Of a stretch of DNA of 64,000 nt, positions 1 through 64,000 are shown in pieces (position 1 is the stretch's first letter; every line of letters begins with the position of its first letter). The notes below the pieces were generated by a model. The model searched no databases and had not been told where the DNA came from. It worked only from the letters and a program-made list of their open reading frames with translations. The stretch is taken from positions 634,894 to 698,893 of the forward strand of contig NZ_JAEPPI010000003.1 in assembly GCF_017641085.1 (NCBI RefSeq), given 5' to 3'. The stretch comes from Gracilimonas sp. Its GTDB lineage: Bacteria > Bacteroidota > Rhodothermia > Balneolales > Balneolaceae. A program made the translations under genes and the position numbers.

Positions 1-1
1 A

Positions 2-685
2 GGTGGAATCGGAAGCGCAACGGCAAAGCGATTTGCTAAAGAGAACGCTAAAGTTATACTTGCCTCCCGCAATAAAGCCAACGTAGAAAAAGTAGCTAAA
101 GAAATTAATGATAACGGGGGAGAGGCTTTTGCCATTGAAGTGGATGCTACCGATGAAGCTTCCGTTAAAAGAATGACGGATGAAATTGCCAATCAGCTTG
201 GAAAAATCGATGTACTGATTAATGCATTTGGTCAGGGAATCATACAACCTTTCATGGATATCAATCCGGCCGATGCCAAAGAAATCATCAATACCAATGT
301 GTATGGAACGTTTCTGGTTACCCAAACGGTGATGAAAAACATGAACGAGGATGAGCCAACATCTGTGGTCATGTTTCCCGGTACCATGGGTAAGTATGTG
401 ATGAAGAACGCTTCCGTTTACGCAGCTTCCAAATTCGCCATTCAGGGCTTAACCAAAGCCTTAGTTGAAGAGCAACGAAGGGGTAATACAAAATTCTCAC
501 TGTTGTATCTGGGTGGGGTGGATACTCCTTTCTGGGACGATGAGAGGGTAAACATGAAAGTCAAAAAAGACATGATGCTTACCCCCGATGAAGTAGCTGA
601 AGCTGTGTTCTATGCCGTAAACCAACCTTCCGGTTCGGTTATGAATGAAGTTGTGATTCAGCCAGAAAGTCACCAGTTGGTGTAG
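2..685 (+). CDS. SDR family oxidoreductase (5' truncated by window edge)
   Basis: The reading frame is open from base 2, so the start lies outside the window; a GTG at 140 is internal. The first residues read GGIGSATAKRF, the end of the SDR glycine-rich cofactor loop. LINAFG matches the conserved N-A-G segment after strand 4, and YAASK is the catalytic YxxxK. An NAD(P)-dependent Rossmann-fold dehydrogenase/reductase is therefore secure, but the substrate cannot be told. The usual catalytic Ser, about 13 residues before the Tyr, falls in FPGTMG, where Gly/Thr replace the common SS, so activity may be altered. It ends about 70 bp before the DUF433 gene on the same strand. Confidence 0.85.
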   Translation, partial: GGIGSATAKRFAKENAKVILASRNKANVEKVAKEINDNGGEAFAIEVDATDEASVKRMTDEIANQLGKIDVLINAFGQGIIQPFMDINPADAKEIINTNVYGTFLVTQTVMKNMNEDEPTSVVMFPGTMGKYVMKNASVYAASKFAIQGLTKALVEEQRRGNTKFSLLYLGGVDTPFWDDERVNMKVKKDMMLTPDEVAEAVFYAVNQPSGSVMNEVVIQPESHQLV

Positions 686-755
686 ACTTTCCAAGAAATA
701 TGAAAATTGTAGTGGTTTTATTAGATTATTATTTATCAGTTCTACTACAAATACT

Positions 756-986
756 ATGAAAGATTTTGAACGTATTACATTTGATCCGAAAATAATGGGA
801 GGAAAACCTTGCATTAGAGGAACACGTGTGACAGTTGGAACAATTGTTGGTTTAGTAGCCGAAGAGTATTCTTTTGAAAAGATACTTGAATTATACCCCT
901 ATCTTGAAAAAGAGGACATTCATCAATCTCTGGAATATGCTGCCTGGAGGTCTAATGAGCTTAGGGAACCCTTCTCAGCTGTATGA
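756..986 (+). CDS. DUF433 domain protein, probable antitoxin
   Basis: A 76-residue protein with the DUF433 core: F-D-P-x-I-M-G-G-K-P-C-I-R-G-T-R-(V)-T-V near residues 9-27, then a short helical part. DUF433 proteins are winged-helix-like and commonly act as the antitoxin or DNA-binding partner of PIN-like toxins. The gene overlaps the next one by four bases (ATGA at 983-986), the translational-coupling layout typical of toxin-antitoxin pairs. The family call is strong; the antitoxin role is inferred from the partner. Confidence 0.85.
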   Translation: MKDFERITFDPKIMGGKPCIRGTRVTVGTIVGLVAEEYSFEKILELYPYLEKEDIHQSLEYAAWRSNELREPFSAV

Positions 987-1351
987 AAATTTTAATTGAT
1001 ATGAATTTAAGTCCAGCTTGGGTGGGCTTTTTTCAGGCAAAATCAATAGGAGCTGTACATTGGAGTGAAATTGGTAAAATGGATGCACCGGATAAGCAGA
1101 TTTTAGAATATGCGAAGGAACATAATTTTGTCATATTTACTCATGATCTGGACTTTGGAAATATATTAGCGGTAAGTGGAGGCCAGTTTCCGAGTGTTAT
1201 TCAGATTCGAACTTTGGATACCAATCCAAGTGTACTTTCCCCAATTGTTTTTAAAGCGTTAAGGCAATATAAAACGCATTTAGAAAGCGGAGCTTTAATA
1301 ACGGTTGATCTCACCAAAGCAAGGGCCACAATCCTGCCTATACCACGATAG
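983..1351 (+). CDS. DUF5615-type PIN-like protein, probable toxin nuclease
   Basis: A 122-residue protein opening MKILIDMNLSPAWVGFF, which carries the first acidic residue of the PIN-like fold (D6). The HDLDFGNIL segment near residues 57-65 carries further acidic residues, as in DUF5615/Mut7-C-like predicted nucleases. It overlaps the upstream DUF433 antitoxin-like gene by four bases. Expected role: a small RNase toxin neutralised by its neighbour. It ends just before the convergent aminotransferase gene (stop at 1364). Family membership is judged from motifs; toxicity is inference. Confidence 0.8.
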   Translation: MKILIDMNLSPAWVGFFQAKSIGAVHWSEIGKMDAPDKQILEYAKEHNFVIFTHDLDFGNILAVSGGQFPSVIQIRTLDTNPSVLSPIVFKALRQYKTHLESGALITVDLTKARATILPIPR

Positions 1352-1363
1352 AGTTTAACATGT

Positions 1364-2710
1364 TTATGCAACCGGGCATTTATCCAGCGAAGTTTTGTAT
1401 GCCTTCTCAAGTATATCCAGCCCCTCATCAATCTGGTCTTGCGTAATAGTTAGCGGCGGACGGAAACGCACGGTGTTCGGACCACAGGAAAGGATCATCA
1501 GCCCGTTATTCACGCATTCTTTGATCACGGCATCGCGGGAGTGGCCATCGGGCAGGTCGATGGCGCAGAATAATCCTTTACCTCGAGGATTGGTAAAATA
1601 CTCGTGCTGGTCGGCCAGGGCTTCCAGTCGGGTTTGAAGATAATTGCCGACTTTGGCCGCATTATCAACCAGGTTCTCTTCTTCGATTACATCCAGAATA
1701 CGGCCGAAGCGAACCATATCCACTAAGTTTCCACCCCAGGTAGAATTAATACGGGATGAAACATGAAAGCAATTGGTTTCAACTTCATCTACACGCTTGC
1801 CGGCCAGGATGCCACATACCTGTGCCTTCTTACCAAACGCGAGGATGTCGGGTTTAACATAATGCTCATGAGCCCAGAATTTACCTGTCATGCCAACTCC
1901 GGTTTGAACTTCATCGTAAATCAGTAAGGCTTCGTGTTTATCAGCTAAATCTCTTAGCGCCCGATGGAACTCCTGTCGGAAGTGACGGTCGCCACCTTCT
2001 CCCTGTATAGGTTCAATCAAAATGCAGGCGATGTCATCTTTAAACTGCTCGAAATATCGCTCGGCCTGCGCAATAGCTAGTTGCTCCTGAGCGGCTGTGT
2101 GCTGTACATTTTCTTTGGTGGCAGGGTAGGTCATAGCAGGGCTGATTACCCGGGGCCAGTCAAATTTTGGGAAGTATTTTACTTTGTTGGGAACCGTATT
2201 GGTGACCGACAACGTGTAGCCGGAACGCCCGTGAAATGCTTTTTCAAAGTGAAGCACTTTATGGCCTTTTTCTTCCCGGTATCCTTTTTCGAAATTCTTC
2301 TGCACCTTCCAGTCAAAGGCAACTTTCATGGCGTTTTCAACAGCTAACGCTCCACCGGAAATGAAAAAGGAATAGGGCATGTAATCGGGTATTCCAACCC
2401 GGTCGAATGATTCCATAAACTCGGCCATGTCCTTCGTGTAGATGTCAGAGTTGGACGGTTTGTTAATGGCTACACGTCCTAATTTGGCAACAAAATCATC
2501 ATCCTGAGCCAGTTTCGGGTGGTTCATCCCTAAGGGGTTAGAAGCAAAAAAAGTAAAGAAATCGAGATAGCGTTTGCCCGACTTGGAGTCGTAAAGATAA
2601 GGCCCTTCGCTTTCCTCAAGGTCGAGTACCATTTCATAACCATCGGTAAGCATATGTTTACTTAACACAGATCGAACCTGATCAGGGGTAATTGTCATAC
2701 TATCTCGCAT
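1364..2710 (-). CDS. lat: L-lysine 6-transaminase (PLP class III aminotransferase)
   Basis: About 448 residues from the chosen start. It transfers the epsilon-amino group of lysine to 2-oxoglutarate, giving 2-aminoadipate 6-semialdehyde/piperideine carboxylate. Motifs: LLIYDEVQTGVGMTGKFW (PLP-ring Asp), then DILAFGKKAQVCGI with the Schiff-base Lys near residue 294. The FGKKxQVCGI form is that of the lysine 6-transaminase family rather than of ornithine or acetylornithine enzymes. Start choice: the ATG at 2710 (MRDSMTIT) has an AGGAG-type site six bases upstream; a longer frame to 2773 lacks such a site. No other lysine-catabolism gene is adjacent. Confidence 0.85.
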   Translation of the reverse strand: MRDSMTITPDQVRSVLSKHMLTDGYEMVLDLEESEGPYLYDSKSGKRYLDFFTFFASNPLGMNHPKLAQDDDFVAKLGRVAINKPSNSDIYTKDMAEFMESFDRVGIPDYMPYSFFISGGALAVENAMKVAFDWKVQKNFEKGYREEKGHKVLHFEKAFHGRSGYTLSVTNTVPNKVKYFPKFDWPRVISPAMTYPATKENVQHTAAQEQLAIAQAERYFEQFKDDIACILIEPIQGEGGDRHFRQEFHRALRDLADKHEALLIYDEVQTGVGMTGKFWAHEHYVKPDILAFGKKAQVCGILAGKRVDEVETNCFHVSSRINSTWGGNLVDMVRFGRILDVIEEENLVDNAAKVGNYLQTRLEALADQHEYFTNPRGKGLFCAIDLPDGHSRDAVIKECVNNGLMILSCGPNTVRFRPPLTITQDQIDEGLDILEKAYKTSLDKCPVA

Positions 2711-3095
2711 TGTTAGCTCCTGCAATAAATTTACTGTTTCTTGGAAGCTACCAAATAGGCATTCACCTCTCAATAGCGTTTAAATTCACTAAAGTTAAAA
2801 TGAGCGTATTTCAGGCTGTGATCGGTGCGAGTGATGGAGAAGTTATGGACACCAGCCCACCGGTATATCTACGGTTTCTGAAAGGGAATCATATTCTATT
2901 AATATCTCAATTTCAGTTTGGGGATTATTTTTGAAGTTAGGCGTCGATTAATTGAATAAGGCGCACAAATATACCCCGCGAATTTGCTCATACTTGTAAC
3001 AATGTGTTTTTTACATTTCCTTAACCATTGTTGGTGAAAACTTTGCAATTATTAGAGTATATATAGGACTGGCATTCAAAGAGGCAGTTAGTAAT
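2711..3095. other. intergenic region between divergent genes
   Basis: 385 bases between the divergent lysine aminotransferase and the TonB-dependent receptor. It must hold both promoters. The stretch before the receptor is A+T-rich, with TTTGCAATTATTAGAGTATATATAGG near 3041-3067 as a possible core promoter, but no element is clear enough to call. No convincing coding frame or RNA was seen. Confidence 0.5.
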
Positions 3096-5345
3096 ATGAA
3101 ATTTACCTCAGGTATTCTATTCATCATTTTATTCAGTTTGTTCAGCTCACCGGCCCTGTATTCGCAATCTGGTTCCATTTTGCGGTTCATTATACAGGAA
3201 GAGAGCGGCCAGCCTATTGTAAGTGCAAATGTCTTGTTGTTTGAAGGTGAAGAAGAAGACTACACAGACTACGGCGTTACCAATCGTGATGGTTTTGTAG
3301 AATTCAGGGGTCTCAAAGCCGGGCGTTACCGAATTCAAATTTCATACATCGGGTTTAAAACCTTTGAAGAGTATTATGAGATTGGGCAAGGGGAGACGGA
3401 TATTCATCGCATTGCAATGGAGGAAAGCATTGGTGAATTGCAGGATCTTGAGATTGTTGAAAAAGGAGCCAAGACAGGGATGGCCGGGATAACCCGCATC
3501 CGGGCTGAAGATATTTCCAGGATTCCATCGGCAAGCCTTGAAGGTGATTTGATGGCCTACATCGAAACAATGCCCGGTGTGGTAAGTACGGGAGATCAGG
3601 GTGGGGACTTATACATCCGCGGAGGAACACCATCGCAGAACCTGGTGCTGGTTGATAACATCCCGCTGGTAAAACCTTTTCATATTTCAAACTTATTCTC
3701 TGCCTTTCCTGAAAAAGCGGTCAACAATGTATCGGTTATGGCCGGTGGATTTGACAACAGCTACATGAACAGTACCTCGGCAGTAATAGATGTAAACCTG
3801 AAAACCGGGAACCTTCAAAAGTTTTCGGGCAGTGCTTCTTTAAGCCCGTATATGTCTACCATATTCATCGAAACTCCTGTGCGTAAAGGCTTATCATCTT
3901 TATTTGTGAGTGGAAGGGCTTCAACCATCAATCAGTTTTCGGGCTACCTGGGTTCTGATGAAAAAGACATGCAGTTTTACGATATCATTTCCAGATATAC
4001 CCTTCAGGGTAAAAAGTTTAATTGTAGCTTAAGCGCCATTTATACGGAAGATGAGGGGCGGATTAACACCAGCCGAAATACACGCTTGGGATGGACGAAT
4101 ACCGGTGCCGGCATCCGCTGTTTTGGGTTCGATGAGATGTTTGATCATCCCTTTGAAGTCTCTCTGGGATATTCCGGATTTTCGAATACAGAAGGTTCCG
4201 ATTCCCGGATTGAACGAAATTCAAGAGTTGATCAAGGGTACCTGCGGGTGGATATGCAGGAAGAAGTAGCAAACCTGACTTTTGATTATGGAGTCAATGT
4301 TTGGTATCAAAGCTTTAGCGGACAAGCCAATGAGCTTTTTACTTCTTTTGATGAAGGGATCGAAGGCATTTCGGCAATCATACAGCTTTACCTGAAAACC
4401 AAATGGCAGGTTACGCCCCGCCTGATTTTAGAACCCGGAGCCGGCACCCAGATCACGCTGAATTATTCGTCGGGACTCGAGCCACGGTTAAGGGTGCAGT
4501 ACAATCCGTTTAATAACAACCGGACTGAGTTTAGCATAGCCACAGGTTTATACTCTCAAACGCTGGAAGGTATCACAGATCCCCGGGATGCCGGTTCCAC
4601 CTTCACCTTGTATTCACCCACAGGATATAATGACCCTTTGCAAAAGGCATTCCACAGTATTTTTTCCTGGAGAAATCGTTTTGGCCGAAATTGGACCACA
4701 AATATGGAAGTGTATTATAAAAAGCACACCAACATACCGGTGCCACGATGGTCACAAACGGTGGGCCTGGAAACGGAAACCGTTCGGGCCGAAGGCAATA
4801 CCTATGGAGCAGATTTCAGGCTGGAATATGATAACGGCCCCGTGTTTTGGTACGTGGGTTATGGGTTCGGGGAAGTAGAATACACGGCAGAAGGATCTGA
4901 ACTTGGAAGATGGCTGGGGGAAGATTTGCAAAGCTACCATCCCGGACACGATCAGCGCCATAAAGTAAATACCCTCATAAATTATAGGTTCAAAGGGTTT
5001 GACCTTAGCTTTAATTGGGAGTTTGGCAGCGGGTTTCCTTACACACAAATTTATGCGACCGACTTACTGCTTGATGTTCCATATGATGAACCTACTAAAA
5101 CACCCGGTTTAGGTGCTGCCTATTACGATAAACCCTACGGAAAAAGGCTCCCGGTTTACCATCGTCTTGACGTTTCTTTAAAAAGATATTTTGACCTGTC
5201 AACATCGGTTAGGCTGGGTAGTGAAATAGGGGCAATCAATGCCTACAATCAGGATAATATTTTCTATGTGGATATTGTGGAGTATGAAGTGGTAAACCAG
5301 ACCGGGATGTTGCCTTATATATCTCTGAGCGTAAGCTTTAACTGA
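3096..5345 (+). CDS. TonB-dependent receptor with carboxypeptidase-regulatory-like domain
   Basis: A 749-residue outer-membrane protein. Signal peptide about 1-23 (hydrophobic, ending ALYSQS). A CarboxypepD_reg-like beta domain follows at about 27-105 (GQPIVSANVLLFEG ... GLKAGRYRIQISYIGF). The plug domain is at about 130-230, with ETMPGVVSTGDQGGDLYIRGGTPSQNLVLVDNIPL. The rest is a beta-barrel ending in an aromatic-rich strand (LPYISLSVSFN). It is shorter than the SusC proteins in this window and lacks the SusC extension. It overlaps the following lipoprotein frame by one base if that gene starts at 5345, so the three genes form an operon. Expected role: TonB-driven import of an unknown ligand. 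Confidence 0.9.
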   Translation: MKFTSGILFIILFSLFSSPALYSQSGSILRFIIQEESGQPIVSANVLLFEGEEEDYTDYGVTNRDGFVEFRGLKAGRYRIQISYIGFKTFEEYYEIGQGETDIHRIAMEESIGELQDLEIVEKGAKTGMAGITRIRAEDISRIPSASLEGDLMAYIETMPGVVSTGDQGGDLYIRGGTPSQNLVLVDNIPLVKPFHISNLFSAFPEKAVNNVSVMAGGFDNSYMNSTSAVIDVNLKTGNLQKFSGSASLSPYMSTIFIETPVRKGLSSLFVSGRASTINQFSGYLGSDEKDMQFYDIISRYTLQGKKFNCSLSAIYTEDEGRINTSRNTRLGWTNTGAGIRCFGFDEMFDHPFEVSLGYSGFSNTEGSDSRIERNSRVDQGYLRVDMQEEVANLTFDYGVNVWYQSFSGQANELFTSFDEGIEGISAIIQLYLKTKWQVTPRLILEPGAGTQITLNYSSGLEPRLRVQYNPFNNNRTEFSIATGLYSQTLEGITDPRDAGSTFTLYSPTGYNDPLQKAFHSIFSWRNRFGRNWTTNMEVYYKKHTNIPVPRWSQTVGLETETVRAEGNTYGADFRLEYDNGPVFWYVGYGFGEVEYTAEGSELGRWLGEDLQSYHPGHDQRHKVNTLINYRFKGFDLSFNWEFGSGFPYTQIYATDLLLDVPYDEPTKTPGLGAAYYDKPYGKRLPVYHRLDVSLKRYFDLSTSVRLGSEIGAINAYNQDNIFYVDIVEYEVVNQTGMLPYISLSVSFN

Positions 5346-5356
5346 TGGGAGAAAGG

Positions 5357-6220
5357 ATGAAGACTTTTAAAAACACTCGTCTTTCATGTATGCTGATATT
5401 GGTGGCAGCCATATCTCTTTCATGTGATACTTCTATCGTACCCATCACGGGCGGAGATCAACAATACTCGATTTACGGGCCGCTGAATATTGCTGAATCT
5501 CCGAATTACTTACGGGTTCATAACAGTAAAGCCGTGCTGAATGCAGAATCCACATTACCGTTAAATGTAAGCATGGAGGTTACAAACCTGAACTCAGGAC
5601 TTACCGAAGTGCTGGATGACAGGCTGGTACAATTCCGGGGAATTTATACCCATAATTTCAGAATTGATATGCCCATAGAGTTCGATACCCGTTATCGGGT
5701 TGACCTTGAAGATTTAGAGACAGGAGTCACTTCAAGCTTGGTGAGTGTGACAACCAAACAATCAGAAATTACCATTCTTGAAGATAGTGTGGGATGTAAT
5801 ACAGCATTTAGAATACAGTTGTCGAATATTGATTTAGAGGCCGGCGAACGGCTCGATACCGAAGTGGCGGTAAAGATAGGAGATGATTGGCGCTGGACGC
5901 CAAGGAGTGTAAACCGGGTTTATGATGAAGCAGCCAAGACGCTGACTCTGTCCTGGACGCCAAATGAAATTTCAAGCTATGTGATGGGGCCATTGGATTT
6001 TCTCGAATGCTGCGAATTCACCAGTAAAAAAATTCAATTCCGGTTTACGCATATAGGCTACGTTGAAGGAAATGAAGAGGGTGTACTGCCTGATTCGTCA
6101 GAATTCAACGGGAGTTCTGCAAATAAACAGATTGTGCTAAGTAAATATTCTGATGAGGCAGAAATACAGATAAACCCATGCAGGAATGAAAGCAGCCCGG
6201 TGGCCTGCAGTTTTAAATGA
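5357..6220 (+). CDS. Lipoprotein partner of TonB-dependent receptor (copy 1)
   Basis: An exported lipoprotein with signal MKTFKNTRLSCMLILVAAIS and an acylation Cys in SLSC/DTS. ATG 5357 is preferred because GGGAGAAAGG precedes it; ATG 5345, overlapping the receptor stop, is possible and adds four residues. Conserved blocks shared with the next gene: YSIYGPLNI, PNYLRVH, YTHNFRI, VTTKQ, LEAGERLD, SWTP, KKIQFRFTHIGYVEG, KQIVLSKYS. The mature part looks beta-rich with a C-terminal Cys pair. It resembles surface lipoproteins that accompany TonB receptors in Bacteroidota (DUF4249-like context), but the family cannot be named with certainty. Confidence 0.75.
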   Translation: MKTFKNTRLSCMLILVAAISLSCDTSIVPITGGDQQYSIYGPLNIAESPNYLRVHNSKAVLNAESTLPLNVSMEVTNLNSGLTEVLDDRLVQFRGIYTHNFRIDMPIEFDTRYRVDLEDLETGVTSSLVSVTTKQSEITILEDSVGCNTAFRIQLSNIDLEAGERLDTEVAVKIGDDWRWTPRSVNRVYDEAAKTLTLSWTPNEISSYVMGPLDFLECCEFTSKKIQFRFTHIGYVEGNEEGVLPDSSEFNGSSANKQIVLSKYSDEAEIQINPCRNESSPVACSFK

Positions 6221-6233
6221 ATCAGGAGTTACA

Positions 6234-7100
6234 ATGAGTAGATTCAAACATCTTTTAGGAGCTTTTTCAATGTTGTTATTCGGGTGCTTATCACAAGGAT
6301 GTGAATCATCAATTGATCCGATAACGCAGGAAGACAGAACATACTCAATCTACGGACCCCTGAACATTTTCCAGACACCCAACTACATACGGGTGCATGA
6401 TAATAAAGCACCTTTAAGTGAGGAAGGGACATTGCCACTTGATGTTGAGATGACCTTCACCAATTTAAGTACCGGTGAGACGGAAGTGTTGGAAGACAGC
6501 ATAGTAGCATTTGACAACGTTTATACCCACAACTTCCAAATAAACATGCCTGTTCAGTTTGACGAGCGGTACCGCATAAGCATGCAAGATGAGAAAGGCG
6601 TTAGTTATGATATAACCTCGGTAACCACCAAACAAACGGATCTTACCGTATTAAAGGATAGCGTAACCTGCATTTCACCATTTAGAATTCGGTTAACAAA
6701 CATTGATTTAGCAGCTGGAGAACGCCTTGATGCTGAAGTGGCAATTAAGGTTGGCCAGCAATGGCTATGGACCCCCAGAGAAATGGCAAGAGTACATGAT
6801 GAGGACTTGGAAAACCTAACTTTGTCGTGGACTCCCTACAGCATTTCTGAATTCGTATTCGGACCCTTTGATGCCATTTCCTGCAATGGATTTTCCAGTG
6901 AAAAAATCCGGTTTAGATTTACCCATGTTGGCTATGTAGAAGGTGATGAACAGTCTAACGAGGGGGATGAAAATCTAATCCAGCCGGCGCCTGATAAACA
7001 AATCGTACTCAGCAAATATTCAGGTGAAACGGAAATACAGATTCACCCTTGCGAATTTGATGTAGATGAATCCTGCGCACCCCACCATGATCTGGACTAA
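6234..7100 (+). CDS. Lipoprotein partner of TonB-dependent receptor (copy 2, tandem paralogue)
   Basis: A tandem duplicate of the preceding gene. Both share the ordered blocks YSIYGPLNI, PNYIRVH, VYTHNFQINMP, VTTKQ, DLAAGERLDAEVAIKVG, LSWTP and IRFRFTHVGYVEG. The start at 6234 is set by AGGAG at 6224-6228, five bases upstream; an in-frame start at 6186 would run into the previous gene and spoil the signal peptide. Signal: MSRFKHLLGAFSMLLFGCLSQGC with a lipobox Cys. It sits 13 bp after the first copy. Presumably it forms a surface complex with the TonB receptor and binds the ligand; whether the copies act as a heterodimer or have diverged is unknown. Confidence 0.75.
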   Translation: MSRFKHLLGAFSMLLFGCLSQGCESSIDPITQEDRTYSIYGPLNIFQTPNYIRVHDNKAPLSEEGTLPLDVEMTFTNLSTGETEVLEDSIVAFDNVYTHNFQINMPVQFDERYRISMQDEKGVSYDITSVTTKQTDLTVLKDSVTCISPFRIRLTNIDLAAGERLDAEVAIKVGQQWLWTPREMARVHDEDLENLTLSWTPYSISEFVFGPFDAISCNGFSSEKIRFRFTHVGYVEGDEQSNEGDENLIQPAPDKQIVLSKYSGETEIQIHPCEFDVDESCAPHHDLD

Positions 7101-7138
7101 GGGCAGATTTATACAGCGGGGCAGTGCAGGTATATCTT

Positions 7139-8401
7139 CTAAGCGTTGAAGCCTGCCAATGTTTGCTTAATAATGTTCACACAATCCATCAGCTCTTCTT
7201 CAGTCATAACCAAAGGTGGCGCAAAGCGAATGATATTACCATGCGTAGGTTTTGCGAGTAGTCCATTGTCTTTCAGCGCTACGCAAAATCTCCACGCGGT
7301 ATCACTCTCCGGAGAGTCGTTGATGATGACGGCATTCAGTAGTCCTTTTCCGCGCACTTTCACAAACAGGTCAAATTCTTCAACCAGTTTATTCATCTCC
7401 TCCCGGAAGAATTCACCCAGTTTTCGGGCATTCTGAGCCAGTTTCTCATCCTGCACCACATCTAAAGCAGCCATAGCAACTTTGCAGGCCAGCGGGTTTC
7501 CACCATAAGTAGAGCCATGCTGCCCGGGTTTGATGACTTCCATAATAGGATCATCAGCCAGCACCGCTGAAACCGGGTAAGCTCCTCCGGATAAGGCCTT
7601 TCCTAAAATGAGCATATCGGGCTTGGTATGGGTAGGCTGTCGCTCGCAATTACCGGCGCAGGTGCAATCTCCGCACACGGCAAGTAAGCTTCCGGTTCGT
7701 GCAATACCGGTCTGAATTTCATCAGCGATAAAAAGCACATTGTTTTCTTTACAAAGGGCGGCTGCCTTCGGGATGTAACCATCATCAGGTACCACAACTC
7801 CGGCTTCTCCCTGAATCGGTTCGGCCAGCAGGCCGGCGATATTCGGTTGTTTTAAAGCCTCTTGCAGTGCATCTATATCATTATATGGTATCTTGATAAA
7901 ACCGGGGGTATAAGGTCCGAAATTTTTCCGGGCATCCGGATCGTTGGAAAAAGAGATGACCGTGGTGGTCCGCCCGTGGAAGTTATTCTCCAGTACAATG
8001 ATTTGCGCTTCCTGCTCAGGAATCCCCTTTTTCTCATAGGCCCATTTCCGACAAATTTTGATAGCCGTCTCAACTCCCTCGGCACCGGTGTTCATGGGAA
8101 GTACCTTATCGAATCCAAAATAGTCGGTGATGTACTTCTCATATTCCCCAAGCACATTATTGTAGAAAGCGCGGGAGGTGAGACTGAGTGTGTTAGCCTG
8201 CTCGGTTAAAGCCTGGATTATTTTAGGATGGCTGTGCCCCTGGTTAACAGCAGAATAGGCCGATAAAAAATCATAATACTTGTTTCCTTCAGGGTCCCAG
8301 ACATGAACTCCTTTTCCCTTCGATAATACTACCGGCAGGGGGTGATAATTATGAGCTCCGTATTCATTTTCCAGTGCTATAGCTTGCTTGCTGTCTATCA
8401 T
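7139..8401 (-). CDS. rocD: Ornithine--oxo-acid transaminase
   Basis: About 420 residues. It converts ornithine and 2-oxoglutarate to glutamate semialdehyde and glutamate. Motifs: [46 protein letters not shown] and [18 protein letters not shown], with the PLP Lys near residue 268. The start at 8401 ([25 protein letters not shown]) fits the family N-terminus; an extension to 8446 adds an unlikely leader. Odd: a cysteine-rich segment [10 protein letters not shown] (Cys 243, 246, 248, 252) just before the PLP lysine, where textbook enzymes have a short non-Cys loop. It is convergent with the lipoprotein operon; the tRNA gene lies upstream on the other strand. Confidence 0.9.
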
Positions 8402-8477
8402 AAATTTCTTTAATTCGAGTTTCCCGAAAATTACTAAATCGAACAATGAAAGATTAACAAGAAATCTAAAAAATCTC

Positions 8478-8507
8478 TTGATATCGGTTGGGTAAAAGTC
8501 GTATATT
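8478..8507 (+). promoter_or_regulatory. Probable sigma70-type promoter of tRNA-fMet
   Basis: TTGATA at 8478-8483, an 18-base spacer, then TATATT at 8502-8507. Transcription would start at about 8514, a few bases before the tRNA 5' end at 8520. The match to the -35/-10 consensus is good and the position is right. Confidence 0.65.
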
Positions 8508-8519
8508 GAAAGCCTTCAC

Positions 8520-8592
<73 letters not shown>

Positions 8593-8596
8593 CTAT

Positions 8597-8633
8597 AAAA
8601 GCCTTCTGATTAAGTTCGGAAGGCTTTTTTATT
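8597..8633 (+). terminator. Intrinsic terminator of tRNA-fMet
   Basis: AAAAGCCTTC (8597-8606) pairs with GAAGGCTTTT (8619-8628), giving a 10-bp stem with a 12-base loop that runs into a T tract. A near-identical copy recurs at 8981-9014. Confidence 0.9.
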
Positions 8634-8655
8634 TTGGGCAGAAAAATGGGGTACT

Positions 8656-8910
8656 ATGTACAAAGTTTATACGCTGTATTCGGCAAATCATGAAAAAATT
8701 TATATCGGATACACTTCTAACCTGGAGCAGGGCATGTTGTCACATAATAAACTGGGGAAGAAAGGTTGGACAATTAAATATCGCCCATGGAAGATTATCT
8801 TCTATGAGGAATTCGAAACAAAACCTGAAGCCATGAAAAGAGAGAAAGAGTTGAAGTCTGCAAAGGGCAGAGAATATATATGGAAACAAGTGCAAGAAAA
8901 ATTTGGGTAG
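8656..8910 (+). CDS. GIY-YIG nuclease-like small protein (UPF0213/URI type)
   Basis: 84 residues. VYTLYS ... KIYIGYTSNLEQ is the GIY-YIG core, and KYRPWKIIFYEEFETKPEAMKREKELKSAKGREYIW is the conserved C-terminal half with its metal-site Glu. Typical relatives read LEKRLKEH where this one reads LEQGMLSH, so the usual catalytic Arg appears to be Gly; activity is doubtful. The gene is flanked by direct repeats of the tRNA-fMet 3' part plus terminator, and its TAG stop (8908-8910) lies in the repeated GGTAGCTCG of the downstream tRNA copy. Confidence 0.85.
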   Translation: MYKVYTLYSANHEKIYIGYTSNLEQGMLSHNKLGKKGWTIKYRPWKIIFYEEFETKPEAMKREKELKSAKGREYIWKQVQEKFG

Positions 8911-8976
8911 CTCGTCGGGCTCTTATCCGCCGGCTGGCGGACGCAGGTTCTCCCGTATCCGGGATGCCCCCGCCAC
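8906..8976 (+). pseudogene. Degenerate partial copy of tRNA-fMet (3' part)
   Basis: The bases GGTAGCTCGTCGGGCTC (8907-8923) and GCCCCCGCCACTAT (8966-8979) match the functional tRNA at about 8538-8554 and the 8583-8596 region. Between them the anticodon stem-loop is replaced by a palindrome (CCGCCGGCTGGCGG at 8927-8940), and the T loop by a second one (TCCCGTATCCGGGA at 8951-8964). The D-arm 5' half and acceptor 5' strand are missing. It cannot fold as a working tRNA. Confidence 0.85.
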
Positions 8977-8980
8977 TATC

Positions 8981-9014
8981 AAAGCCTTCTGATTAAGTTC
9001 AGAAGGCTTTTTTT
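8981..9014 (+). terminator. Second copy of the tRNA-fMet terminator
   Basis: AAAGCCTTCT (8981-8990) pairs with AGAAGGCTTT (9001-9010), then a T tract. It has the same loop as the 8597 terminator with one base changed, and the same ATTTTGGG follows. It now serves the GIY-YIG transcript. Confidence 0.85.
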
Positions 9015-9216
9015 ATTTTGGGGAGAAAAGGCTGAACTATTACACAAAAATCAGCCTTTATTTTCACGTGGCTCATCCTGATTTGTTATCAAAGGTATGT
9101 TATTAGGAGAATCCTATAATAATTAAAGCTTTTACAGGTTATTGAATGGAATTGTTGGAAGCTTATCTTATAATTCGACATCGAAACTATTTAAAATTGA
9201 TATTGTTCGTTACTTG

Positions 9217-10650
9217 ATGCACGCAGAAATAAGACAATTAAAGCTGTTCCTGATGGTCCTTTTTGCGGGAAGTGTTCTCGCGAATTGCTCCGATTACTAT
9301 ATCGATGACATTGAAAGGGGCGGTGGCTACAATTATGAATTCGGGTTTCCGGAGTTGAGGCTATCCACAGCCGGATATTACAATTTGGACGGAACCCCCA
9401 TTATAGATGTATCAGGTGATATTGTATATGCCGGTTTGATATACGCTGAAAATGCCCGGGGCGATCTTCAGGCAGATGTGTCGATCGACATTAATATAAC
9501 AGACCAAAAAGACGGCGATTTTGTAGCCCGGGAAACAATCACAGATTCTCTGGTCAGCGACGATAGCGGGGTTATTTTCAGCCAGAATGTTCACCGCTTT
9601 AACGAAAAGTTTGAAGTGAGGCCGGGGTCTTTTAATGTGGAAGTTGTTTTGACTGATGAAAAGTCGGGCAAGCAAACAACCCAAAATAATGAAGTGACTA
9701 TTCCCGATTACGCCGACCGCATTGCCGCCATATCAGAAATTCAAATCTTCGGGAAGAACAATGCACTTACTAATTCCGAATTTGTTCCGGTAACAACCTA
9801 TGATGTTCCGGGCCAGCTCGACTCTCTGAAGTTCGTGGTACAGATTACCAATAGTACCAACAATGATATCACTGTAAACTCAAGATTAAAGAAATTTCGG
9901 GCAGATACTTCCATCGCCTGGCCCATGAGCATTCAGAACTACCCCCGATCTAATATCAGGTATCAGGGAATTGAGTACGATGAATTTGACATTCTTCAGT
10001 CCGGAACCCGAACGTTGCAGCAGCAGGGAAATATTTTTATTGAGTATGCCTACAAGGGGCTCGATGAAGGAAACTATCGCCTGGAAGTAGAGATAACGGA
10101 TGGGAATGATGTTGAGGCCATATCAGGCAGAGAGTTTGGAATTAAACCACCATTTTATCCTGCGGTCAAAACTGCACGAAAAATGGCCGAGACTCTATAC
10201 TATATAATGGAGGAAGATGAGTACGAGGCTTTGATGAGCATCGAAGATACTGATTCTTTAAAAAGTGCCATCGATCGGTTCTGGTTGAAGAACATCAATA
10301 ATTCAGCTTTAGCCAAAGAGGCCATCTCCATGTATTATAACCGGGTTGAAGAAGCCAACAAACAGTTTTCAAATTTCAAAGAGGGGTGGAAGACAGATCC
10401 GGGAAGGGTTTATATCCTTTTTGGTCCGCCATGGAGTGTTGACGATGTATTAAACTCTCGGATGATTTGGTACTACACCAATAATCTGGATGACCCTGAA
10501 AGAGGCTTTTTATTCAGGGTATCTGATTTAAAAAGTAAGTACTTCCCCTTTGACAATTACATTTTAGACCGCAATATTTTATACCACAATCTGGAATACA
10601 GACAAATACAGCGCTGGAGAACCGGCAACATCCTTTCAGTAGATCTTTAA
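9217..10650 (+). CDS. GWxTD domain lipoprotein (paralogue 1)
   Basis: The start at 9217 gives 477 residues, matching the 476 and 473 of the two paralogues; the longer frame from 9142 adds a leader with no signal features. Lipoprotein signal MHAEIRQLKLFLMVLFAGSVLANC. After the Cys comes the shared block YxxDIxRGxxYxYxxGxPELR. A long beta-rich region follows, then a helical segment (LMSIEDTDSLKSAIDRFWLKNINNS). The signature FSNFKEGWKTDPGRVYILFGPPW is coded near 10370-10440. GWxTD is a recognised domain of unknown function. The gene is followed closely by a secreted-protein gene (24 bp), probably one operon. Confidence 0.85.
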   Translation: MHAEIRQLKLFLMVLFAGSVLANCSDYYIDDIERGGGYNYEFGFPELRLSTAGYYNLDGTPIIDVSGDIVYAGLIYAENARGDLQADVSIDINITDQKDGDFVARETITDSLVSDDSGVIFSQNVHRFNEKFEVRPGSFNVEVVLTDEKSGKQTTQNNEVTIPDYADRIAAISEIQIFGKNNALTNSEFVPVTTYDVPGQLDSLKFVVQITNSTNNDITVNSRLKKFRADTSIAWPMSIQNYPRSNIRYQGIEYDEFDILQSGTRTLQQQGNIFIEYAYKGLDEGNYRLEVEITDGNDVEAISGREFGIKPPFYPAVKTARKMAETLYYIMEEDEYEALMSIEDTDSLKSAIDRFWLKNINNSALAKEAISMYYNRVEEANKQFSNFKEGWKTDPGRVYILFGPPWSVDDVLNSRMIWYYTNNLDDPERGFLFRVSDLKSKYFPFDNYILDRNILYHNLEYRQIQRWRTGNILSVDL

Positions 10651-10673
10651 CACTTATTATTAAAACCAATACC

Positions 10674-11372
10674 ATGACACTTTCAAAACAAATTAAGAGC
10701 ACGTTACTATTTACTTTGGCAGCTTTATTTGCTCTCCCTTTATTAGCTCAGACTAAAGTGACCACTGATGACATTCAGGAAATGGTCAGCTATAATCTGA
10801 TCCCTACTTTTCAAACAACCAATGTAAAAGGGAATCCCTATATCGCCGATAATTTTTTAATGGGTTCTTTTGAGCTGTACAGCGGAGCGACTACCGAGAA
10901 CCTGGAAATGAATTACAATATTTATGAGAACAGGATAGAAATTGTTGATGGCAATCAGGTATATGCCGTTTCTGCTGATGACGTAAAGCAGTTTGTTGTA
11001 GAAATGAATGGAGAGGAAAGAGTATATAAAAAAGGATTTGAGTCAAGAAGACTGGATGCTAACCAATTTGTTGAAGTGAAGGCCGACGGTGCCATGAGCT
11101 TTTTGATTAAGCATGAGGTTAACTACTCAGAAAACTCCAGTGCCGGTTATGGGTCAGCCTCCAAAGAAGAAGTCTATGCAAAAAACAAACGTTACTATCT
11201 GAAAAAGGGTGGGGAAGTTCATGAGCTGAGACGGTTAAGACACCGCCGGGTTGCAAAACATTTTAATGACAACAAACAAGTCAATAACTACATCAAAGAG
11301 AATAATCTTGACCTCTCTAATCCGGATCATATCGAAAAGGCTGTGAACAAATACAACGAGATTACATCCTGA
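10674..11372 (+). CDS. Secreted hypothetical protein
   Basis: 232 residues with a clear Sec signal (MTLSKQIKSTLLFTLAALFALPLLAQ, cleavage after LLAQ or nearby). The mature part begins TKVTTDDIQEMVSYNLIPTFQTTNVKGNPYI and is beta-rich to about residue 150 (FLMGSFELYSG, YNIYENRIEIVDGNQVYAVSADDVKQFVVEM). A charged helical tail follows (HELRRLRHRRVAKHFNDNKQVNNYIKENN). No known family was recognised. It lies 24 bp after GWxTD paralogue 1 and before another lipoprotein gene, so a cell-envelope role linked to that cluster is plausible but unproven. Confidence 0.7.
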   Translation: MTLSKQIKSTLLFTLAALFALPLLAQTKVTTDDIQEMVSYNLIPTFQTTNVKGNPYIADNFLMGSFELYSGATTENLEMNYNIYENRIEIVDGNQVYAVSADDVKQFVVEMNGEERVYKKGFESRRLDANQFVEVKADGAMSFLIKHEVNYSENSSAGYGSASKEEVYAKNKRYYLKKGGEVHELRRLRHRRVAKHFNDNKQVNNYIKENNLDLSNPDHIEKAVNKYNEITS

Positions 11373-11501
11373 GAATAATTATTTAATAAATTTTAAAATA
11401 ATAGATACGTATTAAGTAGTATTGTAAGACCGAAAAATCCAGACTTACTATTCATCAAGGTCTGCTCTATAAAATTATCATTTAACATTTTTTAATAACT
11501 A

Positions 11502-12173
11502 ATGAAATACAGATTATTAGCTGTAGCTGCCACTATATTATTATTTACAGCTTCTTGTTCCACAACCAACAGTTCTCAATTCTTAGCTCCGGACTATTCA
11601 AAAGATAACGCAGTTAAAAATTCTACCGTAACCATTTTACCGGTAGAAGCGGAATACTTCTTTAATATTTTTCCCAACTATGTGTACGGAGAATTAAAGC
11701 CAAACGAATCTCACATCTTTGATTATTACCTTCCATTTTATATAGAAAGAAATACGGATGCTGATGTGACTTCAATATTTAAAGGAGATTCACTAAATGG
11801 ATCTGCATTTGAAATGAAAGAGCTGAATCTGGGTACCGATGAAAAAATGCAAATCATTGGCCCCAAAGAGGAAACGGCACTTAATATGGAAGCTATTGAC
11901 AGCCGTTTCATACTTATTCTGGATCAGTATAATTACCAGATGTACACCATTGAAACAGGGGGTGGGAATTATGCCGGCCATGAAATGCATAAGGAGACCC
12001 GGCTTAAGTTTGAAACCAAGTACCTGATCTGGGATAATGAATTACAAAAAGCCGCAGCCTGGGGTAAAGTGAATTCAGTAAAAAAATACTCTGTAATGGA
12101 TGGAGATCAGGTTTACAGAAACTTACTGGATGATGTGTTGCAGAAAATCATTCAAAAAAGTCCTTTTTCTTAA
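11502..12173 (+). CDS. Hypothetical lipoprotein
   Basis: 223 residues with lipoprotein signal MKYRLLAVAATILLFTASC, acylated Cys followed by STTNSS. The mature protein has stretches such as SSTVTILPVEAEYFF, FILILDQYNYQMYTIETGGGNYAG and RLKFETKYLIWDNELQKAAAWGKV. These resemble small envelope lipoproteins that compute a value from minor cell-wall components, but no family is recognisable. A 129-base gap with A+T-rich sequence precedes it, so it may have its own promoter. Confidence 0.65.
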   Translation: MKYRLLAVAATILLFTASCSTTNSSQFLAPDYSKDNAVKNSTVTILPVEAEYFFNIFPNYVYGELKPNESHIFDYYLPFYIERNTDADVTSIFKGDSLNGSAFEMKELNLGTDEKMQIIGPKEETALNMEAIDSRFILILDQYNYQMYTIETGGGNYAGHEMHKETRLKFETKYLIWDNELQKAAAWGKVNSVKKYSVMDGDQVYRNLLDDVLQKIIQKSPFS

Positions 12174-12477
12174 TTTTTTTGCCTGATTAAGTTGGCAGTA
12201 GTTCAAAACTGATTATATTAACGGGGTATGGCAGGACAAAATATTTCTGCAACCCAGCAATGATGAATAATTTTAGGTTACCAAAAAATACATTTCTTAT
12301 ATAAGTAGGTGTTAAATACCCATACTCCCCGATTTTCTGAGAACCATCTTCATGGTTAAAATGAAAATTAGGGCATTATTGGTTTTGTATTTTAATGTTA
12401 ATCTAATATTATCACTTGTTGACTTTATAGCTACTATTACGTGCTATCTAAAACCTATAACTTAAATCAAAGCTACT
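12174..12477 (+). other. Intergenic leader region before susC-type gene 1
   Basis: 304 bases without a gene. It contains a small hairpin (AACCAT 12342-12347 with ATGGTT 12352-12357) and, near its end, a candidate promoter described separately. The rest is A+T-rich with no coding frame. Confidence 0.5.
12419..12447 (+). promoter_or_regulatory. Candidate promoter of SusC/SusD operon 1
   Basis: TTGACT (12419-12424), a 17-base spacer, TGCTAT (12442-12447), about 30 bases before the ATG. It is a fair sigma70-like match; a Bacteroidota-type promoter cannot be excluded. Confidence 0.4.
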
Positions 12478-15400
12478 ATGTTTAAAAAGCTACTATTTAC
12501 AGTATTTGCTTTGTTATTATCGGCGAGTGCGTTTGCACAAAGCGGTACATTAACAGGGCAAGTTACAGATGCTGAAACAGGCGAGCCGTTAATTGGTGCG
12601 ACTGTTTATATCGAATCGCTAAATAAAGGTGCCCAGTCTAATATTGACGGTAATTACACGATTTCCGGAATTGATGCAGGCACTTACACCGTATCTTACC
12701 GATACGTTGGTTATGAAACAGTTTCAAGAAGTGTTGAAATTGGATCCGGCACCGTTACACTTGATATTCAATTAAGTGTGGATGTGGTTGGACTGGACGA
12801 ATTGGTTGTATCCGGCTATGCTGTACAGCAGAAGCGGGAAATCACCGGTTCTATTTCAACTATTTCTTCTGATGAATTTGAAAATGTTTCTCTGCAAAGT
12901 ACAGAAGCCCTTCTTCAGGGACGTGCTGCAGGTGTAAACATTACCACTACTTCCGGTAACCCGGGTGGTGCATTCAAGGTTAACATCCGTGGTAATGGTT
13001 CTATTAACGCGGCTACTGAGCCTCTTTACATTGTGGATGGTGTGCAGATTTCTTTTGCGCAGACTTCTTCACAGGCCAGTACTACTCCACTGAATGCTAT
13101 TAACCCAGGCGACATTGAGTCTATTGAAGTACTTAAAGATGCGGCTTCTGCGGCTATTTACGGTGCTCAGGCTGCTGCCGGTGTAGTAATTATTACTACC
13201 AAGAACGGTACTGCAGGCCCAACCCGAATTACTGCAAGAGCTGAAACCGGTGTTCGTTCCCTGGCTCGTAACGTTGACTACATCAACTCTGAGGAATATG
13301 TACGTTACATGGGAGAAGGACTTGCCATTAATAATGGTGTGACCGATGTAAGCGCTGATGGTGCTGACATTTCTTCTTTTGAAGATACATACAGAAACTT
13401 CTTCTTAGGTTTCTTTGGTGCAGATCCTGATTCTGACCCGAACGACCCACAGTTGGCTAATACTGACTGGCAGGATTTCATCTTCTCTGAAGGTGTAACT
13501 CAGAAGTACAATGTTTCTGCTTCCGGTGGTAACTCATCAACCAACTTCCTGCTTTCAGGTGGTTATGAAGATACTGAGGGAACAGCTTTTGGTAGTGACT
13601 TTACCCGTCTGAATTTACGTACGAATATTGATCACGACATGACAGACAAGCTGCGTGCAAGCGTTCGTTTGAATATTTCTCGTGCTACCCAAACCGGTGT
13701 ATGTCAGGATGGTAACTTTATTAACTGTCCTCCATCTCAGGCGATGTTCGAAGCTCCAATGAGTTTCCCATACCTTGCTGATGGTTCTTACAACCCTAAC
13801 ACCCGTTTTGGACTTTCTACCAACCCAGCGGTTGTGAAAAACGAAGTGGACCGTAACAACACCGTTACTCAGGTATTAAGTGCTTTGAAACTACAGTACC
13901 AAGCTAACGACTGGTTGTCTTTCAGCGGTAGTGCTAATATTGATTACCGAAATACTCAGGATGAGCAATATCGTTCTGCTGTTGCAGCTCCGGCTCAAAA
14001 TGGTTGGATCAGCTTTGCAAACCGAAACGTAGAAAACTATCAGGGTAACCTGGTTGCAAACGCAACCCGTACTTTTGACGGTGTTCATGCTGTTTCAGGT
14101 TTCGTAGGAACTGAGTTCCGTTCTGATTATTCCGAAAGCCAGTTAACTCGTGGTGACGGACTGCCGGGACCATTCTTCCAGGTATTGAGTGCTACATCTA
14201 CTCCAACTACTGCTGCCGGTATTAACAGCCAGTGGAAACAAGCCAGTTACTTTGGTAACGCTAAATACACCTACGACGAGAAATACATCCTGAATGTTGT
14301 TGCTCGTTATGATGGTAACTCACGATTCGGTGAAGATACTCGCTGGGGATTCTTCCCATCTGTATCTGTAGGCTGGATTATTTCCGAAGAAGACTTCCTG
14401 GATATTGAAGCTATTGATCAGTTGAAACTGCGTGCCGGGTACGGTACAACAGGTAACTCTGCGATTGGTAACTTTGCTTCCCGAGGCTTGTATTCTGCTT
14501 CAGGTTCTTACCTTGGCTCAACAGGCTTACGTCCGAATCAGCTGGCTAACGCTAACTTAGGTTGGGAAGAAGCTCAGGAAATCAACATTGGTCTTGACTA
14601 TGAATTATTCGAAGGCCGTATCTTTGGTTCTATTGATGCTTACCAAAAAGATAATACTCAGCTTCTATTCGATCGTCCACTTCCATCAAGCAGTGGTTAT
14701 GATGATATTACTGAGAACATTGGTGAAGTACGAAACACCGGTATTGAGTTTGAAATCAATACAGTTAACGTTGCTGCTGCCGGTTTCAGATGGCAGTCAC
14801 GCTTTAACGTAGCCTTTACCGACAATGAAATCCTTGAACTTCCAAACGGAACTCCAATTGATGAAGATGATCTGTTTGAAAGCCTTCAGGAAGGCAAGCC
14901 GATTGGTTTAATCCAGGTTGTACGATGGGCGGGTGTAAACCCTGCTGATGGTCGTCCAATGTGGTACGATGCCGATGGTAACATTACCTACACTCCAACC
15001 AACTCTGTAGATGCGGTTGAATACAAAGACGGTGTAGCAAATGTGACCGGTGGTTTTGGTAACACAATCAGCTATAAAGGATTTAGCGCTGATGCGTTTT
15101 TACAATTCAGCTTTGGCCAATGGGCTTTCCCAGGAACCGACTACTACTTTACAAGAACGCCTGATTTCTTGATGAACCTCTCTACAGAGGTTAATAAGCG
15201 CTGGACAGCACCGGGTGACATTACTCACTATCCACGAGCTATGACAGCCGGTACCGACTTTGCAGAGACTGCGAATTACCGTACACAGTTAAGTACAGGC
15301 TCAATCTATAATACAAGCTACATTCGACTCAAGAACGTATCTCTGAACTACGATCTGCCTGACAGATTTACTCAGAGCCTTGGATTGAACAACGTACGCT

Positions 15401-15555
15401 TGTTTGCTTCTGCAGTTAACCTGGTAACATGGACCGCATGGCCATGGTACGATCCGGAAGTTGCTGCTGACACCGATGACATCTACGGAAACGAAGTTTA
15501 CGCTTCTTACCCGACTGAGCGACAGGTGAATGCAGGGATTGAAATCCAGTTTTAA
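12478..15555 (+). CDS. SusC/RagA family TonB-linked outer membrane protein 1
   Basis: 1025 residues. Signal peptide MFKKLLFTVFALLLSASAFAQS. CarboxypepD_reg-like domain at about 25-105 (GTLTGQVTDAETGEPLIGATVYI). Plug at about 115-235, with QKREITGSISTISSDEF, ALLQGRAAGVNITTTSGNPGGAFKVNIRGNGSIN and PLYIVDGVQI, the SusC signature. The rest is a 22-strand-type barrel ending VNAGIEIQF. It forms the TonB-driven channel that the SusD lipoprotein caps; the ligand is probably a glycan or peptide. It is 20 bp upstream of the susD-type gene. Frequent GGT/AAC/TAC codons suggest strong expression. The inserted text ESLNKGAQSNIDG and the barrel give no ligand clue. Confidence 0.95.
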   Translation: MFKKLLFTVFALLLSASAFAQSGTLTGQVTDAETGEPLIGATVYIESLNKGAQSNIDGNYTISGIDAGTYTVSYRYVGYETVSRSVEIGSGTVTLDIQLSVDVVGLDELVVSGYAVQQKREITGSISTISSDEFENVSLQSTEALLQGRAAGVNITTTSGNPGGAFKVNIRGNGSINAATEPLYIVDGVQISFAQTSSQASTTPLNAINPGDIESIEVLKDAASAAIYGAQAAAGVVIITTKNGTAGPTRITARAETGVRSLARNVDYINSEEYVRYMGEGLAINNGVTDVSADGADISSFEDTYRNFFLGFFGADPDSDPNDPQLANTDWQDFIFSEGVTQKYNVSASGGNSSTNFLLSGGYEDTEGTAFGSDFTRLNLRTNIDHDMTDKLRASVRLNISRATQTGVCQDGNFINCPPSQAMFEAPMSFPYLADGSYNPNTRFGLSTNPAVVKNEVDRNNTVTQVLSALKLQYQANDWLSFSGSANIDYRNTQDEQYRSAVAAPAQNGWISFANRNVENYQGNLVANATRTFDGVHAVSGFVGTEFRSDYSESQLTRGDGLPGPFFQVLSATSTPTTAAGINSQWKQASYFGNAKYTYDEKYILNVVARYDGNSRFGEDTRWGFFPSVSVGWIISEEDFLDIEAIDQLKLRAGYGTTGNSAIGNFASRGLYSASGSYLGSTGLRPNQLANANLGWEEAQEINIGLDYELFEGRIFGSIDAYQKDNTQLLFDRPLPSSSGYDDITENIGEVRNTGIEFEINTVNVAAAGFRWQSRFNVAFTDNEILELPNGTPIDEDDLFESLQEGKPIGLIQVVRWAGVNPADGRPMWYDADGNITYTPTNSVDAVEYKDGVANVTGGFGNTISYKGFSADAFLQFSFGQWAFPGTDYYFTRTPDFLMNLSTEVNKRWTAPGDITHYPRAMTAGTDFAETANYRTQLSTGSIYNTSYIRLKNVSLNYDLPDRFTQSLGLNNVRLFASAVNLVTWTAWPWYDPEVAADTDDIYGNEVYASYPTERQVNAGIEIQF

Positions 15556-15575
15556 TCAAAAAATTAGATAGACAT

Positions 15576-17075
15576 ATGAATAATTTAAAAACACTAAAAT
15601 ACGTTCTTGTTGCAGCACTTATGGTAGGTTTTACCAGCTGCGACAGCCTCTTGGACGATGTAGAGCCTTCTACTTCTGTATCTGCTGAAGTAGTGCTTAC
15701 AAGTGAAGAAGGAGTGGATGCTCTCAGAGCTTCCATGTACTCAAAAATCCGTGAAAATTTCGGATTTACTACAGAATATTTCATCGGCCCAAGTGCTTTT
15801 GCTGATGAAACCCGTAACCGACCCGGTTCAACCCGTTACCAGGCATTAACAGTAGCTACCGGCACAAGCGGTGGTACTGCTCACCTTAATAATTGGGGCC
15901 TGTATGAAATCATTCAGGATGCAAACCTGATTATCGGAGCAGTGGAGCCTTCAGTATTTGAAGACCCTGCTACCCTTGATCTATACCGAGGGGAAGCTCT
16001 TGCATTAAGAGCTTTCGCAATGCATACCATGGTTCGTGTGTATGGTTATGAGCCCGGTAATTTTTCAGTAGGCCCTCAGGCAAACTGGAATGCCGGTATT
16101 GTAATTCGTACAGAACCGGTATTAGATCTTTCAGATGCTGATACCCGTGCCAGAAGCACCGTTGGTGAAGTTTACACTCAAATCTTAAATGACCTGAGTG
16201 ATGCTAAAACTTTATTAGCCGGCGAAAATGCAGATAACAGATACGTTACTGAAGCTTTTGTTGACGCGCTTTCAGCTCGAGTTAACCTGTACGCAGGTAA
16301 CTGGGCTGCTGCTGCATCAGCTGCACAAGATGCGATCAACAACTTCCCTGGTACTTTGGTTGACACACAAACCGGTGTAGCGGAAATGTTTGATGAAAGA
16401 TCAGGCAACCATCCGGAAGCGATCTTTAAAGTTGTTGTAAACAGCGATACTGAGAATACTACAGGTGGTGGTTCATTCGCAAACAACGGCCCGGCTACTT
16501 ACACAGCTGACGGGTTCCTGGCTCAATTGCCAACACAATTCCTGTTAGACAAGTATGATGCAGCCGACTACCGATTAGGTTGGTACGAAGACTGTACTAC
16601 TACTCAGTTGAATCCATTAACTCAGCCTACAAACTGTACTGGTGTTAACACCAACGGTTTGGTAAGTGTTAAGTTTGGTGGAGAGAAAGGAAACTCTGTA
16701 GATGACATGCCAATGATAAGACTTGCAGAAATGTATCTTATCCGTGCAGAAGCGTTAGCTAAAGATGCTAATAGTCCTGCAGCCGGTGTTACACCACTTC
16801 AGACTCTGATGACCGCTCGTAACGCAGGTACTGTTCCTGCTACTGCTCTTACTGATATGACTGCTTTTGAAGACTACATATTGGATGAGAGAATGCGTGA
16901 ATTAGGCGTTGAAGGACATCGTTTCTGGGACCTGAAGCGTTTAGCTCGTGATGTTCGAAACCCGGATGGATCTATTAAGATGCGTGCCGATTCTTACCGA
17001 ATTCTTGCTGAAATCGGATCAGGATTGAGAAACGTAAACGATCTATTGGTTGAGAATCCAGGTTACGCCGAGTAA
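15576..17075 (+). CDS. SusD/RagB family nutrient-binding lipoprotein 1
   Basis: 499 residues. Signal MNNLKTLKYVLVAALMVGFTSC, acylated Cys followed by DSLLDDVEP. A SusD-type helical solenoid: ALALRAFAMHTMVRVYGYEPG (the RAxxY helix typical of SusD TPR-like units), DALSARVNLYAGNWAAAASAAQDAI, and the closing block MPMIRLAEMYLIRAEALAK ... ILDERMRELGVEGHRFWDLKRL, which is highly characteristic. It captures the ligand at the surface for the adjacent SusC channel. It shares an identical 17-base stretch over the lipobox (15636-15652) with the next gene (17162-17178). Confidence 0.95.
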   Translation: MNNLKTLKYVLVAALMVGFTSCDSLLDDVEPSTSVSAEVVLTSEEGVDALRASMYSKIRENFGFTTEYFIGPSAFADETRNRPGSTRYQALTVATGTSGGTAHLNNWGLYEIIQDANLIIGAVEPSVFEDPATLDLYRGEALALRAFAMHTMVRVYGYEPGNFSVGPQANWNAGIVIRTEPVLDLSDADTRARSTVGEVYTQILNDLSDAKTLLAGENADNRYVTEAFVDALSARVNLYAGNWAAAASAAQDAINNFPGTLVDTQTGVAEMFDERSGNHPEAIFKVVVNSDTENTTGGGSFANNGPATYTADGFLAQLPTQFLLDKYDAADYRLGWYEDCTTTQLNPLTQPTNCTGVNTNGLVSVKFGGEKGNSVDDMPMIRLAEMYLIRAEALAKDANSPAAGVTPLQTLMTARNAGTVPATALTDMTAFEDYILDERMRELGVEGHRFWDLKRLARDVRNPDGSIKMRADSYRILAEIGSGLRNVNDLLVENPGYAE

Positions 17076-17113
17076 TCAGCCTACAGAAATTTTCACATAA
17101 AATATTTTATCCA

Positions 17114-17557
17114 ATGAAACTTAAAGCACTAATATTTGTACTTATACCGCTTTTGTTTGTAAGCTGCGACAGCCTCTTCGACAAAGGTGATGTAGAAGGA
17201 AAGTTCAATGGACCTGCTCAAATTGAGTTCAAGCCTCTTCAACAAGAAGCGAACCAAAACAGCGGTTCATTTGACGTAGCCATTCAGTTAATCGGTGAGC
17301 AAAGAGGTTCTGACCTTCCGGTTAGCTTTAATGTAGATGGTTCTTCAACTGCTGTTGCAGGAACGCACTACACGCTATCTTCCACCTCAGCAACTATTGC
17401 TTCAGGAACAAGCTCCACAACGGTTACAGTTAACCTGATTGATGGAAACCTGAATGCAGGTGAAGAAGTAACGTTAATTCTGAACCTGGAAGATTCCGGT
17501 GATGTAACAGCTGCTCCTAACCTGGATCAGTCCACTACCTTTATCTTTGGTTCTTAA
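17114..17557 (+). CDS. Small lipoprotein with Calx-beta-like domain
   Basis: 147 residues. Signal MKLKALIFVLIPLLFVSC, then DSLFDKGDVEGKFNGPAQIEF. Residues about 60-145 read like a Calx-beta/DUF4843-type beta-sandwich (VAGTHYTLSSTSATIASGTSSTTVTVNLIDGNLNAGEEVTLILNLE). Such small lipoproteins often ride at the 3' end of susCD operons as surface ligand-binding or accessory factors. It lies 38 bp after the susD-type gene and before a terminator, so it is the last gene of operon 1. Confidence 0.75.
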   Translation: MKLKALIFVLIPLLFVSCDSLFDKGDVEGKFNGPAQIEFKPLQQEANQNSGSFDVAIQLIGEQRGSDLPVSFNVDGSSTAVAGTHYTLSSTSATIASGTSSTTVTVNLIDGNLNAGEEVTLILNLEDSGDVTAAPNLDQSTTFIFGS

Positions 17558-17580
17558 TTAAGACCCAATTAGTTATACTA

Positions 17581-17615
17581 AAAGTCATGCTTCGCAAGGA
17601 GCATGACTTTTTTTA
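17581..17615 (+). terminator. Intrinsic terminator of SusC/SusD operon 1
   Basis: AAAGTCATGCT (17581-17591) pairs perfectly with AGCATGACTTT (17600-17610) around an 8-base loop; a T tract follows to 17615. It lies 20 bp after the Calx-beta lipoprotein and 20 bp before the next start. Confidence 0.9.
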
Positions 17616-17635
17616 ATTTTTAGAAGTCTGGTATT

Positions 17636-18319
17636 ATGAAATTCAGTAGCACTAAAATTTTATTATTCATTGTTGCAGTATCCTTGGTTTCTGCTTGCAG
17701 CATTTTTAACCCTGATATACAGGTTGAAAAAAGAATAGCTCTTTATTTTGAAGTAGATGAAATAGCGGAAGACCTCCAGGCCGGTGAGGATACTCTCAGA
17801 GTTGACGAATTCAAATTCTCCATTGGTCAGTTTAACCTGAAAGGAGATGACATAGAACTCGGTAGTTCCAACAGTATAAGAGCCTTTATTTTTGGATATG
17901 ATGAGAATGCAACCGACGAGCGCCTGGTGATAGGGGTTGGTTTGACTATAGCCGACAATGCTGTTTTTAACTCTTACACTATGTTTTTACGTCCGGTAGC
18001 ACAAGGGTCTAATATTGTAGATGATGATTTTATAGGTTCCAACGGTAACTATTCTATAATTATAAAGGGAACATACAATGGGAAGAACTTTACCTACAGA
18101 TCTAAAGCGAACTTTACAAAAGAACTGACTTTTGAAGATGTGAAACTAAATGATGATGATGAAACAATCGTCATTATTAAGTCTTTAGACCTTAAAGATG
18201 TGTTTTATGATGAGAATGATAATTTGATTGATCCCACCAATTCTGATAACAGTTCCCAAATAATAGAAAACATTGAAAATTCATTAACCGTCGAAGCCTT
18301 TGCATCAAATGTTCAGTAA
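17636..18319 (+). CDS. Hypothetical lipoprotein
   Basis: 227 residues. Signal MKFSSTKILLFIVAVSLVSAC, acylated Cys followed by SIFNPDIQ. The mature part is acidic and beta-rich (KRIALYFEVDEI, LRVDEFKFSIGQFNLKGDDIEL, NYSIIIKGTYNGKNFTYRSKANFTKEL). It looks like the lipoproteins often found with susCD loci that carry a one-domain beta-sandwich. No family name can be given. It sits beyond the operon terminator, so it may be expressed by read-through or its own promoter; convergent with GWxTD paralogue 2. Confidence 0.65.
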   Translation: MKFSSTKILLFIVAVSLVSACSIFNPDIQVEKRIALYFEVDEIAEDLQAGEDTLRVDEFKFSIGQFNLKGDDIELGSSNSIRAFIFGYDENATDERLVIGVGLTIADNAVFNSYTMFLRPVAQGSNIVDDDFIGSNGNYSIIIKGTYNGKNFTYRSKANFTKELTFEDVKLNDDDETIVIIKSLDLKDVFYDENDNLIDPTNSDNSSQIIENIENSLTVEAFASNVQ

Positions 18320-18403
18320 GTAGCAGGGCTTCAGGATTACTACAGTGAGGAACCGGGATAGTCTGTGGATTCAAGAACTTTACTCTTTGTGATAAAAGAA
18401 TGG

Positions 18404-18428
18404 TGACCCTGAACTTAAGTCAGGGTCA
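18404..18428. repeat. Perfect 9-bp palindrome (REP-like) between convergent genes
   Basis: TGACCCTGA (18404-18412) and TCAGGGTCA (18420-18428) are exact inverted repeats around ACTTAAG. There is no T tract, so it is a weak terminator candidate; it resembles short dispersed palindromes common at gene ends in this bacterial group. Confidence 0.7.
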
Positions 18429-18536
18429 GAAGAGAGGGTTAGTTCATTCAGGCCATTCATTGGACGGGTAATCTGTCAGATGGATTTCATAAACTGATGT
18501 ATTTAGGGTAAGAAGATTATTATAGAGAGTTCAGGA

Positions 18537-19967
18537 CTATAAGTTCCTGGTCAAAATACTTCCATTCAGCCAATGGTTTATCTGCTGATATTGTACCTGA
18601 TGGTAAAAGCCATTGCGTTGAAGCAGGTAGTTATAGAAAGGATAATACTTTGACTTCAGTTTGGACTGATTAAAAAGAAAAGTTTTTTCCGGATCGTTTT
18701 GGTTGTAGGAATAAGACCAAACCATTTGATCTGAAAAACTGTCGCTATACCAGGGTGGACCAAATAAAATGTAGATCATCCCCGGGTCTGTTTTCCAGCC
18801 TTCCTTAAAATTAGAAAATTGCTTGTTGGCCTCCTCTACGCGTTCGTAATACAGAGAGATGACATTCCGTGCCATATTTGAGTTCTGAATATTGGAGAGC
18901 CAAAACCGATCGATAGCTTTTTTCATTTTTTCCGGATCTTCGATCGCCATTAGTTTTTCATACTCTTTCTCCTCCATTAAATAAGCAAGAGGTCGAGCCA
19001 GCTCTTTGGCCGTTTTCAAAGAAGGGTAGTTGGGGCTCTTGATACCGAAATCTCTGGCCTTATAAAGTTCATTCTCTTCCCCTTCATTGGCAGTAACCTC
19101 AAGTCTGTAATTTCCCCGGTCAAGATTTGCAAATTCAAATTCGATTAAAACGCTTCCGGTTTGGTCAAGCGTACGGGTTGAGGTTTGAATGACTTCATAA
19201 TCATCATACTCGATACCACGGTACTGAATGCTGGAGGGCGAATAATTATTAAAGTGCATAGGGCGGGCAATGGTCGTGTCCGATTTAAACTTAATAAGCC
19301 GTGATTCTATATCCAGAGGGTCATCGGGTTTGTTGTTGGTAACCTGAAATACGAATTTCAAAGAATCGATCTTTGAGGGAATATCATAGGTGGTGGCCTG
19401 ATTAAAGCTTTCCTGTGAGCTATCCGTATTTTTACCCAAAATTCTGATTTCCGTGATGTGGGAAATATTATCAGAAGGATCTGGCAGTTCAGTTTTACTG
19501 GTTCGCAGGGTACTCTTGCCGGATTTTTGATCCGTCACCATGGTTTGAATTTCGTATGTGCCGGGAGATACTGTGAATGACTCTTCAAACCGAAAAACTT
19601 CCTGATTGTTAATAATGCTTTGGTCTGCTCTTCTTACCGTTTGAATAAATTCTCGTCTTTTGGGAGGTTCACTTTCATCAGAGGTACTTCTGATCAGGAT
19701 TTCTACCAGGATGCTTGCTTCAAATACGCTGTCTTTTTGGGAATAGACCAGGCTTCCATACACAACATTTCCGGAAACAATGATTTTGGGAGTGTTTGAT
19801 TCAGTAATCTGGCCGGAAGTTGCCAATCTGAGTTCAGGCAATCCCGGCTGATAGTTATACCCTGACCCCCGGTCAATATCATCAACATATTGGTTTGAGC
19901 AACCCTGAAAAACCAAAAGTATAAGTAGGCTAAGAACAAAGGGGGTAATTCTATATAATTGAATCAT
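18537..19967 (-). CDS. GWxTD domain lipoprotein (paralogue 2)
   Basis: 476 residues. Lipoprotein signal MIQLYRITPFVLSLLILLVFQGC, then SNQYVDDIDRGSGYNYQPGLPELR, the N-terminal block shared with the other two. The same order follows: a beta-rich middle (TTYDIPSKIDSLKFVFQVTN, RLIKFKSDTTIARPM, SSIQYRGIEYDDYEVIQTSTRTL), the helical segment MAIEDPEKMKKAIDRFWLSNIQNSNMARNVISLYYERVEEANK, then the signature FSNFKEGWKTDPGMIYILFGPPW. It is divergent from the second susC-type gene and convergent with the lipoprotein before it. Function unknown; envelope-located by its lipobox. Confidence 0.85.
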   Translation of the reverse strand: MIQLYRITPFVLSLLILLVFQGCSNQYVDDIDRGSGYNYQPGLPELRLATSGQITESNTPKIIVSGNVVYGSLVYSQKDSVFEASILVEILIRSTSDESEPPKRREFIQTVRRADQSIINNQEVFRFEESFTVSPGTYEIQTMVTDQKSGKSTLRTSKTELPDPSDNISHITEIRILGKNTDSSQESFNQATTYDIPSKIDSLKFVFQVTNNKPDDPLDIESRLIKFKSDTTIARPMHFNNYSPSSIQYRGIEYDDYEVIQTSTRTLDQTGSVLIEFEFANLDRGNYRLEVTANEGEENELYKARDFGIKSPNYPSLKTAKELARPLAYLMEEKEYEKLMAIEDPEKMKKAIDRFWLSNIQNSNMARNVISLYYERVEEANKQFSNFKEGWKTDPGMIYILFGPPWYSDSFSDQMVWSYSYNQNDPEKTFLFNQSKLKSKYYPFYNYLLQRNGFYHQVQYQQINHWLNGSILTRNL

Positions 19968-20172
19968 GTGGCGTTTACTCAGTTAGAATTTGTTCTAATT
20001 GGCAGAGACAATCCTGTAAAGGTGGTAGGAAAGTAATTACAAGCCATCATTTATCATAACCAATATCGCCCTGAATATATTTCATTCACAATATATTTTA
20101 CCTAAGAGGCTACAGAACAGGGATCTAATCATACATCTAAATTATTATAGACTATAAGAACGTAAATTAAGG

Positions 20173-20201
20173 TTGAATCAAGTACGTCATTTGGTTATCA
20201 T
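20173..20201 (+). promoter_or_regulatory. Candidate promoter of SusC/SusD operon 2
   Basis: TTGAAT (20173-20178), a 17-base spacer, TATCAT (20196-20201); 42 bases to the ATG, with AGAGG just before it. A good sigma70-like match in the 276-base divergent region. Confidence 0.5.
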
Positions 20202-20243
20202 CGCTTACATTCTTTAACAGAAACATTACAATAGAGGTATAAT

Positions 20244-23200
20244 ATGTTGAAAAAGCTACTTTTCAGTACGATTATGTCCATGGTTTTTATGTCGGCAGCC
20301 TTTGCGCAATCGACAACCATAACCGGGACAGTAACTGATGCAGAAACTGGCGATCCTCTTCCACAGGTTGCAATATACATTGTGGATTTGGCTACTGGTG
20401 CTGCTACTAATATTGATGGCGAATATTCAATAAGTGGTGTTGAATACGGAACCTACACATTTCGTGTGAGTTCGGTAGGTTACATCACCCTTGAACAGGA
20501 AATGACCGTCAATGCAAACAATAACACATTCGATTTTGAACTGGCGCAAGATCTTCAGCTACTTGAAGATGTGGTAGTAACTGCTTTTGGTGTGAGCCGT
20601 GAGCAGAAATCTATCGGTTATTCCGTTCAGGACGTTGACGCCGAACAACTTGCACAAGTTGACCAAAATAGCGTTGTTGGCGCTCTTGGCGGTAAAGTTG
20701 CCGGTGTTCAGGTTGTAGGAAGCCCGACTATGGGTGGATCTGAGCGTATCCGAATCCGTGGTGTTAACGGACTATCTGATGGCCAGCCACTATTCGTAGT
20801 AGATGGTACACCCGTTGATAACAGCTCATTCTTAGTATCAGGTGGTGGGTCTGCCCGAGGTCGTGACCTTGGTAACCTTGCATCCGATATTGACCTGAGC
20901 AGTGTTCAGAACGTTTCGGTACTTAAAGGTGCTGCGGCATCTGCACTGTACGGAAACCGTGCCGCTAATGGTGTAATTCTTATTACCACCAAAAACGGAC
21001 AAATGGGCTCTGACCAACCGGTACGCATTGACTTTTCAAACAGTACACATTTTGAAAACGTGTACATCCTGCCTGATTACCAAAACCAGTACGGTGGTGG
21101 ATATACGCAGGACTTCTTGCAGTACACGGATCCGGCGGATGGCCAAACCTATAATGGTTTGAACTATGCAGCCGATGAGAGCTGGGGTCCAAGAATGGAT
21201 GGTACTATGTATCGCCCATGGTGGTCTTGGTTTGATCATGACTTTGACGGAGACGGACAAAGCGATTATGGAACAGAAATTCCTATGGAAGCCAACCCGG
21301 ATAATGTTCGTAACTTCTACGAAACCGGTGTTCGTATTTCGAACAAGCTTTCCATCTCCGGTGGTTCAAGCAATGCAGCGTATCGTGCAGGCGTGAATCA
21401 CACTAATCAAACCGGTGTGTATCCGAATTCCGATCTTGATAAAACAGCTATTAACTTCAATGGATCATTGAATCACAATAACAAGCTGACTTCAAGTATC
21501 GCATTCAACTATGTGAACACACAAGGTAAAGGCCGACCTGCAACCGGATATTCAGCTGCTCAGGGTAACCCTGCTCAGTCTATGAATCAGTGGTTCCAGC
21601 GACAGCTGCGAATGGATTACCTGAAGCAGTACGAGCAGGATAACGGTACTAAGATGTCCTGGAATATTCGATCTAATACGAATACTCGTCCGCTTTATTG
21701 GGATAGCCCATATTTCTCTGTTTATGAAAACGTACAGCAGGATGACCGGGATCGTGTATATGGAAACTACAATCTTTCCTATAACGTGAATGAGAACATT
21801 GAACTGCTTGGTAAATTACACCTTGACCAGTATTCATTCACTGTAGAAGATCGTATTGGAAGTGGAGGTCTTGAAGAAGACTGGTACTACATTGCTCAGC
21901 GTTCTCGCCGAGAAGTGAACTATGAGCTTGGTGCTCGCTTCAACCAGGACTTTGAAGATATTTCTGTTTCCGGTTATTTAGGAAGTAATATTCTTACGCA
22001 GGACTACAGCTCTGTAATCCAGCAAACTGTTGGTGGTCTTTCCACTCCAAACTTCTTTAACATTGATGCTTCGGTTAACCGACCGGATGTAACCAGCTAT
22101 AAAGAGCAGAAAGAAGTTCGCAGTTTATTTGGTACAGCTACACTTGGTTTCAGAGACTTTATTTATGTTGAAGGTTCTCTGAGAAATGACTGGTCTTCTG
22201 CACTGCCTGAAGACAATAACTCATATCTGTACTATGGACTTTCAGGAAGTTTAATCTTCACTGAATTTGATCTGTTCGACAATCAGGATATCCTGAGCTT
22301 TGGTAAGCTGAGAGCTTCTATTGCACAGGTAGGTAGTGATCTGGATCCTTACCGAATCCTGCAGACATTCAATAGTGCTACTCCATACGGAAGTCAGCCT
22401 ACACAGTCTATCCCGAATGTGCTTTCTAACCCTGACTTGAAGCCGGCGATTTCTTCCGACTACGAGTTTGGTGTTGACTTGCGCTTCTTTAACGGGAGAC
22501 TGCGCACAGACGTTAACTATTACAACTCTGTACGTGAAGATGAAATCATTCAGCTGGATGCACCCGGATCAAGTGGATATAACGCCACCTTGGTTAACGC
22601 CGGTGAATTTGAAACTACCGGTTGGGAAGTTGCTGTTGGAACCACTCCAATTGAGTCCAGAGATCTGTCTGTTGATATGACCGTTAACTGGTCAGCAAGT
22701 ACATCCCGTGTTGTTAAACTTGCTGAAGGTATTGATACCCGACTGCTTGAAAGTGCATTCTTCGGTCTTCAGTTATATGCTGAAGAAGGCAAAGAGTGGG
22801 GTAGAGCCATTACTTCCGGTGGATACGGTGGAACACTCCGTCATGAGAACGGTAAGCCAATCGTTAATGCTTCCGGAACTGCTTATGAGCTGGAAACCAA
22901 CAAAGACTTAGGAAATATTCTTCCTGATTGGAATGGTGGTTTCGACCTTGATGTAAACTACAAGAACTTCTCATTAGGAGCTTTTGTACAATTCCAGAAA
23001 GGCGGAAAATTCTATTCTATCTCAAGAATGTTCGGTGCTTACTCCGGTCTGACCCAGGAAACTGTTGGAAACAACAATTTGGGTAACCCTGTACGTGATC
23101 CGGTTCTTGACGCTAATGGAAATGAAGTGGTTTCCGTACCTGTAGGAAGTGCAAACTCTGCTTCAGGTGGTATGCTTCTGGAAGGAGTTGACTCCAATGG

Positions 23201-23525
23201 TAATGAGGTTGCTTATCTTGTAGATGCGCCAACTTACTGGCTGAACAAGTTCTTCAACAAAGAAGAATGGCTGGAAGATGCAAGCTACATTAAGCTTAGA
23301 GAAGTATCTCTAACGTACAACATTCCTGTTAGTACCATTGAGCGACTGCCTCTGTCTCGTGCAAGCGTTTCGCTTGTAGCTATGAATCCATTATTAATCT
23401 ATTCAAGCGTTACCGGTGTTGATCCGTCAGCTATCCAGAACAACGCAAATGGATTTGGATTCTGGGAAGGTGGAACCATACCGGGAACACGCTCCTTCGG
23501 ATTTAATATCAACGTAGGATTTTAA
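20244..23525 (+). CDS. SusC/RagA family TonB-linked outer membrane protein 2
   Basis: 1093 residues. Signal MLKKLLFSTIMSMVFMSAAFAQS. CarboxypepD_reg-like domain (TITGTVTDAETGDPLPQVAIYIVDLATGAATNIDG). Plug with VTAFGVSREQKSIGYSVQDVDAEQL, GALGGKVAGVQVVGSPTMGGSERIRIRGVNGLSDGQPLFVVDGTPVDN. Barrel ending GTRSFGFNINVGF. The plug differs from SusC 1 (GYSVQDV type versus GSISTIS type), so the two are distinct subfamilies rather than a recent duplicate. It is 20 bp before a SusD_2-type gene. Expected role: TonB-driven outer-membrane import. Confidence 0.95.
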   Translation: MLKKLLFSTIMSMVFMSAAFAQSTTITGTVTDAETGDPLPQVAIYIVDLATGAATNIDGEYSISGVEYGTYTFRVSSVGYITLEQEMTVNANNNTFDFELAQDLQLLEDVVVTAFGVSREQKSIGYSVQDVDAEQLAQVDQNSVVGALGGKVAGVQVVGSPTMGGSERIRIRGVNGLSDGQPLFVVDGTPVDNSSFLVSGGGSARGRDLGNLASDIDLSSVQNVSVLKGAAASALYGNRAANGVILITTKNGQMGSDQPVRIDFSNSTHFENVYILPDYQNQYGGGYTQDFLQYTDPADGQTYNGLNYAADESWGPRMDGTMYRPWWSWFDHDFDGDGQSDYGTEIPMEANPDNVRNFYETGVRISNKLSISGGSSNAAYRAGVNHTNQTGVYPNSDLDKTAINFNGSLNHNNKLTSSIAFNYVNTQGKGRPATGYSAAQGNPAQSMNQWFQRQLRMDYLKQYEQDNGTKMSWNIRSNTNTRPLYWDSPYFSVYENVQQDDRDRVYGNYNLSYNVNENIELLGKLHLDQYSFTVEDRIGSGGLEEDWYYIAQRSRREVNYELGARFNQDFEDISVSGYLGSNILTQDYSSVIQQTVGGLSTPNFFNIDASVNRPDVTSYKEQKEVRSLFGTATLGFRDFIYVEGSLRNDWSSALPEDNNSYLYYGLSGSLIFTEFDLFDNQDILSFGKLRASIAQVGSDLDPYRILQTFNSATPYGSQPTQSIPNVLSNPDLKPAISSDYEFGVDLRFFNGRLRTDVNYYNSVREDEIIQLDAPGSSGYNATLVNAGEFETTGWEVAVGTTPIESRDLSVDMTVNWSASTSRVVKLAEGIDTRLLESAFFGLQLYAEEGKEWGRAITSGGYGGTLRHENGKPIVNASGTAYELETNKDLGNILPDWNGGFDLDVNYKNFSLGAFVQFQKGGKFYSISRMFGAYSGLTQETVGNNNLGNPVRDPVLDANGNEVVSVPVGSANSASGGMLLEGVDSNGNEVAYLVDAPTYWLNKFFNKEEWLEDASYIKLREVSLTYNIPVSTIERLPLSRASVSLVAMNPLLIYSSVTGVDPSAIQNNANGFGFWEGGTIPGTRSFGFNINVGF

Positions 23526-23545
23526 ATCATAGGAGATAGATTATT

Positions 23546-25024
23546 ATGAACTTTTTAAATAAAAATTATATGAAAGCCGTAAAAAGCATAGTTCTTGTTA
23601 CATTAGTGACCGTTCTATTTGCGAGCTGTGATGATTTTGGAAACATTAATACGGATCCAAACAACCCATCACAGGTAAGAACTGAGTTATTGCTTACGAA
23701 TGCTCAGAAAAGCATGGATAGTAAGGTTGGCGCCGTAATGGGAACTCTTTGGGTGCAGTATATTGGGGAAACTCAGTACACTGACGACCAGGAGTACCGT
23801 AACGTGAACGCCGACTTTAACGGATGGTACACAGGTCCACTACAGGATCTGCAGACCATTATTGATCTGAATTCTAACCCGGAAACAGCCGGTAGCGTAC
23901 TTTCAGGTGGTAGCAATGCCAACCAGATCGCTGTAGCTCGTATTCTGAAGGCCTATTTCTACATGATGATCACTGATCGTTGGGGAATGGTTCCTTACTC
24001 TGAAGCACTTCAGGGTAGAGAAAACCTTCAGCCTGCTTACGATGCACAGGACGCTATCTACTCTGATCTTATTGCAGAGTTGAAAGCAGCGGCTGAGCAG
24101 ATTGATCCGAATTCCGCAGCTGTTGTGGGAGATATCATCTTTGAAGGTGATATGGATCAGTGGGCAGCTTTTGCAAACAGCCTTCGTGCACGTGCTGCAC
24201 TGCGCCTGTCTGAAGCAAATGCTTCTTTAGGCTCTACAGAATTCGCAGATGCCGTTAGTGATGGCATTATTCAGGAAGATGTTATGTATCCGTATTTATC
24301 CAATGCGGATAACGAAAACCCATGGTACAGTCGGTTCCGTACTCGAACTGACTATGCTATCCATAAAACGATAGCGGATACCATGAAATCCCTGAATGAC
24401 TACCGAATCCTGGTATATGCAAACCCTGCTCCGGATGAAGACAACGGAGACAGTGAAGTGACCTTTGATGAAATTGAAGGAATACCTTTCTTGCAGAATG
24501 CTGGTAACCTTCCGAACTCGGCGATTTCATTCCCGGGATCGGCCATAGGAGCCGGTGGACCCGGAGTTGGGCAGCAGGACGCTCCACTTCCAATTATCAC
24601 CGTAGCTGAAATGGAGTTTGCGCAAGCAGAAGCCGTTGAGCGTGGTTGGATTACCGGAGTAGCTGCAGATCATTACAATGCAGGTATCGAAGCTTCCTGG
24701 AATCAATGGGGCGTATTCGATCAAGCTAATTTCAATGCTTATCTTGCAAATCCTGAAGTTGCTTACAGTTCTACAACTTGGGAAGAGCAGATTGGCTACC
24801 AGAAATGGCTGGCATTGTTTCCAAACGGCTACGAAGCATGGTCTGAATGGAGACGCTTAGGTTATCCTGATTTAGAGCCAAACGAGTGGGGGGTATTGAA
24901 TCAAATACCTGTACGTTTTACGTACCCAACTTCTGAGGCGACTAACAATACGGAGAACTACAACGCTGCTGTTGATGCTCAGGGACCTGATTCACCACTT
25001 ACTAACGTATGGTGGGATCAATAA
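23546..25024 (+). CDS. SusD/RagB family lipoprotein 2 (SusD_2-like)
   Basis: 492 residues. Signal through VTVLFASC, acylated Cys, then DDFGNINTDPNNPSQVRTELLLTNAQKSM, the N-terminal signature of the SusD_2 group. Later ILKAYFYMMITDRWGMVPYSEALQG and the C-terminal WLALFPNGYEAWSEWRRLGYPDL block are also typical. AGGAG lies 10 bases before ATG 23546; a second ATG eight codons in is possible. It pairs with SusC 2 to bind and deliver a ligand. Pairing of a GYSVQDV-type SusC with SusD_2 points to a peptide- or protein-type substrate more than to starch, but that is speculative. Confidence 0.92.
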   Translation: MNFLNKNYMKAVKSIVLVTLVTVLFASCDDFGNINTDPNNPSQVRTELLLTNAQKSMDSKVGAVMGTLWVQYIGETQYTDDQEYRNVNADFNGWYTGPLQDLQTIIDLNSNPETAGSVLSGGSNANQIAVARILKAYFYMMITDRWGMVPYSEALQGRENLQPAYDAQDAIYSDLIAELKAAAEQIDPNSAAVVGDIIFEGDMDQWAAFANSLRARAALRLSEANASLGSTEFADAVSDGIIQEDVMYPYLSNADNENPWYSRFRTRTDYAIHKTIADTMKSLNDYRILVYANPAPDEDNGDSEVTFDEIEGIPFLQNAGNLPNSAISFPGSAIGAGGPGVGQQDAPLPIITVAEMEFAQAEAVERGWITGVAADHYNAGIEASWNQWGVFDQANFNAYLANPEVAYSSTTWEEQIGYQKWLALFPNGYEAWSEWRRLGYPDLEPNEWGVLNQIPVRFTYPTSEATNNTENYNAAVDAQGPDSPLTNVWWDQ

Positions 25025-25060
25025 GCCTTAGCTAATCAATTCATTCAATTGATATTTAAG

Positions 25061-25091
25061 AGCTGCTCTCTAACGAGGGCAGCTTTTTTTT
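25061..25091 (+). terminator. Intrinsic terminator of SusC/SusD operon 2
   Basis: AGCTGCTCTC (25061-25070) pairs with GAGGGCAGCT (25075-25084) with one T-G wobble, a TAAC loop and a long T tract. Confidence 0.88.
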
Positions 25092-25513
25092 ATGCCTTGT
25101 ATTCTTACCTGATGTACTTACTATTGTAAGCTATATTCATCTCGAATTCGGGGTATTAATAATTTAGAAAAGGATATCGTTGTTAAGTTGAAAACAGAGA
25201 GGCAATAAAGAAGGAATCGTTTACTGCAATCAGGTATTCACTCTGTTGTAATCTCTCAATGGGATTCATGGAAAATCTTCACGGCCCTACTTTGCCCAAG
25301 TGGTTACAACCTGTCCTGTCATCCCATCGAACTCTGTCCTTAGTCAAAGACAGGTCAGGGATCCGAATCGTTAAAATGGATATATCCTTATTTTCAATTC
25401 TTGTCTTCTAGGATGTGGTGAACGACTCGCTTATTCACCGGAATAGGTTCCGGCATTCGCTAATATTTTTACTACCACTAGAGTTTACATCTGCCTGAGT
25501 ATAATATAGAGTG
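25092..25513. other. Intergenic region with small hairpins between convergent genes
   Basis: About 420 bases with no coding frame. Visible structure: CTGTC (25334-25338) with GACAG (25349-25353); GGTGAA (25417-25422) with TTCACC (25434-25439), running directly into CCGGAA (25438-25443) with TTCCGG (25448-25453). These look like remnants of small palindromic repeats; no clear terminator for the minus-strand gene. Confidence 0.5.
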
Positions 25514-26935
25514 TCAAATATTTGAGTTGATAATACTACCTGACAACCAGAGTTGTTTTACTCTGTACTCTATTTGAAAATAGGTGTTATCTCGTTGAAG
25601 TATGTAGTGGTCGAAAGGATAGAAATCGGATTTTGATTTGCTCCGTTTGAAATAAAACGTGTATTCCGGTAAGCTCGCATTATAGTTGTAAGACCACTGA
25701 ATCTCATTTAAGCTTCGATTCTGGTAAAGCGGTGGGCCAAGTAGGATATAAACCATACCCATATCTGTTTTCCAGCCTTCTTTAAAATTAGAAAAAAGCT
25801 TGTTAGCCTCTTCCACTCGCTGATAGTAAAGAGAGATTATATTTCTGGCGAGGGCTGAATTCTGAATATTACTTAGCCAGAATCGGTCGATTGCTGCCTT
25901 CAAAGAGTCGGAGTTTTCGATGGCCATCAGTTCTTCGTACTCCTTGTCCGGCATCAGGTAGATGAGTGGAGCAGCAAGTTCTTCTGCCGATTTAACGGAT
26001 GGATAGTTGTTACTTTTAATGGAGAAGTCCCGGGCTTTGTACAGGGTTTCCTTATCGTTTAGGTTTGGGCTTACTTCAAACCGATAATTGCCCCTTGGAA
26101 GATTCTCAAAAGCAAACTCAATAGTCACATTGCCGGGCTGGCTAAGCTGGCGTTGAGTGCTTTGTATAACTTCGAAGTCACGATAGTCAATGCCTTTATA
26201 TTTAATGCTCGAAGAAGATCTGTTCACAAAGCTCATGGGGGAGGAGTAGGAACTGTCTGAGCGGAATTTAATTAACCGGGCCTGTAGAGTAACAGGATCG
26301 GAGGTGGAATTGAATAACTGAAATTCAAATTTAAGGCTGTCGGCGGCAAGGCTTACATCGTAAGTCGTAACCGGGAAAAAGTTATTATTGAGCTCTTCCG
26401 CTTTAGCAAAAATCCGGATATTGGTAATATTCGTTACTTCTTCTTCTAAATCCGGCAGGTTTACTTCATCACTTCTTATGGTGGTTTTACCGGTGGCCTG
26501 ATCAGTAGCTGCTACGGTTACGGCGTAATTGCCCGGGGATACATTAAACTCTTTGTTAAACAGGTAAATGTCGTCTTCAAAACCGCTGGTTGATAAGGAT
26601 CGATCCAATTTGATGGGGTAGTTAAAAGACTCAGCCTTATTTTGGTCTGTGTTTCTAATCTCAATTTCAATGCTCACTTTAGCCTGTAAGTTGTCTTCGT
26701 CTTTTTTGAATACCAGGCTGTTTTTGGGGATACTTCCTGAAACCAATAATTTAAGTTGTTGACTGGAACTGATTACTCCGGCTATTTCAGTTCTCAATTC
26801 AGGGTGGCCGGGTTGGTATGCATAATCAGACCCTCGTTTAACATCTTCTATATAAGAACTGTTACAACCTGAAATCAGAAGTAGTAAACCTATGAGGGAA
26901 AGGGAGTAAAAAAAATCTCTGGGTAGTAATTTCAT
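25514..26935 (-). CDS. GWxTD domain lipoprotein (paralogue 3)
   Basis: 473 residues. Lipoprotein signal MKLLPRDFFYSLSLIGLLLLISGC, then NSSYIEDVKRGSDYAYQPGHPELR. The same middle and helical blocks as the other two are present (TTYDVSLAADSLKFEFQL, SSSIKYKGIDYRDFEVIQSTQRQL, LMAIENSDSLKAAIDRFWLSNIQNSALARNIISLYYQRVEEANK), then FSNFKEGWKTDMGMVYILLGPPL. GAGG lies seven bases upstream of the start. Paralogues 2 and 3 share more text with each other than with 1 (for example FWLSNIQNS versus FWLKNINNS). It is divergent from pyk and convergent with susD-type gene 2. Confidence 0.85.
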   Translation of the reverse strand: MKLLPRDFFYSLSLIGLLLLISGCNSSYIEDVKRGSDYAYQPGHPELRTEIAGVISSSQQLKLLVSGSIPKNSLVFKKDEDNLQAKVSIEIEIRNTDQNKAESFNYPIKLDRSLSTSGFEDDIYLFNKEFNVSPGNYAVTVAATDQATGKTTIRSDEVNLPDLEEEVTNITNIRIFAKAEELNNNFFPVTTYDVSLAADSLKFEFQLFNSTSDPVTLQARLIKFRSDSSYSSPMSFVNRSSSSIKYKGIDYRDFEVIQSTQRQLSQPGNVTIEFAFENLPRGNYRFEVSPNLNDKETLYKARDFSIKSNNYPSVKSAEELAAPLIYLMPDKEYEELMAIENSDSLKAAIDRFWLSNIQNSALARNIISLYYQRVEEANKLFSNFKEGWKTDMGMVYILLGPPLYQNRSLNEIQWSYNYNASLPEYTFYFKRSKSKSDFYPFDHYILQRDNTYFQIEYRVKQLWLSGSIINSNI

Positions 26936-27034
26936 GGTGAGGCCTCTTTTTTAAAAAACAATTCACAATGATTGTAACATTTAACCTATCTTAACTATGT
27001 TAAAACACTTGCTCACTTTAAATAAACACTCTAT

Positions 27035-28468
27035 ATGATATCTGCAAGGCGCCGAACAAAAATTGTATGTACTATTGGCCCCAGCTGTAATACTCTTAAC
27101 AAGATAGAAGAACTTTTATTACACGGTATGAACGTCGCCCGGGTGAATTTTTCACACGGCACCCATGAAGATCATGCCAAAGTGATTAAACATATCCGGA
27201 AAACAGCTAAGAAATATGAATACAGCGTTCCGGTTTTAATGGATTTGCAAGGCCCGAAAATCAGAGTCGGCCAGATGAAAAATGGTGGGGTTGAATTGGA
27301 AACCGGCTCTATCGTGAAAATTACCGGAGAAGATGTAACCGGAGACAGTTCCGTAATCCCCATCGATTATAAAAACCTGCTGCACGAAGCCGAAGTCGGT
27401 AATTCCATTCTTCTTGATGACGGCCTGCTTGAATTTAAGGTGATCGAGAAAAAGCCGGATTCCCTGCAGGCAAAGGTGGTAATTGGTGGCGAGCTGAAAT
27501 CCCGAAAAGGTGTAAACCTACCGAATGTGAGGATTTCAATCCCGTCCTTAACAGAAAAAGACCTTAAGGACCTGGAATTCGGGATTAAGCAGGATGTGGA
27601 CCTGATCGCCCTTTCGTTTGTTAGATCAGCGAAAGATGTGCGGGATATAATTTCCCGAGTGAGAGCTGCGGGAAGCCAGGCAGCTATTATTGCAAAAATT
27701 GAAAAACCGGAAGCTCTGGATGTAATCGATGAGATTATTGAGGAAGCAGATGGCATCATGGTAGCCCGTGGCGACTTGGGAATCGAGATACCTACAGAGC
27801 AGGTTCCCATCGTTCAGAAAATGATTATCGAGAAATGCCGGATGGCCGGTAAGCCGGTAATTACGGCTACACAAATGCTGGATTCAATGATCAATAATCC
27901 ACGCCCAACTCGTGCTGAGAGTTCAGATGTTGCCAATGCGGTACTGGATGGAACCGACGCCGTAATGCTTTCCGGAGAAACAGCAGCCGGTAAATACCCG
28001 ATGGAAGCTGTGAATGTGATGGACCGAATTTGCCGCTCGGTGGAGGAGAAGCGTCCGCAAATATATAATAGCCTGGGCTATCGAAAACCGGAATGGAAAG
28101 AAAAACAGATTATAGAATCTTTGGCTTATTCCTGTGTTACCATTGCTGACAATGTAGAGGCCAAGGCTATTAGTACTATTACCCATTCAGGGAATACGGC
28201 ACGGAGAATAGCCAAGTTCCGTCCCAAAGTACCCATTGTAGCTTTTACCGAGAGTAAAAAGGTGCGCAGGCAACTCAACCTTGTTTGGGGAGTTTACTCA
28301 GTACGCCTGGACGAACTTTTTGATACCGACAGAAGCGTTCGGATGATGGAAAATTACCTCCACGAAAATGGAATGGTTAAAAATGGTGACCGGGTGATTG
28401 TAGCTACTGGCATGCCTATTGCCAAACGTGGCCGCACGAATATGATCAAAGTAAGTACGATTGAATAA
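27035..28468 (+). CDS. pyk: Pyruvate kinase
   Basis: 477 residues, normal length for the family. It makes pyruvate and ATP from phosphoenolpyruvate at the end of glycolysis. Motifs: RTKIVCTIGPSCNT, NFSHGTHEDH, MDLQGPKIRVG, IIAKIEKPEALDVIDEI (catalytic Lys and metal ligands), IMVARGDLGIEIP, ITATQMLDSMINNPRPTRAESSDVANAVLDGTDAVMLSGETAAGKYP. The C-terminal allosteric domain is present (AISTITHSGNTARRIAKFRPKVPIVAFT). It is followed after 22 bp by the TPR lipoprotein gene. Confidence 0.97.
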   Translation: MISARRRTKIVCTIGPSCNTLNKIEELLLHGMNVARVNFSHGTHEDHAKVIKHIRKTAKKYEYSVPVLMDLQGPKIRVGQMKNGGVELETGSIVKITGEDVTGDSSVIPIDYKNLLHEAEVGNSILLDDGLLEFKVIEKKPDSLQAKVVIGGELKSRKGVNLPNVRISIPSLTEKDLKDLEFGIKQDVDLIALSFVRSAKDVRDIISRVRAAGSQAAIIAKIEKPEALDVIDEIIEEADGIMVARGDLGIEIPTEQVPIVQKMIIEKCRMAGKPVITATQMLDSMINNPRPTRAESSDVANAVLDGTDAVMLSGETAAGKYPMEAVNVMDRICRSVEEKRPQIYNSLGYRKPEWKEKQIIESLAYSCVTIADNVEAKAISTITHSGNTARRIAKFRPKVPIVAFTESKKVRRQLNLVWGVYSVRLDELFDTDRSVRMMENYLHENGMVKNGDRVIVATGMPIAKRGRTNMIKVSTIE

Positions 28469-28490
28469 AGCAGTGCGTTAAAGCAACAAC

Positions 28491-31232
28491 ATGATGATGC
28501 GCAAACTCCTTTTTATTTCTTTTGTTTTGATTCTAATGACAGGGTGCAAAACCTCATTTCAATCAAAATGGAAGAACTTCAACGCATATTATAATACCTA
28601 TTACAATGCCCAGAAGAGTTACCAGTCGGGGCTTCAAAAAAACCTGGATCAGCAGCGCGAGTATAATCCTCTTCAGCCCATCCGGATTCACCCCAAACCG
28701 GTAAATGCCGGAGCTTCGGATTTTGATAAAGCCATCCAGAAAGGGGCGGATGTACTTCGGCGGTACGAAGAAACGAAATGGGTGGACGATGCCATCGGCT
28801 TAATCGGTAAGTCATATTATTTCAGGCAGGAATATTTCTCGGCAGATCAGAAGTTTAAAGAGCTGTTCGTGACTACCGAGAACCCTGATATGCAGCAAAA
28901 GTCCATTTTATGGCAGGGTAGGGTACTGCTGGATATGGAGCTCTACAATGAAGGAATCGCCTTTCTATCTGAACAGCTCACACTTCTTGAGGGGGAATGG
29001 AATGAAGGCTACCGTGCGGAAGCAAAGGCTTTACTTGCCCAGCATCACGTTAAGATGGAAAATTGGCAGGTGGCGGCAAACGTACTTTCGGAAGCTCTTC
29101 CAAACCTTGAAAAGAAAGAATACCGGGAGAGAGGATACTTTTTACTTGGGCAGGTTTACGAACGCTTGGGTAATCCCGAAGCTGCTTTTGATGCGTACAA
29201 CAAAGTTCAGAATCATTATGTGGAATACCGGATTCAGTATTTGTCTCAGCGTAAAAAGGCGGAAGTGGCGCGCGTACTTGGTCGCAATGAAGTAGCCTTT
29301 CAGATTTTTGACGACATGGTTCGGGATGATAAGAATCTTGAATACAAGGCCGAGCTTGATTTCGAACTGGCCAGAACAGAGCATGAACGCAATAATTACA
29401 AGCGTGCGGAAAAGCTGTATAACAATGTGCTTCATAATAACCTTCGTCAGCCGACCCCGGATATTGCTGCCCGGGCTTATTATGGACTGGCCGAGATTTA
29501 CCGTTTTTCCTATGATAATTTTGAAAAAGCCGCTGCATATTATGATTCAGCAGCCCAGAAGAATGTAGCTGCCGAAAAACTTCCGGAAGACTTTCAGGCA
29601 AAAGAGCTGGCAGAATCTTTTGGTAACTATGCCCGCTTCAAATCTGAAATAGCCCTGCAGGATAGCCTTCTTCGTCTGGGACGCCTTTCTCCGGAAGCCT
29701 TCGATTCTGTGTTAGTGGAACTGCGCAAGAAGAAAATAGCCGAGTTGGAACGGCTTAAAGAGCAGCAGGAACAGCAGCAAAACCAACTGGTGACGGTAAA
29801 CAGGAATGAGGATGAATCGGACGCTACAAATAACATGAGTAACGGATTTCTGAATTCGAATAACCCCGTTGTTCAGGAAAATGTACGTCAGCAGTTTTAT
29901 GCCATTTGGGGCGACCGGCCTTTAGCTGATAACTGGCGGGTTGAAAGCATGATTGATTATTCAGCCATCTCGAATGAGGCCGATGGTGCAGTGGCAGGCT
30001 CCGGTGCTGCATCAAACCAACAGCAGGTTAATGTAAAAATTGATTTGAGTGCGATTCCTTTTACACCACAGGAGCAGGATTCGGTACAAGATCTTATTGC
30101 ATCCTATCAGTATCAATTGGGGAACTTGTTCTTTCTGTCGTTAAACTCACAAGACAGCGCCACCTATTATTTTCAGAAGGCCATTGAGAATCCTTCCAAG
30201 GTGAATATCAATACGGTTTCTCTGTACTCACTCTCCGAGCTTTATTCTATTCAGGAAAATGAAGAAGAGGCTCGTTATTACGCCCGCCGACTTATCGAAG
30301 AATATCCTGAAACGGAATATGCCCGCCGGGTATCTGAGAAATTTGGAATCCCGTTAATACTCGGGGAGAAGGAAAACACAAAAAGTCCTTTCGAAGTGTA
30401 TAACGAAATCAACTCGGAAGACTCGCTATCACACCCTGAAAAGGCGAACCTCTTAAAACAGTTATCACTCAATAATTCAACACACCGGATTGCTCCCAAG
30501 GCACTTTATGAGGCTATTCAGTCTTATATGATGGCCGGAAAAGACAATCCGGACTACCGTTCAAAAATTTCTGATTGGGTTGAACGGAATGAGGTATGGG
30601 AGCAAAGAAGAGCCGCCTTTCAAATGGAGAAGGATTCAGCTGAGGCCATACTAAACGACACCACAATCACCGAAGACATGCGACAGGATTTGCAGTCCAT
30701 GGTAGACTCAACCTTAACCAAACCCGTATTTACCAAATCTTTTCCTTATGAAGGAGCGATGTGGGACAGCGCCCGTACAGCAGCCGACACCTTTTTAGCA
30801 ATATTTTCAGATTCCGGCTATGCGGGAAAGGTGAACAGAATAAAGGAAGAACTTGCCGAACCGGCTGTTGAAGAAGAGATACAACCGGCAGAGCAACCTG
30901 AAATTATAGCTGAAGAGGAGACATCACCGGCCGAAGGTTATACGAGTTGTGAAAGTATCGGGGCAGAGCTAACGGTAAGGGGTGGGATGCAGTCGTTCCT
31001 GAGTAACCTGACCATCCCGAAAGACATTGAGGTTAATGAGTTAACCTACTTATTCCGGGTGAATAGGCGCGGTATTATAGATGATTTCGTTCTGGAGACC
31101 GAAAATGCGCCGGCTGAGCTTGTTTCAGCCTTTGAGCAGGGGATTGAGTCAGGATTAAGTTTTGAGCCGGTTATGAGCGAAGGACAGGCTGTTTCGGTAG
31201 AGTGTAAGGTTACATTTCCGGTCAATAATTGA
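28491..31232 (+). CDS. Large TPR lipoprotein with TonB_C-like C-terminus (possible PorW/SprE relative)
   Basis: 913 residues. Lipoprotein signal MMMRKLLFISFVLILMTGC, then KTSFQSKWKNFNAYYNTYYNAQKSYQSG. Many TPR-like helical pairs occupy about 60-380 and again 540-620 (GNPEAAFDAYNKVQNHY, NNYKRAEKLYNNVLHNN, DSATYYFQKAIENP). A low-complexity E/P-rich linker is near 780-815. The last ~90 residues (LTYLFRVNRRGIIDDFVLETENAPAELVSAFEQGIESGLSFEPVMSEGQAVSVECKVTFPV) read like a TonB C-terminal beta-alpha-beta domain. The N-terminus and TPR layout recall PorW/SprE of type IX secretion, but this is a weak match. Adjacent to pyk. Confidence 0.7.
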   Translation: MMMRKLLFISFVLILMTGCKTSFQSKWKNFNAYYNTYYNAQKSYQSGLQKNLDQQREYNPLQPIRIHPKPVNAGASDFDKAIQKGADVLRRYEETKWVDDAIGLIGKSYYFRQEYFSADQKFKELFVTTENPDMQQKSILWQGRVLLDMELYNEGIAFLSEQLTLLEGEWNEGYRAEAKALLAQHHVKMENWQVAANVLSEALPNLEKKEYRERGYFLLGQVYERLGNPEAAFDAYNKVQNHYVEYRIQYLSQRKKAEVARVLGRNEVAFQIFDDMVRDDKNLEYKAELDFELARTEHERNNYKRAEKLYNNVLHNNLRQPTPDIAARAYYGLAEIYRFSYDNFEKAAAYYDSAAQKNVAAEKLPEDFQAKELAESFGNYARFKSEIALQDSLLRLGRLSPEAFDSVLVELRKKKIAELERLKEQQEQQQNQLVTVNRNEDESDATNNMSNGFLNSNNPVVQENVRQQFYAIWGDRPLADNWRVESMIDYSAISNEADGAVAGSGAASNQQQVNVKIDLSAIPFTPQEQDSVQDLIASYQYQLGNLFFLSLNSQDSATYYFQKAIENPSKVNINTVSLYSLSELYSIQENEEEARYYARRLIEEYPETEYARRVSEKFGIPLILGEKENTKSPFEVYNEINSEDSLSHPEKANLLKQLSLNNSTHRIAPKALYEAIQSYMMAGKDNPDYRSKISDWVERNEVWEQRRAAFQMEKDSAEAILNDTTITEDMRQDLQSMVDSTLTKPVFTKSFPYEGAMWDSARTAADTFLAIFSDSGYAGKVNRIKEELAEPAVEEEIQPAEQPEIIAEEETSPAEGYTSCESIGAELTVRGGMQSFLSNLTIPKDIEVNELTYLFRVNRRGIIDDFVLETENAPAELVSAFEQGIESGLSFEPVMSEGQAVSVECKVTFPVNN

Positions 31233-31242
31233 TCAGCAGTAT

Positions 31243-32265
31243 TTAAAGCTGTCTTTTAATCCTTTTAACCAATCCCGGGCCTTCATAAACCAGTCCGGTA
31301 TAAATCTGAATCAGGGAAGCTCCGGCTTCGATTTTCTCGATGGCAGCACGCGGACTGTCAATTCCTCCAACGCCAATAATCGGCTTCTCATTTTGGATGA
31401 TCTCAGCCAGCCACTGTACAATTTGTGTACTTCTTTGCTGAATGGCCCTTCCGCTTAATCCGCCATTACCGATTCTATTCAATACATCTTCACCGGTTGC
31501 TAATTGATCCCGCACGGAAGAAGTATTGGTAGCCACGTAACCGGCCACTCCAAAATCCTCACAAATCCCGACCAGATTTTCCAGACTTTCTCTTTTGATA
31601 TCTACCGTAAACTTGACTAAAGATGGCTTTCGCCCTTCTTTTCCGGGCTCAAGGGCAGCGAGTAAATCTCTGAGCGCTGCCGGGTCTTCAAATGTTTTTC
31701 CTTCTCCGGTATTGGGGCACGAGATGTTGATGGTGATGTAATCGGCAACCGGTTGTGCCTTTTCGTAGCTGTATAAATAATCCTGTAGGGCCGCATCGCC
31801 ATGAATGGATGCATCGTTTGTTTTGGCAATATTTACGCCCAGGGGAATATCCAAGTTCACTGAAGAAAGTCGTTCGATGATGGCATCAGCACCTTCGTTA
31901 TTCAATCCCATCCGGTTGATTAAGGAGTGATCTTTGGGAAGCCTGAAGGCGCGCGGTCTTGGATTTCCGTCAGATGGTTGGGCAGTGATGCTGCCTACTT
32001 CCACAAAGCCGAAACCAAGAGCTTGCATTGCCCTGGGAGTTGTCCCGTTTTTATCAAAACCGGCTGCGAGGCCAATTGGGTTGGGAAACGTGAGGCCAAA
32101 TAATTCCTGTTCTAACTTCGTGTTGGTTTCGTTATACAGGCTTGCTGCCAGAGTTTGCAGCAGTGGCGAGCTATTGGTTTTGGATGCGATTGAAAGGGCC
32201 CACTCGTGAGCTTTTTCTGCATCTGTTTTAAATAAAAGGGGTTTGAGAAGCTTTTTGTAAATCAT
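31243..32265 (-). CDS. pyrD: Dihydroorotate dehydrogenase (quinone), class 2
   Basis: 340 residues, normal for class 2. It oxidises dihydroorotate to orotate with FMN and a membrane quinone in pyrimidine synthesis. Motifs: an N-terminal amphipathic segment MIYKKLLKPLLFKTDAEKAHEWAL, which tethers class 2 enzymes to the membrane; FPNPIGLAAGFDKNG; GFVEVGSITAQPSDGNPRPRAFRL; RMGLNNEGAD; ITINISCPNTGEGK (catalytic-loop Ser); IGVGGIDSPRAAIEKIEAGASLIQIYTGLVYEGP. Convergent with the TPR lipoprotein, ten bases apart. Confidence 0.97.
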   Translation of the reverse strand: MIYKKLLKPLLFKTDAEKAHEWALSIASKTNSSPLLQTLAASLYNETNTKLEQELFGLTFPNPIGLAAGFDKNGTTPRAMQALGFGFVEVGSITAQPSDGNPRPRAFRLPKDHSLINRMGLNNEGADAIIERLSSVNLDIPLGVNIAKTNDASIHGDAALQDYLYSYEKAQPVADYITINISCPNTGEGKTFEDPAALRDLLAALEPGKEGRKPSLVKFTVDIKRESLENLVGICEDFGVAGYVATNTSSVRDQLATGEDVLNRIGNGGLSGRAIQQRSTQIVQWLAEIIQNEKPIIGVGGIDSPRAAIEKIEAGASLIQIYTGLVYEGPGLVKRIKRQL

Positions 32266-32333
32266 CGCGACAATGATACGAAAAAACGTTCAAAAAGAGT
32301 GAAAGAAGCCTTATAATCGGTCGCCTATTTTAT

Positions 32334-33614
32334 ATGAAAAAAGCAGAACAATACATATCGGCTTTAATGCGCAGATCACGGGATGCAGGGGATGTCATTT
32401 TGCTTGAATCACAAATGCCCGGTCACCCGGCAAGCACGAAAAGCTTTCTGGCGATGCAACCTAAGTCATGGATAAAAGCCAGGGGTAATGAAATCGAGAT
32501 ATGGGACGGGGAGTCGGTACAAATGTTTACAGGCAATCCTTGGGAATACCTGAGCCGGTTCAAAGAAGAGCATAACGAATGGTTGTTTGGCTATCTGGGA
32601 TATGATCTTAAAAACCATGTTGAGAACCTGCAGTCTGATAATAACGAGCTGATAAACGCGCCTGATTTATACTTCATGGTTCCCGGGACCTTAATTGAGA
32701 TTGATGCAGCCGGCAAGATCAAATTTATGAAGGGCGAACCGAATGAGGCGTCGGAAAAAGGCTTTGAGCCCGGAGAAATATCCATCACCCCAATAAGACA
32801 GATTTCTGAACCTGAATACATCCGGAAGGTAGAGCAGGCGAAGAAGGATATTTATGAAGGCAGGTATTACGAAATAAACTTGTCTCACCCCCTGGAGTTT
32901 GAAATAAAAGGCGATAGCTGGGATTTGTATGAAGCCATGAAAGCAGCAGGCCCGGTTCCTTTTGGAGGTTATGCAAATATCGGAGGCCTTTCTATTTGTT
33001 GTTCATCTCCTGAACGATTCTTAGCCAGGACAGCTAATCGTGTTTGGTCACAACCTATAAAAGGAACTGCATCAAGGAAAGCCGGAGGCAAGGCACTGCT
33101 TGATATCGAAAAACTGCGACAATCAGAGAAAGAGAGGGCGGAAAACCTGATGATTGTTGACCTGGTAAGAAATGATCTCAGTCGGGTAGCGGAAATCCAA
33201 AGCGTGAAAGTGTCAAATTTATTCGAAATCCAGAGCTTTGAGACGGTGCATCAAATGGTATCTACGGTTGAGTGTACCGTGCCCGATCACACCGACAGCA
33301 TCGAGATTATAAAGAGTTGCTTTCCTATGGGATCCATGACGGGAGCGCCGAAGATCGCTTCCATGAAGGCCATCGAGAAGTACGAAGATTACAAACGCGG
33401 AATCTATTCCGGGGCTATGGGTTATATGAAGCCTAACGGCGATTTTGATTTTAATGTGGTCATCAGAACGGCTATTTCGGAGGGTGATAAGCTGGTTTAT
33501 CCGGTGGGAGGGGCAATCACCAGCGACTCGGACCCAAAGGCGGAGTGGGAGGAGACGCTGATAAAAGCCCGGGCGATTACAAATATTTTCGAGAATTTCG
33601 AAGAAGCTGAATGA
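32334..33614 (+). CDS. pabB: Aminodeoxychorismate synthase component I
   Basis: 426 residues of the chorismate-binding family. It makes 4-amino-4-deoxychorismate for folate, usually with a PabA glutaminase partner that is not in this window. Decisive motif: PIKGTASRKA, with the catalytic Lys of PabB where anthranilate synthase has Ala (PIAGT). Others: YYEINLSHPLEF, ENLMIVDLVRNDLSRVAE, FPMGSMTGAPKIASMKAIE, YSGAMGYMKPNGDFDFNVVIRT, YPVGGAITSDSDPKAEWEETLIKARAI. Divergent from pyrD, with 68 bp between. Confidence 0.9.
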   Translation: MKKAEQYISALMRRSRDAGDVILLESQMPGHPASTKSFLAMQPKSWIKARGNEIEIWDGESVQMFTGNPWEYLSRFKEEHNEWLFGYLGYDLKNHVENLQSDNNELINAPDLYFMVPGTLIEIDAAGKIKFMKGEPNEASEKGFEPGEISITPIRQISEPEYIRKVEQAKKDIYEGRYYEINLSHPLEFEIKGDSWDLYEAMKAAGPVPFGGYANIGGLSICCSSPERFLARTANRVWSQPIKGTASRKAGGKALLDIEKLRQSEKERAENLMIVDLVRNDLSRVAEIQSVKVSNLFEIQSFETVHQMVSTVECTVPDHTDSIEIIKSCFPMGSMTGAPKIASMKAIEKYEDYKRGIYSGAMGYMKPNGDFDFNVVIRTAISEGDKLVYPVGGAITSDSDPKAEWEETLIKARAITNIFENFEEAE

Positions 33615-33676
33615 AGACTCTTTAATGTGGGTTATGAAAACAGGAAGTAAAAATCATAGCACATCGAAGGATCGGA

Positions 33677-35164
33677 ATGAAGGCGAGTACATTAGGTGAA
33701 CTTAAGGAAAGTGGTTGGGAATCAATATCGGTAAAGGAAGAGATACGGAAGAATTTAATACAGAAGATGAGATCCGGTGAAGAGCTTTTTCCCGGAATAC
33801 TCGGATACGATAAAACAGTAATTCCACAAGTTCAGCACGCACTTCTTTCCCGGCACGATATGATTCTTCTTGGGTTGCGTGGGCAGGCAAAAACCCGAAT
33901 GTTAAGGCTGCTGGTTAATTTTCTGGATGAGTATATCCCCATCGTTAAAGGCTCGGAAATCAATGACGATCCGCTTAACCCACTGTCGAAATACGCCAAA
34001 GAATTAGTTGAGGAAAAGGGTGACGATACGCCCATCGACTGGCTTCACCGTTCTTACCGTTATGGCGAGAAACTGGCCACCCCGGATACAACGGTTGCAG
34101 ATTTGATTGGCGATATTGACCCGATTAAAGCAGCTACTAAGAAATTGACGCTCGCTGATCAAAATGTGATCAATTTTGGGCTGATTCCCCGAACCAACCG
34201 CGGGATTTTTGTAATCAATGAGCTGCCCGATCTTCAACCCAGAATACAGGTGGCGTTGTTGAACATCATGCAGGAGCGGGATATTCAGATTCGAGGATTT
34301 AATGTCAGAATTCCTTTAGATGTATCGATGGCATTTTCTGCAAATCCTGAGGATTACACAAACCGTGGAAATATAATTACCCCACTCAAAGACCGAATCG
34401 ACTCTCAGATAATTACTCACTATCCTAAAGAACTGGGCGTAGGAATAAATATAACCCGACAGGAAGCCTGGCAGGAACGGGAAAGTGGAATCAAAATTCA
34501 CATTCCCGATTTATATCGTGAAGTAATTGAAAAAGCCGCTTTTGAAGCACGCGAATCCGAGTATGTTGATCAAAAAAGTGGTGTTTCCACCCGGATGACC
34601 ATCACCGCTCTGGAACAGGTGGTATCCTCCGCAGAACGCCGGGCCATTCTCAATAATGAGAAAGAGACAACGGTTCGAATCGCTGATTTATATCACATGG
34701 TTCCCGCACTCACCGGCAAAATCGAACTGGTGTATGAAGGTGAGCAGGAAGGAGCTATCAGCGTTGCAAAACATATTCTGGGCAAAGCAGTAAGTAAGAT
34801 GTTTAAGTCACACTTTCCCGATCCACAGTCTAAAGCCGAAGATAAGAAATCGACCTACAAAGAAATTATGGATTGGTTTGCTGACGGCAATGAAATCAGT
34901 ATTTCAGATACCCTTTCAAATAAAGAGTATGAGACATCGCTGAACAGAGTGGAAGGGCTGAAGGAATTGGTTCAGTCTCAGGTTCCCGATGCCGGTTCAT
35001 CCGAAACATTAATCTGGATGGATTTTGTGTTGGAAGCGCTGCATCAGAACTCGATGCTTAGCAAGCAAGACCTGGACGACCAAACATTGTACACCGATAT
35101 GTTAGGTTCTATGTTCTCCTCGCTGGGAGATATAGACGAAGAAGGCTACGATGAATTTGAGTGA
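33677..35164 (+). CDS. AAA+ ATPase related to magnesium chelatase subunit I / MoxR-like
   Basis: 495 residues. Start at 33677 with AAGGA six bases upstream. N-terminal helical part, then Walker A GLRGQAKT near residue 69-76. The Walker B-like GIFVINELPDLQPRIQVALLNIMQERDIQIRGF has NE where many relatives have DE. MAFSANPEDYTNRGNIITPLKDRID carries sensor 1 and the arginine finger region. C-terminal lid-like helices follow (ISDTLSNKEYE ... LVQSQVPDAG). Such BchI-like proteins normally act with a von Willebrand A-domain partner, which is absent next to this gene. It follows pabB at 62 bp. Role unknown; chaperone-type remodelling is likely. Confidence 0.8.
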   Translation: MKASTLGELKESGWESISVKEEIRKNLIQKMRSGEELFPGILGYDKTVIPQVQHALLSRHDMILLGLRGQAKTRMLRLLVNFLDEYIPIVKGSEINDDPLNPLSKYAKELVEEKGDDTPIDWLHRSYRYGEKLATPDTTVADLIGDIDPIKAATKKLTLADQNVINFGLIPRTNRGIFVINELPDLQPRIQVALLNIMQERDIQIRGFNVRIPLDVSMAFSANPEDYTNRGNIITPLKDRIDSQIITHYPKELGVGINITRQEAWQERESGIKIHIPDLYREVIEKAAFEARESEYVDQKSGVSTRMTITALEQVVSSAERRAILNNEKETTVRIADLYHMVPALTGKIELVYEGEQEGAISVAKHILGKAVSKMFKSHFPDPQSKAEDKKSTYKEIMDWFADGNEISISDTLSNKEYETSLNRVEGLKELVQSQVPDAGSSETLIWMDFVLEALHQNSMLSKQDLDDQTLYTDMLGSMFSSLGDIDEEGYDEFE

Positions 35165-35236
35165 TAATTAGATTGAATTCAGTTTTTGTTAGCCTTATAT
35201 TTAAAGCCTTTGCAAATTTCAAGCAAGTATAAGACC

Positions 35237-35458
35237 ATGAAAAAAGGAATTCATCCAGATTACAAAGAAATTACGGTAGTGATGAGCGATGGTACCGAGG
35301 TACAAACCCGCAGCACTATGGATACCAAAGACGGAGTGTATCGCAGCGAGGTTGACTCTAAAAACCATCCATTCTACACCAAGAGTAACACTTTTACGTC
35401 TACAGCCGGACGTGTTGACCGCTTTAAGCGTCGATACGGTAAAGGCGACGACAAGTAA
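35237..35458 (+). CDS. rpmE: 50S ribosomal protein L31 (cysteine-free form)
   Basis: 73 residues beginning MKKGIHPDYKEITVVMSDGTEVQTRSTM and ending TSTAGRVDRFKRRYGKGDDK. Start at ATG 35237; a longer frame from 35186 adds 17 residues not seen in the family. The zinc-binding cysteines of classic L31 (TCSCGNEF, VCSKCHPFYTG) are replaced by MSDG and VDSKNHPFYT, so this is a zinc-independent form. Binds the large-subunit central protuberance. A terminator follows within 55 bp. Confidence 0.95.
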   Translation: MKKGIHPDYKEITVVMSDGTEVQTRSTMDTKDGVYRSEVDSKNHPFYTKSNTFTSTAGRVDRFKRRYGKGDDK

Positions 35459-35479
35459 TTTTAGCAATCGTTTTTTAAG

Positions 35480-35512
35480 AAGGATGTATCTGCAAAGGTG
35501 CATCCTTTTTTT
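35480..35512 (+). terminator. Intrinsic terminator of rpmE
   Basis: AAGGATGTA (35480-35488) pairs with TGCATCCTT (35499-35507) with one G-T wobble; the T tract is 35506-35512. Its position argues against a start for the next gene upstream of 35513. Confidence 0.85.
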
Positions 35513-35521
35513 ATGCAGCCT

Positions 35522-36145
35522 ATGGAAATTCAAAAATTTGAAGTCGGCCCTTTTCTCGAAAACACCTACCTGCTCACCAAAAACGGACAGCACCTGATTA
35601 TTGATCCCGGTTTCTCAAACGAGACCGAGTATCAAAAGATGAAGGAACAAATAACCGGTGAGCTGAAGGCGGTTGTGCTTACCCATGCCCATGTTGATCA
35701 TGTGTTGGGAATAAGCCGATTGAGAAATGACTTTGATGTACCGGTTTATCTGTGCTCAGAAGATCGGTTTCTGTGGGAAAATTTTGGAAGTCAGGCCCAG
35801 ATGTTTGGGATCAATCAAACCGGCTTTGGTTTTGAGCCGGAGGCTTTGCCGACGGAGGGCTCATTCTCTATCGGCGATTTTGAATTTGACTGTTTATATA
35901 CCCCCGGACATTCCCCCGATCACATCTCTCTCTATTTCCGGGAACCGGAGTTGGTTATAGCAGGTGATGCTTTGTTTAAAGAGAGTATCGGCCGAACGGA
36001 TTTATATAAAGGTAATTTTGAGTTGCTGGCAAAAAGCATCAAAGAAAAGCTATACACTTTACCTGAAAATACTACCGTTTACCCGGGGCATGGTCCTGAG
36101 ACCACAATCGCTCACGAGAAACAGCATAATCCCTTTATCAAGTAA
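35522..36145 (+). CDS. MBL-fold metallo-hydrolase (glyoxalase II-like)
   Basis: About 207 residues. The start at ATG 35522 (MEIQKFEVGPFLENTYLL) matches the family N-terminus and clears the L31 terminator; ATGs at 35498 and 35513 would overlap it. HxHxDH signature THAHVDHVLG near 59-66, then TPGHSPDHISLYF, VIAGDALFKESIGRTDLY and YPGHGPETTIAHEKQHNPFI. A dinuclear Zn/Fe hydrolase of the small hydroxyacylglutathione-hydrolase-like group; the true substrate (thioester or phosphoester) is unknown. Convergent with the TPR/LptE operon. Confidence 0.88.
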   Translation: MEIQKFEVGPFLENTYLLTKNGQHLIIDPGFSNETEYQKMKEQITGELKAVVLTHAHVDHVLGISRLRNDFDVPVYLCSEDRFLWENFGSQAQMFGINQTGFGFEPEALPTEGSFSIGDFEFDCLYTPGHSPDHISLYFREPELVIAGDALFKESIGRTDLYKGNFELLAKSIKEKLYTLPENTTVYPGHGPETTIAHEKQHNPFIK

Positions 36146-36159
36146 AAAGTAGGGTTCAA

Positions 36160-36786
36160 TCAGTCGGCTGATTCCTGCTTATTCTTGAGCTTATCAATCT
36201 GCTTTTGATAATGCTCTGCCTTGTCCTGATCCTTATCGATAAGCCGTTCGTACATTTTAATAGCCTCTGATTTCCGGCCTTGCTTTGAATGAATTTTGGC
36301 CAGGGTTTCGGTAACCACATCATCAATTTCTTCGGATTCCTTACTCAGGTCGGAATCATCAAAATCCTCATCATCGGTAGGAATTTGAATACGTTTAGAT
36401 TCCACCGCTTCCAGCATCCCGATGAGCCTGTCCAAGTCCAAAATCGGTGAAGTACGTGAACCCTGTTGTAATTTAAGCTTAGAAGAAGTGTAAGAAGTAG
36501 TAGGGATAGCAGCTTCGAATTTTTCGGGGTGGACCAGGAAATAATGTAAGTGTTCCATTAACGGACTGCCGGGAGCATACGTTTTTGCTTTGAGTGCCTC
36601 TTTAATAGCATCTTGTTTGTTGTCCTGCAGATGATAAAACCATGATAGCAGAAAATGCCCAACCGCATCGGGACCTCTTTTCTTCAGGTGCTTCCTGAGT
36701 TTCCGGGTAATCTCCTCCGGATTCTCCTCAAACTTCTCCACATAAGAAGACAATGACTTTGGTATGTTGAATGGCAGTTGTTGCAT
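36160..36786 (-). CDS. Tetratricopeptide-like protein downstream of lptE
   Basis: About 208 residues from the start at 36786 (MQQLPFNIPKSLSSYVEKFEENP); the longer frame to 36849 runs into the lptE stop and looks spurious. Alpha-helical with a C-terminal TPR unit (VTETLAKIHSKQGRKSEAIKMYERLIDKDQDKAEHYQKQIDKLKN), an acidic linker (DDEDFDDSDLSKESEE), and no signal peptide, so cytoplasmic. Third gene of a sigma-54 regulator/lptE/TPR operon. In Bacteroidota a small TPR gene often follows this pair; no function is assigned. Confidence 0.75.
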   Translation of the reverse strand: MQQLPFNIPKSLSSYVEKFEENPEEITRKLRKHLKKRGPDAVGHFLLSWFYHLQDNKQDAIKEALKAKTYAPGSPLMEHLHYFLVHPEKFEAAIPTTSYTSSKLKLQQGSRTSPILDLDRLIGMLEAVESKRIQIPTDDEDFDDSDLSKESEEIDDVVTETLAKIHSKQGRKSEAIKMYERLIDKDQDKAEHYQKQIDKLKNKQESAD

Positions 36787-36842
36787 GGGCTGTATTAAGA
36801 CTGAACAATAATAAAGTGAAGTAGGGTTACAATCAAAGCTAA

Positions 36843-37358
36843 TTACCAATTACTCACGGCATCATTAAACATGTTATTTGCTGCTTGTTCGAGAGCACTG
36901 TTTGCGGCTTCGTTTTCCCCGTTGATGGGGTCATCAGTAGGATCGTATGTAAACTTCCCGGAAAAGGTGTTGGTCCATTCCGGTTCTTCATTGGAGGCAT
37001 ATTTAAAGGTTGCCTGAACGGTAATTGTAACTTCGTTTTGGTCAGACTGTTCATCACCTCCAATACTGAAAGGGCGGTTAGTGTAGCCGGTTATTACCCC
37101 GTCCAGCACGGCATCGGCATCACTTTCATTATTTGCAAGCTGCAGTTTGCTTTGATTTACGAACCTGTTTATCAGCGCTTCATTCAGTCGATTACTCAAA
37201 TCCCCAAGTCCGCTGTTTGATTGATCCGGAAAGAAAGGAATAAAAATGGTGTCTACACCTGGTGGAATAGAGGCCCCGGTAAAGCTATATCGCAGGCAGC
37301 TGCTAAAGGTCAGGCAGAAGGTGACCGTCAATAAAAGTAGTATTCTATTCAAGGCCAT
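36843..37358 (-). CDS. lptE: LptE family LPS-assembly lipoprotein
   Basis: About 171 residues from ATG 37358 (MALNRILLLLTVTFCLTFSSC), whose lipobox Cys is followed by LRYSFTGASIPPGVDTIFIPFFPDQSN. That YSFTGASIPPG opening is the signature of the Bacteroidota LptE family, the outer-membrane lipoprotein plugging the LptD translocon. DGVITGYTNRPF, TITVQATFKY and WTNTFSGKFTYDP continue the match. The longer frame from 37391 reads into the regulator gene. It overlaps the 3' end of the sigma-54 regulator by 14 bases, so they are co-translated. Confidence 0.88.
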   Translation of the reverse strand: MALNRILLLLTVTFCLTFSSCLRYSFTGASIPPGVDTIFIPFFPDQSNSGLGDLSNRLNEALINRFVNQSKLQLANNESDADAVLDGVITGYTNRPFSIGGDEQSDQNEVTITVQATFKYASNEEPEWTNTFSGKFTYDPTDDPINGENEAANSALEQAANNMFNDAVSNW

Positions 37359-38637
37359 ACTGATCCAGTTTGCGGTATAAGGTTCGTTCACTTACACCTA
37401 GCGTTTCGGATGCTTTTCTGCGATTTCCATCAAATCGTTTCAGGGCCTGCTGAATGAGAAATTTCTCTGCTTCCTCTATAGAAGGGATTTCATTGTTCTG
37501 GAGGAAATCAACGAGCTCCGTTTCTTCCTCTTCATCTAGTTCAGGCTGTTCGGGCATAGATTGCATTCCCAATGTGGCGTGGTCACCAAGATCAACATTT
37601 ACACCGGATACTTCCGCTTTATCCATCTCATCGCGAACGGAAGCGGGTAAAGCCTTCAGGCCTTTGTTTGAAAAGGTGGAGTAAAGGAAGTTGGCAAACA
37701 TCTTTTTAACGTCAGCAATATCGTTTCTCAACTCAACCAACGCCCGGTAAACCAGTTCGCGGTCTTTATGGTCAAAGTCACCGCCGGGACCTTTGCTTTC
37801 TGCCTGATAAGCATCGTCGGCTACCATGGGCAGGTTATCGGTTCTACCTTGCCTTTGCCGGCCTTTAAGATATTTTTGAAGCTTATCTGTATCTATAAAC
37901 TGGGACTTTTCGAGTACAACCAGCTGTTCGGCTACATTCCTAAGCTCCCTGATGTTTCCCGGCCATCGATAGGAAATAAGCAGCTCCCGGGCGTCATCAG
38001 AAAAACCTTTAAACACGGAATCGTAACGGGCCGAATACTCCTCTACAAACTTCCGGAAGATAGGGATGATATCCTCTTGCCGGTCGCGCAGAGGGGGGAG
38101 TTTAATCTGAACGGTATCGAGGCGGTAGTACAGGTCTTCCCGAAAAGAACCGTCCTGCACCATCTGCCACAGATTTTGGTTGGTTGCAGCAATAACACGC
38201 ACGTCGGTAGTTTGCACTTTACTGGACCCTACCCGGAAAAACTCGCCGTTTTCAAGTACACGAAGTAGTTTTACCTGTACATTCTTTGGAGTATCGCCAA
38301 TTTCATCCAGAAAGATGGTGCCGCCGTTAGCCTTCTCAAAGTATCCTTCGCGGGAAGTTTCGGCACCGGTAAAAGCTCCTTTTTCATGTCCGAATAGTTC
38401 ACTTTCAATAATTCCTTCCGGGATGGCCCCGCAGTTTACTATAACCAGGTTGTTGCGGCTGCGGTCGCTCATGGCATGGATGGCCCGGGCGGTAACATCT
38501 TTACCGACCCCGCTTTCGCCCTGTAAAGTTACGGTGATATCAGTTTTGGCGACCTGCATAATCTTGTCTATAACCTGCCGCATGGCTTCTGATTTACCAA
38601 GCAAACCAAACTGTTCTTGAAAAACTTCTCGATCCAT
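37345..38637 (-). CDS. Sigma-54-dependent transcriptional regulator, Fis family
   Basis: 430 residues. No receiver domain: the AAA+ domain starts almost at once (about 10-245), with GESGVGKD (Walker A), ELFGHEKGAFTGAE (the GAFTGA sigma-54 contact loop) and GGTIFLDEIGDTP (Walker B). The C-terminal helix-turn-helix RRKASETLGVSERTLYRKLDQYGLE is Fis-type. A variable middle (about 250-390) is acidic. It activates transcription with RpoN; lacking an N-terminal sensor it is probably constitutively active or controlled by abundance. Encoded first in the operon with lptE. Confidence 0.92.
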   Translation of the reverse strand: MDREVFQEQFGLLGKSEAMRQVIDKIMQVAKTDITVTLQGESGVGKDVTARAIHAMSDRSRNNLVIVNCGAIPEGIIESELFGHEKGAFTGAETSREGYFEKANGGTIFLDEIGDTPKNVQVKLLRVLENGEFFRVGSSKVQTTDVRVIAATNQNLWQMVQDGSFREDLYYRLDTVQIKLPPLRDRQEDIIPIFRKFVEEYSARYDSVFKGFSDDARELLISYRWPGNIRELRNVAEQLVVLEKSQFIDTDKLQKYLKGRQRQGRTDNLPMVADDAYQAESKGPGGDFDHKDRELVYRALVELRNDIADVKKMFANFLYSTFSNKGLKALPASVRDEMDKAEVSGVNVDLGDHATLGMQSMPEQPELDEEEETELVDFLQNNEIPSIEEAEKFLIQQALKRFDGNRRKASETLGVSERTLYRKLDQYGLE

Positions 38638-38787
38638 AAAGAAAATAGAATTAAAGTATCAGCTCAGTGTCAGGCAATCTGCATAGATAGTACTGATACC
38701 TTTAGAATTACATACTGTCAGAATGACGTAAGTTAACGATTCCTGCCTTAGTAAGTAAATGAAATGTGAAGGGAAATTAGCGCTCTA

Positions 38788-39270
38788 CTATTTCTTAATA
38801 AGCTCCACGGCATGTTCCACAGGAAGCGACCTTGTTTCCTTAAAGCTGGATAAAACAAGGTTTGAGCGGGTTTTGCTGACACCTTCCCAAGCCTGTATTC
38901 TGGAAAGCAGGCTCTCAAAAGAACCGGTATTCTTTGTTCTTACTTTCAGGAAGTGTGAACCGTCTCCGGTAATAGAATGGCACTCCAAAATTTCTCTTTC
39001 TTCAGCAGCTCTCTCTACAAAGGATTGATAGTTTTCCGAACCGTCAACCTGCACAAAGATGAAGGCTGTAATATCGAAGTGAAATTTCTTGCTGTTAAGG
39101 ATGGCTTTATATCCTTCTATAAGTCCGCGTTCTTCCAGTTTTTTCATTCGTTCGGAAACCGAAGGAACCGACAAGTTTACCAATTCAGCAATGGTGTTTC
39201 GCTGTGCCCGGCCATGCTCCTGAAGATGGTTTAAAATAGCCAGATCGGTATCGTCTAATAAATGACTCAT
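38788..39270 (-). CDS. Lrp/AsnC family transcriptional regulator
   Basis: 160 residues. N-terminal helix-turn-helix (LDDTDLAILNHLQEHGRAQRNTIAELVNLSVPSVSERMKKLEERGLIEGYKAIL) matches the Lrp/AsnC winged helix; the rest is the RAM ligand-binding domain (FIFVQVDGSENYQSFVERAAEEREILECHSITGDGSHFLKVRTKN). Such proteins form octamers and sense amino acids. The target genes are unknown; divergent from serS with a 190-base gap. Confidence 0.92.
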   Translation of the reverse strand: MSHLLDDTDLAILNHLQEHGRAQRNTIAELVNLSVPSVSERMKKLEERGLIEGYKAILNSKKFHFDITAFIFVQVDGSENYQSFVERAAEEREILECHSITGDGSHFLKVRTKNTGSFESLLSRIQAWEGVSKTRSNLVLSSFKETRSLPVEHAVELIKK

Positions 39271-39460
39271 ATTTTATCTTAAACTCCCTAAAAATTCTTT
39301 GATTGTTGGATGATAACCTTAATTATTTAGGTAATCAATTAGAAAAGCGCTTCCAGCGGAACTGTTTACCCGGAATTATTAAGCTCAAAAAAGGTGTAAC
39401 AAAAAGTCGAATACCTCTTATCTTTGATGCTTAAATCAAAAAAATATACCGTACCTAAAC

Positions 39461-40729
39461 ATGCTCGACATCAACTTCATCAAAGAAAACCGCGAATTGG
39501 TAGAAAAGGCGATTATCAATAAGGGGGAAAAGGATACTTCTGTAGTAGAAAAAGTTCTGGCCGTGGATGAAGACTGGAGGTCTAAAGTACATGAGGGGGA
39601 TCTGCTTCGAAGCGAAAGCAACACCAAGGCCAAGGAAATTGGAAAGCTGATGGGGCAGGGAAAGAAGGAAGAAGCCCAGGAGATTATCAAGAAAACCTCT
39701 CAGATGAAGGAGCGGATCAAGGAAATTGAAGAAGAGGTTAAAGAGCTTCGTGAAAAAAGGGATGACATGCTGCTCCGCATCCCGAATGTTCCTCACCCGA
39801 GCGTTCCCGTTGGTGCCACGGAAGATGATAACGAGACGTTCAAAACCTGGGGCGAGCCCAACGAGAATGATTGGCGAAAACCGCATTGGGAGTTGACTGA
39901 ACGGCACGGCTGGGTTGATTTTGAGCGAGGTGTGAAAGTAACGGGTGCCGGTTTCCCTTTTTATGTAGGTGGGGTTGCTCAACTACAAAGAGCATTGATA
40001 AATTATTTCATCAATGAAGCAGGAAAGGCAGGATATACCGAGCTTCAGGCTCCTTATTTTGTGAATGAAGACTCAGCGAGAGGAACAGGACAGATTCCCG
40101 ATAAGGAAGACATGATGTATGTGATTCCCCGGGATGAGTTTTTTACGATTCCAACGGCTGAAGTGCCGGTTACAAACTTCCATCGTGATGAGATTATTGA
40201 ACTAAAAGAGCTGCCGCTGAAATATGTCTGCCATACTCCCTGTTGGAGACGGGAAGCCGGTTCATACGGAAAAGACGTTCGTGGATTGAACAGGCTGCAT
40301 CAGTTTGATAAAGTGGAACTGGTGAAAATTGTAAAACCGGAAGATTCTTATGATGAACTGGAAAGCCTGCGGGAACATGCCGAAAAACTGCTCGAAGCAC
40401 TGGAACTTCCATACCGCACTTTGTTAATGTGCACCGGCGATATGGGTTTCACTCAGAGTAAAAAATATGATATTGAGGTATGGAGTCCGGGCCAACAGCG
40501 CTGGCTGGAAGTGAGTTCATGCTCTAATTTTGAAAGTTTCCAGGCACGCCGGATGCAACTCCGCTACCGAAAAGATGAAAATGAAATTGAGACGCTGCAC
40601 ACGCTGAACGGATCGGGTCTGGCATTACCGCGTGTTGTTTCAGCAATTTTGGAGGCTTACCAGGAAGAGAATGGGAAGGTCAGAGTGCCTGAGGTGCTGA
40701 AGCCATTTATCGGAAGGGATTATTTGTAG
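39461..40729 (+). CDS. serS: Seryl-tRNA synthetase
   Basis: 422 residues, normal length. Charges tRNA-Ser. MLDINFIKENRELVEKAIINKG opens the N-terminal coiled-coil arm that grips the tRNA variable loop (about 30-100, KTSQMKERIKEIEEEVKELREKRDDML). Class II motifs: CHTPCWRREAGSYGKDVRGLNRLHQFDKVELVK (motif 2), FTQSKKYDIEVWSPGQQRWLEVSSCSNFESFQARRMQLRYR and TLNGSGLALPRVVSAILEAYQEENG (motif 3). Confidence 0.97.
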   Translation: MLDINFIKENRELVEKAIINKGEKDTSVVEKVLAVDEDWRSKVHEGDLLRSESNTKAKEIGKLMGQGKKEEAQEIIKKTSQMKERIKEIEEEVKELREKRDDMLLRIPNVPHPSVPVGATEDDNETFKTWGEPNENDWRKPHWELTERHGWVDFERGVKVTGAGFPFYVGGVAQLQRALINYFINEAGKAGYTELQAPYFVNEDSARGTGQIPDKEDMMYVIPRDEFFTIPTAEVPVTNFHRDEIIELKELPLKYVCHTPCWRREAGSYGKDVRGLNRLHQFDKVELVKIVKPEDSYDELESLREHAEKLLEALELPYRTLLMCTGDMGFTQSKKYDIEVWSPGQQRWLEVSSCSNFESFQARRMQLRYRKDENEIETLHTLNGSGLALPRVVSAILEAYQEENGKVRVPEVLKPFIGRDYL

Positions 40730-40750
40730 AGTAGCAGGTATTTAGCTTCT

Positions 40751-40957
40751 TTAATTATTGTTTTTCTTAGTCAGCCAAACGATTCCCCAAACCAAACCTA
40801 CCAGGGCTAATGCAATCCCAAAGCCTCCGAGGAATGCATACAGTAAATAGGGCAGAATAATACTGATAATGATACCGGTGATGGCTTTAAGAGGAGAGGC
40901 GGCTACAGCTGAAGCTCCAAGCAATGATTTAAAAAGTCGGGCCAATCGTGCTAACAT
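40751..40957 (-). CDS. Small membrane protein
   Basis: 68 residues with two hydrophobic segments: about 25-45 (ITGIIISIILPYLLYAFLGGF) and 47-62 (IALALVGLVWGIVWL), and a lysine/asparagine tail KKNNN. No family was recognised; it could be a small inner-membrane or phage-shock-like protein. Located between serS (convergent) and the heptamer repeats. Confidence 0.55.
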   Translation of the reverse strand: MLARLARLFKSLLGASAVAASPLKAITGIIISIILPYLLYAFLGGFGIALALVGLVWGIVWLTKKNNN

Positions 40958-41019
40958 GGGATGAGTTTTGGTTCAAAGGTTTAGCAAGGTACGTCCGGGG
41001 TAGGGAAAAGATTCATTTT

Positions 41020-41052
41020 CAGTGAGCAGTGAGCAGTGAGCAGTGAGCAGTG
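41020..41052. repeat. Heptanucleotide tandem array, unit CAGTGAG
   Basis: Four exact consecutive CAGTGAG units (41020-41047) and a partial fifth (CAGTG), between the small membrane gene and dusB. There is no coding function in this gap. Confidence 0.95.
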
Positions 41053-41107
41053 CAGTTTTTTATACAAAAGAGATCAATTTTGGAGTTATTCCATTAAATC
41101 ACAAGTT

Positions 41108-41184
41108 ACTGTCAACTGTCAACTGTCAACTGTCAACTGTCAACTGTCAACTGTCAACTGTCAACTGTCAACTGTCAACTGTCA
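41108..41184. repeat. Heptanucleotide tandem array, unit ACTGTCA
   Basis: Eleven exact consecutive copies of ACTGTCA over 77 bases, with no mismatch. The last copy contains the dusB stop codon (minus-strand TGA at 41182-41184). Such 7-mer arrays expand and contract readily by slippage. Confidence 0.98.
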
Positions 41185-42171
41185 AGCTACCGCATGAATC
41201 TCGGTTTCGTCAAAGTTGAGAAGGAGTTCCAGTATAGGATCCATCTCATCGTGTTCCATAAGCTGCATCCGTAAATTCTTTCCGTTACGTACGCCTTTCA
41301 GGTACTGCCCGTAGTGTTTTTTCATGATGATGACCCCATATCGCTCACCGTGTTGTTGAACGGAAAGGCGTAATTGTTCTGCACAGAGCTCAACACGTTG
41401 ACGAACGGTTGGTTCCGGAAGTAGCTCCCCGGTTTCCAGGTAATGTCGGGTTTGTTCAAAAATCCATGGGTTGCCAATAGCTCCCCGGCCAATCATTACG
41501 CCGTCAACTCCTGTTTCCTCAAACATTTTTTTTGCGAGCTCGGGAGAAGTCACATCTCCATTCCCAATGATGGGAATTTCGAGTCCGGGTGTATTTTTAA
41601 GTTTCTTCAGCCAGTCCCACCGGGCATCCCCTTTGTATTTTTGGGAGCGAGTGCGGGCATGAACCGTAAGGGCTTTAACACCAAGTTTTTGAAGCATCAG
41701 GGCCACTTCCTGGATTTTGATGGTGTTGTCATCCCATCCCAGTCGGGTTTTAACAGTAACCGGCCGGTCTTGGACGGCATCAACCACGGTACCGGCCATT
41801 CGTTCCATCATGGCAAGATCTTTCAGGCAGCCGGCTCCGGCTCCTTTTTTCACAATCTTATAAACCGGGCATCCAAAATTGATATCGACCAGGTCAGGAT
41901 TTTGATCAACAGCCACTTTTGCTGCTCCTTCCATCGCTTCCTCACGTCCGCCAAAAATCTGAACACCAAACGGACGTTCCATTTCTTCGAAATCCATTTT
42001 CTGCATGGCAATATCAGAAGCCCGGATAATGGCTTCTGAACTGATGAATTCCGTGAAGACAATATCTGCTCCTTTACGTCGGCAGAGCTGTCGGAACGGG
42101 GAATCCGTGACATCTTCCATGGGGGCAAGAAACAGGGGTTGATTTGGCAGTTCAATAGGACCGATATTCAT
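41182..42171 (-). CDS. dusB: tRNA-dihydrouridine synthase
   Basis: 329 residues. FMN enzyme that reduces uridine to dihydrouridine in tRNA D-loops. Motifs: LAPMEDVTDSPFRQLCRRKGADIVFTEF, VDINFGCPVYKIVKKGAGAGCL (catalytic Cys), PVTVKTRLGWDD, ALTVHARTRSQKYKG, IIGNGDVTSPELAKKMFEETGVDGVMIGRGAIGNPWIF. The C-terminal helical RNA-binding part is present. Its TGA stop is the last repeat of the ACTGTCA array, so array length changes could not alter the protein but could alter its 3' UTR. Confidence 0.95.
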   Translation of the reverse strand: MNIGPIELPNQPLFLAPMEDVTDSPFRQLCRRKGADIVFTEFISSEAIIRASDIAMQKMDFEEMERPFGVQIFGGREEAMEGAAKVAVDQNPDLVDINFGCPVYKIVKKGAGAGCLKDLAMMERMAGTVVDAVQDRPVTVKTRLGWDDNTIKIQEVALMLQKLGVKALTVHARTRSQKYKGDARWDWLKKLKNTPGLEIPIIGNGDVTSPELAKKMFEETGVDGVMIGRGAIGNPWIFEQTRHYLETGELLPEPTVRQRVELCAEQLRLSVQQHGERYGVIIMKKHYGQYLKGVRNGKNLRMQLMEHDEMDPILELLLNFDETEIHAVA

Positions 42172-42424
42172 TACTATAAAATGGTTTTGGCTTAATTTTA
42201 AACCAAAGATACAGCTTTTCAGAAGGATTTATAAGCTTGCGCTCGGTATAAAAAGATTAGATAGTCTATTCAACGGTCATTTGTTCGAAAACTATAAAGC
42301 CCCGGTTTATCTTTCGCTATGAATTCATATAACTTACCTTTAGCCATTTCCCTCTTTTAGGCTTATATTTTCAGCCCACTTACTCACTCATAAAAAAACT
42401 AATTCTAATAAGGGAAAACTTAAT

Positions 42425-43501
42425 ATGTCACTTGGAATTAACAGTATCGAAGAACTTCTTGGAGACGAAGCTTCGGATCTTCTCAACCACAAATGCAAGA
42501 CTATTGGTAAGGATCAACTTGTAACACCAACAGCCAATTACGTTGATGATGTTTGGTACCATTCTGACCGAAATAACCGGGTGTTGCAAAACCTTCAAAG
42601 ACTTTTAAATAACGGACGCTTAGGCGGAACCGGATATGTATCCATTCTTCCGGTAGATCAGGGTATTGAACACTCAGCCGGTGCCTCATTCGCAAAAAAT
42701 CCCGATTACTTTGATCCGGATCATATCGTGAACCTGGCTATGGAAGCAGGATGTAATGCCGTTGCTTCTACTTTTGGAGCCTTAGCTTCTGTATCCCGAA
42801 AATATGCTCACAAAATTCCCTTTGTGGTTAAGATTAACCATAATGAGCTGTTGACTTATCCAAACAACTACGATCAGATTATGTTTGGAACCATCGATCA
42901 GGCTTATGATATGGGTGCCGCTGCTGTTGGTGCAACCATTTATTTCGGCTCCGAAGAATCAAACCGACAAATTCAGGAAGTAGCTCAGGCTTTTGCCTAC
43001 GCTCACGAACTCGGAATGGCTACTATTTTGTGGTGCTATACCCGAAACTCAGCCTTTAAAGTAGATGGTGTTGACTATCATTCTTCGGCAGATTTGACCG
43101 GACAGGCTAACCACATCGGTACTACGCTGGGAGCTGATATCATCAAGCAGAAGCAGCCGACTAACAACGGCGGATACAAAGCGCTGAACTCCGGCGATTC
43201 CAGCTATGGTAAACTGGACGAGCGTATCTATACCGAATTATCATCTGATCACCCTATTGACTTGACCCGCTACCAGGTAGCGAACTGCTTTATGGGACGT
43301 GCCGGATTGATTAACTCAGGCGGTGCTTCCGGTTCCAACGACTTTGCTGATGCGGTTAAAACAGCAATCATCAACAAGAGAGCCGGTGGTATGGGACTTA
43401 TTAGTGGACGTAAAGCATTCCAGCGTCCACTGAAAGAAGGGGTGAAACTATTGAATATGATTCAGGACGTTTACCTGAATGATGAAATCACCCTCGCCTG
43501 A
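42425..43501 (+). CDS. fbaB: Class I fructose-bisphosphate aldolase (FbaB/DhnA type)
   Basis: 358 residues. Cleaves or forms fructose 1,6-bisphosphate by a Schiff-base mechanism. Motifs: [124 protein letters not shown] and [45 protein letters not shown]. This is the bacterial/archaeal-type class I aldolase, unrelated in fold detail to FbaA. A terminator follows. Confidence 0.93.
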
Positions 43502-43518
43502 TCGTGCATAATAATTAC

Positions 43519-43551
43519 AGCCTTGCAGGGTTACCCTGTAAGGCTTTTTTT
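43519..43551 (+). terminator. Intrinsic terminator of fbaB
   Basis: AGCCTTGCAGGG (43519-43530) pairs with CCCTGTAAGGCT (43534-43545) around a TTA loop with one wobble pair; a T tract follows. Confidence 0.9.
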
Positions 43552-43583
43552 ATTCAAGCCCATCTTTACCTAAAATTTTTTAA

Positions 43584-44627
43584 TTGAGTTCTGAATCCGT
43601 AAATATCAGCCAGCCGCAATCCCTGATTTCCAGGAAGTACCTGATTATTTCCATATTATTGAGTCTTGCTACCATGGCGGGGGTTATTTATTGGACGTAC
43701 ACCCCCGGGGTTTTAGAGTTTCTATCCAAAAGCAGGCTGCCGGGACTGATTATCGCCCTCGTTGTTTCTTTGTTAAGGGTTTGGTTTTCAGCGGCTAAAA
43801 TCCGGTTTCTTTCTGAAAAGAAATTAGATTGGTATGCTTCGGTTCGGGTTGTATTAGCCTGGGATTTTACCTCCGCTGTGACACCCTCAACCATTGGCGG
43901 GGCTCCTATGGCAACCTATGCCATGACCAAAGAAGGACTTAAGCTCGGAGATTCAGGTGCTATTATTCTCTATGGTGTATTGCTCGATCAAATCTGGTTT
44001 GCCCTCGCCATTCCGATTCTGCTGATTTCCGGCATTTTCTATGAAGTAGTTCCCCCTGAAATTGGTTTGGTAGGGGATGTTTCAATGGGATTACTTTATG
44101 TGGGATTGTTAAGTTATGCTGGCTTGCTTGCCTATGGCGTTTTGGTAAATCCCACTGCCATTAAAAGGGTCGTGAAGTATGTGTTCAAGCTGCCTGTGCT
44201 CCGGAGGATGGGAGATAAGGTGGAAGAAGAAGCGGAAAATCTTGAAGAGTATGCTCAGCAGTTGGGGCAGAAACCATTAAGTTTTTTGTTGAAGGCTTTC
44301 TTCCTTTCAACGATGTCGTGGTTGGCCAGAATTGCGTTGCCTACAATCGTGGTATTGAGCCTGCTGCCGGCGCCTGAAGTACTTTCGGTGCTGAGGAGCC
44401 TGGCAATGAACCTGGCATTTTTGGTAGTCCCTACTCCTGGTGGAAGTGGAGGAGTTGAAGGACTCTTCGTGCTGTTCCAGGGACCTTTGATTTCGAGAGA
44501 AGGGTTTATCGGGCTTGCTGTATTCCTGTGGAGGATCATCAGCTATTACATTAGTATTGGGTTGGGGATGATGGCTACAACCTGGTATGTGAATCAAAAA
44601 GTTGTTGAAATTAAAGCGCAGGATTAA
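43584..44627 (+). CDS. Flippase-like membrane protein (LPG synthase TM / UPF0104 type)
   Basis: 347 residues, TTG start. The TAA codon 43581-43583 precedes TTG 43584 directly, and the next in-frame ATG would delete the first membrane helix (YLIISILLSLATMAGVIYWTY), so TTG is well supported. About eight hydrophobic helices; VSLLRVWFSAAKIRFL, TPSTIGGAPMATYAM and VVPTPGGSGGVEGLFV match the aglycosyl-phosphatidylglycerol-synthase transmembrane/flippase family (YbhN-like). Proposed to move lipid or lipid-linked substrates across the inner membrane. It stops 3 bp before radA. Confidence 0.85.
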   Translation: MSSESVNISQPQSLISRKYLIISILLSLATMAGVIYWTYTPGVLEFLSKSRLPGLIIALVVSLLRVWFSAAKIRFLSEKKLDWYASVRVVLAWDFTSAVTPSTIGGAPMATYAMTKEGLKLGDSGAIILYGVLLDQIWFALAIPILLISGIFYEVVPPEIGLVGDVSMGLLYVGLLSYAGLLAYGVLVNPTAIKRVVKYVFKLPVLRRMGDKVEEEAENLEEYAQQLGQKPLSFLLKAFFLSTMSWLARIALPTIVVLSLLPAPEVLSVLRSLAMNLAFLVVPTPGGSGGVEGLFVLFQGPLISREGFIGLAVFLWRIISYYISIGLGMMATTWYVNQKVVEIKAQD

Positions 44628-44630
44628 CCC

Positions 44631-45971
44631 ATGGCCAAGGTGAAAACGCAATATGAATGTTCCAGCTGCGGATACATATCACCAAAATGGAATGGAAGCT
44701 GCCCATCGTGCGGAGAGTGGAATACCTTTGTTGAAAAAACGGTAAGTAAGAACAAATCCTCATCCGGTCACAAAGCCAAAGTAGAAGGATTGGACTCATC
44801 TGCTGCTCCTCAAAAATTGGATGAGGTAGAAACTTCCGAAAAGAGTCGCTTTAAAAGTAATATTACAGAGCTGGACAGGGTACTGGGCGGTGGTTTCTTA
44901 CCCGGATCTTACGTGCTTATTGGGGGTGAGCCTGGGGTGGGGAAAAGTACACTCACCCTTCAGATTGCCAAGGCAAATCCTGATTTAACCATTTTATATT
45001 GTGCCGGAGAGGAATCGGCCGGGCAGATAAAACAGCGGGCAGCACGGCTGGGTGTGGAATCCGACAAGTTGCTGATCTACAATGAAACCCAGGTCGATAA
45101 CATCATCGCCGAAGCGCAAAAGATGAAGCCGGACTTACTGATTGTGGATTCCATTCAAACAGTGTATCGAACCGAACTATCGAGTATGCCGGGGAGCATT
45201 CAACAGGTGAAAGAATGCGCGGCTTTGTTTCAGCAACTGGCTAAGAAAAAGGATATTACAACCCTGGTGATTGGACATGTTACCAAAGAAGGAGACATAG
45301 CGGGCCCGAGAGTGCTGGAGCATATGGTAGATACCGTGCTTCAGTTTGAAGGAGATAAGCAATATACCTACCGGTTACTGCGAAGCCTGAAAAACCGTTT
45401 TGGAGCTGCTCAGGAAGTGGGCGTCTTTGAGATGAAATCGGATGGGCTCATTGAAGTTTCTAATCCTTCCGAACTGTTTATATCTGACAAAACAGCCGGG
45501 GTAAGCGGAAATGCGGTTGTGTGCACCATGGAAGGAACACGTCCGCTTTTGATTGAAGTACAAGCACTTGTAACTCCATCGTCGTACGGTTCACCCCAAC
45601 GAACAGCAAATGGTTTTGACCGAAACAGGCTCGCCTTATTGCTCGCCGTTTTGGAAAAGAGAGTGGGGAAGAATTTTTCCAATCACGATGTGTATTTAAA
45701 TATTGCCGGAGGATTCAGGCTTAACGACCCGGCTGGTGATTTAGGAGTATGCTGTGCATTGGTGTCCAGTTTAATGGATGAAGCGGTTTCTCAAAATATG
45801 GCGTTTATAGGCGAGGTGGGTTTGGGAGGAGAAATCCGAACGGTACCTCACCTTGAGCAGCGCGAGAAAGAGGCCAAAAAATTGGGGTACAAACAAGTGA
45901 TCTTACCCGGCTCAAAAGAGAGAGAAGGGGTTCGATACGTACATCAGGCCATAAAAAAAGCCCTCGGTTAA
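44631..45971 (+). CDS. radA: DNA repair protein RadA
   Basis: 446 residues. Branch-migration helper in recombination. C4 zinc finger CSSCGYISPKWNGSCPSCGEWNTF at about 9-30; Walker A GGEPGVGKSTLT at about 100-111; LIVDSIQTVY (Walker B); the RadA KNRFG motif (SLKNRFGAAQEVGVFEM); and a C-terminal Lon-protease-like domain (NHDVYLNIAGGFRLNDPAGDLGVCCALVSSLMD) with GLGGEIRTV. Its stop codon lies inside a hairpin shared with the convergent rpsU terminator. Confidence 0.96.
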   Translation: MAKVKTQYECSSCGYISPKWNGSCPSCGEWNTFVEKTVSKNKSSSGHKAKVEGLDSSAAPQKLDEVETSEKSRFKSNITELDRVLGGGFLPGSYVLIGGEPGVGKSTLTLQIAKANPDLTILYCAGEESAGQIKQRAARLGVESDKLLIYNETQVDNIIAEAQKMKPDLLIVDSIQTVYRTELSSMPGSIQQVKECAALFQQLAKKKDITTLVIGHVTKEGDIAGPRVLEHMVDTVLQFEGDKQYTYRLLRSLKNRFGAAQEVGVFEMKSDGLIEVSNPSELFISDKTAGVSGNAVVCTMEGTRPLLIEVQALVTPSSYGSPQRTANGFDRNRLALLLAVLEKRVGKNFSNHDVYLNIAGGFRLNDPAGDLGVCCALVSSLMDEAVSQNMAFIGEVGLGGEIRTVPHLEQREKEAKKLGYKQVILPGSKEREGVRYVHQAIKKALG

Positions 45972-45983
45972 AAACCTGAGGGC
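45953..45983 (-). terminator. Intrinsic terminator of rpsU (minus strand)
   Basis: On the minus strand GAGCCCTC pairs with GAGGGC (45960-45965 with 45978-45983), followed by seven T (45953-45959 on the plus strand read A). The radA TAA (45969-45971) lies in the loop. Confidence 0.8.
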
Positions 45984-46002
45984 TCAAATGAGTTAACTTC
46001 GT

Positions 46003-46197
46003 TTAGAAGTTGTCGCGCTGGCGACGTCGTTGTTCACGTTTCGCTTTTTTCAAAGCTTCGCGTCGCTCAACAGATGGCTTCGTATACTGTTGACGATCTT
46101 TGTATTCATTAAGAACACGTGATCTTGTTACCAGTTTCTTGAAGCGATTAATTGCGCGGTCAACACTTTCGTTGTCTTTAACTTCGACTCCTAACAT
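46003..46197 (-). CDS. rpsU: 30S ribosomal protein S21
   Basis: 64 residues: MLGVEVKDNESVDRAINRFKKLVTRSRVLNEYKDRQQYTKPSVERREALKKAKREQRRRQRDNF. The VDRAINRFKKxV core and the Lys/Arg-rich tail are diagnostic for S21. Convergent with radA. Confidence 0.97.
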   Translation of the reverse strand: MLGVEVKDNESVDRAINRFKKLVTRSRVLNEYKDRQQYTKPSVERREALKKAKREQRRRQRDNF

Positions 46198-46290
46198 GAA
46201 GTATCACATCCTTTCGTTTAATTTGTTTCCCTTAATTGGGAGCACCAAATATACACACTCATACCGAGAATTGGAAGTATCTTGCGTATA

Positions 46291-47139
46291 TCAATCCACC
46301 TTTCTGTTTATGATGTATTTTTCAGGTATTTCAGACCCCAAAACACCAATACCGAACAGCGCATAATCATATTTTGCCGGATCTTCAGGGTCTAAAAACT
46401 TCAACCTTGCATTCAACTCGAGCACCGATTTCCAGTCGTTTTGCTTTCTGGATAATAACCCCAGTTTTCTGGCCTGCCGGGCTACGTGTACATCCAGAGG
46501 AATTTTTAACTCGGCAGGGGAGATGAAATCCATAATACCAGGATCTACCGGGCTGTTTTTGCGAATGCACCATCTCAGATACATATACAGTCGTTTGGCT
46601 GAGCTGTTTTTCTCGGGATTGGATACATGTTTACGAGTTCGTCGTGGCATCTCGGGATGAAAGGTGAAAAACTTCTCATGGAAAACAGCAATCAACTCTC
46701 TCTTCTGGCATTTAGCCTCATCAGAACAGTGTTTCCAGAACCGTTCGAAGGAGCCATACTTTAACAGAATGGTTTGCAGAATTTTCGTTAGCCAGTGTAT
46801 GTCAACAGGCTTAAAGGTGCGGTGCTTAAAACCATCAAAGGCTGAAAAATCATTTTCCGAGTAATGTTCTATAAATTCAGCAGGTTTGTACTGCATGCGT
46901 TGAAGCAGTTCTTCAACTTTTGCATTCACAATATCCCGGCGCCCCCAGGCCATGGTTGCTGCAAAAAAACCGGCAAGTTCCTGATCCCGCTTATCCTCAA
47001 AGGCATGCATGAATTGAACGGGGTCTTCATTGATGTAGTTCGGCTGCTCGATTTTTTCAACCAATTCATCCAGAAAGGGTTTAAGCTCAGTGAGTTTATT
47101 CCTGGAAAGCGTTTTGAATTTCTTTCTTTTTCGGGGCAA
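46291..47139 (-). CDS. TIGR02757 (DUF2400) family protein
   Basis: 282 residues. Blocks FAATMAWGRRDIVNAKVEELLQRM, DIHWLTKILQTILLKYGSFERFW and KRLYMYLRWCIRKNSPVDPGIMDFISPAELKIPLDVHVARQARKLGLLSRKQNDWKSVLELNARLKFLDPEDPAKYDYALFGIGVLG are characteristic of TIGR02757. Its role is uncertain; the C-terminal region resembles helix-hairpin-helix DNA glycosylase folds, as family annotation suggests. Divergent from the methyltransferase. Confidence 0.88.
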   Translation of the reverse strand: MPRKRKKFKTLSRNKLTELKPFLDELVEKIEQPNYINEDPVQFMHAFEDKRDQELAGFFAATMAWGRRDIVNAKVEELLQRMQYKPAEFIEHYSENDFSAFDGFKHRTFKPVDIHWLTKILQTILLKYGSFERFWKHCSDEAKCQKRELIAVFHEKFFTFHPEMPRRTRKHVSNPEKNSSAKRLYMYLRWCIRKNSPVDPGIMDFISPAELKIPLDVHVARQARKLGLLSRKQNDWKSVLELNARLKFLDPEDPAKYDYALFGIGVLGSEIPEKYIINRKVD

Positions 47140-47241
47140 TGTGCTGCTCTGAATTATTTATTATAAAGTATTAGTTATACAGGACGATAAACAAAGGGTG
47201 GAGATCGTTCCTCTTTCCCTTTCAAACAAAAACAAAGCGAA

Positions 47242-47853
47242 TTGATTCAGTTTCTAAAAAATCGGTTTTTTGCCGCTGTGGATAACTATATGCATTCACA
47301 ATACGGTAGCCGTAAAGAAGTTTTATTCGAAAGCCATCCGAATGTAATCGTAGAGATTGGTGCGGGATATGGAGCGAATTTCAGGTATTTAAGAAAAGGA
47401 ACCAAAGTTAAAGTAGTGGAACCCAATGCCGGGTTTAAAGATGTTCTCAAATACCAGGCCGGAAAATATGGAGTCAATCTGGAAATTTATGAGTCGGTTG
47501 CTGAGGAAATACCACTTTCAGATTCCTCTGCTGCAATGGTGATAAGCAGTTTGGTGCTTTGCTCAGTTAAGAACATGCCGAAAGTATTATCTGAGGTGAA
47601 AAGGATTCTTGAGCCGGAAGGGAAGTTTGTTTACCTGGAGCATGTAAGGGCGCACAAGCATAGTTGGGTATGCAAGATTCAGCGAATGGTAAAAAGCTCA
47701 TGGAAGTGGTTTTTTGACGGTTGCAATGTTACCCGTGATACCGGGCGGATTATCATGATGGCCGGATTCAGCGAGATAAAGCAAGATGAATTCCAACTTC
47801 CCACCTTTTTTGTTCCCATCAGGCCGCATATAGCAGGTATAGCCGTCAAATAA
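47242..47853 (+). CDS. Class I SAM-dependent methyltransferase
   Basis: 203 residues with a TTG start. Between the in-frame TAA at 47188 and the ATG at 47290 no ATG exists, and family members have the MIQFLKNRFFAAVDNYM-like leader, so TTG 47242 is preferred. Motif I VIVEIGAGYGANFRYLRKG, motif II-like VKVVEPNAG, and VISSLVLCSVKNMPKVLSEVKRILEPEGKFVYLEHV. The C-terminal WKWFFDGCNVTRDTGRIIMMAGF matches the small-molecule/lipid (METTL7-like) group. Its stop directly abuts the mutY stop. Confidence 0.82.
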   Translation: MIQFLKNRFFAAVDNYMHSQYGSRKEVLFESHPNVIVEIGAGYGANFRYLRKGTKVKVVEPNAGFKDVLKYQAGKYGVNLEIYESVAEEIPLSDSSAAMVISSLVLCSVKNMPKVLSEVKRILEPEGKFVYLEHVRAHKHSWVCKIQRMVKSSWKWFFDGCNVTRDTGRIIMMAGFSEIKQDEFQLPTFFVPIRPHIAGIAVK

Positions 47854-48942
47854 CTAAATACCCAGCTCACCCTGGCCTTTACCCACCAGTCGTTCGGTTA
47901 ATACTTTATTCGCTTTGGGAAAGGGATACCTTTCAAGTTCATTGCGCTCCACCCAGCGAATTTCCTGGCTCGACTTAGGCCGTGGTTCTCCCGACACCAG
48001 CTTACACATCCACGCATGCATGGTGATGGAGAAATGAGAGTAGGTGTGTTTCAGGCTCATTAATTCCTTAAAGGCTTTTACTTCCACACCCAGTTCTTCT
48101 TGTAATTCCCGCTCTATAGTTTCCTGAATTTCTTCATCACCTTCTTGTTTGCCTCCGGGGAATTCCCAAAGTCCTCCAAGCATGGCATCTTCAGGCCTTA
48201 AAGCTATCAACAACTTTCCGTCTTCGGCTTCAATAATGCCAACGCCAATGGTGTGGTGTGGTTTCTTTTTTGCCGGAGACTTGTAGGGGATGGTATCCGT
48301 TTTTGCGGTTTTGGCAGCTACACAACCTGACTGAACCGGGCATTTATCACATTCCGGATTGGTGGGTTTACAAACTACTGACCCCAGTTCCATCATTGCC
48401 TGGTTGAAATCGGCCGGGTTATCCTCATCAATCAGTTCAGTGGCAAAATCCTGAACTTTGTTCTTTGTTTTGCTGCTGCGGATGTCCTCCTCAATCCCAA
48501 AATACCGGGTAAGTACGCGAATTACGTTTCCATCTACTACCGCATTCGGTTTGTTGAAGGCAATACTGGTAACAGCGGCAGCCGTGTATGGGCCAATTCC
48601 TTTCAGCTTGATGATTTCATCATAGCTCTCCGGTAGTTTGCCGTTATAATCCTGAACAACCGTTTTGGCAGCAGAGTGAAGGTTTCTTGCACGGCTGTAG
48701 TATCCCAATCCTTCCCAGGCTTTCAGCACTTCCTGCTGTTCAGCATTGGCCAAATCAAAAACGGTGGGAAACAGGGAAATGAAATTCTGGAAGTAAGGTG
48801 TGGCTTGATCAACCCGCGTTTGCTGGAGCATTATTTCCGATACCCAAATTTTGTAGGGATCGGCTTCACCCCGCCACGGCATTTGGCGTTTATGATCCTG
48901 GTACCAGCTTTGCAGGTGATTAGTAAAGTCGTTGTTATTCAA
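47854..48942 (-). CDS. mutY: A/G-specific adenine glycosylase
   Basis: 362 residues. Removes adenine mispaired with 8-oxoguanine. WYQDHKRQMPWRGEADPYKIWVSEIMLQQTRVDQATPYFQNF (catalytic Glu in SEIMLQQT), helix-hairpin-helix LKGIGPYTAAAVTSIAF, catalytic Asp in VVDGNVIRV, and the iron-sulphur loop CKPTNPECDKCPVQSGC (four Cys). The C-terminal half is a NUDIX-like domain (GVGIIEAEDGKLLIALRPEDAMLGGLWEFPGGKQEGDEEIQETIERELQEELGV) that reads 8-oxoG. Last of a three-gene minus-strand operon. Confidence 0.96.
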   Translation of the reverse strand: MNNNDFTNHLQSWYQDHKRQMPWRGEADPYKIWVSEIMLQQTRVDQATPYFQNFISLFPTVFDLANAEQQEVLKAWEGLGYYSRARNLHSAAKTVVQDYNGKLPESYDEIIKLKGIGPYTAAAVTSIAFNKPNAVVDGNVIRVLTRYFGIEEDIRSSKTKNKVQDFATELIDEDNPADFNQAMMELGSVVCKPTNPECDKCPVQSGCVAAKTAKTDTIPYKSPAKKKPHHTIGVGIIEAEDGKLLIALRPEDAMLGGLWEFPGGKQEGDEEIQETIERELQEELGVEVKAFKELMSLKHTYSHFSITMHAWMCKLVSGEPRPKSSQEIRWVERNELERYPFPKANKVLTERLVGKGQGELGI

Positions 48943-48966
48943 AAGAGAAACTGCGTTCTAATATTG

Positions 48967-50502
48967 TTATTCGTCGCCGCGGGTAATATTGAGCACATTC
49001 AGAGTCACATCAATGGAAGATGCAGCTCCGAGCCTGTCGGTAGCAATGACCTTAAACGTGGATTCGCCTACCTGTCGTTCGGTTGGCGTCCAGGTAAATT
49101 CCCCGGTTTTCTCGTTAATGGTAGCACCATCCGGCATATCAACACCGATGTATCTGACCAGTGAATTTTGCGGGTTTTCAGGATCAGTAGCATTAAACTG
49201 TAGCGTGTATTCTTCATTAACCGCTATAGAAGTAGAGCGAACCGGACTGAACCGGGGAGGAGCATTAAAAGAGCGCACATCTACAACAAAGCGAGTGCTG
49301 TCGGATTGCCCTTCGGAATTAGTGGCTACAATGCTGAACCAGAAATTTCCAACCTGGTTGATGGTCGGCTGCCAGAAAAAGCCCTGCTTTCGAATTTTGG
49401 CATTCTGTGCATTAGATCGATATGAAAACTCAACCTGATCTGTCGGATAATTCCCTTCCATTTCAAAAGCTAAAATAAGCGGATTTGGATAGGTTATTAT
49501 CTGTTTGGGAATTGGTTTTATGCTGAATTCACCGGAAGCGGAGGTGTTGGATTCGGATGATTGCTCGCGCATCATAATTTCAGAGATATTGTCATTTTCT
49601 GAAATCCAAATTCGGTTGGCGCTGTTGGCGAGGTAATTTCCTGCACGGGTATCATCCTTCCATATGCCGAGAAGACCGGATTCATCGGTTGTCCAAACAC
49701 GGCCGGATACCGTTCTCACAAAAAGCCGTCCATTCCAGCTGGAAATGTGATCAACGGACTCGTTGGTAACGCCAATTTTTTTCCCGATTCCGGTGGATCT
49801 TATCTCAAAAATCTCTCCGGTAGCAGTGCTTCCCCAAACCTGTTCCTGATCTACAAAGATGTGCTCCAAAGGCCTGCGTAACGAAATATTGGCTGAGTTT
49901 TGCAGGGTGCTATCCTGTTGATTGAAAACGAGGAGGGAAGGAGCATCGGTAAGTACAAAAAGCTGATTGCTTAGGTTGGATGAGCTTAAATCCATAACGC
50001 TTGCTCCGTTCATGAAACTCCCGGCCACAATCTCGGGATCAGAGTCCACTGTTTCCGGGGATTCCAGAGAAACACGGCCCAAACCTTCTTCTCCCAATGC
50101 TATATATAAACTGTTTTTTAAACGGGCGGCAGCTTTGGGCTGAGCGGGCAAGATGGTGGATGAATAAACCCCTAATACCGAGGTAGGTTCAAGAACGGTG
50201 AGTCTTCTCGAATCTCCGAACAGGTAAGCAAAACGGATGTCGGCCATAATGATATTTCCGCGACGCTGCATACCGGAAGAAGTATAAAGCCATTGCAGCG
50301 AATCAGGGTAGGCTCTGAATACAGCCATGCCTTCACTTTCGGATAGCACATACAAATGAGAAGGAGAAGCTTCCATCGTCTTTACATCCGGGATTTCCAT
50401 CATCCGGGCATAATTCTGCACCAGTTTTTGCTGCCCCATAGCCTGCGAAATACAGATGAACACAAGTGTAAGTATCAGGGTAATCCTTGAAATAAGTTTC
50501 AT
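48967..50502 (-). CDS. Exported protein with beta-propeller-like and cadherin/Ig-like domains
   Basis: About 511 residues from ATG 50502, which gives the signal peptide MKLISRITLILTLVFICISQAMGQ; the frame to 50571 adds a leader from the previous gene. Residues about 35-300 contain short repeats such as LYVLSESEGMAVFRAYPD and LFVLTDAPSLLVFNQQDS, as in a beta-propeller. Two He_PIG/cadherin-like domains follow (about 330-430 and 430-520), the second with PPRFSPVRSTSIAVNEEYTLQFNATDPENP ... DGATINEKTGEFTWTPTERQVG. It probably sits in the periplasm or at the cell surface. No enzyme motif seen. Four bases separate it from the epimerase stop. Confidence 0.75.
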   Translation of the reverse strand: MKLISRITLILTLVFICISQAMGQQKLVQNYARMMEIPDVKTMEASPSHLYVLSESEGMAVFRAYPDSLQWLYTSSGMQRRGNIIMADIRFAYLFGDSRRLTVLEPTSVLGVYSSTILPAQPKAAARLKNSLYIALGEEGLGRVSLESPETVDSDPEIVAGSFMNGASVMDLSSSNLSNQLFVLTDAPSLLVFNQQDSTLQNSANISLRRPLEHIFVDQEQVWGSTATGEIFEIRSTGIGKKIGVTNESVDHISSWNGRLFVRTVSGRVWTTDESGLLGIWKDDTRAGNYLANSANRIWISENDNISEIMMREQSSESNTSASGEFSIKPIPKQIITYPNPLILAFEMEGNYPTDQVEFSYRSNAQNAKIRKQGFFWQPTINQVGNFWFSIVATNSEGQSDSTRFVVDVRSFNAPPRFSPVRSTSIAVNEEYTLQFNATDPENPQNSLVRYIGVDMPDGATINEKTGEFTWTPTERQVGESTFKVIATDRLGAASSIDVTLNVLNITRGDE

Positions 50503-50506
50503 ATCA

Positions 50507-51481
50507 CTATAACCAGTTATGCATTTTGTACCAGTGGATGGTTCGGGAGATTCCCTCAGCCAGCGAAACATCAGGAGTATAGTCTAAATCTTTGTGAGCT
50601 TTATCGGAGGTGCAGGTCCATTCCAATATCAGCTCATTTGCTTTCTCCTTGTTAATAACGGGATATTTTCCAATTAATGATGCCACGTTTTCTATTACAC
50701 CTGCCGCTTTTTTAACCAATCCGGGTTTAATTTTGACCGGGATCGCTTTTTTGCCCATTACTTTGGAGGTGACAGCACGAATCTCGTTCCAGGAATGGGT
50801 GCCTTCCCCGGAAATAAAATAAGTATGGACGCCTGTATCTTTTTTATGAGCAGCCTGCATAATCCCGTTCACTAAATCACTAACATACACCATCGAAAGG
50901 CGGGGATTGTTCCCATCGCCTACAATCGGGCAAATACCTTTTGAGAACGCCTGGAAGAAAGAGAAAATCTGGTCTTCACGGGGTCCATATACTGCAGGCG
51001 GGCGGATGATTTTTATACTGTCCTTCCCACTCACCGCTTTATGAATACGGGCCTCCATCTCTTTCTTTGACTCCCCATACATACTCACAGGGTTCATAGG
51101 TTCCCCTTCTGTTTTGGGTGAACCGTTACTGGGACCGGCGGCAGCTAATGAGGATAAAATCATCATGTTCCTGACACCTTTTTTTTGAGCCAGGCGGACA
51201 AGATCCTCTGTGGCATCAACATTGGCGTGGGTAAATTCTTTTTTGGTGGGAGCTTTTACAATGGCTGCAATGTGAAATAATACATCAGCACCCTCAAGTC
51301 CTTTTGATAAGGCATTTAAATTTTGAAGGTCTCCCGGCACTTTTTTGAAATCAAGGCCACTCAGCCATTTCTCATCACTTCTTACCAGGCAGCGTACTTC
51401 ATCGTAGTCGTCAGATTTGATTAGAGCTTCAACTAAATGGCTTCCTATAAAACCTGTTCCTCCGGTTACAAAGGCTTTCAT
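50507..51481 (-). CDS. NAD-dependent epimerase/dehydratase (possible CerR-like reductase)
   Basis: 324 residues. Cofactor loop FVTGGTGFIGSHLVEAL at the N-terminus, ADVLFHIAAIV, the Ser in MILSSLAAAGPSN, and YGESKKEME for the catalytic YxxxK. C-terminal substrate region includes RLSMVYVSDLVNGIMQAA. It is an extended SDR. In Caulobacter a related reductase (CerR) acts in ceramide synthesis; the nearby SPT and GNAT genes make that role plausible here, but it could equally act on sugar nucleotides. First gene of the minus-strand operon with the Ig-domain protein and mutY. Confidence 0.85.
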   Translation of the reverse strand: MKAFVTGGTGFIGSHLVEALIKSDDYDEVRCLVRSDEKWLSGLDFKKVPGDLQNLNALSKGLEGADVLFHIAAIVKAPTKKEFTHANVDATEDLVRLAQKKGVRNMMILSSLAAAGPSNGSPKTEGEPMNPVSMYGESKKEMEARIHKAVSGKDSIKIIRPPAVYGPREDQIFSFFQAFSKGICPIVGDGNNPRLSMVYVSDLVNGIMQAAHKKDTGVHTYFISGEGTHSWNEIRAVTSKVMGKKAIPVKIKPGLVKKAAGVIENVASLIGKYPVINKEKANELILEWTCTSDKAHKDLDYTPDVSLAEGISRTIHWYKMHNWL

Positions 51482-51586
51482 TTATTTCCTTATATTTGGC
51501 GAATCGTTTGGAATAAAAAAGAGTTTACAGCGAGGATCATCGCAGAGCAAATAAGATACAAATCTACCCTCTGCTTTTAAATTTTT

Positions 51587-52747
51587 ATGAAAGAATTACG
51601 AGTCGCCCTTTTTACAGGCAACTACAATCACATTAAAGACGGTGTTTCACTTACCCTGAATCGGTTGGTGAAGTTTTTGGAAGAGCAGGGGATACCGGTT
51701 TTGGTTTTCGGGCCAACGGTTAAGGAGCCTGCGCTTAATCACAACGGACGACTGGTTTCGGTGCCATCCATCCGTATGCCGGTTTCCGGGCGGGGAGAGT
51801 ACCGGGTACCGATTGGGATCTCGGAAGAGGCAAAAAGGGAATTAGATGAATTTAATCCCACCCTGGTTCACATCGCAACGCCCGATCGTGCCGGATACAA
51901 GGCCTTACTTTGGGCACAGAAAAACAATGTGCAGGTAGTGGGTTCCTATCACACTCACTTCACCAGCTACTTTAAATACTATGGCCTTACGCCTATAGAA
52001 TTTCTGGCGTGGAGGTATTTGAGCTGGTTCTATAATTCCTGCACACACGTGTATGTGCCTTCACAATCGATGATTGATGAATTGAAAAATCATGGTTTCG
52101 AGGATGGGATGAAAATCTGGGCCCGTGGGGTAAATACAAAACTATACTCTCCTGAAAAACGGGATATGGAATGGCGCAGAGCAGCAGGGTTTGAAGACGA
52201 TGATATTGTTGTCACGTTTGTATCGCGCCTGGTGTGGGAAAAAGAGCTGGATACATTCCGGCACAGTGTACAGCAAGTGGCCTCAAAAAATCCAAAAGTA
52301 AAACCTCTTGTGGTTGGCGACGGACCTGCAATGGCCGAACTGCAGAAATTAATGCCGGAAGCCCATTACACCGGTTTTCTGGAAGGTGAAAACCTGGCAA
52401 GAGCTTATGCCAGCAGTGATGTTTTTCTATTTCCCTCCCATACCGAAACCTTCGGAAATGTTACACTGGAAGCCATGAGCAGTGGTTTGCCCTGCCTGGT
52501 TGCAGATGCCACCGGAAGTAAATCATTAGTAGAACACGGGGTAAACGGTGGCTTAGCTGAGCCGGAGAATAAAGTGGATTTCGTGAAAAAATTATCCATC
52601 ATTGTTTCGGATCAAAGCCTTCGCGACAAAATGCGAAAAGCCTCCCGGGAAAAAGCACTCGAATATGAGTGGGATGAAATTAATGGTCAGCTGGTCCAAA
52701 ATTATAAAGAAGCTTTAAAACTCCCGGTTCCGCAAACCTATTTATAA
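51587..52747 (+). CDS. GT4 family glycosyltransferase (SQD2/MgtA-like)
   Basis: 386 residues, GT-B fold. N-terminal domain RVALFTGNYNHIKDGVSLTLNRLVKFLEEQGIPVLVFGP; C-terminal nucleotide-sugar domain with VTFVSRLVWEKELDTFRHSV, VGDGPAMAELQKLMPEAHYTGFLEGENLARAYASSDVFLFPSHTETFGNVTLEAMSSGLP (the EX7E motif). The closest remembered relatives act on lipids (diacylglycerol or phosphatidylinositol). It is followed 13 bp later by a second glycosyltransferase; divergent from the epimerase. Acceptor unknown; a lipid is likely. Confidence 0.88.
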   Translation: MKELRVALFTGNYNHIKDGVSLTLNRLVKFLEEQGIPVLVFGPTVKEPALNHNGRLVSVPSIRMPVSGRGEYRVPIGISEEAKRELDEFNPTLVHIATPDRAGYKALLWAQKNNVQVVGSYHTHFTSYFKYYGLTPIEFLAWRYLSWFYNSCTHVYVPSQSMIDELKNHGFEDGMKIWARGVNTKLYSPEKRDMEWRRAAGFEDDDIVVTFVSRLVWEKELDTFRHSVQQVASKNPKVKPLVVGDGPAMAELQKLMPEAHYTGFLEGENLARAYASSDVFLFPSHTETFGNVTLEAMSSGLPCLVADATGSKSLVEHGVNGGLAEPENKVDFVKKLSIIVSDQSLRDKMRKASREKALEYEWDEINGQLVQNYKEALKLPVPQTYL

Positions 52748-52760
52748 AGAAATTTAGTCC

Positions 52761-53936
52761 ATGAAAATCATAGACGTCGCAGAGTTTTATACAGATCAGG
52801 GTGGAGGGGTGAAAACCTACATCAATCAGAAGCTGCAAGCCGGAAAAAAGCATGGCCATGATATTGTAATTGTAGCTCCCGGCGAAGACTGGGGTGAAGA
52901 AGAGCGCTATGGCGGGAGGGTGATTTGGGTGAAAGGCCCGCGACTGCCGGTAGATTGGCGCTACTACATTCTATGGAGAGAAAAAGCCGTGCATGAAATT
53001 CTGGATCGTGAAAAGCCCGATGTAGTTGAAGGTTCTTCGCCGTGGACCGGTGGCTGGTTTGCCGGGCGCTGGAAAGGTGATGCTGTGAAGACCTTCATTT
53101 TTCATCAGGATCCGGTTGCGGCTTACCCTCATACTATATTTGGGAATATACTTGGTTTTGACCGTGTTGATAAGCTCTTCGGATTCTACTGGAAATACCT
53201 GCAAAGGCTTAGTAGTAATTTTGATGCCACCATTGTAAGTGGAGAATGGCTGGGCGAGCGGATTGACAATTATGGAGTGAACAACCCCATTCCGGTTCCA
53301 TTTGGAATAGATAAAGACTTCTTCTCACCAAGCCGAAGAGATCCCGAGCTTCGGAAAAAACTGTTATCCGATTTCGGGTTACCGGAAACCGCAAAGTTGA
53401 TGATTGCCATCAGTCGCCACCATCCTGAAAAAAGACTGGGTTCTCTTATCGGCGGGTTTCATGCAGCTGCTGAAGAAGAGCCCATGGCCCTGATTGTTTT
53501 CGGGGATGGCCCCATCCGTAAGTATGTGGACTTTAAAGCGAACCAAAGCCCGCACGTTAAGCTGATGGGTTTTACCGAAAACCGGGATGAGCTGGCGAAC
53601 ATCCTTGCTTCGTGCGATTACTTTGTGCACGGTTCTTCAGCAGAAACCTATGGTATTGTGGTAGCCGAGGCGGTATGCAGTGGCTTGCCGGTGGTTGTTC
53701 CCCAAAGAGGGGGAGCCGGTGATATTGCCAATCCCGATATTGCTGAAACCTTTACAGCCGGAGATTCTTCATCCCTTAAAAAAGCCCTGCTGGATATTAT
53801 CTCCAGAGATCGGGACGAGCTGGTTGCTGCATGTAAACTGGCGGCAAGTGAAGACATAGGAACGATGGATGACCACTTTAAACTTCTGTTTAAGAAATAT
53901 GAACAATTGGTAGAACAGAAAAATACGGTTCTGTAA
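52761..53936 (+). CDS. GT4 family glycosyltransferase
   Basis: 391 residues, GT-B fold. GGGVKTYINQKLQAGKKHGHDIVIVAPG gives the N-terminal glycine loop; the donor domain has AISRHHPEKRLGSLIGGFHAA, VFGDGPIRKYV and CDYFVHGSSAETYGIVVAEAVCSGLPVVVPQRGGAGDIA (EX7E). Only distantly similar to the preceding enzyme, so they probably add different sugars in sequence. The pair is cotranscribed (13-bp gap). It precedes the SPT gene by about 200 bp. Confidence 0.88.
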   Translation: MKIIDVAEFYTDQGGGVKTYINQKLQAGKKHGHDIVIVAPGEDWGEEERYGGRVIWVKGPRLPVDWRYYILWREKAVHEILDREKPDVVEGSSPWTGGWFAGRWKGDAVKTFIFHQDPVAAYPHTIFGNILGFDRVDKLFGFYWKYLQRLSSNFDATIVSGEWLGERIDNYGVNNPIPVPFGIDKDFFSPSRRDPELRKKLLSDFGLPETAKLMIAISRHHPEKRLGSLIGGFHAAAEEEPMALIVFGDGPIRKYVDFKANQSPHVKLMGFTENRDELANILASCDYFVHGSSAETYGIVVAEAVCSGLPVVVPQRGGAGDIANPDIAETFTAGDSSSLKKALLDIISRDRDELVAACKLAASEDIGTMDDHFKLLFKKYEQLVEQKNTVL

Positions 53937-54151
53937 ACGCTGAAAGTGGAATTTTTGAATTCTGTGAATTTTGATGTTATTTACACTGTTTAGAATTCAG
54001 TAGCAGACCGATATATTTCTTATCTTCAGCACGAAATTAAACTTATTTTACAGCGACCAGTTCTTAACCACGAGTTAGCGAAAATTTGATAGAAATTTAA
54101 TACTGGCTATATTTCGCTGTTTATTTAGAATCTTTGTTAAGGAATTACCGA

Positions 54152-55390
54152 ATGGCCGACCAAAAATCCAGCGCCACAAAATCAGACATTTTTTCGAAGG
54201 CTTTTAATTTCACAAAAGCGGATGAAGTCAAAGAAATGGGGCTGTATCCGTACTTTAAACCTCTCGAAGCAACGGACGGTACAATTGTTGAAATCGAAGG
54301 TAAAAAAGTAATTATGGCCGGGTCTAATAATTATTTGGGCCTCACCAACGATCAGCGCACGATTAAAGCAGCTCAGGATGCCCTCAAAAAATATGGTACA
54401 GGATGTACCGGCTCTCGCTATCTAAACGGTACACTCGACAGTCACCTCGAACTGGAGGATAAGCTAGCCAAGTTTATGGGCAAAGAAGGGTGTGTGCTTT
54501 TCAGTACCGGTTATCAAACCAATGAAGGCGCTATACAGACCATTGCCGATCGTAACGATATTATTTTCTCAGATAAAGACAACCACGCCTGTATTGTAGT
54601 GGGTACTCTTGTTTCGAACGCTAAGACCATGCGTTATAAGCATAATGACATGGATCAGCTACGAAAACTCCTTGAAAGAGCCGATCCTGACGCCGGAAAA
54701 ATCATTGTAACTGATGGGGTATTTTCAATGTCAGGAACACTGGCTAAAGTACCCGAACTGGTTAAGTTGGCCAAGGAATTTAATGCCCGATTATATCTTG
54801 ATGATGCTCATGCTGTTGGAGTAGTTGGAGACGGTGGAAGAGGATCAGCATCTGTATTTGGATTGACCGATGAAGTCGACTTGATTAGCGGAACATTCTC
54901 AAAATCATTTGCGTCCCTTGGAGGGTTTTTAGTAGGGGATCGTCCTGTAATTGAATACATACGTCATAAATCACCGGCGCATATATTTAGTGCATCCATG
55001 CCACCCGCTAATGTGGCAACGGTACTTAAAGTTCTGGAGATTCTTCAGGAAGAAACCTGGAGATTGGACCGTCTCGAAGAAATTGCCAATTACATGCGTA
55101 AAGAACTGCGAGGCTTAGGATTTAATGTATGGAGCAGTCAGAGTCCAATCATCCCTGTTGTAATTGGGGAAATGATGGACTGTTTCAAATTCTGGAAAGA
55201 TCTGTTTGAGGAAGGCGTTTATACGAATGCGGTTGTTCCACCGGCTGTGCCACAAGGGCAGTCGCTGCTGCGAACAAGTTATATGGCAAGTCATACAGAC
55301 GAACATCTCGATCAAATTCTGGAGGCATTTCGTAAAGTAGGCTTAAAACACGGCGTGATTGACAGAAATGGCCATTCAGCAACCGAATAA
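54152..55390 (+). CDS. spt: Serine palmitoyltransferase-like alpha-oxoamine synthase
   Basis: 412 residues. ATG 54152 with AAGGA nine bases upstream; the TTG at 54134 would merely add six residues. PLP enzyme condensing serine with an acyl-CoA to 3-ketosphinganine if the SPT call is right. Motifs: GLYPYFKPLEATDGTIVEIEGKKVIMAGSNNYLGLT, YGTGCTGSRYLNGTLDSHLELE, DKDNHACIV (His 145, stacks on PLP), LYLDDAHAVGVVGDGGRG, and SGTFSKSFASLGGF with the PLP Lys near 251. GLYPYF and IMAGSNNYLGLT are typical of Bacteroidota SPT; alternatives are KBL or BioF. The following GNAT gene supports sphingolipid synthesis. Confidence 0.8.
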   Translation: MADQKSSATKSDIFSKAFNFTKADEVKEMGLYPYFKPLEATDGTIVEIEGKKVIMAGSNNYLGLTNDQRTIKAAQDALKKYGTGCTGSRYLNGTLDSHLELEDKLAKFMGKEGCVLFSTGYQTNEGAIQTIADRNDIIFSDKDNHACIVVGTLVSNAKTMRYKHNDMDQLRKLLERADPDAGKIIVTDGVFSMSGTLAKVPELVKLAKEFNARLYLDDAHAVGVVGDGGRGSASVFGLTDEVDLISGTFSKSFASLGGFLVGDRPVIEYIRHKSPAHIFSASMPPANVATVLKVLEILQEETWRLDRLEEIANYMRKELRGLGFNVWSSQSPIIPVVIGEMMDCFKFWKDLFEEGVYTNAVVPPAVPQGQSLLRTSYMASHTDEHLDQILEAFRKVGLKHGVIDRNGHSATE

Positions 55391-55413
55391 ACCCTTAATC
55401 TTACCAAGGCTGC

Positions 55414-56538
55414 ATGAATAGTTCCGGGGTAACCTTTGTTTCGACTAAAGAGGAAAAGAAACGGTTCACGAACTTCATATACCCTTTTTATGAAGGTGAA
55501 GAGCACTGGGTTCCCCCATTGCGTATGGATCAGAAAAAACTGATTGATACCAATAAAAATCCCTTTTTTAACAATGCTGAAATAGCTTTGTTCCTTGCTG
55601 AGAAAGATGGCAAAGACGTAGGCCGGATTGCAGCTATTATTGACCATCGTTTCAATGAATTTCACGGTACAAAAACCGGTCATTTCGGCTTCTTTGAAAG
55701 CATAAACGATCAGCACACTACAAACTTACTTTTTCGGGTAGCTGAAGACTGGCTTCGAGATAAAGGGATGAATAAAGTGGTGGGACCAGCCAGCCCGAGT
55801 ATGATGGATACGATTGGCGTATTGATAGACGGTTTTGATAAAGATCCGTACATCATGATGCCTTATAACTTTTCCTATTATGATGAGCTGATTAAGAACG
55901 CCGGATTCCAAAAAGAGATGGACATGTATGCCTACATCGTGGATACGGAAACCGTGGCGGTAGAACGGATGAACAGGGCAATGGAAATTGTTAAAAAAAG
56001 GCTTCCCGATATCGAAATTCGTCCTGTGAATCTGAAGAAAATGGATTCTGAGATTAAGATTGTCCGTGAGATCTTCAACAAGGCCTGGAAAGATAACTGG
56101 GGTTTCATCCCACTAACAGAAGAAGAATTTCAGGCGGCGGGCAAAGACCTGAAAATGATTGTGGATACCGATTACGCTCACATTGCTGAGATCAAAGGTG
56201 AACCGGTAGCTTTCTCCATCGGACTTCCCAATATCAACGAGATTCTCAAAGACATGAATGGAAAGCTCTTTCCATTTGGGTTTATCAAGCTGCTGTGGGG
56301 CAAAAGCAGGGTGCAAGGACTCCGGACGGCATTAATGGGAGTTTTACCGGAATGGCAGGGCAAAGGTATCGATGCTCTTCTTCATCAGCGTTCGATCCAA
56401 AACGGGCTGGAAACCGAAGGTAAAACCATCTCTGAACTAAGCTGGATTCTGGAATCTAACCCGGAGATGATTCGCGTTGCAGAACGCATCGGCGGTACGT
56501 TGGATAAAACCTACCGGATGTATGCTAAAGAGTTGTAG
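55414..56538 (+). CDS. GNAT-like N-acyltransferase (candidate bacterial ceramide synthase)
   Basis: 374 residues. FIYPFYEGEEHWVPPLRMDQKKLIDTNKNPFF and FLAEKDGKDVGRIAAIIDHRFNEF mark a large GNAT-like family with two GNAT folds. FSYYDELIKNAGFQKEMDMYAYIVD and MGVLPEWQGKGIDALLHQRS (a Q/RxxGxG/A-like acetyl/acyl-CoA loop) follow. It is 23 bp after the SPT-like gene and probably cotranscribed. In Caulobacter the bacterial ceramide synthase bCerS is also an acyltransferase of this general kind, so N-acylation of 3-ketosphinganine is a reasonable guess. Not proven by sequence alone. Confidence 0.7.
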   Translation: MNSSGVTFVSTKEEKKRFTNFIYPFYEGEEHWVPPLRMDQKKLIDTNKNPFFNNAEIALFLAEKDGKDVGRIAAIIDHRFNEFHGTKTGHFGFFESINDQHTTNLLFRVAEDWLRDKGMNKVVGPASPSMMDTIGVLIDGFDKDPYIMMPYNFSYYDELIKNAGFQKEMDMYAYIVDTETVAVERMNRAMEIVKKRLPDIEIRPVNLKKMDSEIKIVREIFNKAWKDNWGFIPLTEEEFQAAGKDLKMIVDTDYAHIAEIKGEPVAFSIGLPNINEILKDMNGKLFPFGFIKLLWGKSRVQGLRTALMGVLPEWQGKGIDALLHQRSIQNGLETEGKTISELSWILESNPEMIRVAERIGGTLDKTYRMYAKEL

Positions 56539-56715
56539 CACTTCTTCATTACTTCTTAAGGCATCCCTTCTTTTTAACATCCAATTCACAACATCTACAT
56601 AGTTTTTCCTTATCTTCTTAAGGCTATAAAGAAATTTTTATTTGCCCCGAACGCTTAGCGTTTTTGAATCATTTTGGGGCGTGAATTCTCAACCTTTAAA
56701 GAAGAAAGCAGAAGA

Positions 56716-58107
56716 ATGAGTGAATATCGTATCGAGAAAGATTCAATGGGTGAAGTGAAAGTTCCAAAAGACGCTTTATATGGAGCACAAACCCAGCGTG
56801 CCCACGATAATTTTCCTATCAGCGGAATTAAATTCAGCCGTGAGTTTATTGAAGCTCTCGGGTATGTGAAGAAGTCGGCTGCGGCTGTAAATGCGGAACT
56901 GGGCCTTTTGGATAATGGAGTTGCCAAAGCAATTCAGGCTGCTTCCCAGGAAGTCATTGACGGACTGCACGACAAAGAATTTGTGATCGATATTTTTCAA
57001 ACCGGCTCGGGTACTTCCACCAATATGAACTCGAATGAGGTGATTGCCCGGCGCGCCAATGAGCTGAAGAAAAACCTGGATGTGGATATTCATCCAAATG
57101 ACCATATCAATTATGGTCAAAGCTCAAATGATGTAATTCCAACCACCATTCGTGTGGCCGCCGTTAAAGCGGTGAACAACAACCTGATCCCGGCACTTGA
57201 GCATCTCCACAAAACCTTTATCGAAAAAGGGAAAGAATATGCAGATGTAGTTAAAACCGGAAGAACTCACCTCATGGATGCCATGCCGGTAACCATCGAG
57301 CAGGAGTTTAGTGGCTATGCCCGACAGGTTGAGCTGGGGATTAAGCGGGTTGAATCGGCCCTGGAAAGAGTAAGCGAACTTCCGCAGGGAGGAACTGCTG
57401 TTGGAACAGGAATCAATACCCACAAAGACTTTGGGAAGAAATTCGCAGCTAAAATTTCAGAGCTGACCGGAGAGAAGTTTACCGAAGCAGAAAATCATTT
57501 TGAAGCTCAGGCAACGGTAGATGCACCTGTTGAGCTAAGCGGTCAACTAAAAACCATTGCCGTTAGCTTGATGAAAATCGGCAACGACCTGCGATGGATG
57601 AATTCTGGCCCGAACAGTGGAATCGGAGAAGTTGAGCTGGAGGCCCTTCAGCCGGGATCTTCTATTATGCCCGGAAAAGTGAATCCGGTTATTGAAGAAT
57701 CTCTGACGATGGTTTGCGCTCAGGTAATTGGTAACGATGCCACGGTAACCGTAGGCGGACAGGCCGGAAACTTTGAACTAAATGTGATGCTGCCTGTAGT
57801 GGCGCATAACCTGTTGCAGTCGATAGAAATCCTTGCAAATGCGGCCCGGAATCTGGCTGACCGTTCGGTTTCAAAACTATCGGTACGTAAAGAGAATATT
57901 GCCTCGATGGTTGAGAAAAACCCAATCCTGGTTACAGCACTTAATCCAATTATTGGGTACGACAAAGCGGCCAAGATTGCTAAGAAAGCATTTGCTGAAG
58001 GCCGGGCACTCAAAGAAGTTGCCAAAGAGATGACCGACCTGTCGGATGAGGAACTGGAGAAAGCTCTTGATCCTATAAAAATGACGAAAGGCGGGTTCAC
58101 GGAGTGA
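56716..58107 (+). CDS. fumC: Fumarate hydratase, class II
   Basis: 463 residues from ATG 56716 (MSEYRIEKDSMGEVKVPKDALYGAQTQRA); the GTG at 56674 is disfavoured. Interconverts fumarate and malate in the TCA cycle without iron. Motifs: SGTSTNMNSNEVIARRANEL, HPNDHINYGQSSNDVIPTTIR, VKTGRTHLMDAMPVTIEQEFSGYA, LPQGGTAVGTGINTHKDF and GSSIMPGKVNPVIEESLTMVCAQVIGND (fumarate lyase signature). Normal length. Confidence 0.97.
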   Translation: MSEYRIEKDSMGEVKVPKDALYGAQTQRAHDNFPISGIKFSREFIEALGYVKKSAAAVNAELGLLDNGVAKAIQAASQEVIDGLHDKEFVIDIFQTGSGTSTNMNSNEVIARRANELKKNLDVDIHPNDHINYGQSSNDVIPTTIRVAAVKAVNNNLIPALEHLHKTFIEKGKEYADVVKTGRTHLMDAMPVTIEQEFSGYARQVELGIKRVESALERVSELPQGGTAVGTGINTHKDFGKKFAAKISELTGEKFTEAENHFEAQATVDAPVELSGQLKTIAVSLMKIGNDLRWMNSGPNSGIGEVELEALQPGSSIMPGKVNPVIEESLTMVCAQVIGNDATVTVGGQAGNFELNVMLPVVAHNLLQSIEILANAARNLADRSVSKLSVRKENIASMVEKNPILVTALNPIIGYDKAAKIAKKAFAEGRALKEVAKEMTDLSDEELEKALDPIKMTKGGFTE

Positions 58108-58120
58108 TAGGTTTTTACGA

Positions 58121-58186
58121 TAACCCTTCCAAGGTTATTACTATTATTTCTAATTATGGCAAAGTACTTTAACCTTGGAAGGGTTA
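58121..58186. repeat. Perfect 17-bp inverted repeat, 32-base loop
   Basis: TAACCCTTCCAAGGTTA (58121-58137) and TAACCTTGGAAGGGTTA (58170-58186) are exact reverse complements. It starts 13 bases after the fumC stop and lacks a T tract; the arms resemble dispersed palindromes of Bacteroidota-like genomes. It may slow or end fumC transcription. Confidence 0.9.
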
Positions 58187-58343
58187 GTTCAGTGTTTGTC
58201 GTTTGAACCCAGAATTCATTACAAATCAATAGAAAAAGAACGATAAGAGCGCTGGAGGCTGTTTCATAAAAAAGCGCTTTTCCGTATTATATCGCCCCTT
58301 TTGGAAGGGTGTTTTCCTAAATATTCAGAACTAAAATTGTATA

Positions 58344-60764
58344 ATGGCTCAAGTAAAAGAAAAGACGACGAAGAATAAGTTTACCGCTGCTCAGAAAAAG
58401 GAAATCTTAGCCGATTTCAAGCTGGGTTGGGTAAGCCGGCATATGTCGTTAATCGGTAGAAAAGAAGTGCTCACCGGAAAAGCCAAGTTCGGGATATTTG
58501 GAGACGGTAAGGAAATCCCGCAGATCGCGATGGCCAAAGTATTTAAGAATGGAGACTTCCGGTCAGGCTACTATCGCGACCAAACCTTTATGCTTGCAAT
58601 CGGAGAGGTAACCCCTCAGCAACTTTTTGCGCAACTATACGCTCACGCTGATGTGGAAGCAGATCCGAATTCTGCCGGACGGCAAATGAACTCACACTTT
58701 GCCACCCGCCTGCTGGATAAAGAAGGCAACTGGAAAGATCAAACCAAGTCAAAGAACACAGCATCCGATATTTCACCTACTGCAGGACAAATGGCCCGCT
58801 TACTGGGACTTGCCCAGGCTTCCAAAGTGTACCGCAACGAGAAAGCGCTAAAGGGCAAAGAGTGGAAGAAGTTTTCCAATAAAGGAAATGAAGTTGCATT
58901 TGGAACCATCGGGGATGCCAGTACTTCGGAAGGGGTATTCTGGGAAACTATTAACGCAGCCGGTGTGCTTCAGGTGCCGATGATTATGTCGGTTTGGGAT
59001 GATGGATTTGGAATCTCGGTGGCTAAGAAATATCAGACCACAAAAGAGAATATTTCGGAAGTGCTGAAAGGATTTCAGCGCACAAAAGATGAGGACGGTT
59101 ACGAAATTCTGAGGGTGAAAGCCTGGGACTACCAGGCACTGATTGAAACCTATCAGAAAGCAGAAGAGATTGCCCGGAAGGAGCATGTGCCGGTATTGAT
59201 TCACGTGCAGGAAGTTACCCAGCCACAAGGGCACTCCACTTCCGGTTCGCATGAAAGATATAAGTCGGAAGAGCGACTGCAGTGGGAAGAAGAATATTGC
59301 TGCTTGGAAAAGCTGCGCCAGTGGATTTTAGATAATGGCATTGCCAAATCCGAGAAACTGGATGAGCTGGAAGATGAAGCTCAGGATGAGGTAAATGAAG
59401 CTAAAAATGCGGCATGGAAAGCCTTTTTTGAACCCATCAAACAGGAAAAGTCAACGGCTATAGAGTTGATTGACAACCTGAAAGAGGAATCAGGTGTAGA
59501 AAAGGTAGGTGAGTTTTCCAAGAAACTGAAGAACTACCCGAATGCCATTCGCAAGGATATTTTGTCAGCAGCCCGTAAATCGCTGGCGGTTACGGCCGGA
59601 AACAATTCATCTGCCCGTGAAAAGCTGGCTGAGTGGGTTAAAGAATACCGGGAAGTAAACCGGGATCGCTACAATTCTCATTTATACAGCCAAACACCAA
59701 ATTCTCCGTTAAAGGTAGAAGAGATTAAGCCGGAATATCCTGAAGAGCCCAAACGAGTGGATGGCCGGATGGTTATACGTGAAAATTTTGACACCATTTT
59801 TGACAAATACCCAAATACGCTGGTATTTGGTGAGGATTCCGGAAAGCTTGGTGACGTTAATAAAGGCCTTGAAGGCATGCAGGATAAATACGGGGAAATC
59901 CGTGTGAGTGATACCGGTATCCGGGAAGCAACCATTTTAGGGCAAGGCATCGGGATGTCGATTCGCGGACTCCGCCCGATTGCTGAAATACAGTACCTGG
60001 ATTACCTGTTGTACTGTTTCCAGGGAATTTCGGATGATTTGGCTACCCTTCGCTACCGAACAAAGGGCGGGCAGGCTGCTCCGTTGATTGTACGAACCCG
60101 CGGTCACCGTCTGGAAGGAATCTGGCACTCCGGTTCCCCAATGGGGATGATTACAAGCGGCGCTCGGGGTGTTCATTTATGTGTTCCCAGAAACCTGACT
60201 GAAGCGGCCGGATTCTACAATACCTTACTTCAGGGAGACGACCCTGCTATCATCGTTGAGCCTCTGAATGGCTATCGCCTCAAAGAAAATATGCCGACTA
60301 ACTTAGGTGAATTTACCACACCGTTAGGCAAGCCGGAAATTATTAATGAGGGATCCGATATGACGGTTGTTTCCTATGGATCAACCTTCAACATTGTGGA
60401 AAGCATTATTCCACAGCTTGATGATGCCGGTATTTCCATCGAGCTGATTGACGTAAGAACCCTGATGCCTTTCGACCTGGATCATGTGATTGGAAAATCA
60501 CTCAGCAAGACCAACCGACTGTTGATTGTGGATGAAGATGTTCCCGGTGGAGCTTCTGCCTACATCCTGCACAAAGTATTGGAAGAGCAGGGCGGCTACT
60601 TTCAGCTCGACTCAGAGCCTAAGTGCCTGACGGCCCACGATCATCGTCCGGCCTATGCTTCCGATGGTGATTATTTCAGCAAGCCCAACGCCGAGGATAT
60701 CTTCGAGACCATTTACGAGATCATGCACAAAGCAGATACCGAGCGTTATCCGGCGATATATTGA
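58344..60764 (+). CDS. Fused alpha-beta E1 component of a 2-oxoacid dehydrogenase complex
   Basis: 806 residues. The N-terminal half (about 20-430) is E1 alpha: FGIFGDGKEIPQIAMAKVFKNGDFRSGYYRDQTFMLAIG, GDASTSEGVFWETINAAGVLQVPMIMSVWDDGFGIS (a thiamine-diphosphate motif variant common in Bacteroidota fused E1). After a linker (about 380-480) comes E1 beta: MVIRENFDTIFDKYPNTLVFGEDSGKLGDVNKGLEGMQDKYGEIRVSDTGIREATILGQGIGMSIRGLRPIAEIQYLDYLLY, and VSYGSTFNIVESIIPQLDDAGISIELIDVRTLMPFD. Decarboxylates pyruvate or branched-chain oxoacids and loads the E2 lipoyl arm; E2 and E3 are not in the window. Confidence 0.92.
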   Translation: MAQVKEKTTKNKFTAAQKKEILADFKLGWVSRHMSLIGRKEVLTGKAKFGIFGDGKEIPQIAMAKVFKNGDFRSGYYRDQTFMLAIGEVTPQQLFAQLYAHADVEADPNSAGRQMNSHFATRLLDKEGNWKDQTKSKNTASDISPTAGQMARLLGLAQASKVYRNEKALKGKEWKKFSNKGNEVAFGTIGDASTSEGVFWETINAAGVLQVPMIMSVWDDGFGISVAKKYQTTKENISEVLKGFQRTKDEDGYEILRVKAWDYQALIETYQKAEEIARKEHVPVLIHVQEVTQPQGHSTSGSHERYKSEERLQWEEEYCCLEKLRQWILDNGIAKSEKLDELEDEAQDEVNEAKNAAWKAFFEPIKQEKSTAIELIDNLKEESGVEKVGEFSKKLKNYPNAIRKDILSAARKSLAVTAGNNSSAREKLAEWVKEYREVNRDRYNSHLYSQTPNSPLKVEEIKPEYPEEPKRVDGRMVIRENFDTIFDKYPNTLVFGEDSGKLGDVNKGLEGMQDKYGEIRVSDTGIREATILGQGIGMSIRGLRPIAEIQYLDYLLYCFQGISDDLATLRYRTKGGQAAPLIVRTRGHRLEGIWHSGSPMGMITSGARGVHLCVPRNLTEAAGFYNTLLQGDDPAIIVEPLNGYRLKENMPTNLGEFTTPLGKPEIINEGSDMTVVSYGSTFNIVESIIPQLDDAGISIELIDVRTLMPFDLDHVIGKSLSKTNRLLIVDEDVPGGASAYILHKVLEEQGGYFQLDSEPKCLTAHDHRPAYASDGDYFSKPNAEDIFETIYEIMHKADTERYPAIY

Positions 60765-60777
60765 TCGCAGATTTACC

Positions 60778-60842
60778 GGATTTTCAGATTTCACAGATTC
60801 TTAATCAATAGCTAAGGCTATATCTGTGAAATCTGAAAATCC
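60778..60842. repeat. Perfect 21-bp inverted repeat between convergent genes
   Basis: Left arm 60778-60798, right arm 60822-60842, with identical reverse complements built on GGATTTTCAGATTTCACAG. The 23-base loop itself holds TAGC/GCTA. It fills most of the gap between the E1 and DUF58 stops. No T tract; probably a dispersed palindrome that may act as a bidirectional terminator. Confidence 0.92.
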
Positions 60843-60855
60843 TTAACATCTGTGC

Positions 60856-62196
60856 TCAAATAAGCCCCCGCGCCTTCAACTCTAAATACTTATTAATGGC
60901 ATTCACCGAAAGCTCTTTCGGAGGGGTTAAAATAGTTTGAATACCTCGTTGGTTCAGGGCCTTTACAATCTGTTTTTTCTCAAAGGAGAATTTCTCTGCA
61001 ATCGTCTTTGTGTAAATCTGCCCGATAGTTTTAGATTCTTCATACAGCAGTTTGGTCATTTCGGTATTTTCAAAAAAGATGGTAACCAGCAAATGGTCTT
61101 TGGCAATTCGCTGCAGGTAGGGAAGCTGCCGCTCCATCGAAGAAAAGGTCTCAAAATTGGTATAAAGTAAAACAAGACTTCGCTGATTTACATGCTTTCT
61201 CAGGGAAACAACCAGCCGCTCATAATCGGATTCCATAAAGTTGGTATTCAGGTTATATAAAGCTTCCTGAATGCGCTGAATATGCGTTCGCTTTTTCTCC
61301 GGTTTTACGACTATGGAATCATCATTGGAAAAAGTAACCAAGCCGGCTTTGTCATCTTTAATGAGCGCGATATTTGAAATCACCAGGCTGGTATTGATGG
61401 CGTAATCGAGCAGGTGCAGGCCGTCGAAAGGCATCTTCATAACGCGGCCCATATCAATTACATTAATCACGTTCTGGGATCGCTCATCCTGGTACTGGTT
61501 TACCATCAGGTCGTTTGCACGGGCCGTAGCTTTCCAGTTAATGGAACGGACGTCATCGCCCCGCACATATTCCTTGATTTGGTCGAATTCCATGGTGTGG
61601 CCGACTCTGCGGATCTTCTTGATGCCAATGTCTGTCAATCGGTTTGAAATGGCGTACATCTCAAATTTACGCATCTGAATAAAGGAGGGATAAACAGGAA
61701 CCGTTTGCGAGGCAGCAATACTGACTTTCCTCCGCACAAACCCAATTCTCGAATTTATAAATAAATTGATATCCCCAAAGTCGTACTCCCCTCGTTCGGT
61801 CGGGCGCAGCTCGTAAGTAAATTCTTTTTCCATTCCCGATGGAAGGGAGGTGGAAATGCTGAAGTCCCTGATTTGAAACTGATGGGGAATTTCATCAATG
61901 ATTTCTGCCTGGGCTGTAAAGTTAAGCTGGTTGGTTAATTGCAGCCGAATCGTGTTTTCATCTCCATTGGAAAGTCGTTGTGGGACTATCCTGTTTCCGG
62001 CAGCCGGCTCTTTTTTGCTAAACAAGAGGAGCAAATCAATGCCAAAAATCACTATAAACCCAAAGAAAAGAATTTCGGCAAAAGCACCGACAGGGGGCAC
62101 AAAGTAGCCTACCAGAAAAGTCAGAGCCACCCCGGCCAGTACCTGGAAAAACAGGTTGCTGAGATGCAGTTGCTTTAAAAAGTTTAGTGGATTCAT
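60856..62196 (-). CDS. DUF58 domain protein
   Basis: 446 residues. Two N-terminal membrane helices (LFFQVLAGVALTFLVGYFV, ILFFGFIVIFGIDLLLLF), a beta-rich region, then the DUF58 signature MEFDQIKEYVRGDDVRSINWKATARANDLMVNQYQDERSQNVINVIDMGRVM at about 205-255, and a VWA-like tail. Works with the neighbouring MoxR ATPase in envelope maturation or stress (aerotolerance-like loci); exact role unknown. Its gene is downstream of MoxR, 161 bases apart. Confidence 0.92.
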   Translation of the reverse strand: MNPLNFLKQLHLSNLFFQVLAGVALTFLVGYFVPPVGAFAEILFFGFIVIFGIDLLLLFSKKEPAAGNRIVPQRLSNGDENTIRLQLTNQLNFTAQAEIIDEIPHQFQIRDFSISTSLPSGMEKEFTYELRPTERGEYDFGDINLFINSRIGFVRRKVSIAASQTVPVYPSFIQMRKFEMYAISNRLTDIGIKKIRRVGHTMEFDQIKEYVRGDDVRSINWKATARANDLMVNQYQDERSQNVINVIDMGRVMKMPFDGLHLLDYAINTSLVISNIALIKDDKAGLVTFSNDDSIVVKPEKKRTHIQRIQEALYNLNTNFMESDYERLVVSLRKHVNQRSLVLLYTNFETFSSMERQLPYLQRIAKDHLLVTIFFENTEMTKLLYEESKTIGQIYTKTIAEKFSFEKKQIVKALNQRGIQTILTPPKELSVNAINKYLELKARGLI

Positions 62197-62244
62197 GTGT
62201 TGTTAGTAAGTCTTTCTATAACTTGCCTTCTGAAAAAGCGTCTT

Positions 62245-62345
62245 CCTCTCCATAGGAGAGGAAACAAAGGAGAGGGTCAATGTTTGAGTCAACTTAATTA
62301 CCTATTCAAACATTGACCCGCCCCTAAATCCCCTCCCCGGAGGGG
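62245..62345. repeat. Composite palindromic repeat in moxR-DUF58 gap
   Basis: Three palindromes in 100 bases: CCTCTCC (62245-62251) with GGAGAGG (62255-62261); GGGTCAATGTTTGA (62274-62287) with TCAAACATTGACCC (62306-62319), perfect 14 bp; and a C-rich/G-rich palindrome ending GGAGGGG near 62330-62345. The block with CCCTAAATCCCCTCC resembles a repeat frequent at gene ends in Bacteroidota. Confidence 0.8.
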
Positions 62346-62357
62346 ACTTTAGTAAAA

Positions 62358-63377
62358 TTACCTCGGCACCTCCACCTTCTCCAGAATAATTTGTATTACC
62401 TGATCGGGTTTCATTCCCTCCATTTCTTTTTCCGGGGTTAGGGTAATTCGGTGGCGGAGAACAGGGTTTATTACCTCTTTCACATCTTCAGGAGTAATAA
62501 AGTCGCGCCCGTTCATAGCAGCCCAAGCTTGTGCGGCTTTCATTACAAACACCGAGGCACGTGGCGAAGCACCGATTGAGACCGAACTACTGTTTCTTGT
62601 ATTCTGAATAATTTGGGCAATGTACTTCATCAGCTCAGGCTCCACATGAACCGATGCCGCTACATTTCGTTGTTTGGCAATTTCTTCGGCGGAAATCACT
62701 TTATCCAGTGAGCTGATATCCAGCTTGTTTTTGCGGGAATAACTGCCGGATAAAATCTCCACTTCTTCTTCTAATGAAGGATAGGGGACATCAATCCGGA
62801 ACAGAAAACGGTCGAGCTGAGCTTCCGGCAACCGGTAGGTTCCCTCATGTTCAATGGGGTTTTGTGTGGCAATTACCATAAATGGAGGCTCCATGAAATA
62901 GGTTTTACCATCCACGGTAATCTGCCGTTCTTCCATCACTTCAAATAAAGCCGCCTGTGTTTTCGCCGGCGATCGGTTGATCTCATCGATAAGCACGAGA
63001 TTTGAAAAAACCGGTCCTTCCTTAAACTCAAAGTCTGTGGTTTTTGGGTTGAATACCGATGTTCCGATTACATCAGCCGGCATCAGGTCGGGGGTGAACT
63101 GAATACGGGAAAAGTCAGCACTGATGGTTTGGGCCAGCAGCTTGGTGGTCAGGGTTTTGGCCACACCGGGAACGCCTTCAATTAAAACGTGTCCGTCGGC
63201 GAGGAGGGCCGCAATCAACAAATCGACCATACGATGCTGACCTACAATGATTTTACCTATTTCCTCCCGGATACTTTTCACCAGTTTTTCCACTCCTGAT
63301 AAATCAGTGCGGCTTTCAAATGGTGCTTTTTCTTCGGTTGATTGTTCGTTGTGAGTGTCTTTCTCTTCAGTGCTCAT
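62358..63377 (-). CDS. MoxR family AAA+ ATPase
   Basis: 339 residues. Walker A GVPGVAKTLTTKLL near residue 70-83; Walker B LVLIDEINRSPAKTQAALFEVMEERQITVDGKTY; sensor 1 MVIATQNPIEHEGTYRLPEAQLDRFLFRIDVPYPS; C-terminal lid GASPRASVFVMKAAQAWAAMNGRDFITPEDVKEV. Chaperone-type ATPase; partner gene downstream is DUF58, and upstream a DUF4350-like membrane protein (four-base overlap at 63374-63377), so the three form one operon. Confidence 0.95.
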   Translation of the reverse strand: MSTEEKDTHNEQSTEEKAPFESRTDLSGVEKLVKSIREEIGKIIVGQHRMVDLLIAALLADGHVLIEGVPGVAKTLTTKLLAQTISADFSRIQFTPDLMPADVIGTSVFNPKTTDFEFKEGPVFSNLVLIDEINRSPAKTQAALFEVMEERQITVDGKTYFMEPPFMVIATQNPIEHEGTYRLPEAQLDRFLFRIDVPYPSLEEEVEILSGSYSRKNKLDISSLDKVISAEEIAKQRNVAASVHVEPELMKYIAQIIQNTRNSSSVSIGASPRASVFVMKAAQAWAAMNGRDFITPEDVKEVINPVLRHRITLTPEKEMEGMKPDQVIQIILEKVEVPR

Positions 63378-64000
63378 CGTTGACTCTGGTTATAGAATTG
63401 GTCAATTCGTTCGGTTAACAGTTTTAATTCTTTTTGGGTGAGGTCATCCTGACCGGAGATCTTGTCAATCAGATCAAAAAGGCCTTGTATTACGATCTCT
63501 TCAATGCCGGATCGAAGGGCGATGTCACGCTTTAGTTCATCATCAATTTCGGAAGTATCCAGCCCGAGGTTGGATCGAATATAATCAAAGAAAAACCGGA
63601 TTTTCTTATCAGCAATCAGCTTGTGATCTCCTTTTTCGAGATAAAGACTTCCGATTGTTCGGGCAAATTCGATACTGGAATTTTTTGGTGGTTCGATCGT
63701 CGGTATAATTCGTTGCTTCCGCTTAGCCCTGAACACCATAAACAGCAATACGCCGCTCAAACTAATAAACCATGCCCAGCTTAGATGTTCTTCTGAAACA
63801 ACGTAGCGTACCACGCTTCCGCCGGCAAGGCGGACATCCTTATAATACTCATCCCAAATGGTTTCCCGTTCCGGAAGGTAGGAAAGGGCCTTTAAGGCAT
63901 AATCGGCTCCGGATTCATCCCGCACAAAATAATTGGTGAACAAGGTAGGGTTGGAATGAAGAAACAGCTCTCCTTCTCCAAACTGGATACGTATGAAATT
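63374..64000 (-). CDS. DUF4350-like membrane protein (5' truncated by window edge)
   Basis: The frame stays open to base 64000 on the minus strand, so the true start is outside the window. Visible part: IRIQFGEGELFLHSNPTLFTNYFVRDESGADYALKAL, one membrane helix WAWFISLSGVLLFMVF, an Arg/Lys-rich turn, then a cytoplasmic helical domain (SSIEFARTIGSLYLEKGDHKLIADKKIRFFFDYIRSNL). The FGEGELFLHSNPTLFTN block is as in DUF4350 proteins of MoxR/DUF58 operons. Overlaps MoxR by four bases. Confidence 0.8.
   Translation of the reverse strand, partial: NFIRIQFGEGELFLHSNPTLFTNYFVRDESGADYALKALSYLPERETIWDEYYKDVRLAGGSVVRYVVSEEHLSWAWFISLSGVLLFMVFRAKRKQRIIPTIEPPKNSSIEFARTIGSLYLEKGDHKLIADKKIRFFFDYIRSNLGLDTSEIDDELKRDIALRSGIEEIVIQGLFDLIDKISGQDDLTQKELKLLTERIDQFYNQSQR

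Follow-up and report, generated by a model that had tools for sequence, protein, structure and literature searches.

A predicted ceramide synthesis locus with two putative glycosyltransferase genes in Gracilimonas and its Balneolales relatives

Ceramide, a lipid core well known from the skin and brain of animals, is also made by bacteria. Sphingomonads are known makers of glycosphingolipids, and in Caulobacter acylation has been proposed to precede reduction. The Caulobacter reductase CerR has been shown experimentally to be periplasmic (PMC11087976), and in the same bacterium Sgt1 and then Sgt2 act sequentially on ceramide (PMC6445935). Among the retaining families, only GT4 includes ceramide or diacylglycerol glycosyltransferases that have been characterised (PMC9692976). 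In Bacteroides thetaiotaomicron, the reported 3-ketosphinganine reductase BT_0972 was found through its similarity to yeast Tsc10p and is not clustered with spt (PMC9278070). An earlier observation, cited in PMC11334938, holds that the three ceramide genes do not lie close together in Bacteroidota.

The window analysed here is a stretch of 64,000 nucleotides from Gracilimonas sp. A 6-kb part of it holds five genes (Table 1), encoding an extended SDR, two GT4 glycosyltransferases (GT_A and GT_B), an SPT-like enzyme, and a GNAT-like acyltransferase. These families had been named by a first-pass annotation, and re-reading of coordinates and strands recovered all five open reading frames, including the gap of 23 bp that it had given between the SPT-like and GNAT-like genes. 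GT_A and GT_B are separated by 13 bp, and GT_B and the SPT gene by 197 bp. The SPT probably starts at ATG 54152, downstream of AAGGA, and not at TTG 54134. Scans for promoters and terminators across the locus, including the 105-bp region between SDR and GT_A, yielded no more than shuffled sequence. From the genes present we consider it highly likely that dihydroceramide is produced by the enzymes of this locus, and probable that it is then glycosylated by them. Bacterial pathways of this kind are known; what is added is the layout of the locus, with its glycosyltransferases, in the Balneolales.

Table 1. Features of the candidate ceramide locus, in positions of the window.
Feature	Position	Strand	Domains or remarks
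Extended SDR, proposed ceramide / 3-ketosphinganine reductase (CerR role)	50507..51481	-	PF01370/PF01073
Intergenic SDR/GT_A, divergent, 105 bp	51482..51586	.	read directly
GT_A, GT4 glycosyltransferase, proposed first sugar on ceramide	51587..52747	+	PF13439+PF00534
GT_B, GT4 glycosyltransferase, proposed second sugar	52761..53936	+	PF13439+PF00534
Predicted serine palmitoyltransferase (SPT)	54134..55390	+	PF00155; likely start ATG 54152
Bacterial ceramide synthase (bCerS) homologue, tandem-GNAT N-acyltransferase	55414..56538	+	marginal PF00583 only

The grouping is not chance, because the association of SDR, GT_A, SPT, and GNAT is kept across five Balneolales families, the four occurring together in every relative examined. 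Linkage within the Balneolales alone is weak evidence, since mutY and the gene of a secreted Ig protein, joined in most loci by fumC, show about as much synteny as the genes of the locus. It was not counted as evidence, and the case for the ceramide genes uses data from outside this order.

The GNAT-like protein is, as judged from its sequence, a homologue of bCerS, with a predicted role in N-acylation. The comparison with bCerS proposed by the first-pass annotation revealed likeness from end to end. Over the full length (~375 aa) it shares 37.9% identity with the bCerS-position protein of the SPT/ACP/SDR/LptFG cluster in Sphingomonas parapaucimobilis and 39.1% with YghO of the equivalent Escherichia coli cluster, so that the Gracilimonas protein is as near to each of them as they are to one another (39.3%). 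It is also the top match in the Gracilimonas genome when the Sphingomonas protein is the query (E 4e-76), with a paralogue at C1:182187 following at 2e-27. Full-length homologues occur in SPT clusters of Sphingomonas, E. coli, Rubrobacter, Aureispira, and Streptomyces. The AlphaFold model is a tandem GNAT (mean pLDDT 84) with a tandem-repeat GNAT as its top PDB match. In the GNAT tree, whose deep forks are not resolved, 10 of 11 paralogue or solo rows form a supported clade separate from the spt-linked rows. The gene is immediately preceded by spt in all 20 Balneolales loci, and adjoins it in 17 of 20 Rhodothermia loci outside this order; in the other three, spt lies ~6 kb off (L127) or not within the stretch read (L132, L138). 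The bCerS family was found in 144 of 145 Rhodothermia genomes, the sole miss being a genome of 89% completeness.

The extended SDR carries the motifs TGxxGFIG (TGGTGFIG, residues 6-13) and YxxxK (YGESK). Its N-terminus leads directly into the Rossmann motif, and by eye there is no N-terminal signal, a point against equating it with the periplasmic CerR of Caulobacter. It shares 26% identity with the CerR proteins of Sphingomonas and E. coli, and 31-36% with SDRs that adjoin SPT-bCerS in Aureispira, Rubrobacter, and Streptomyces; in the latter two the SDR is the third gene of the operon, and in Aureispira it is divergent. A Sphingomonas CerR query returned this SDR as top match in the Gracilimonas genome (E 1.8e-20), 16 orders of magnitude ahead of the next (3e-4). 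In tree tests, a single clade of all operon SDRs was not rejected (p 0.40; deep branches not resolved), and a grouping of the window SDRs with proteobacterial CerR to the exclusion of the other operon SDRs was rejected (p 8e-5). The first-pass annotation had likened this gene, an epimerase by family, to CerR; the likeness stands as to the top match and the tracking of SPT described below, and direct kinship with Caulobacter CerR is not established by the tree.

The distribution of the SDR was followed in 198 Bacteroidota genomes (in the GTDB sense, at least 95% complete), with thresholds of E<=1e-100 for SPT and E<=1e-38 for SDR. Both were present in 144 genomes, SPT only in 4, SDR only in none, and neither in 50. 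Outside the Rhodothermia the corresponding counts were 95, 4, 0, and 50 (Fisher p 2e-35, uncorrected for shared ancestry). Two of the four genomes with SPT alone carry an spt-bcerS-SDR array in which the SDR falls marginally below threshold. In 73 of the 95 genomes with both, spt and the SDR gene lie side by side in divergent orientation, separated by less than 500 bp, the median gap of adjacent pairs being 257 bp, and in 3 further genomes the reductase lies ~1.2 kb from spt on the same strand. A bCerS homologue adjoins spt in 10 of 15 SPT loci examined outside the Rhodothermia (one cut by a contig end). In contrast to the non-clustering recorded in PMC11334938, spt and this SDR family are thus usually adjacent in the Bacteroidota sample. 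The SDR is very probably the keto-reductase with the role of CerR, because its family tracks SPT across the Bacteroidota, usually as a divergent neighbour. One reductase family can thereby be named that accompanies SPT throughout the phylum despite the published claim.

To judge from its tree position, active-site residues, and nearest solved structure, the PLP enzyme is a Bacteroidota-type SPT. A best alignment with KBL had been raised by the first-pass annotation as the contrary case; the closest PDB match is the SPT of Sphingobacterium multivorum (E 7e-123), and the Thermus KBL/BioF (1e-86), E. coli KBL (1e-77), and cysteate acyltransferase (2e-66) are weaker. In a tree of 39 rows, which included two tdh-adjacent KBLs, two BioFs, and a cysteate clade, the enzyme stood apart from all of these and grouped with the SPTs of S. 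multivorum and Parabacteroides (support 81/85) and of Aureispira (98/95). It keeps the PLP lysine K257 together with H151, D223, H226, R380, and N65, and all tested residues match the S. multivorum SPT. In the column of SulA Lys281, the residue proposed to distinguish cysteate enzymes from SPT (PMC9304779), it has Ala (A287), and every cysteate enzyme of the set has Lys. The NCBIfam SPT model of Bacteroidota, NF047600, is its top model with 499.6, below the curated cut-off of 640, an equivalog cut-off which is an annotation threshold and not a biochemical trait; S. multivorum reaches 729, and the Aureispira SPT that adjoins bCerS and SDR reaches 487. The preference for serine is not certain, because the score falls under this cut-off. 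As identities of the enzyme, KBL, BioF, and a cysteate enzyme were rejected on the tree, the residues, and the NCBIfam controls.

The Gracilimonas genome carries a separate cysteate fatty-acyltransferase (CFAT) at G000:C2:55376-56599, unlinked to the locus, with a FAKSLP motif and cysteate C-fatty acyltransferase as its top PDB match (E 1e-138). In the Rhodothermia sample it was found in 60 of 60 genomes of Gracilimonas's family; 11 genomes from other Balneolales families gave no match at E<=1e-90. The archaeal-type cysteate synthase model gave a weak match, under its cut-off. Since the genome carries CFAT, sulfonolipids are likely also made, from a gene outside the ceramide locus. The locus bears on how one cell divides serine-derived from cysteate-derived lipids.

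Other readings of the locus turn on the substrate of the PLP enzyme. If this were a KBL or a BioF, its neighbours would be unrelated housekeeping genes. It belongs to the same superfamily and attains 389 bits with the NCBIfam KBL model, but 110 bits more with the SPT model, and the true KBL and BioF controls exceed their own cut-offs, none of which the window enzyme passes. Together with the separation in the tree and the constant partnership with a bCerS homologue, this leaves such an identity with hardly any probability. It is very improbable, too, that the enzyme takes cysteate and that the locus makes sulfonolipids of the capnine type: the CFAT of Gracilimonas's family makes such lipids likely in these cells, but the cysteate enzyme is that other gene, the window enzyme has Ala in place of Lys, and bCerS and the SDR are also present in Rhodothermia genomes in which a search at E<=1e-90 gave no CFAT. 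An SPT-like enzyme preferring an amino acid other than serine, such as alanine or glycine, would give 1-deoxyceramides. The score below the curated SPT cut-off is consistent with this, and 1-deoxyceramides have been tied to Bacteroidota in a Black Sea study (PMC11334938). We regard it as unlikely, with every catalytic residue tested being that of the S. multivorum SPT; moreover, glycosylation at C1 requires a 1-hydroxyl, which deoxy bases do not have.

The acceptor of the glycosyltransferases leaves more room for doubt. Ceramide glycosylation by the locus is plausible, and ceramide is the likeliest acceptor of GT_A and GT_B, to judge from gene position and homology. GT_A adjoins the SDR in all 19 Balneolales loci that include that side. 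GT_B is 74-99% identical among the loci of the genus examined, and in other Balneolales loci it is missing or another glycosyltransferase stands instead; in Rhodothermia loci outside the Balneolales, glycosyltransferases are not adjacent to spt. It is quite conceivable, if somewhat less than probable, that ceramide is made and that both enzymes act on diacylglycerol, phospholipid, or a surface polysaccharide, a reading compatible with the ceramide part of our proposal. Their top NCBIfam models are DAG/PG glycosyltransferases, far under cut-off, and the position of the genes between reductase and spt, which argues for ceramide, is moderate evidence because other neighbours in the Balneolales, unrelated genes among them, are about as syntenic. 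The nearest homologues in the plasmid collection are sphingomonad glycosyltransferases for both GT_A (36-39% identity) and GT_B (35-40%, with the next step down to 28%), and this origin among glycosphingolipid makers favours ceramide; yet inspection of the surroundings of these homologues revealed no sphingolipid cluster, and they lie outside the SPT cluster.

With ceramide retained as the preferred acceptor, SPT would condense serine with an acyl thioester to 3-ketosphinganine, the tandem-GNAT bCerS homologue would N-acylate the long-chain base, and the extended SDR would use NAD(P)H to reduce the 3-keto group, yielding dihydroceramide, reduction and N-acylation following one another in either order. 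The 1-hydroxyl may then receive one sugar from GT_A and, where GT_B is present, a second from that enzyme, as their position and family suggest. A two-step glycosylation by GT_A and then GT_B is a reasonable model, because Caulobacter uses Sgt1 and Sgt2 in sequence. The suggestion of ceramide synthesis, drawn by the first-pass annotation from the set of gene families, is supported at the gene level by SPT, the bCerS homologue, and an SDR that tracks SPT. The basic Bacteroidota arrangement has the reductase divergent from spt-bcerS, and the Balneolales variant has one or two GT4 genes inserted between reductase and spt. (Glyco)sphingolipids are accordingly predicted for the whole order Balneolales; the literature searched yielded no lipidomic or (glyco)sphingolipid report on Balneolota, although one may exist. 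The compact locus and the culturable genus make ceramide glycosylation and the order of steps directly testable. A broader reading, possible but doubtful, is that the Balneolales have in this locus a self-contained set of genes for glycosphingolipids, with GT_A and GT_B forming mono- and diglycosylceramides, that their main family would make sulfonolipids in the same cell as well, and that the spt-divergent SDR would serve the Bacteroidota in general as ceramide reductase, in the cytoplasm and not in the periplasm.

Compared with known systems, the locus shares SPT, a full-length bCerS homologue, and an extended SDR with the Caulobacter/sphingomonad cluster (aasR-cerR-acpR-spt with cerS nearby; CC_1165-CC_1162, CC_1154). 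It differs in that its five genes include no AasR, AcpR, LptF2, or LptG2, in that the glycosyltransferases lie inside and spt and bcerS in tandem, and in its SDR, which appears to be of a separate lineage. The parallel to Caulobacter drawn at first needs one correction, the lack of a dedicated AcpR/AasR pair among the five genes, which is expected because Bacteroidota-type SPTs have been reported to use acyl-CoA (PMC11324152). With the Bacteroidota SPTs (S. multivorum 8guh/3a2b, Bacteroides BT_0870) the enzyme shares its clade and active-site residues, the residues having been compared with S. multivorum. The Alistipes SulA, a cysteate fatty-acyltransferase with Lys at 281, has superfamily and chemistry in common with the window SPT, which has Ala, and its homologue lies elsewhere in the Gracilimonas genome. 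A plasmid operon of Rubrobacter radiotolerans (L052) has SPT, bCerS homologue, and SDR contiguous as in Gracilimonas, but lacks glycosyltransferases and has the SDR in the same direction. GT_A and GT_B resemble Caulobacter Sgt1 and Sgt2 in their proposed role, as two sequential ceramide glycosyltransferases, and the ceramide glycosyltransferase BF9343_3149 of Bacteroides fragilis by family, as GT4 enzymes.

The Gracilimonas genome that carries the window also encodes a cysteate fatty-acyltransferase, an enzyme found in 60 of the 60 genomes of the family Balneolaceae in the class sample. When the neighboring genes were read, no obvious pathway cluster was seen around it on contig C2; a choice-of-anchor B protein, birA, and secA adjoin. 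In other Rhodothermia families, fused proteins appear from their sequence to combine this acyltransferase with a fatty-acyl-AMP ligase and an acyl carrier protein, the latter two parts having been recognized by eye. Such a fusion is possibly a self-loading condensing enzyme for sulfonolipids.

The bCerS homologue has a distant paralogue on contig C1, adjoined by panB, surE, and coaBC, and no SPT lies near the related proteins of Chitinophagaceae. This paralogue is a candidate for a different N-acyltransferase, e.g., one acting on capnine. In one genome of the class, the bCerS homologue itself is duplicated in tandem behind spt.

Features inside and outside the window (G, genomes, G000 being the window's own; C, contigs; L, loci read)
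Feature	Position	Remark
Cysteate fatty-acyltransferase	G000:C2:55376-56599 (= L005:1375-2601; L092)	First step of sulfonolipid route
Single putative fusion protein, 1126-1143 aa	L144:3472-6852; L145:2145-5576	Also G069, G113, G135, G141
He_PIG/Ig-domain protein, putative signal peptide	Window 48967-50571 (-)	
Distant paralogue of the bCerS homologue, 27-29%	G000:C1:182187-183311 (L091)	
Tandem bCerS homologues	L140:6948-9846	

The He_PIG/Ig-domain gene directly follows the reductase gene on the same strand and is kept there in all 19 Balneolales loci covering that side (19/19). In sphingomonads, homologues of the glycosyltransferase GT_B belong to a conserved cluster (L165-L167) that also encodes another glycosyltransferase, a polysaccharide deacetylase, and a DUF2141 protein.

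Divergent adjacency is the usual layout of spt and the extended SDR in the Bacteroidota genomes sampled, which runs against the published remark that the ceramide genes of Bacteroidota are not near one another (PMC11334938).
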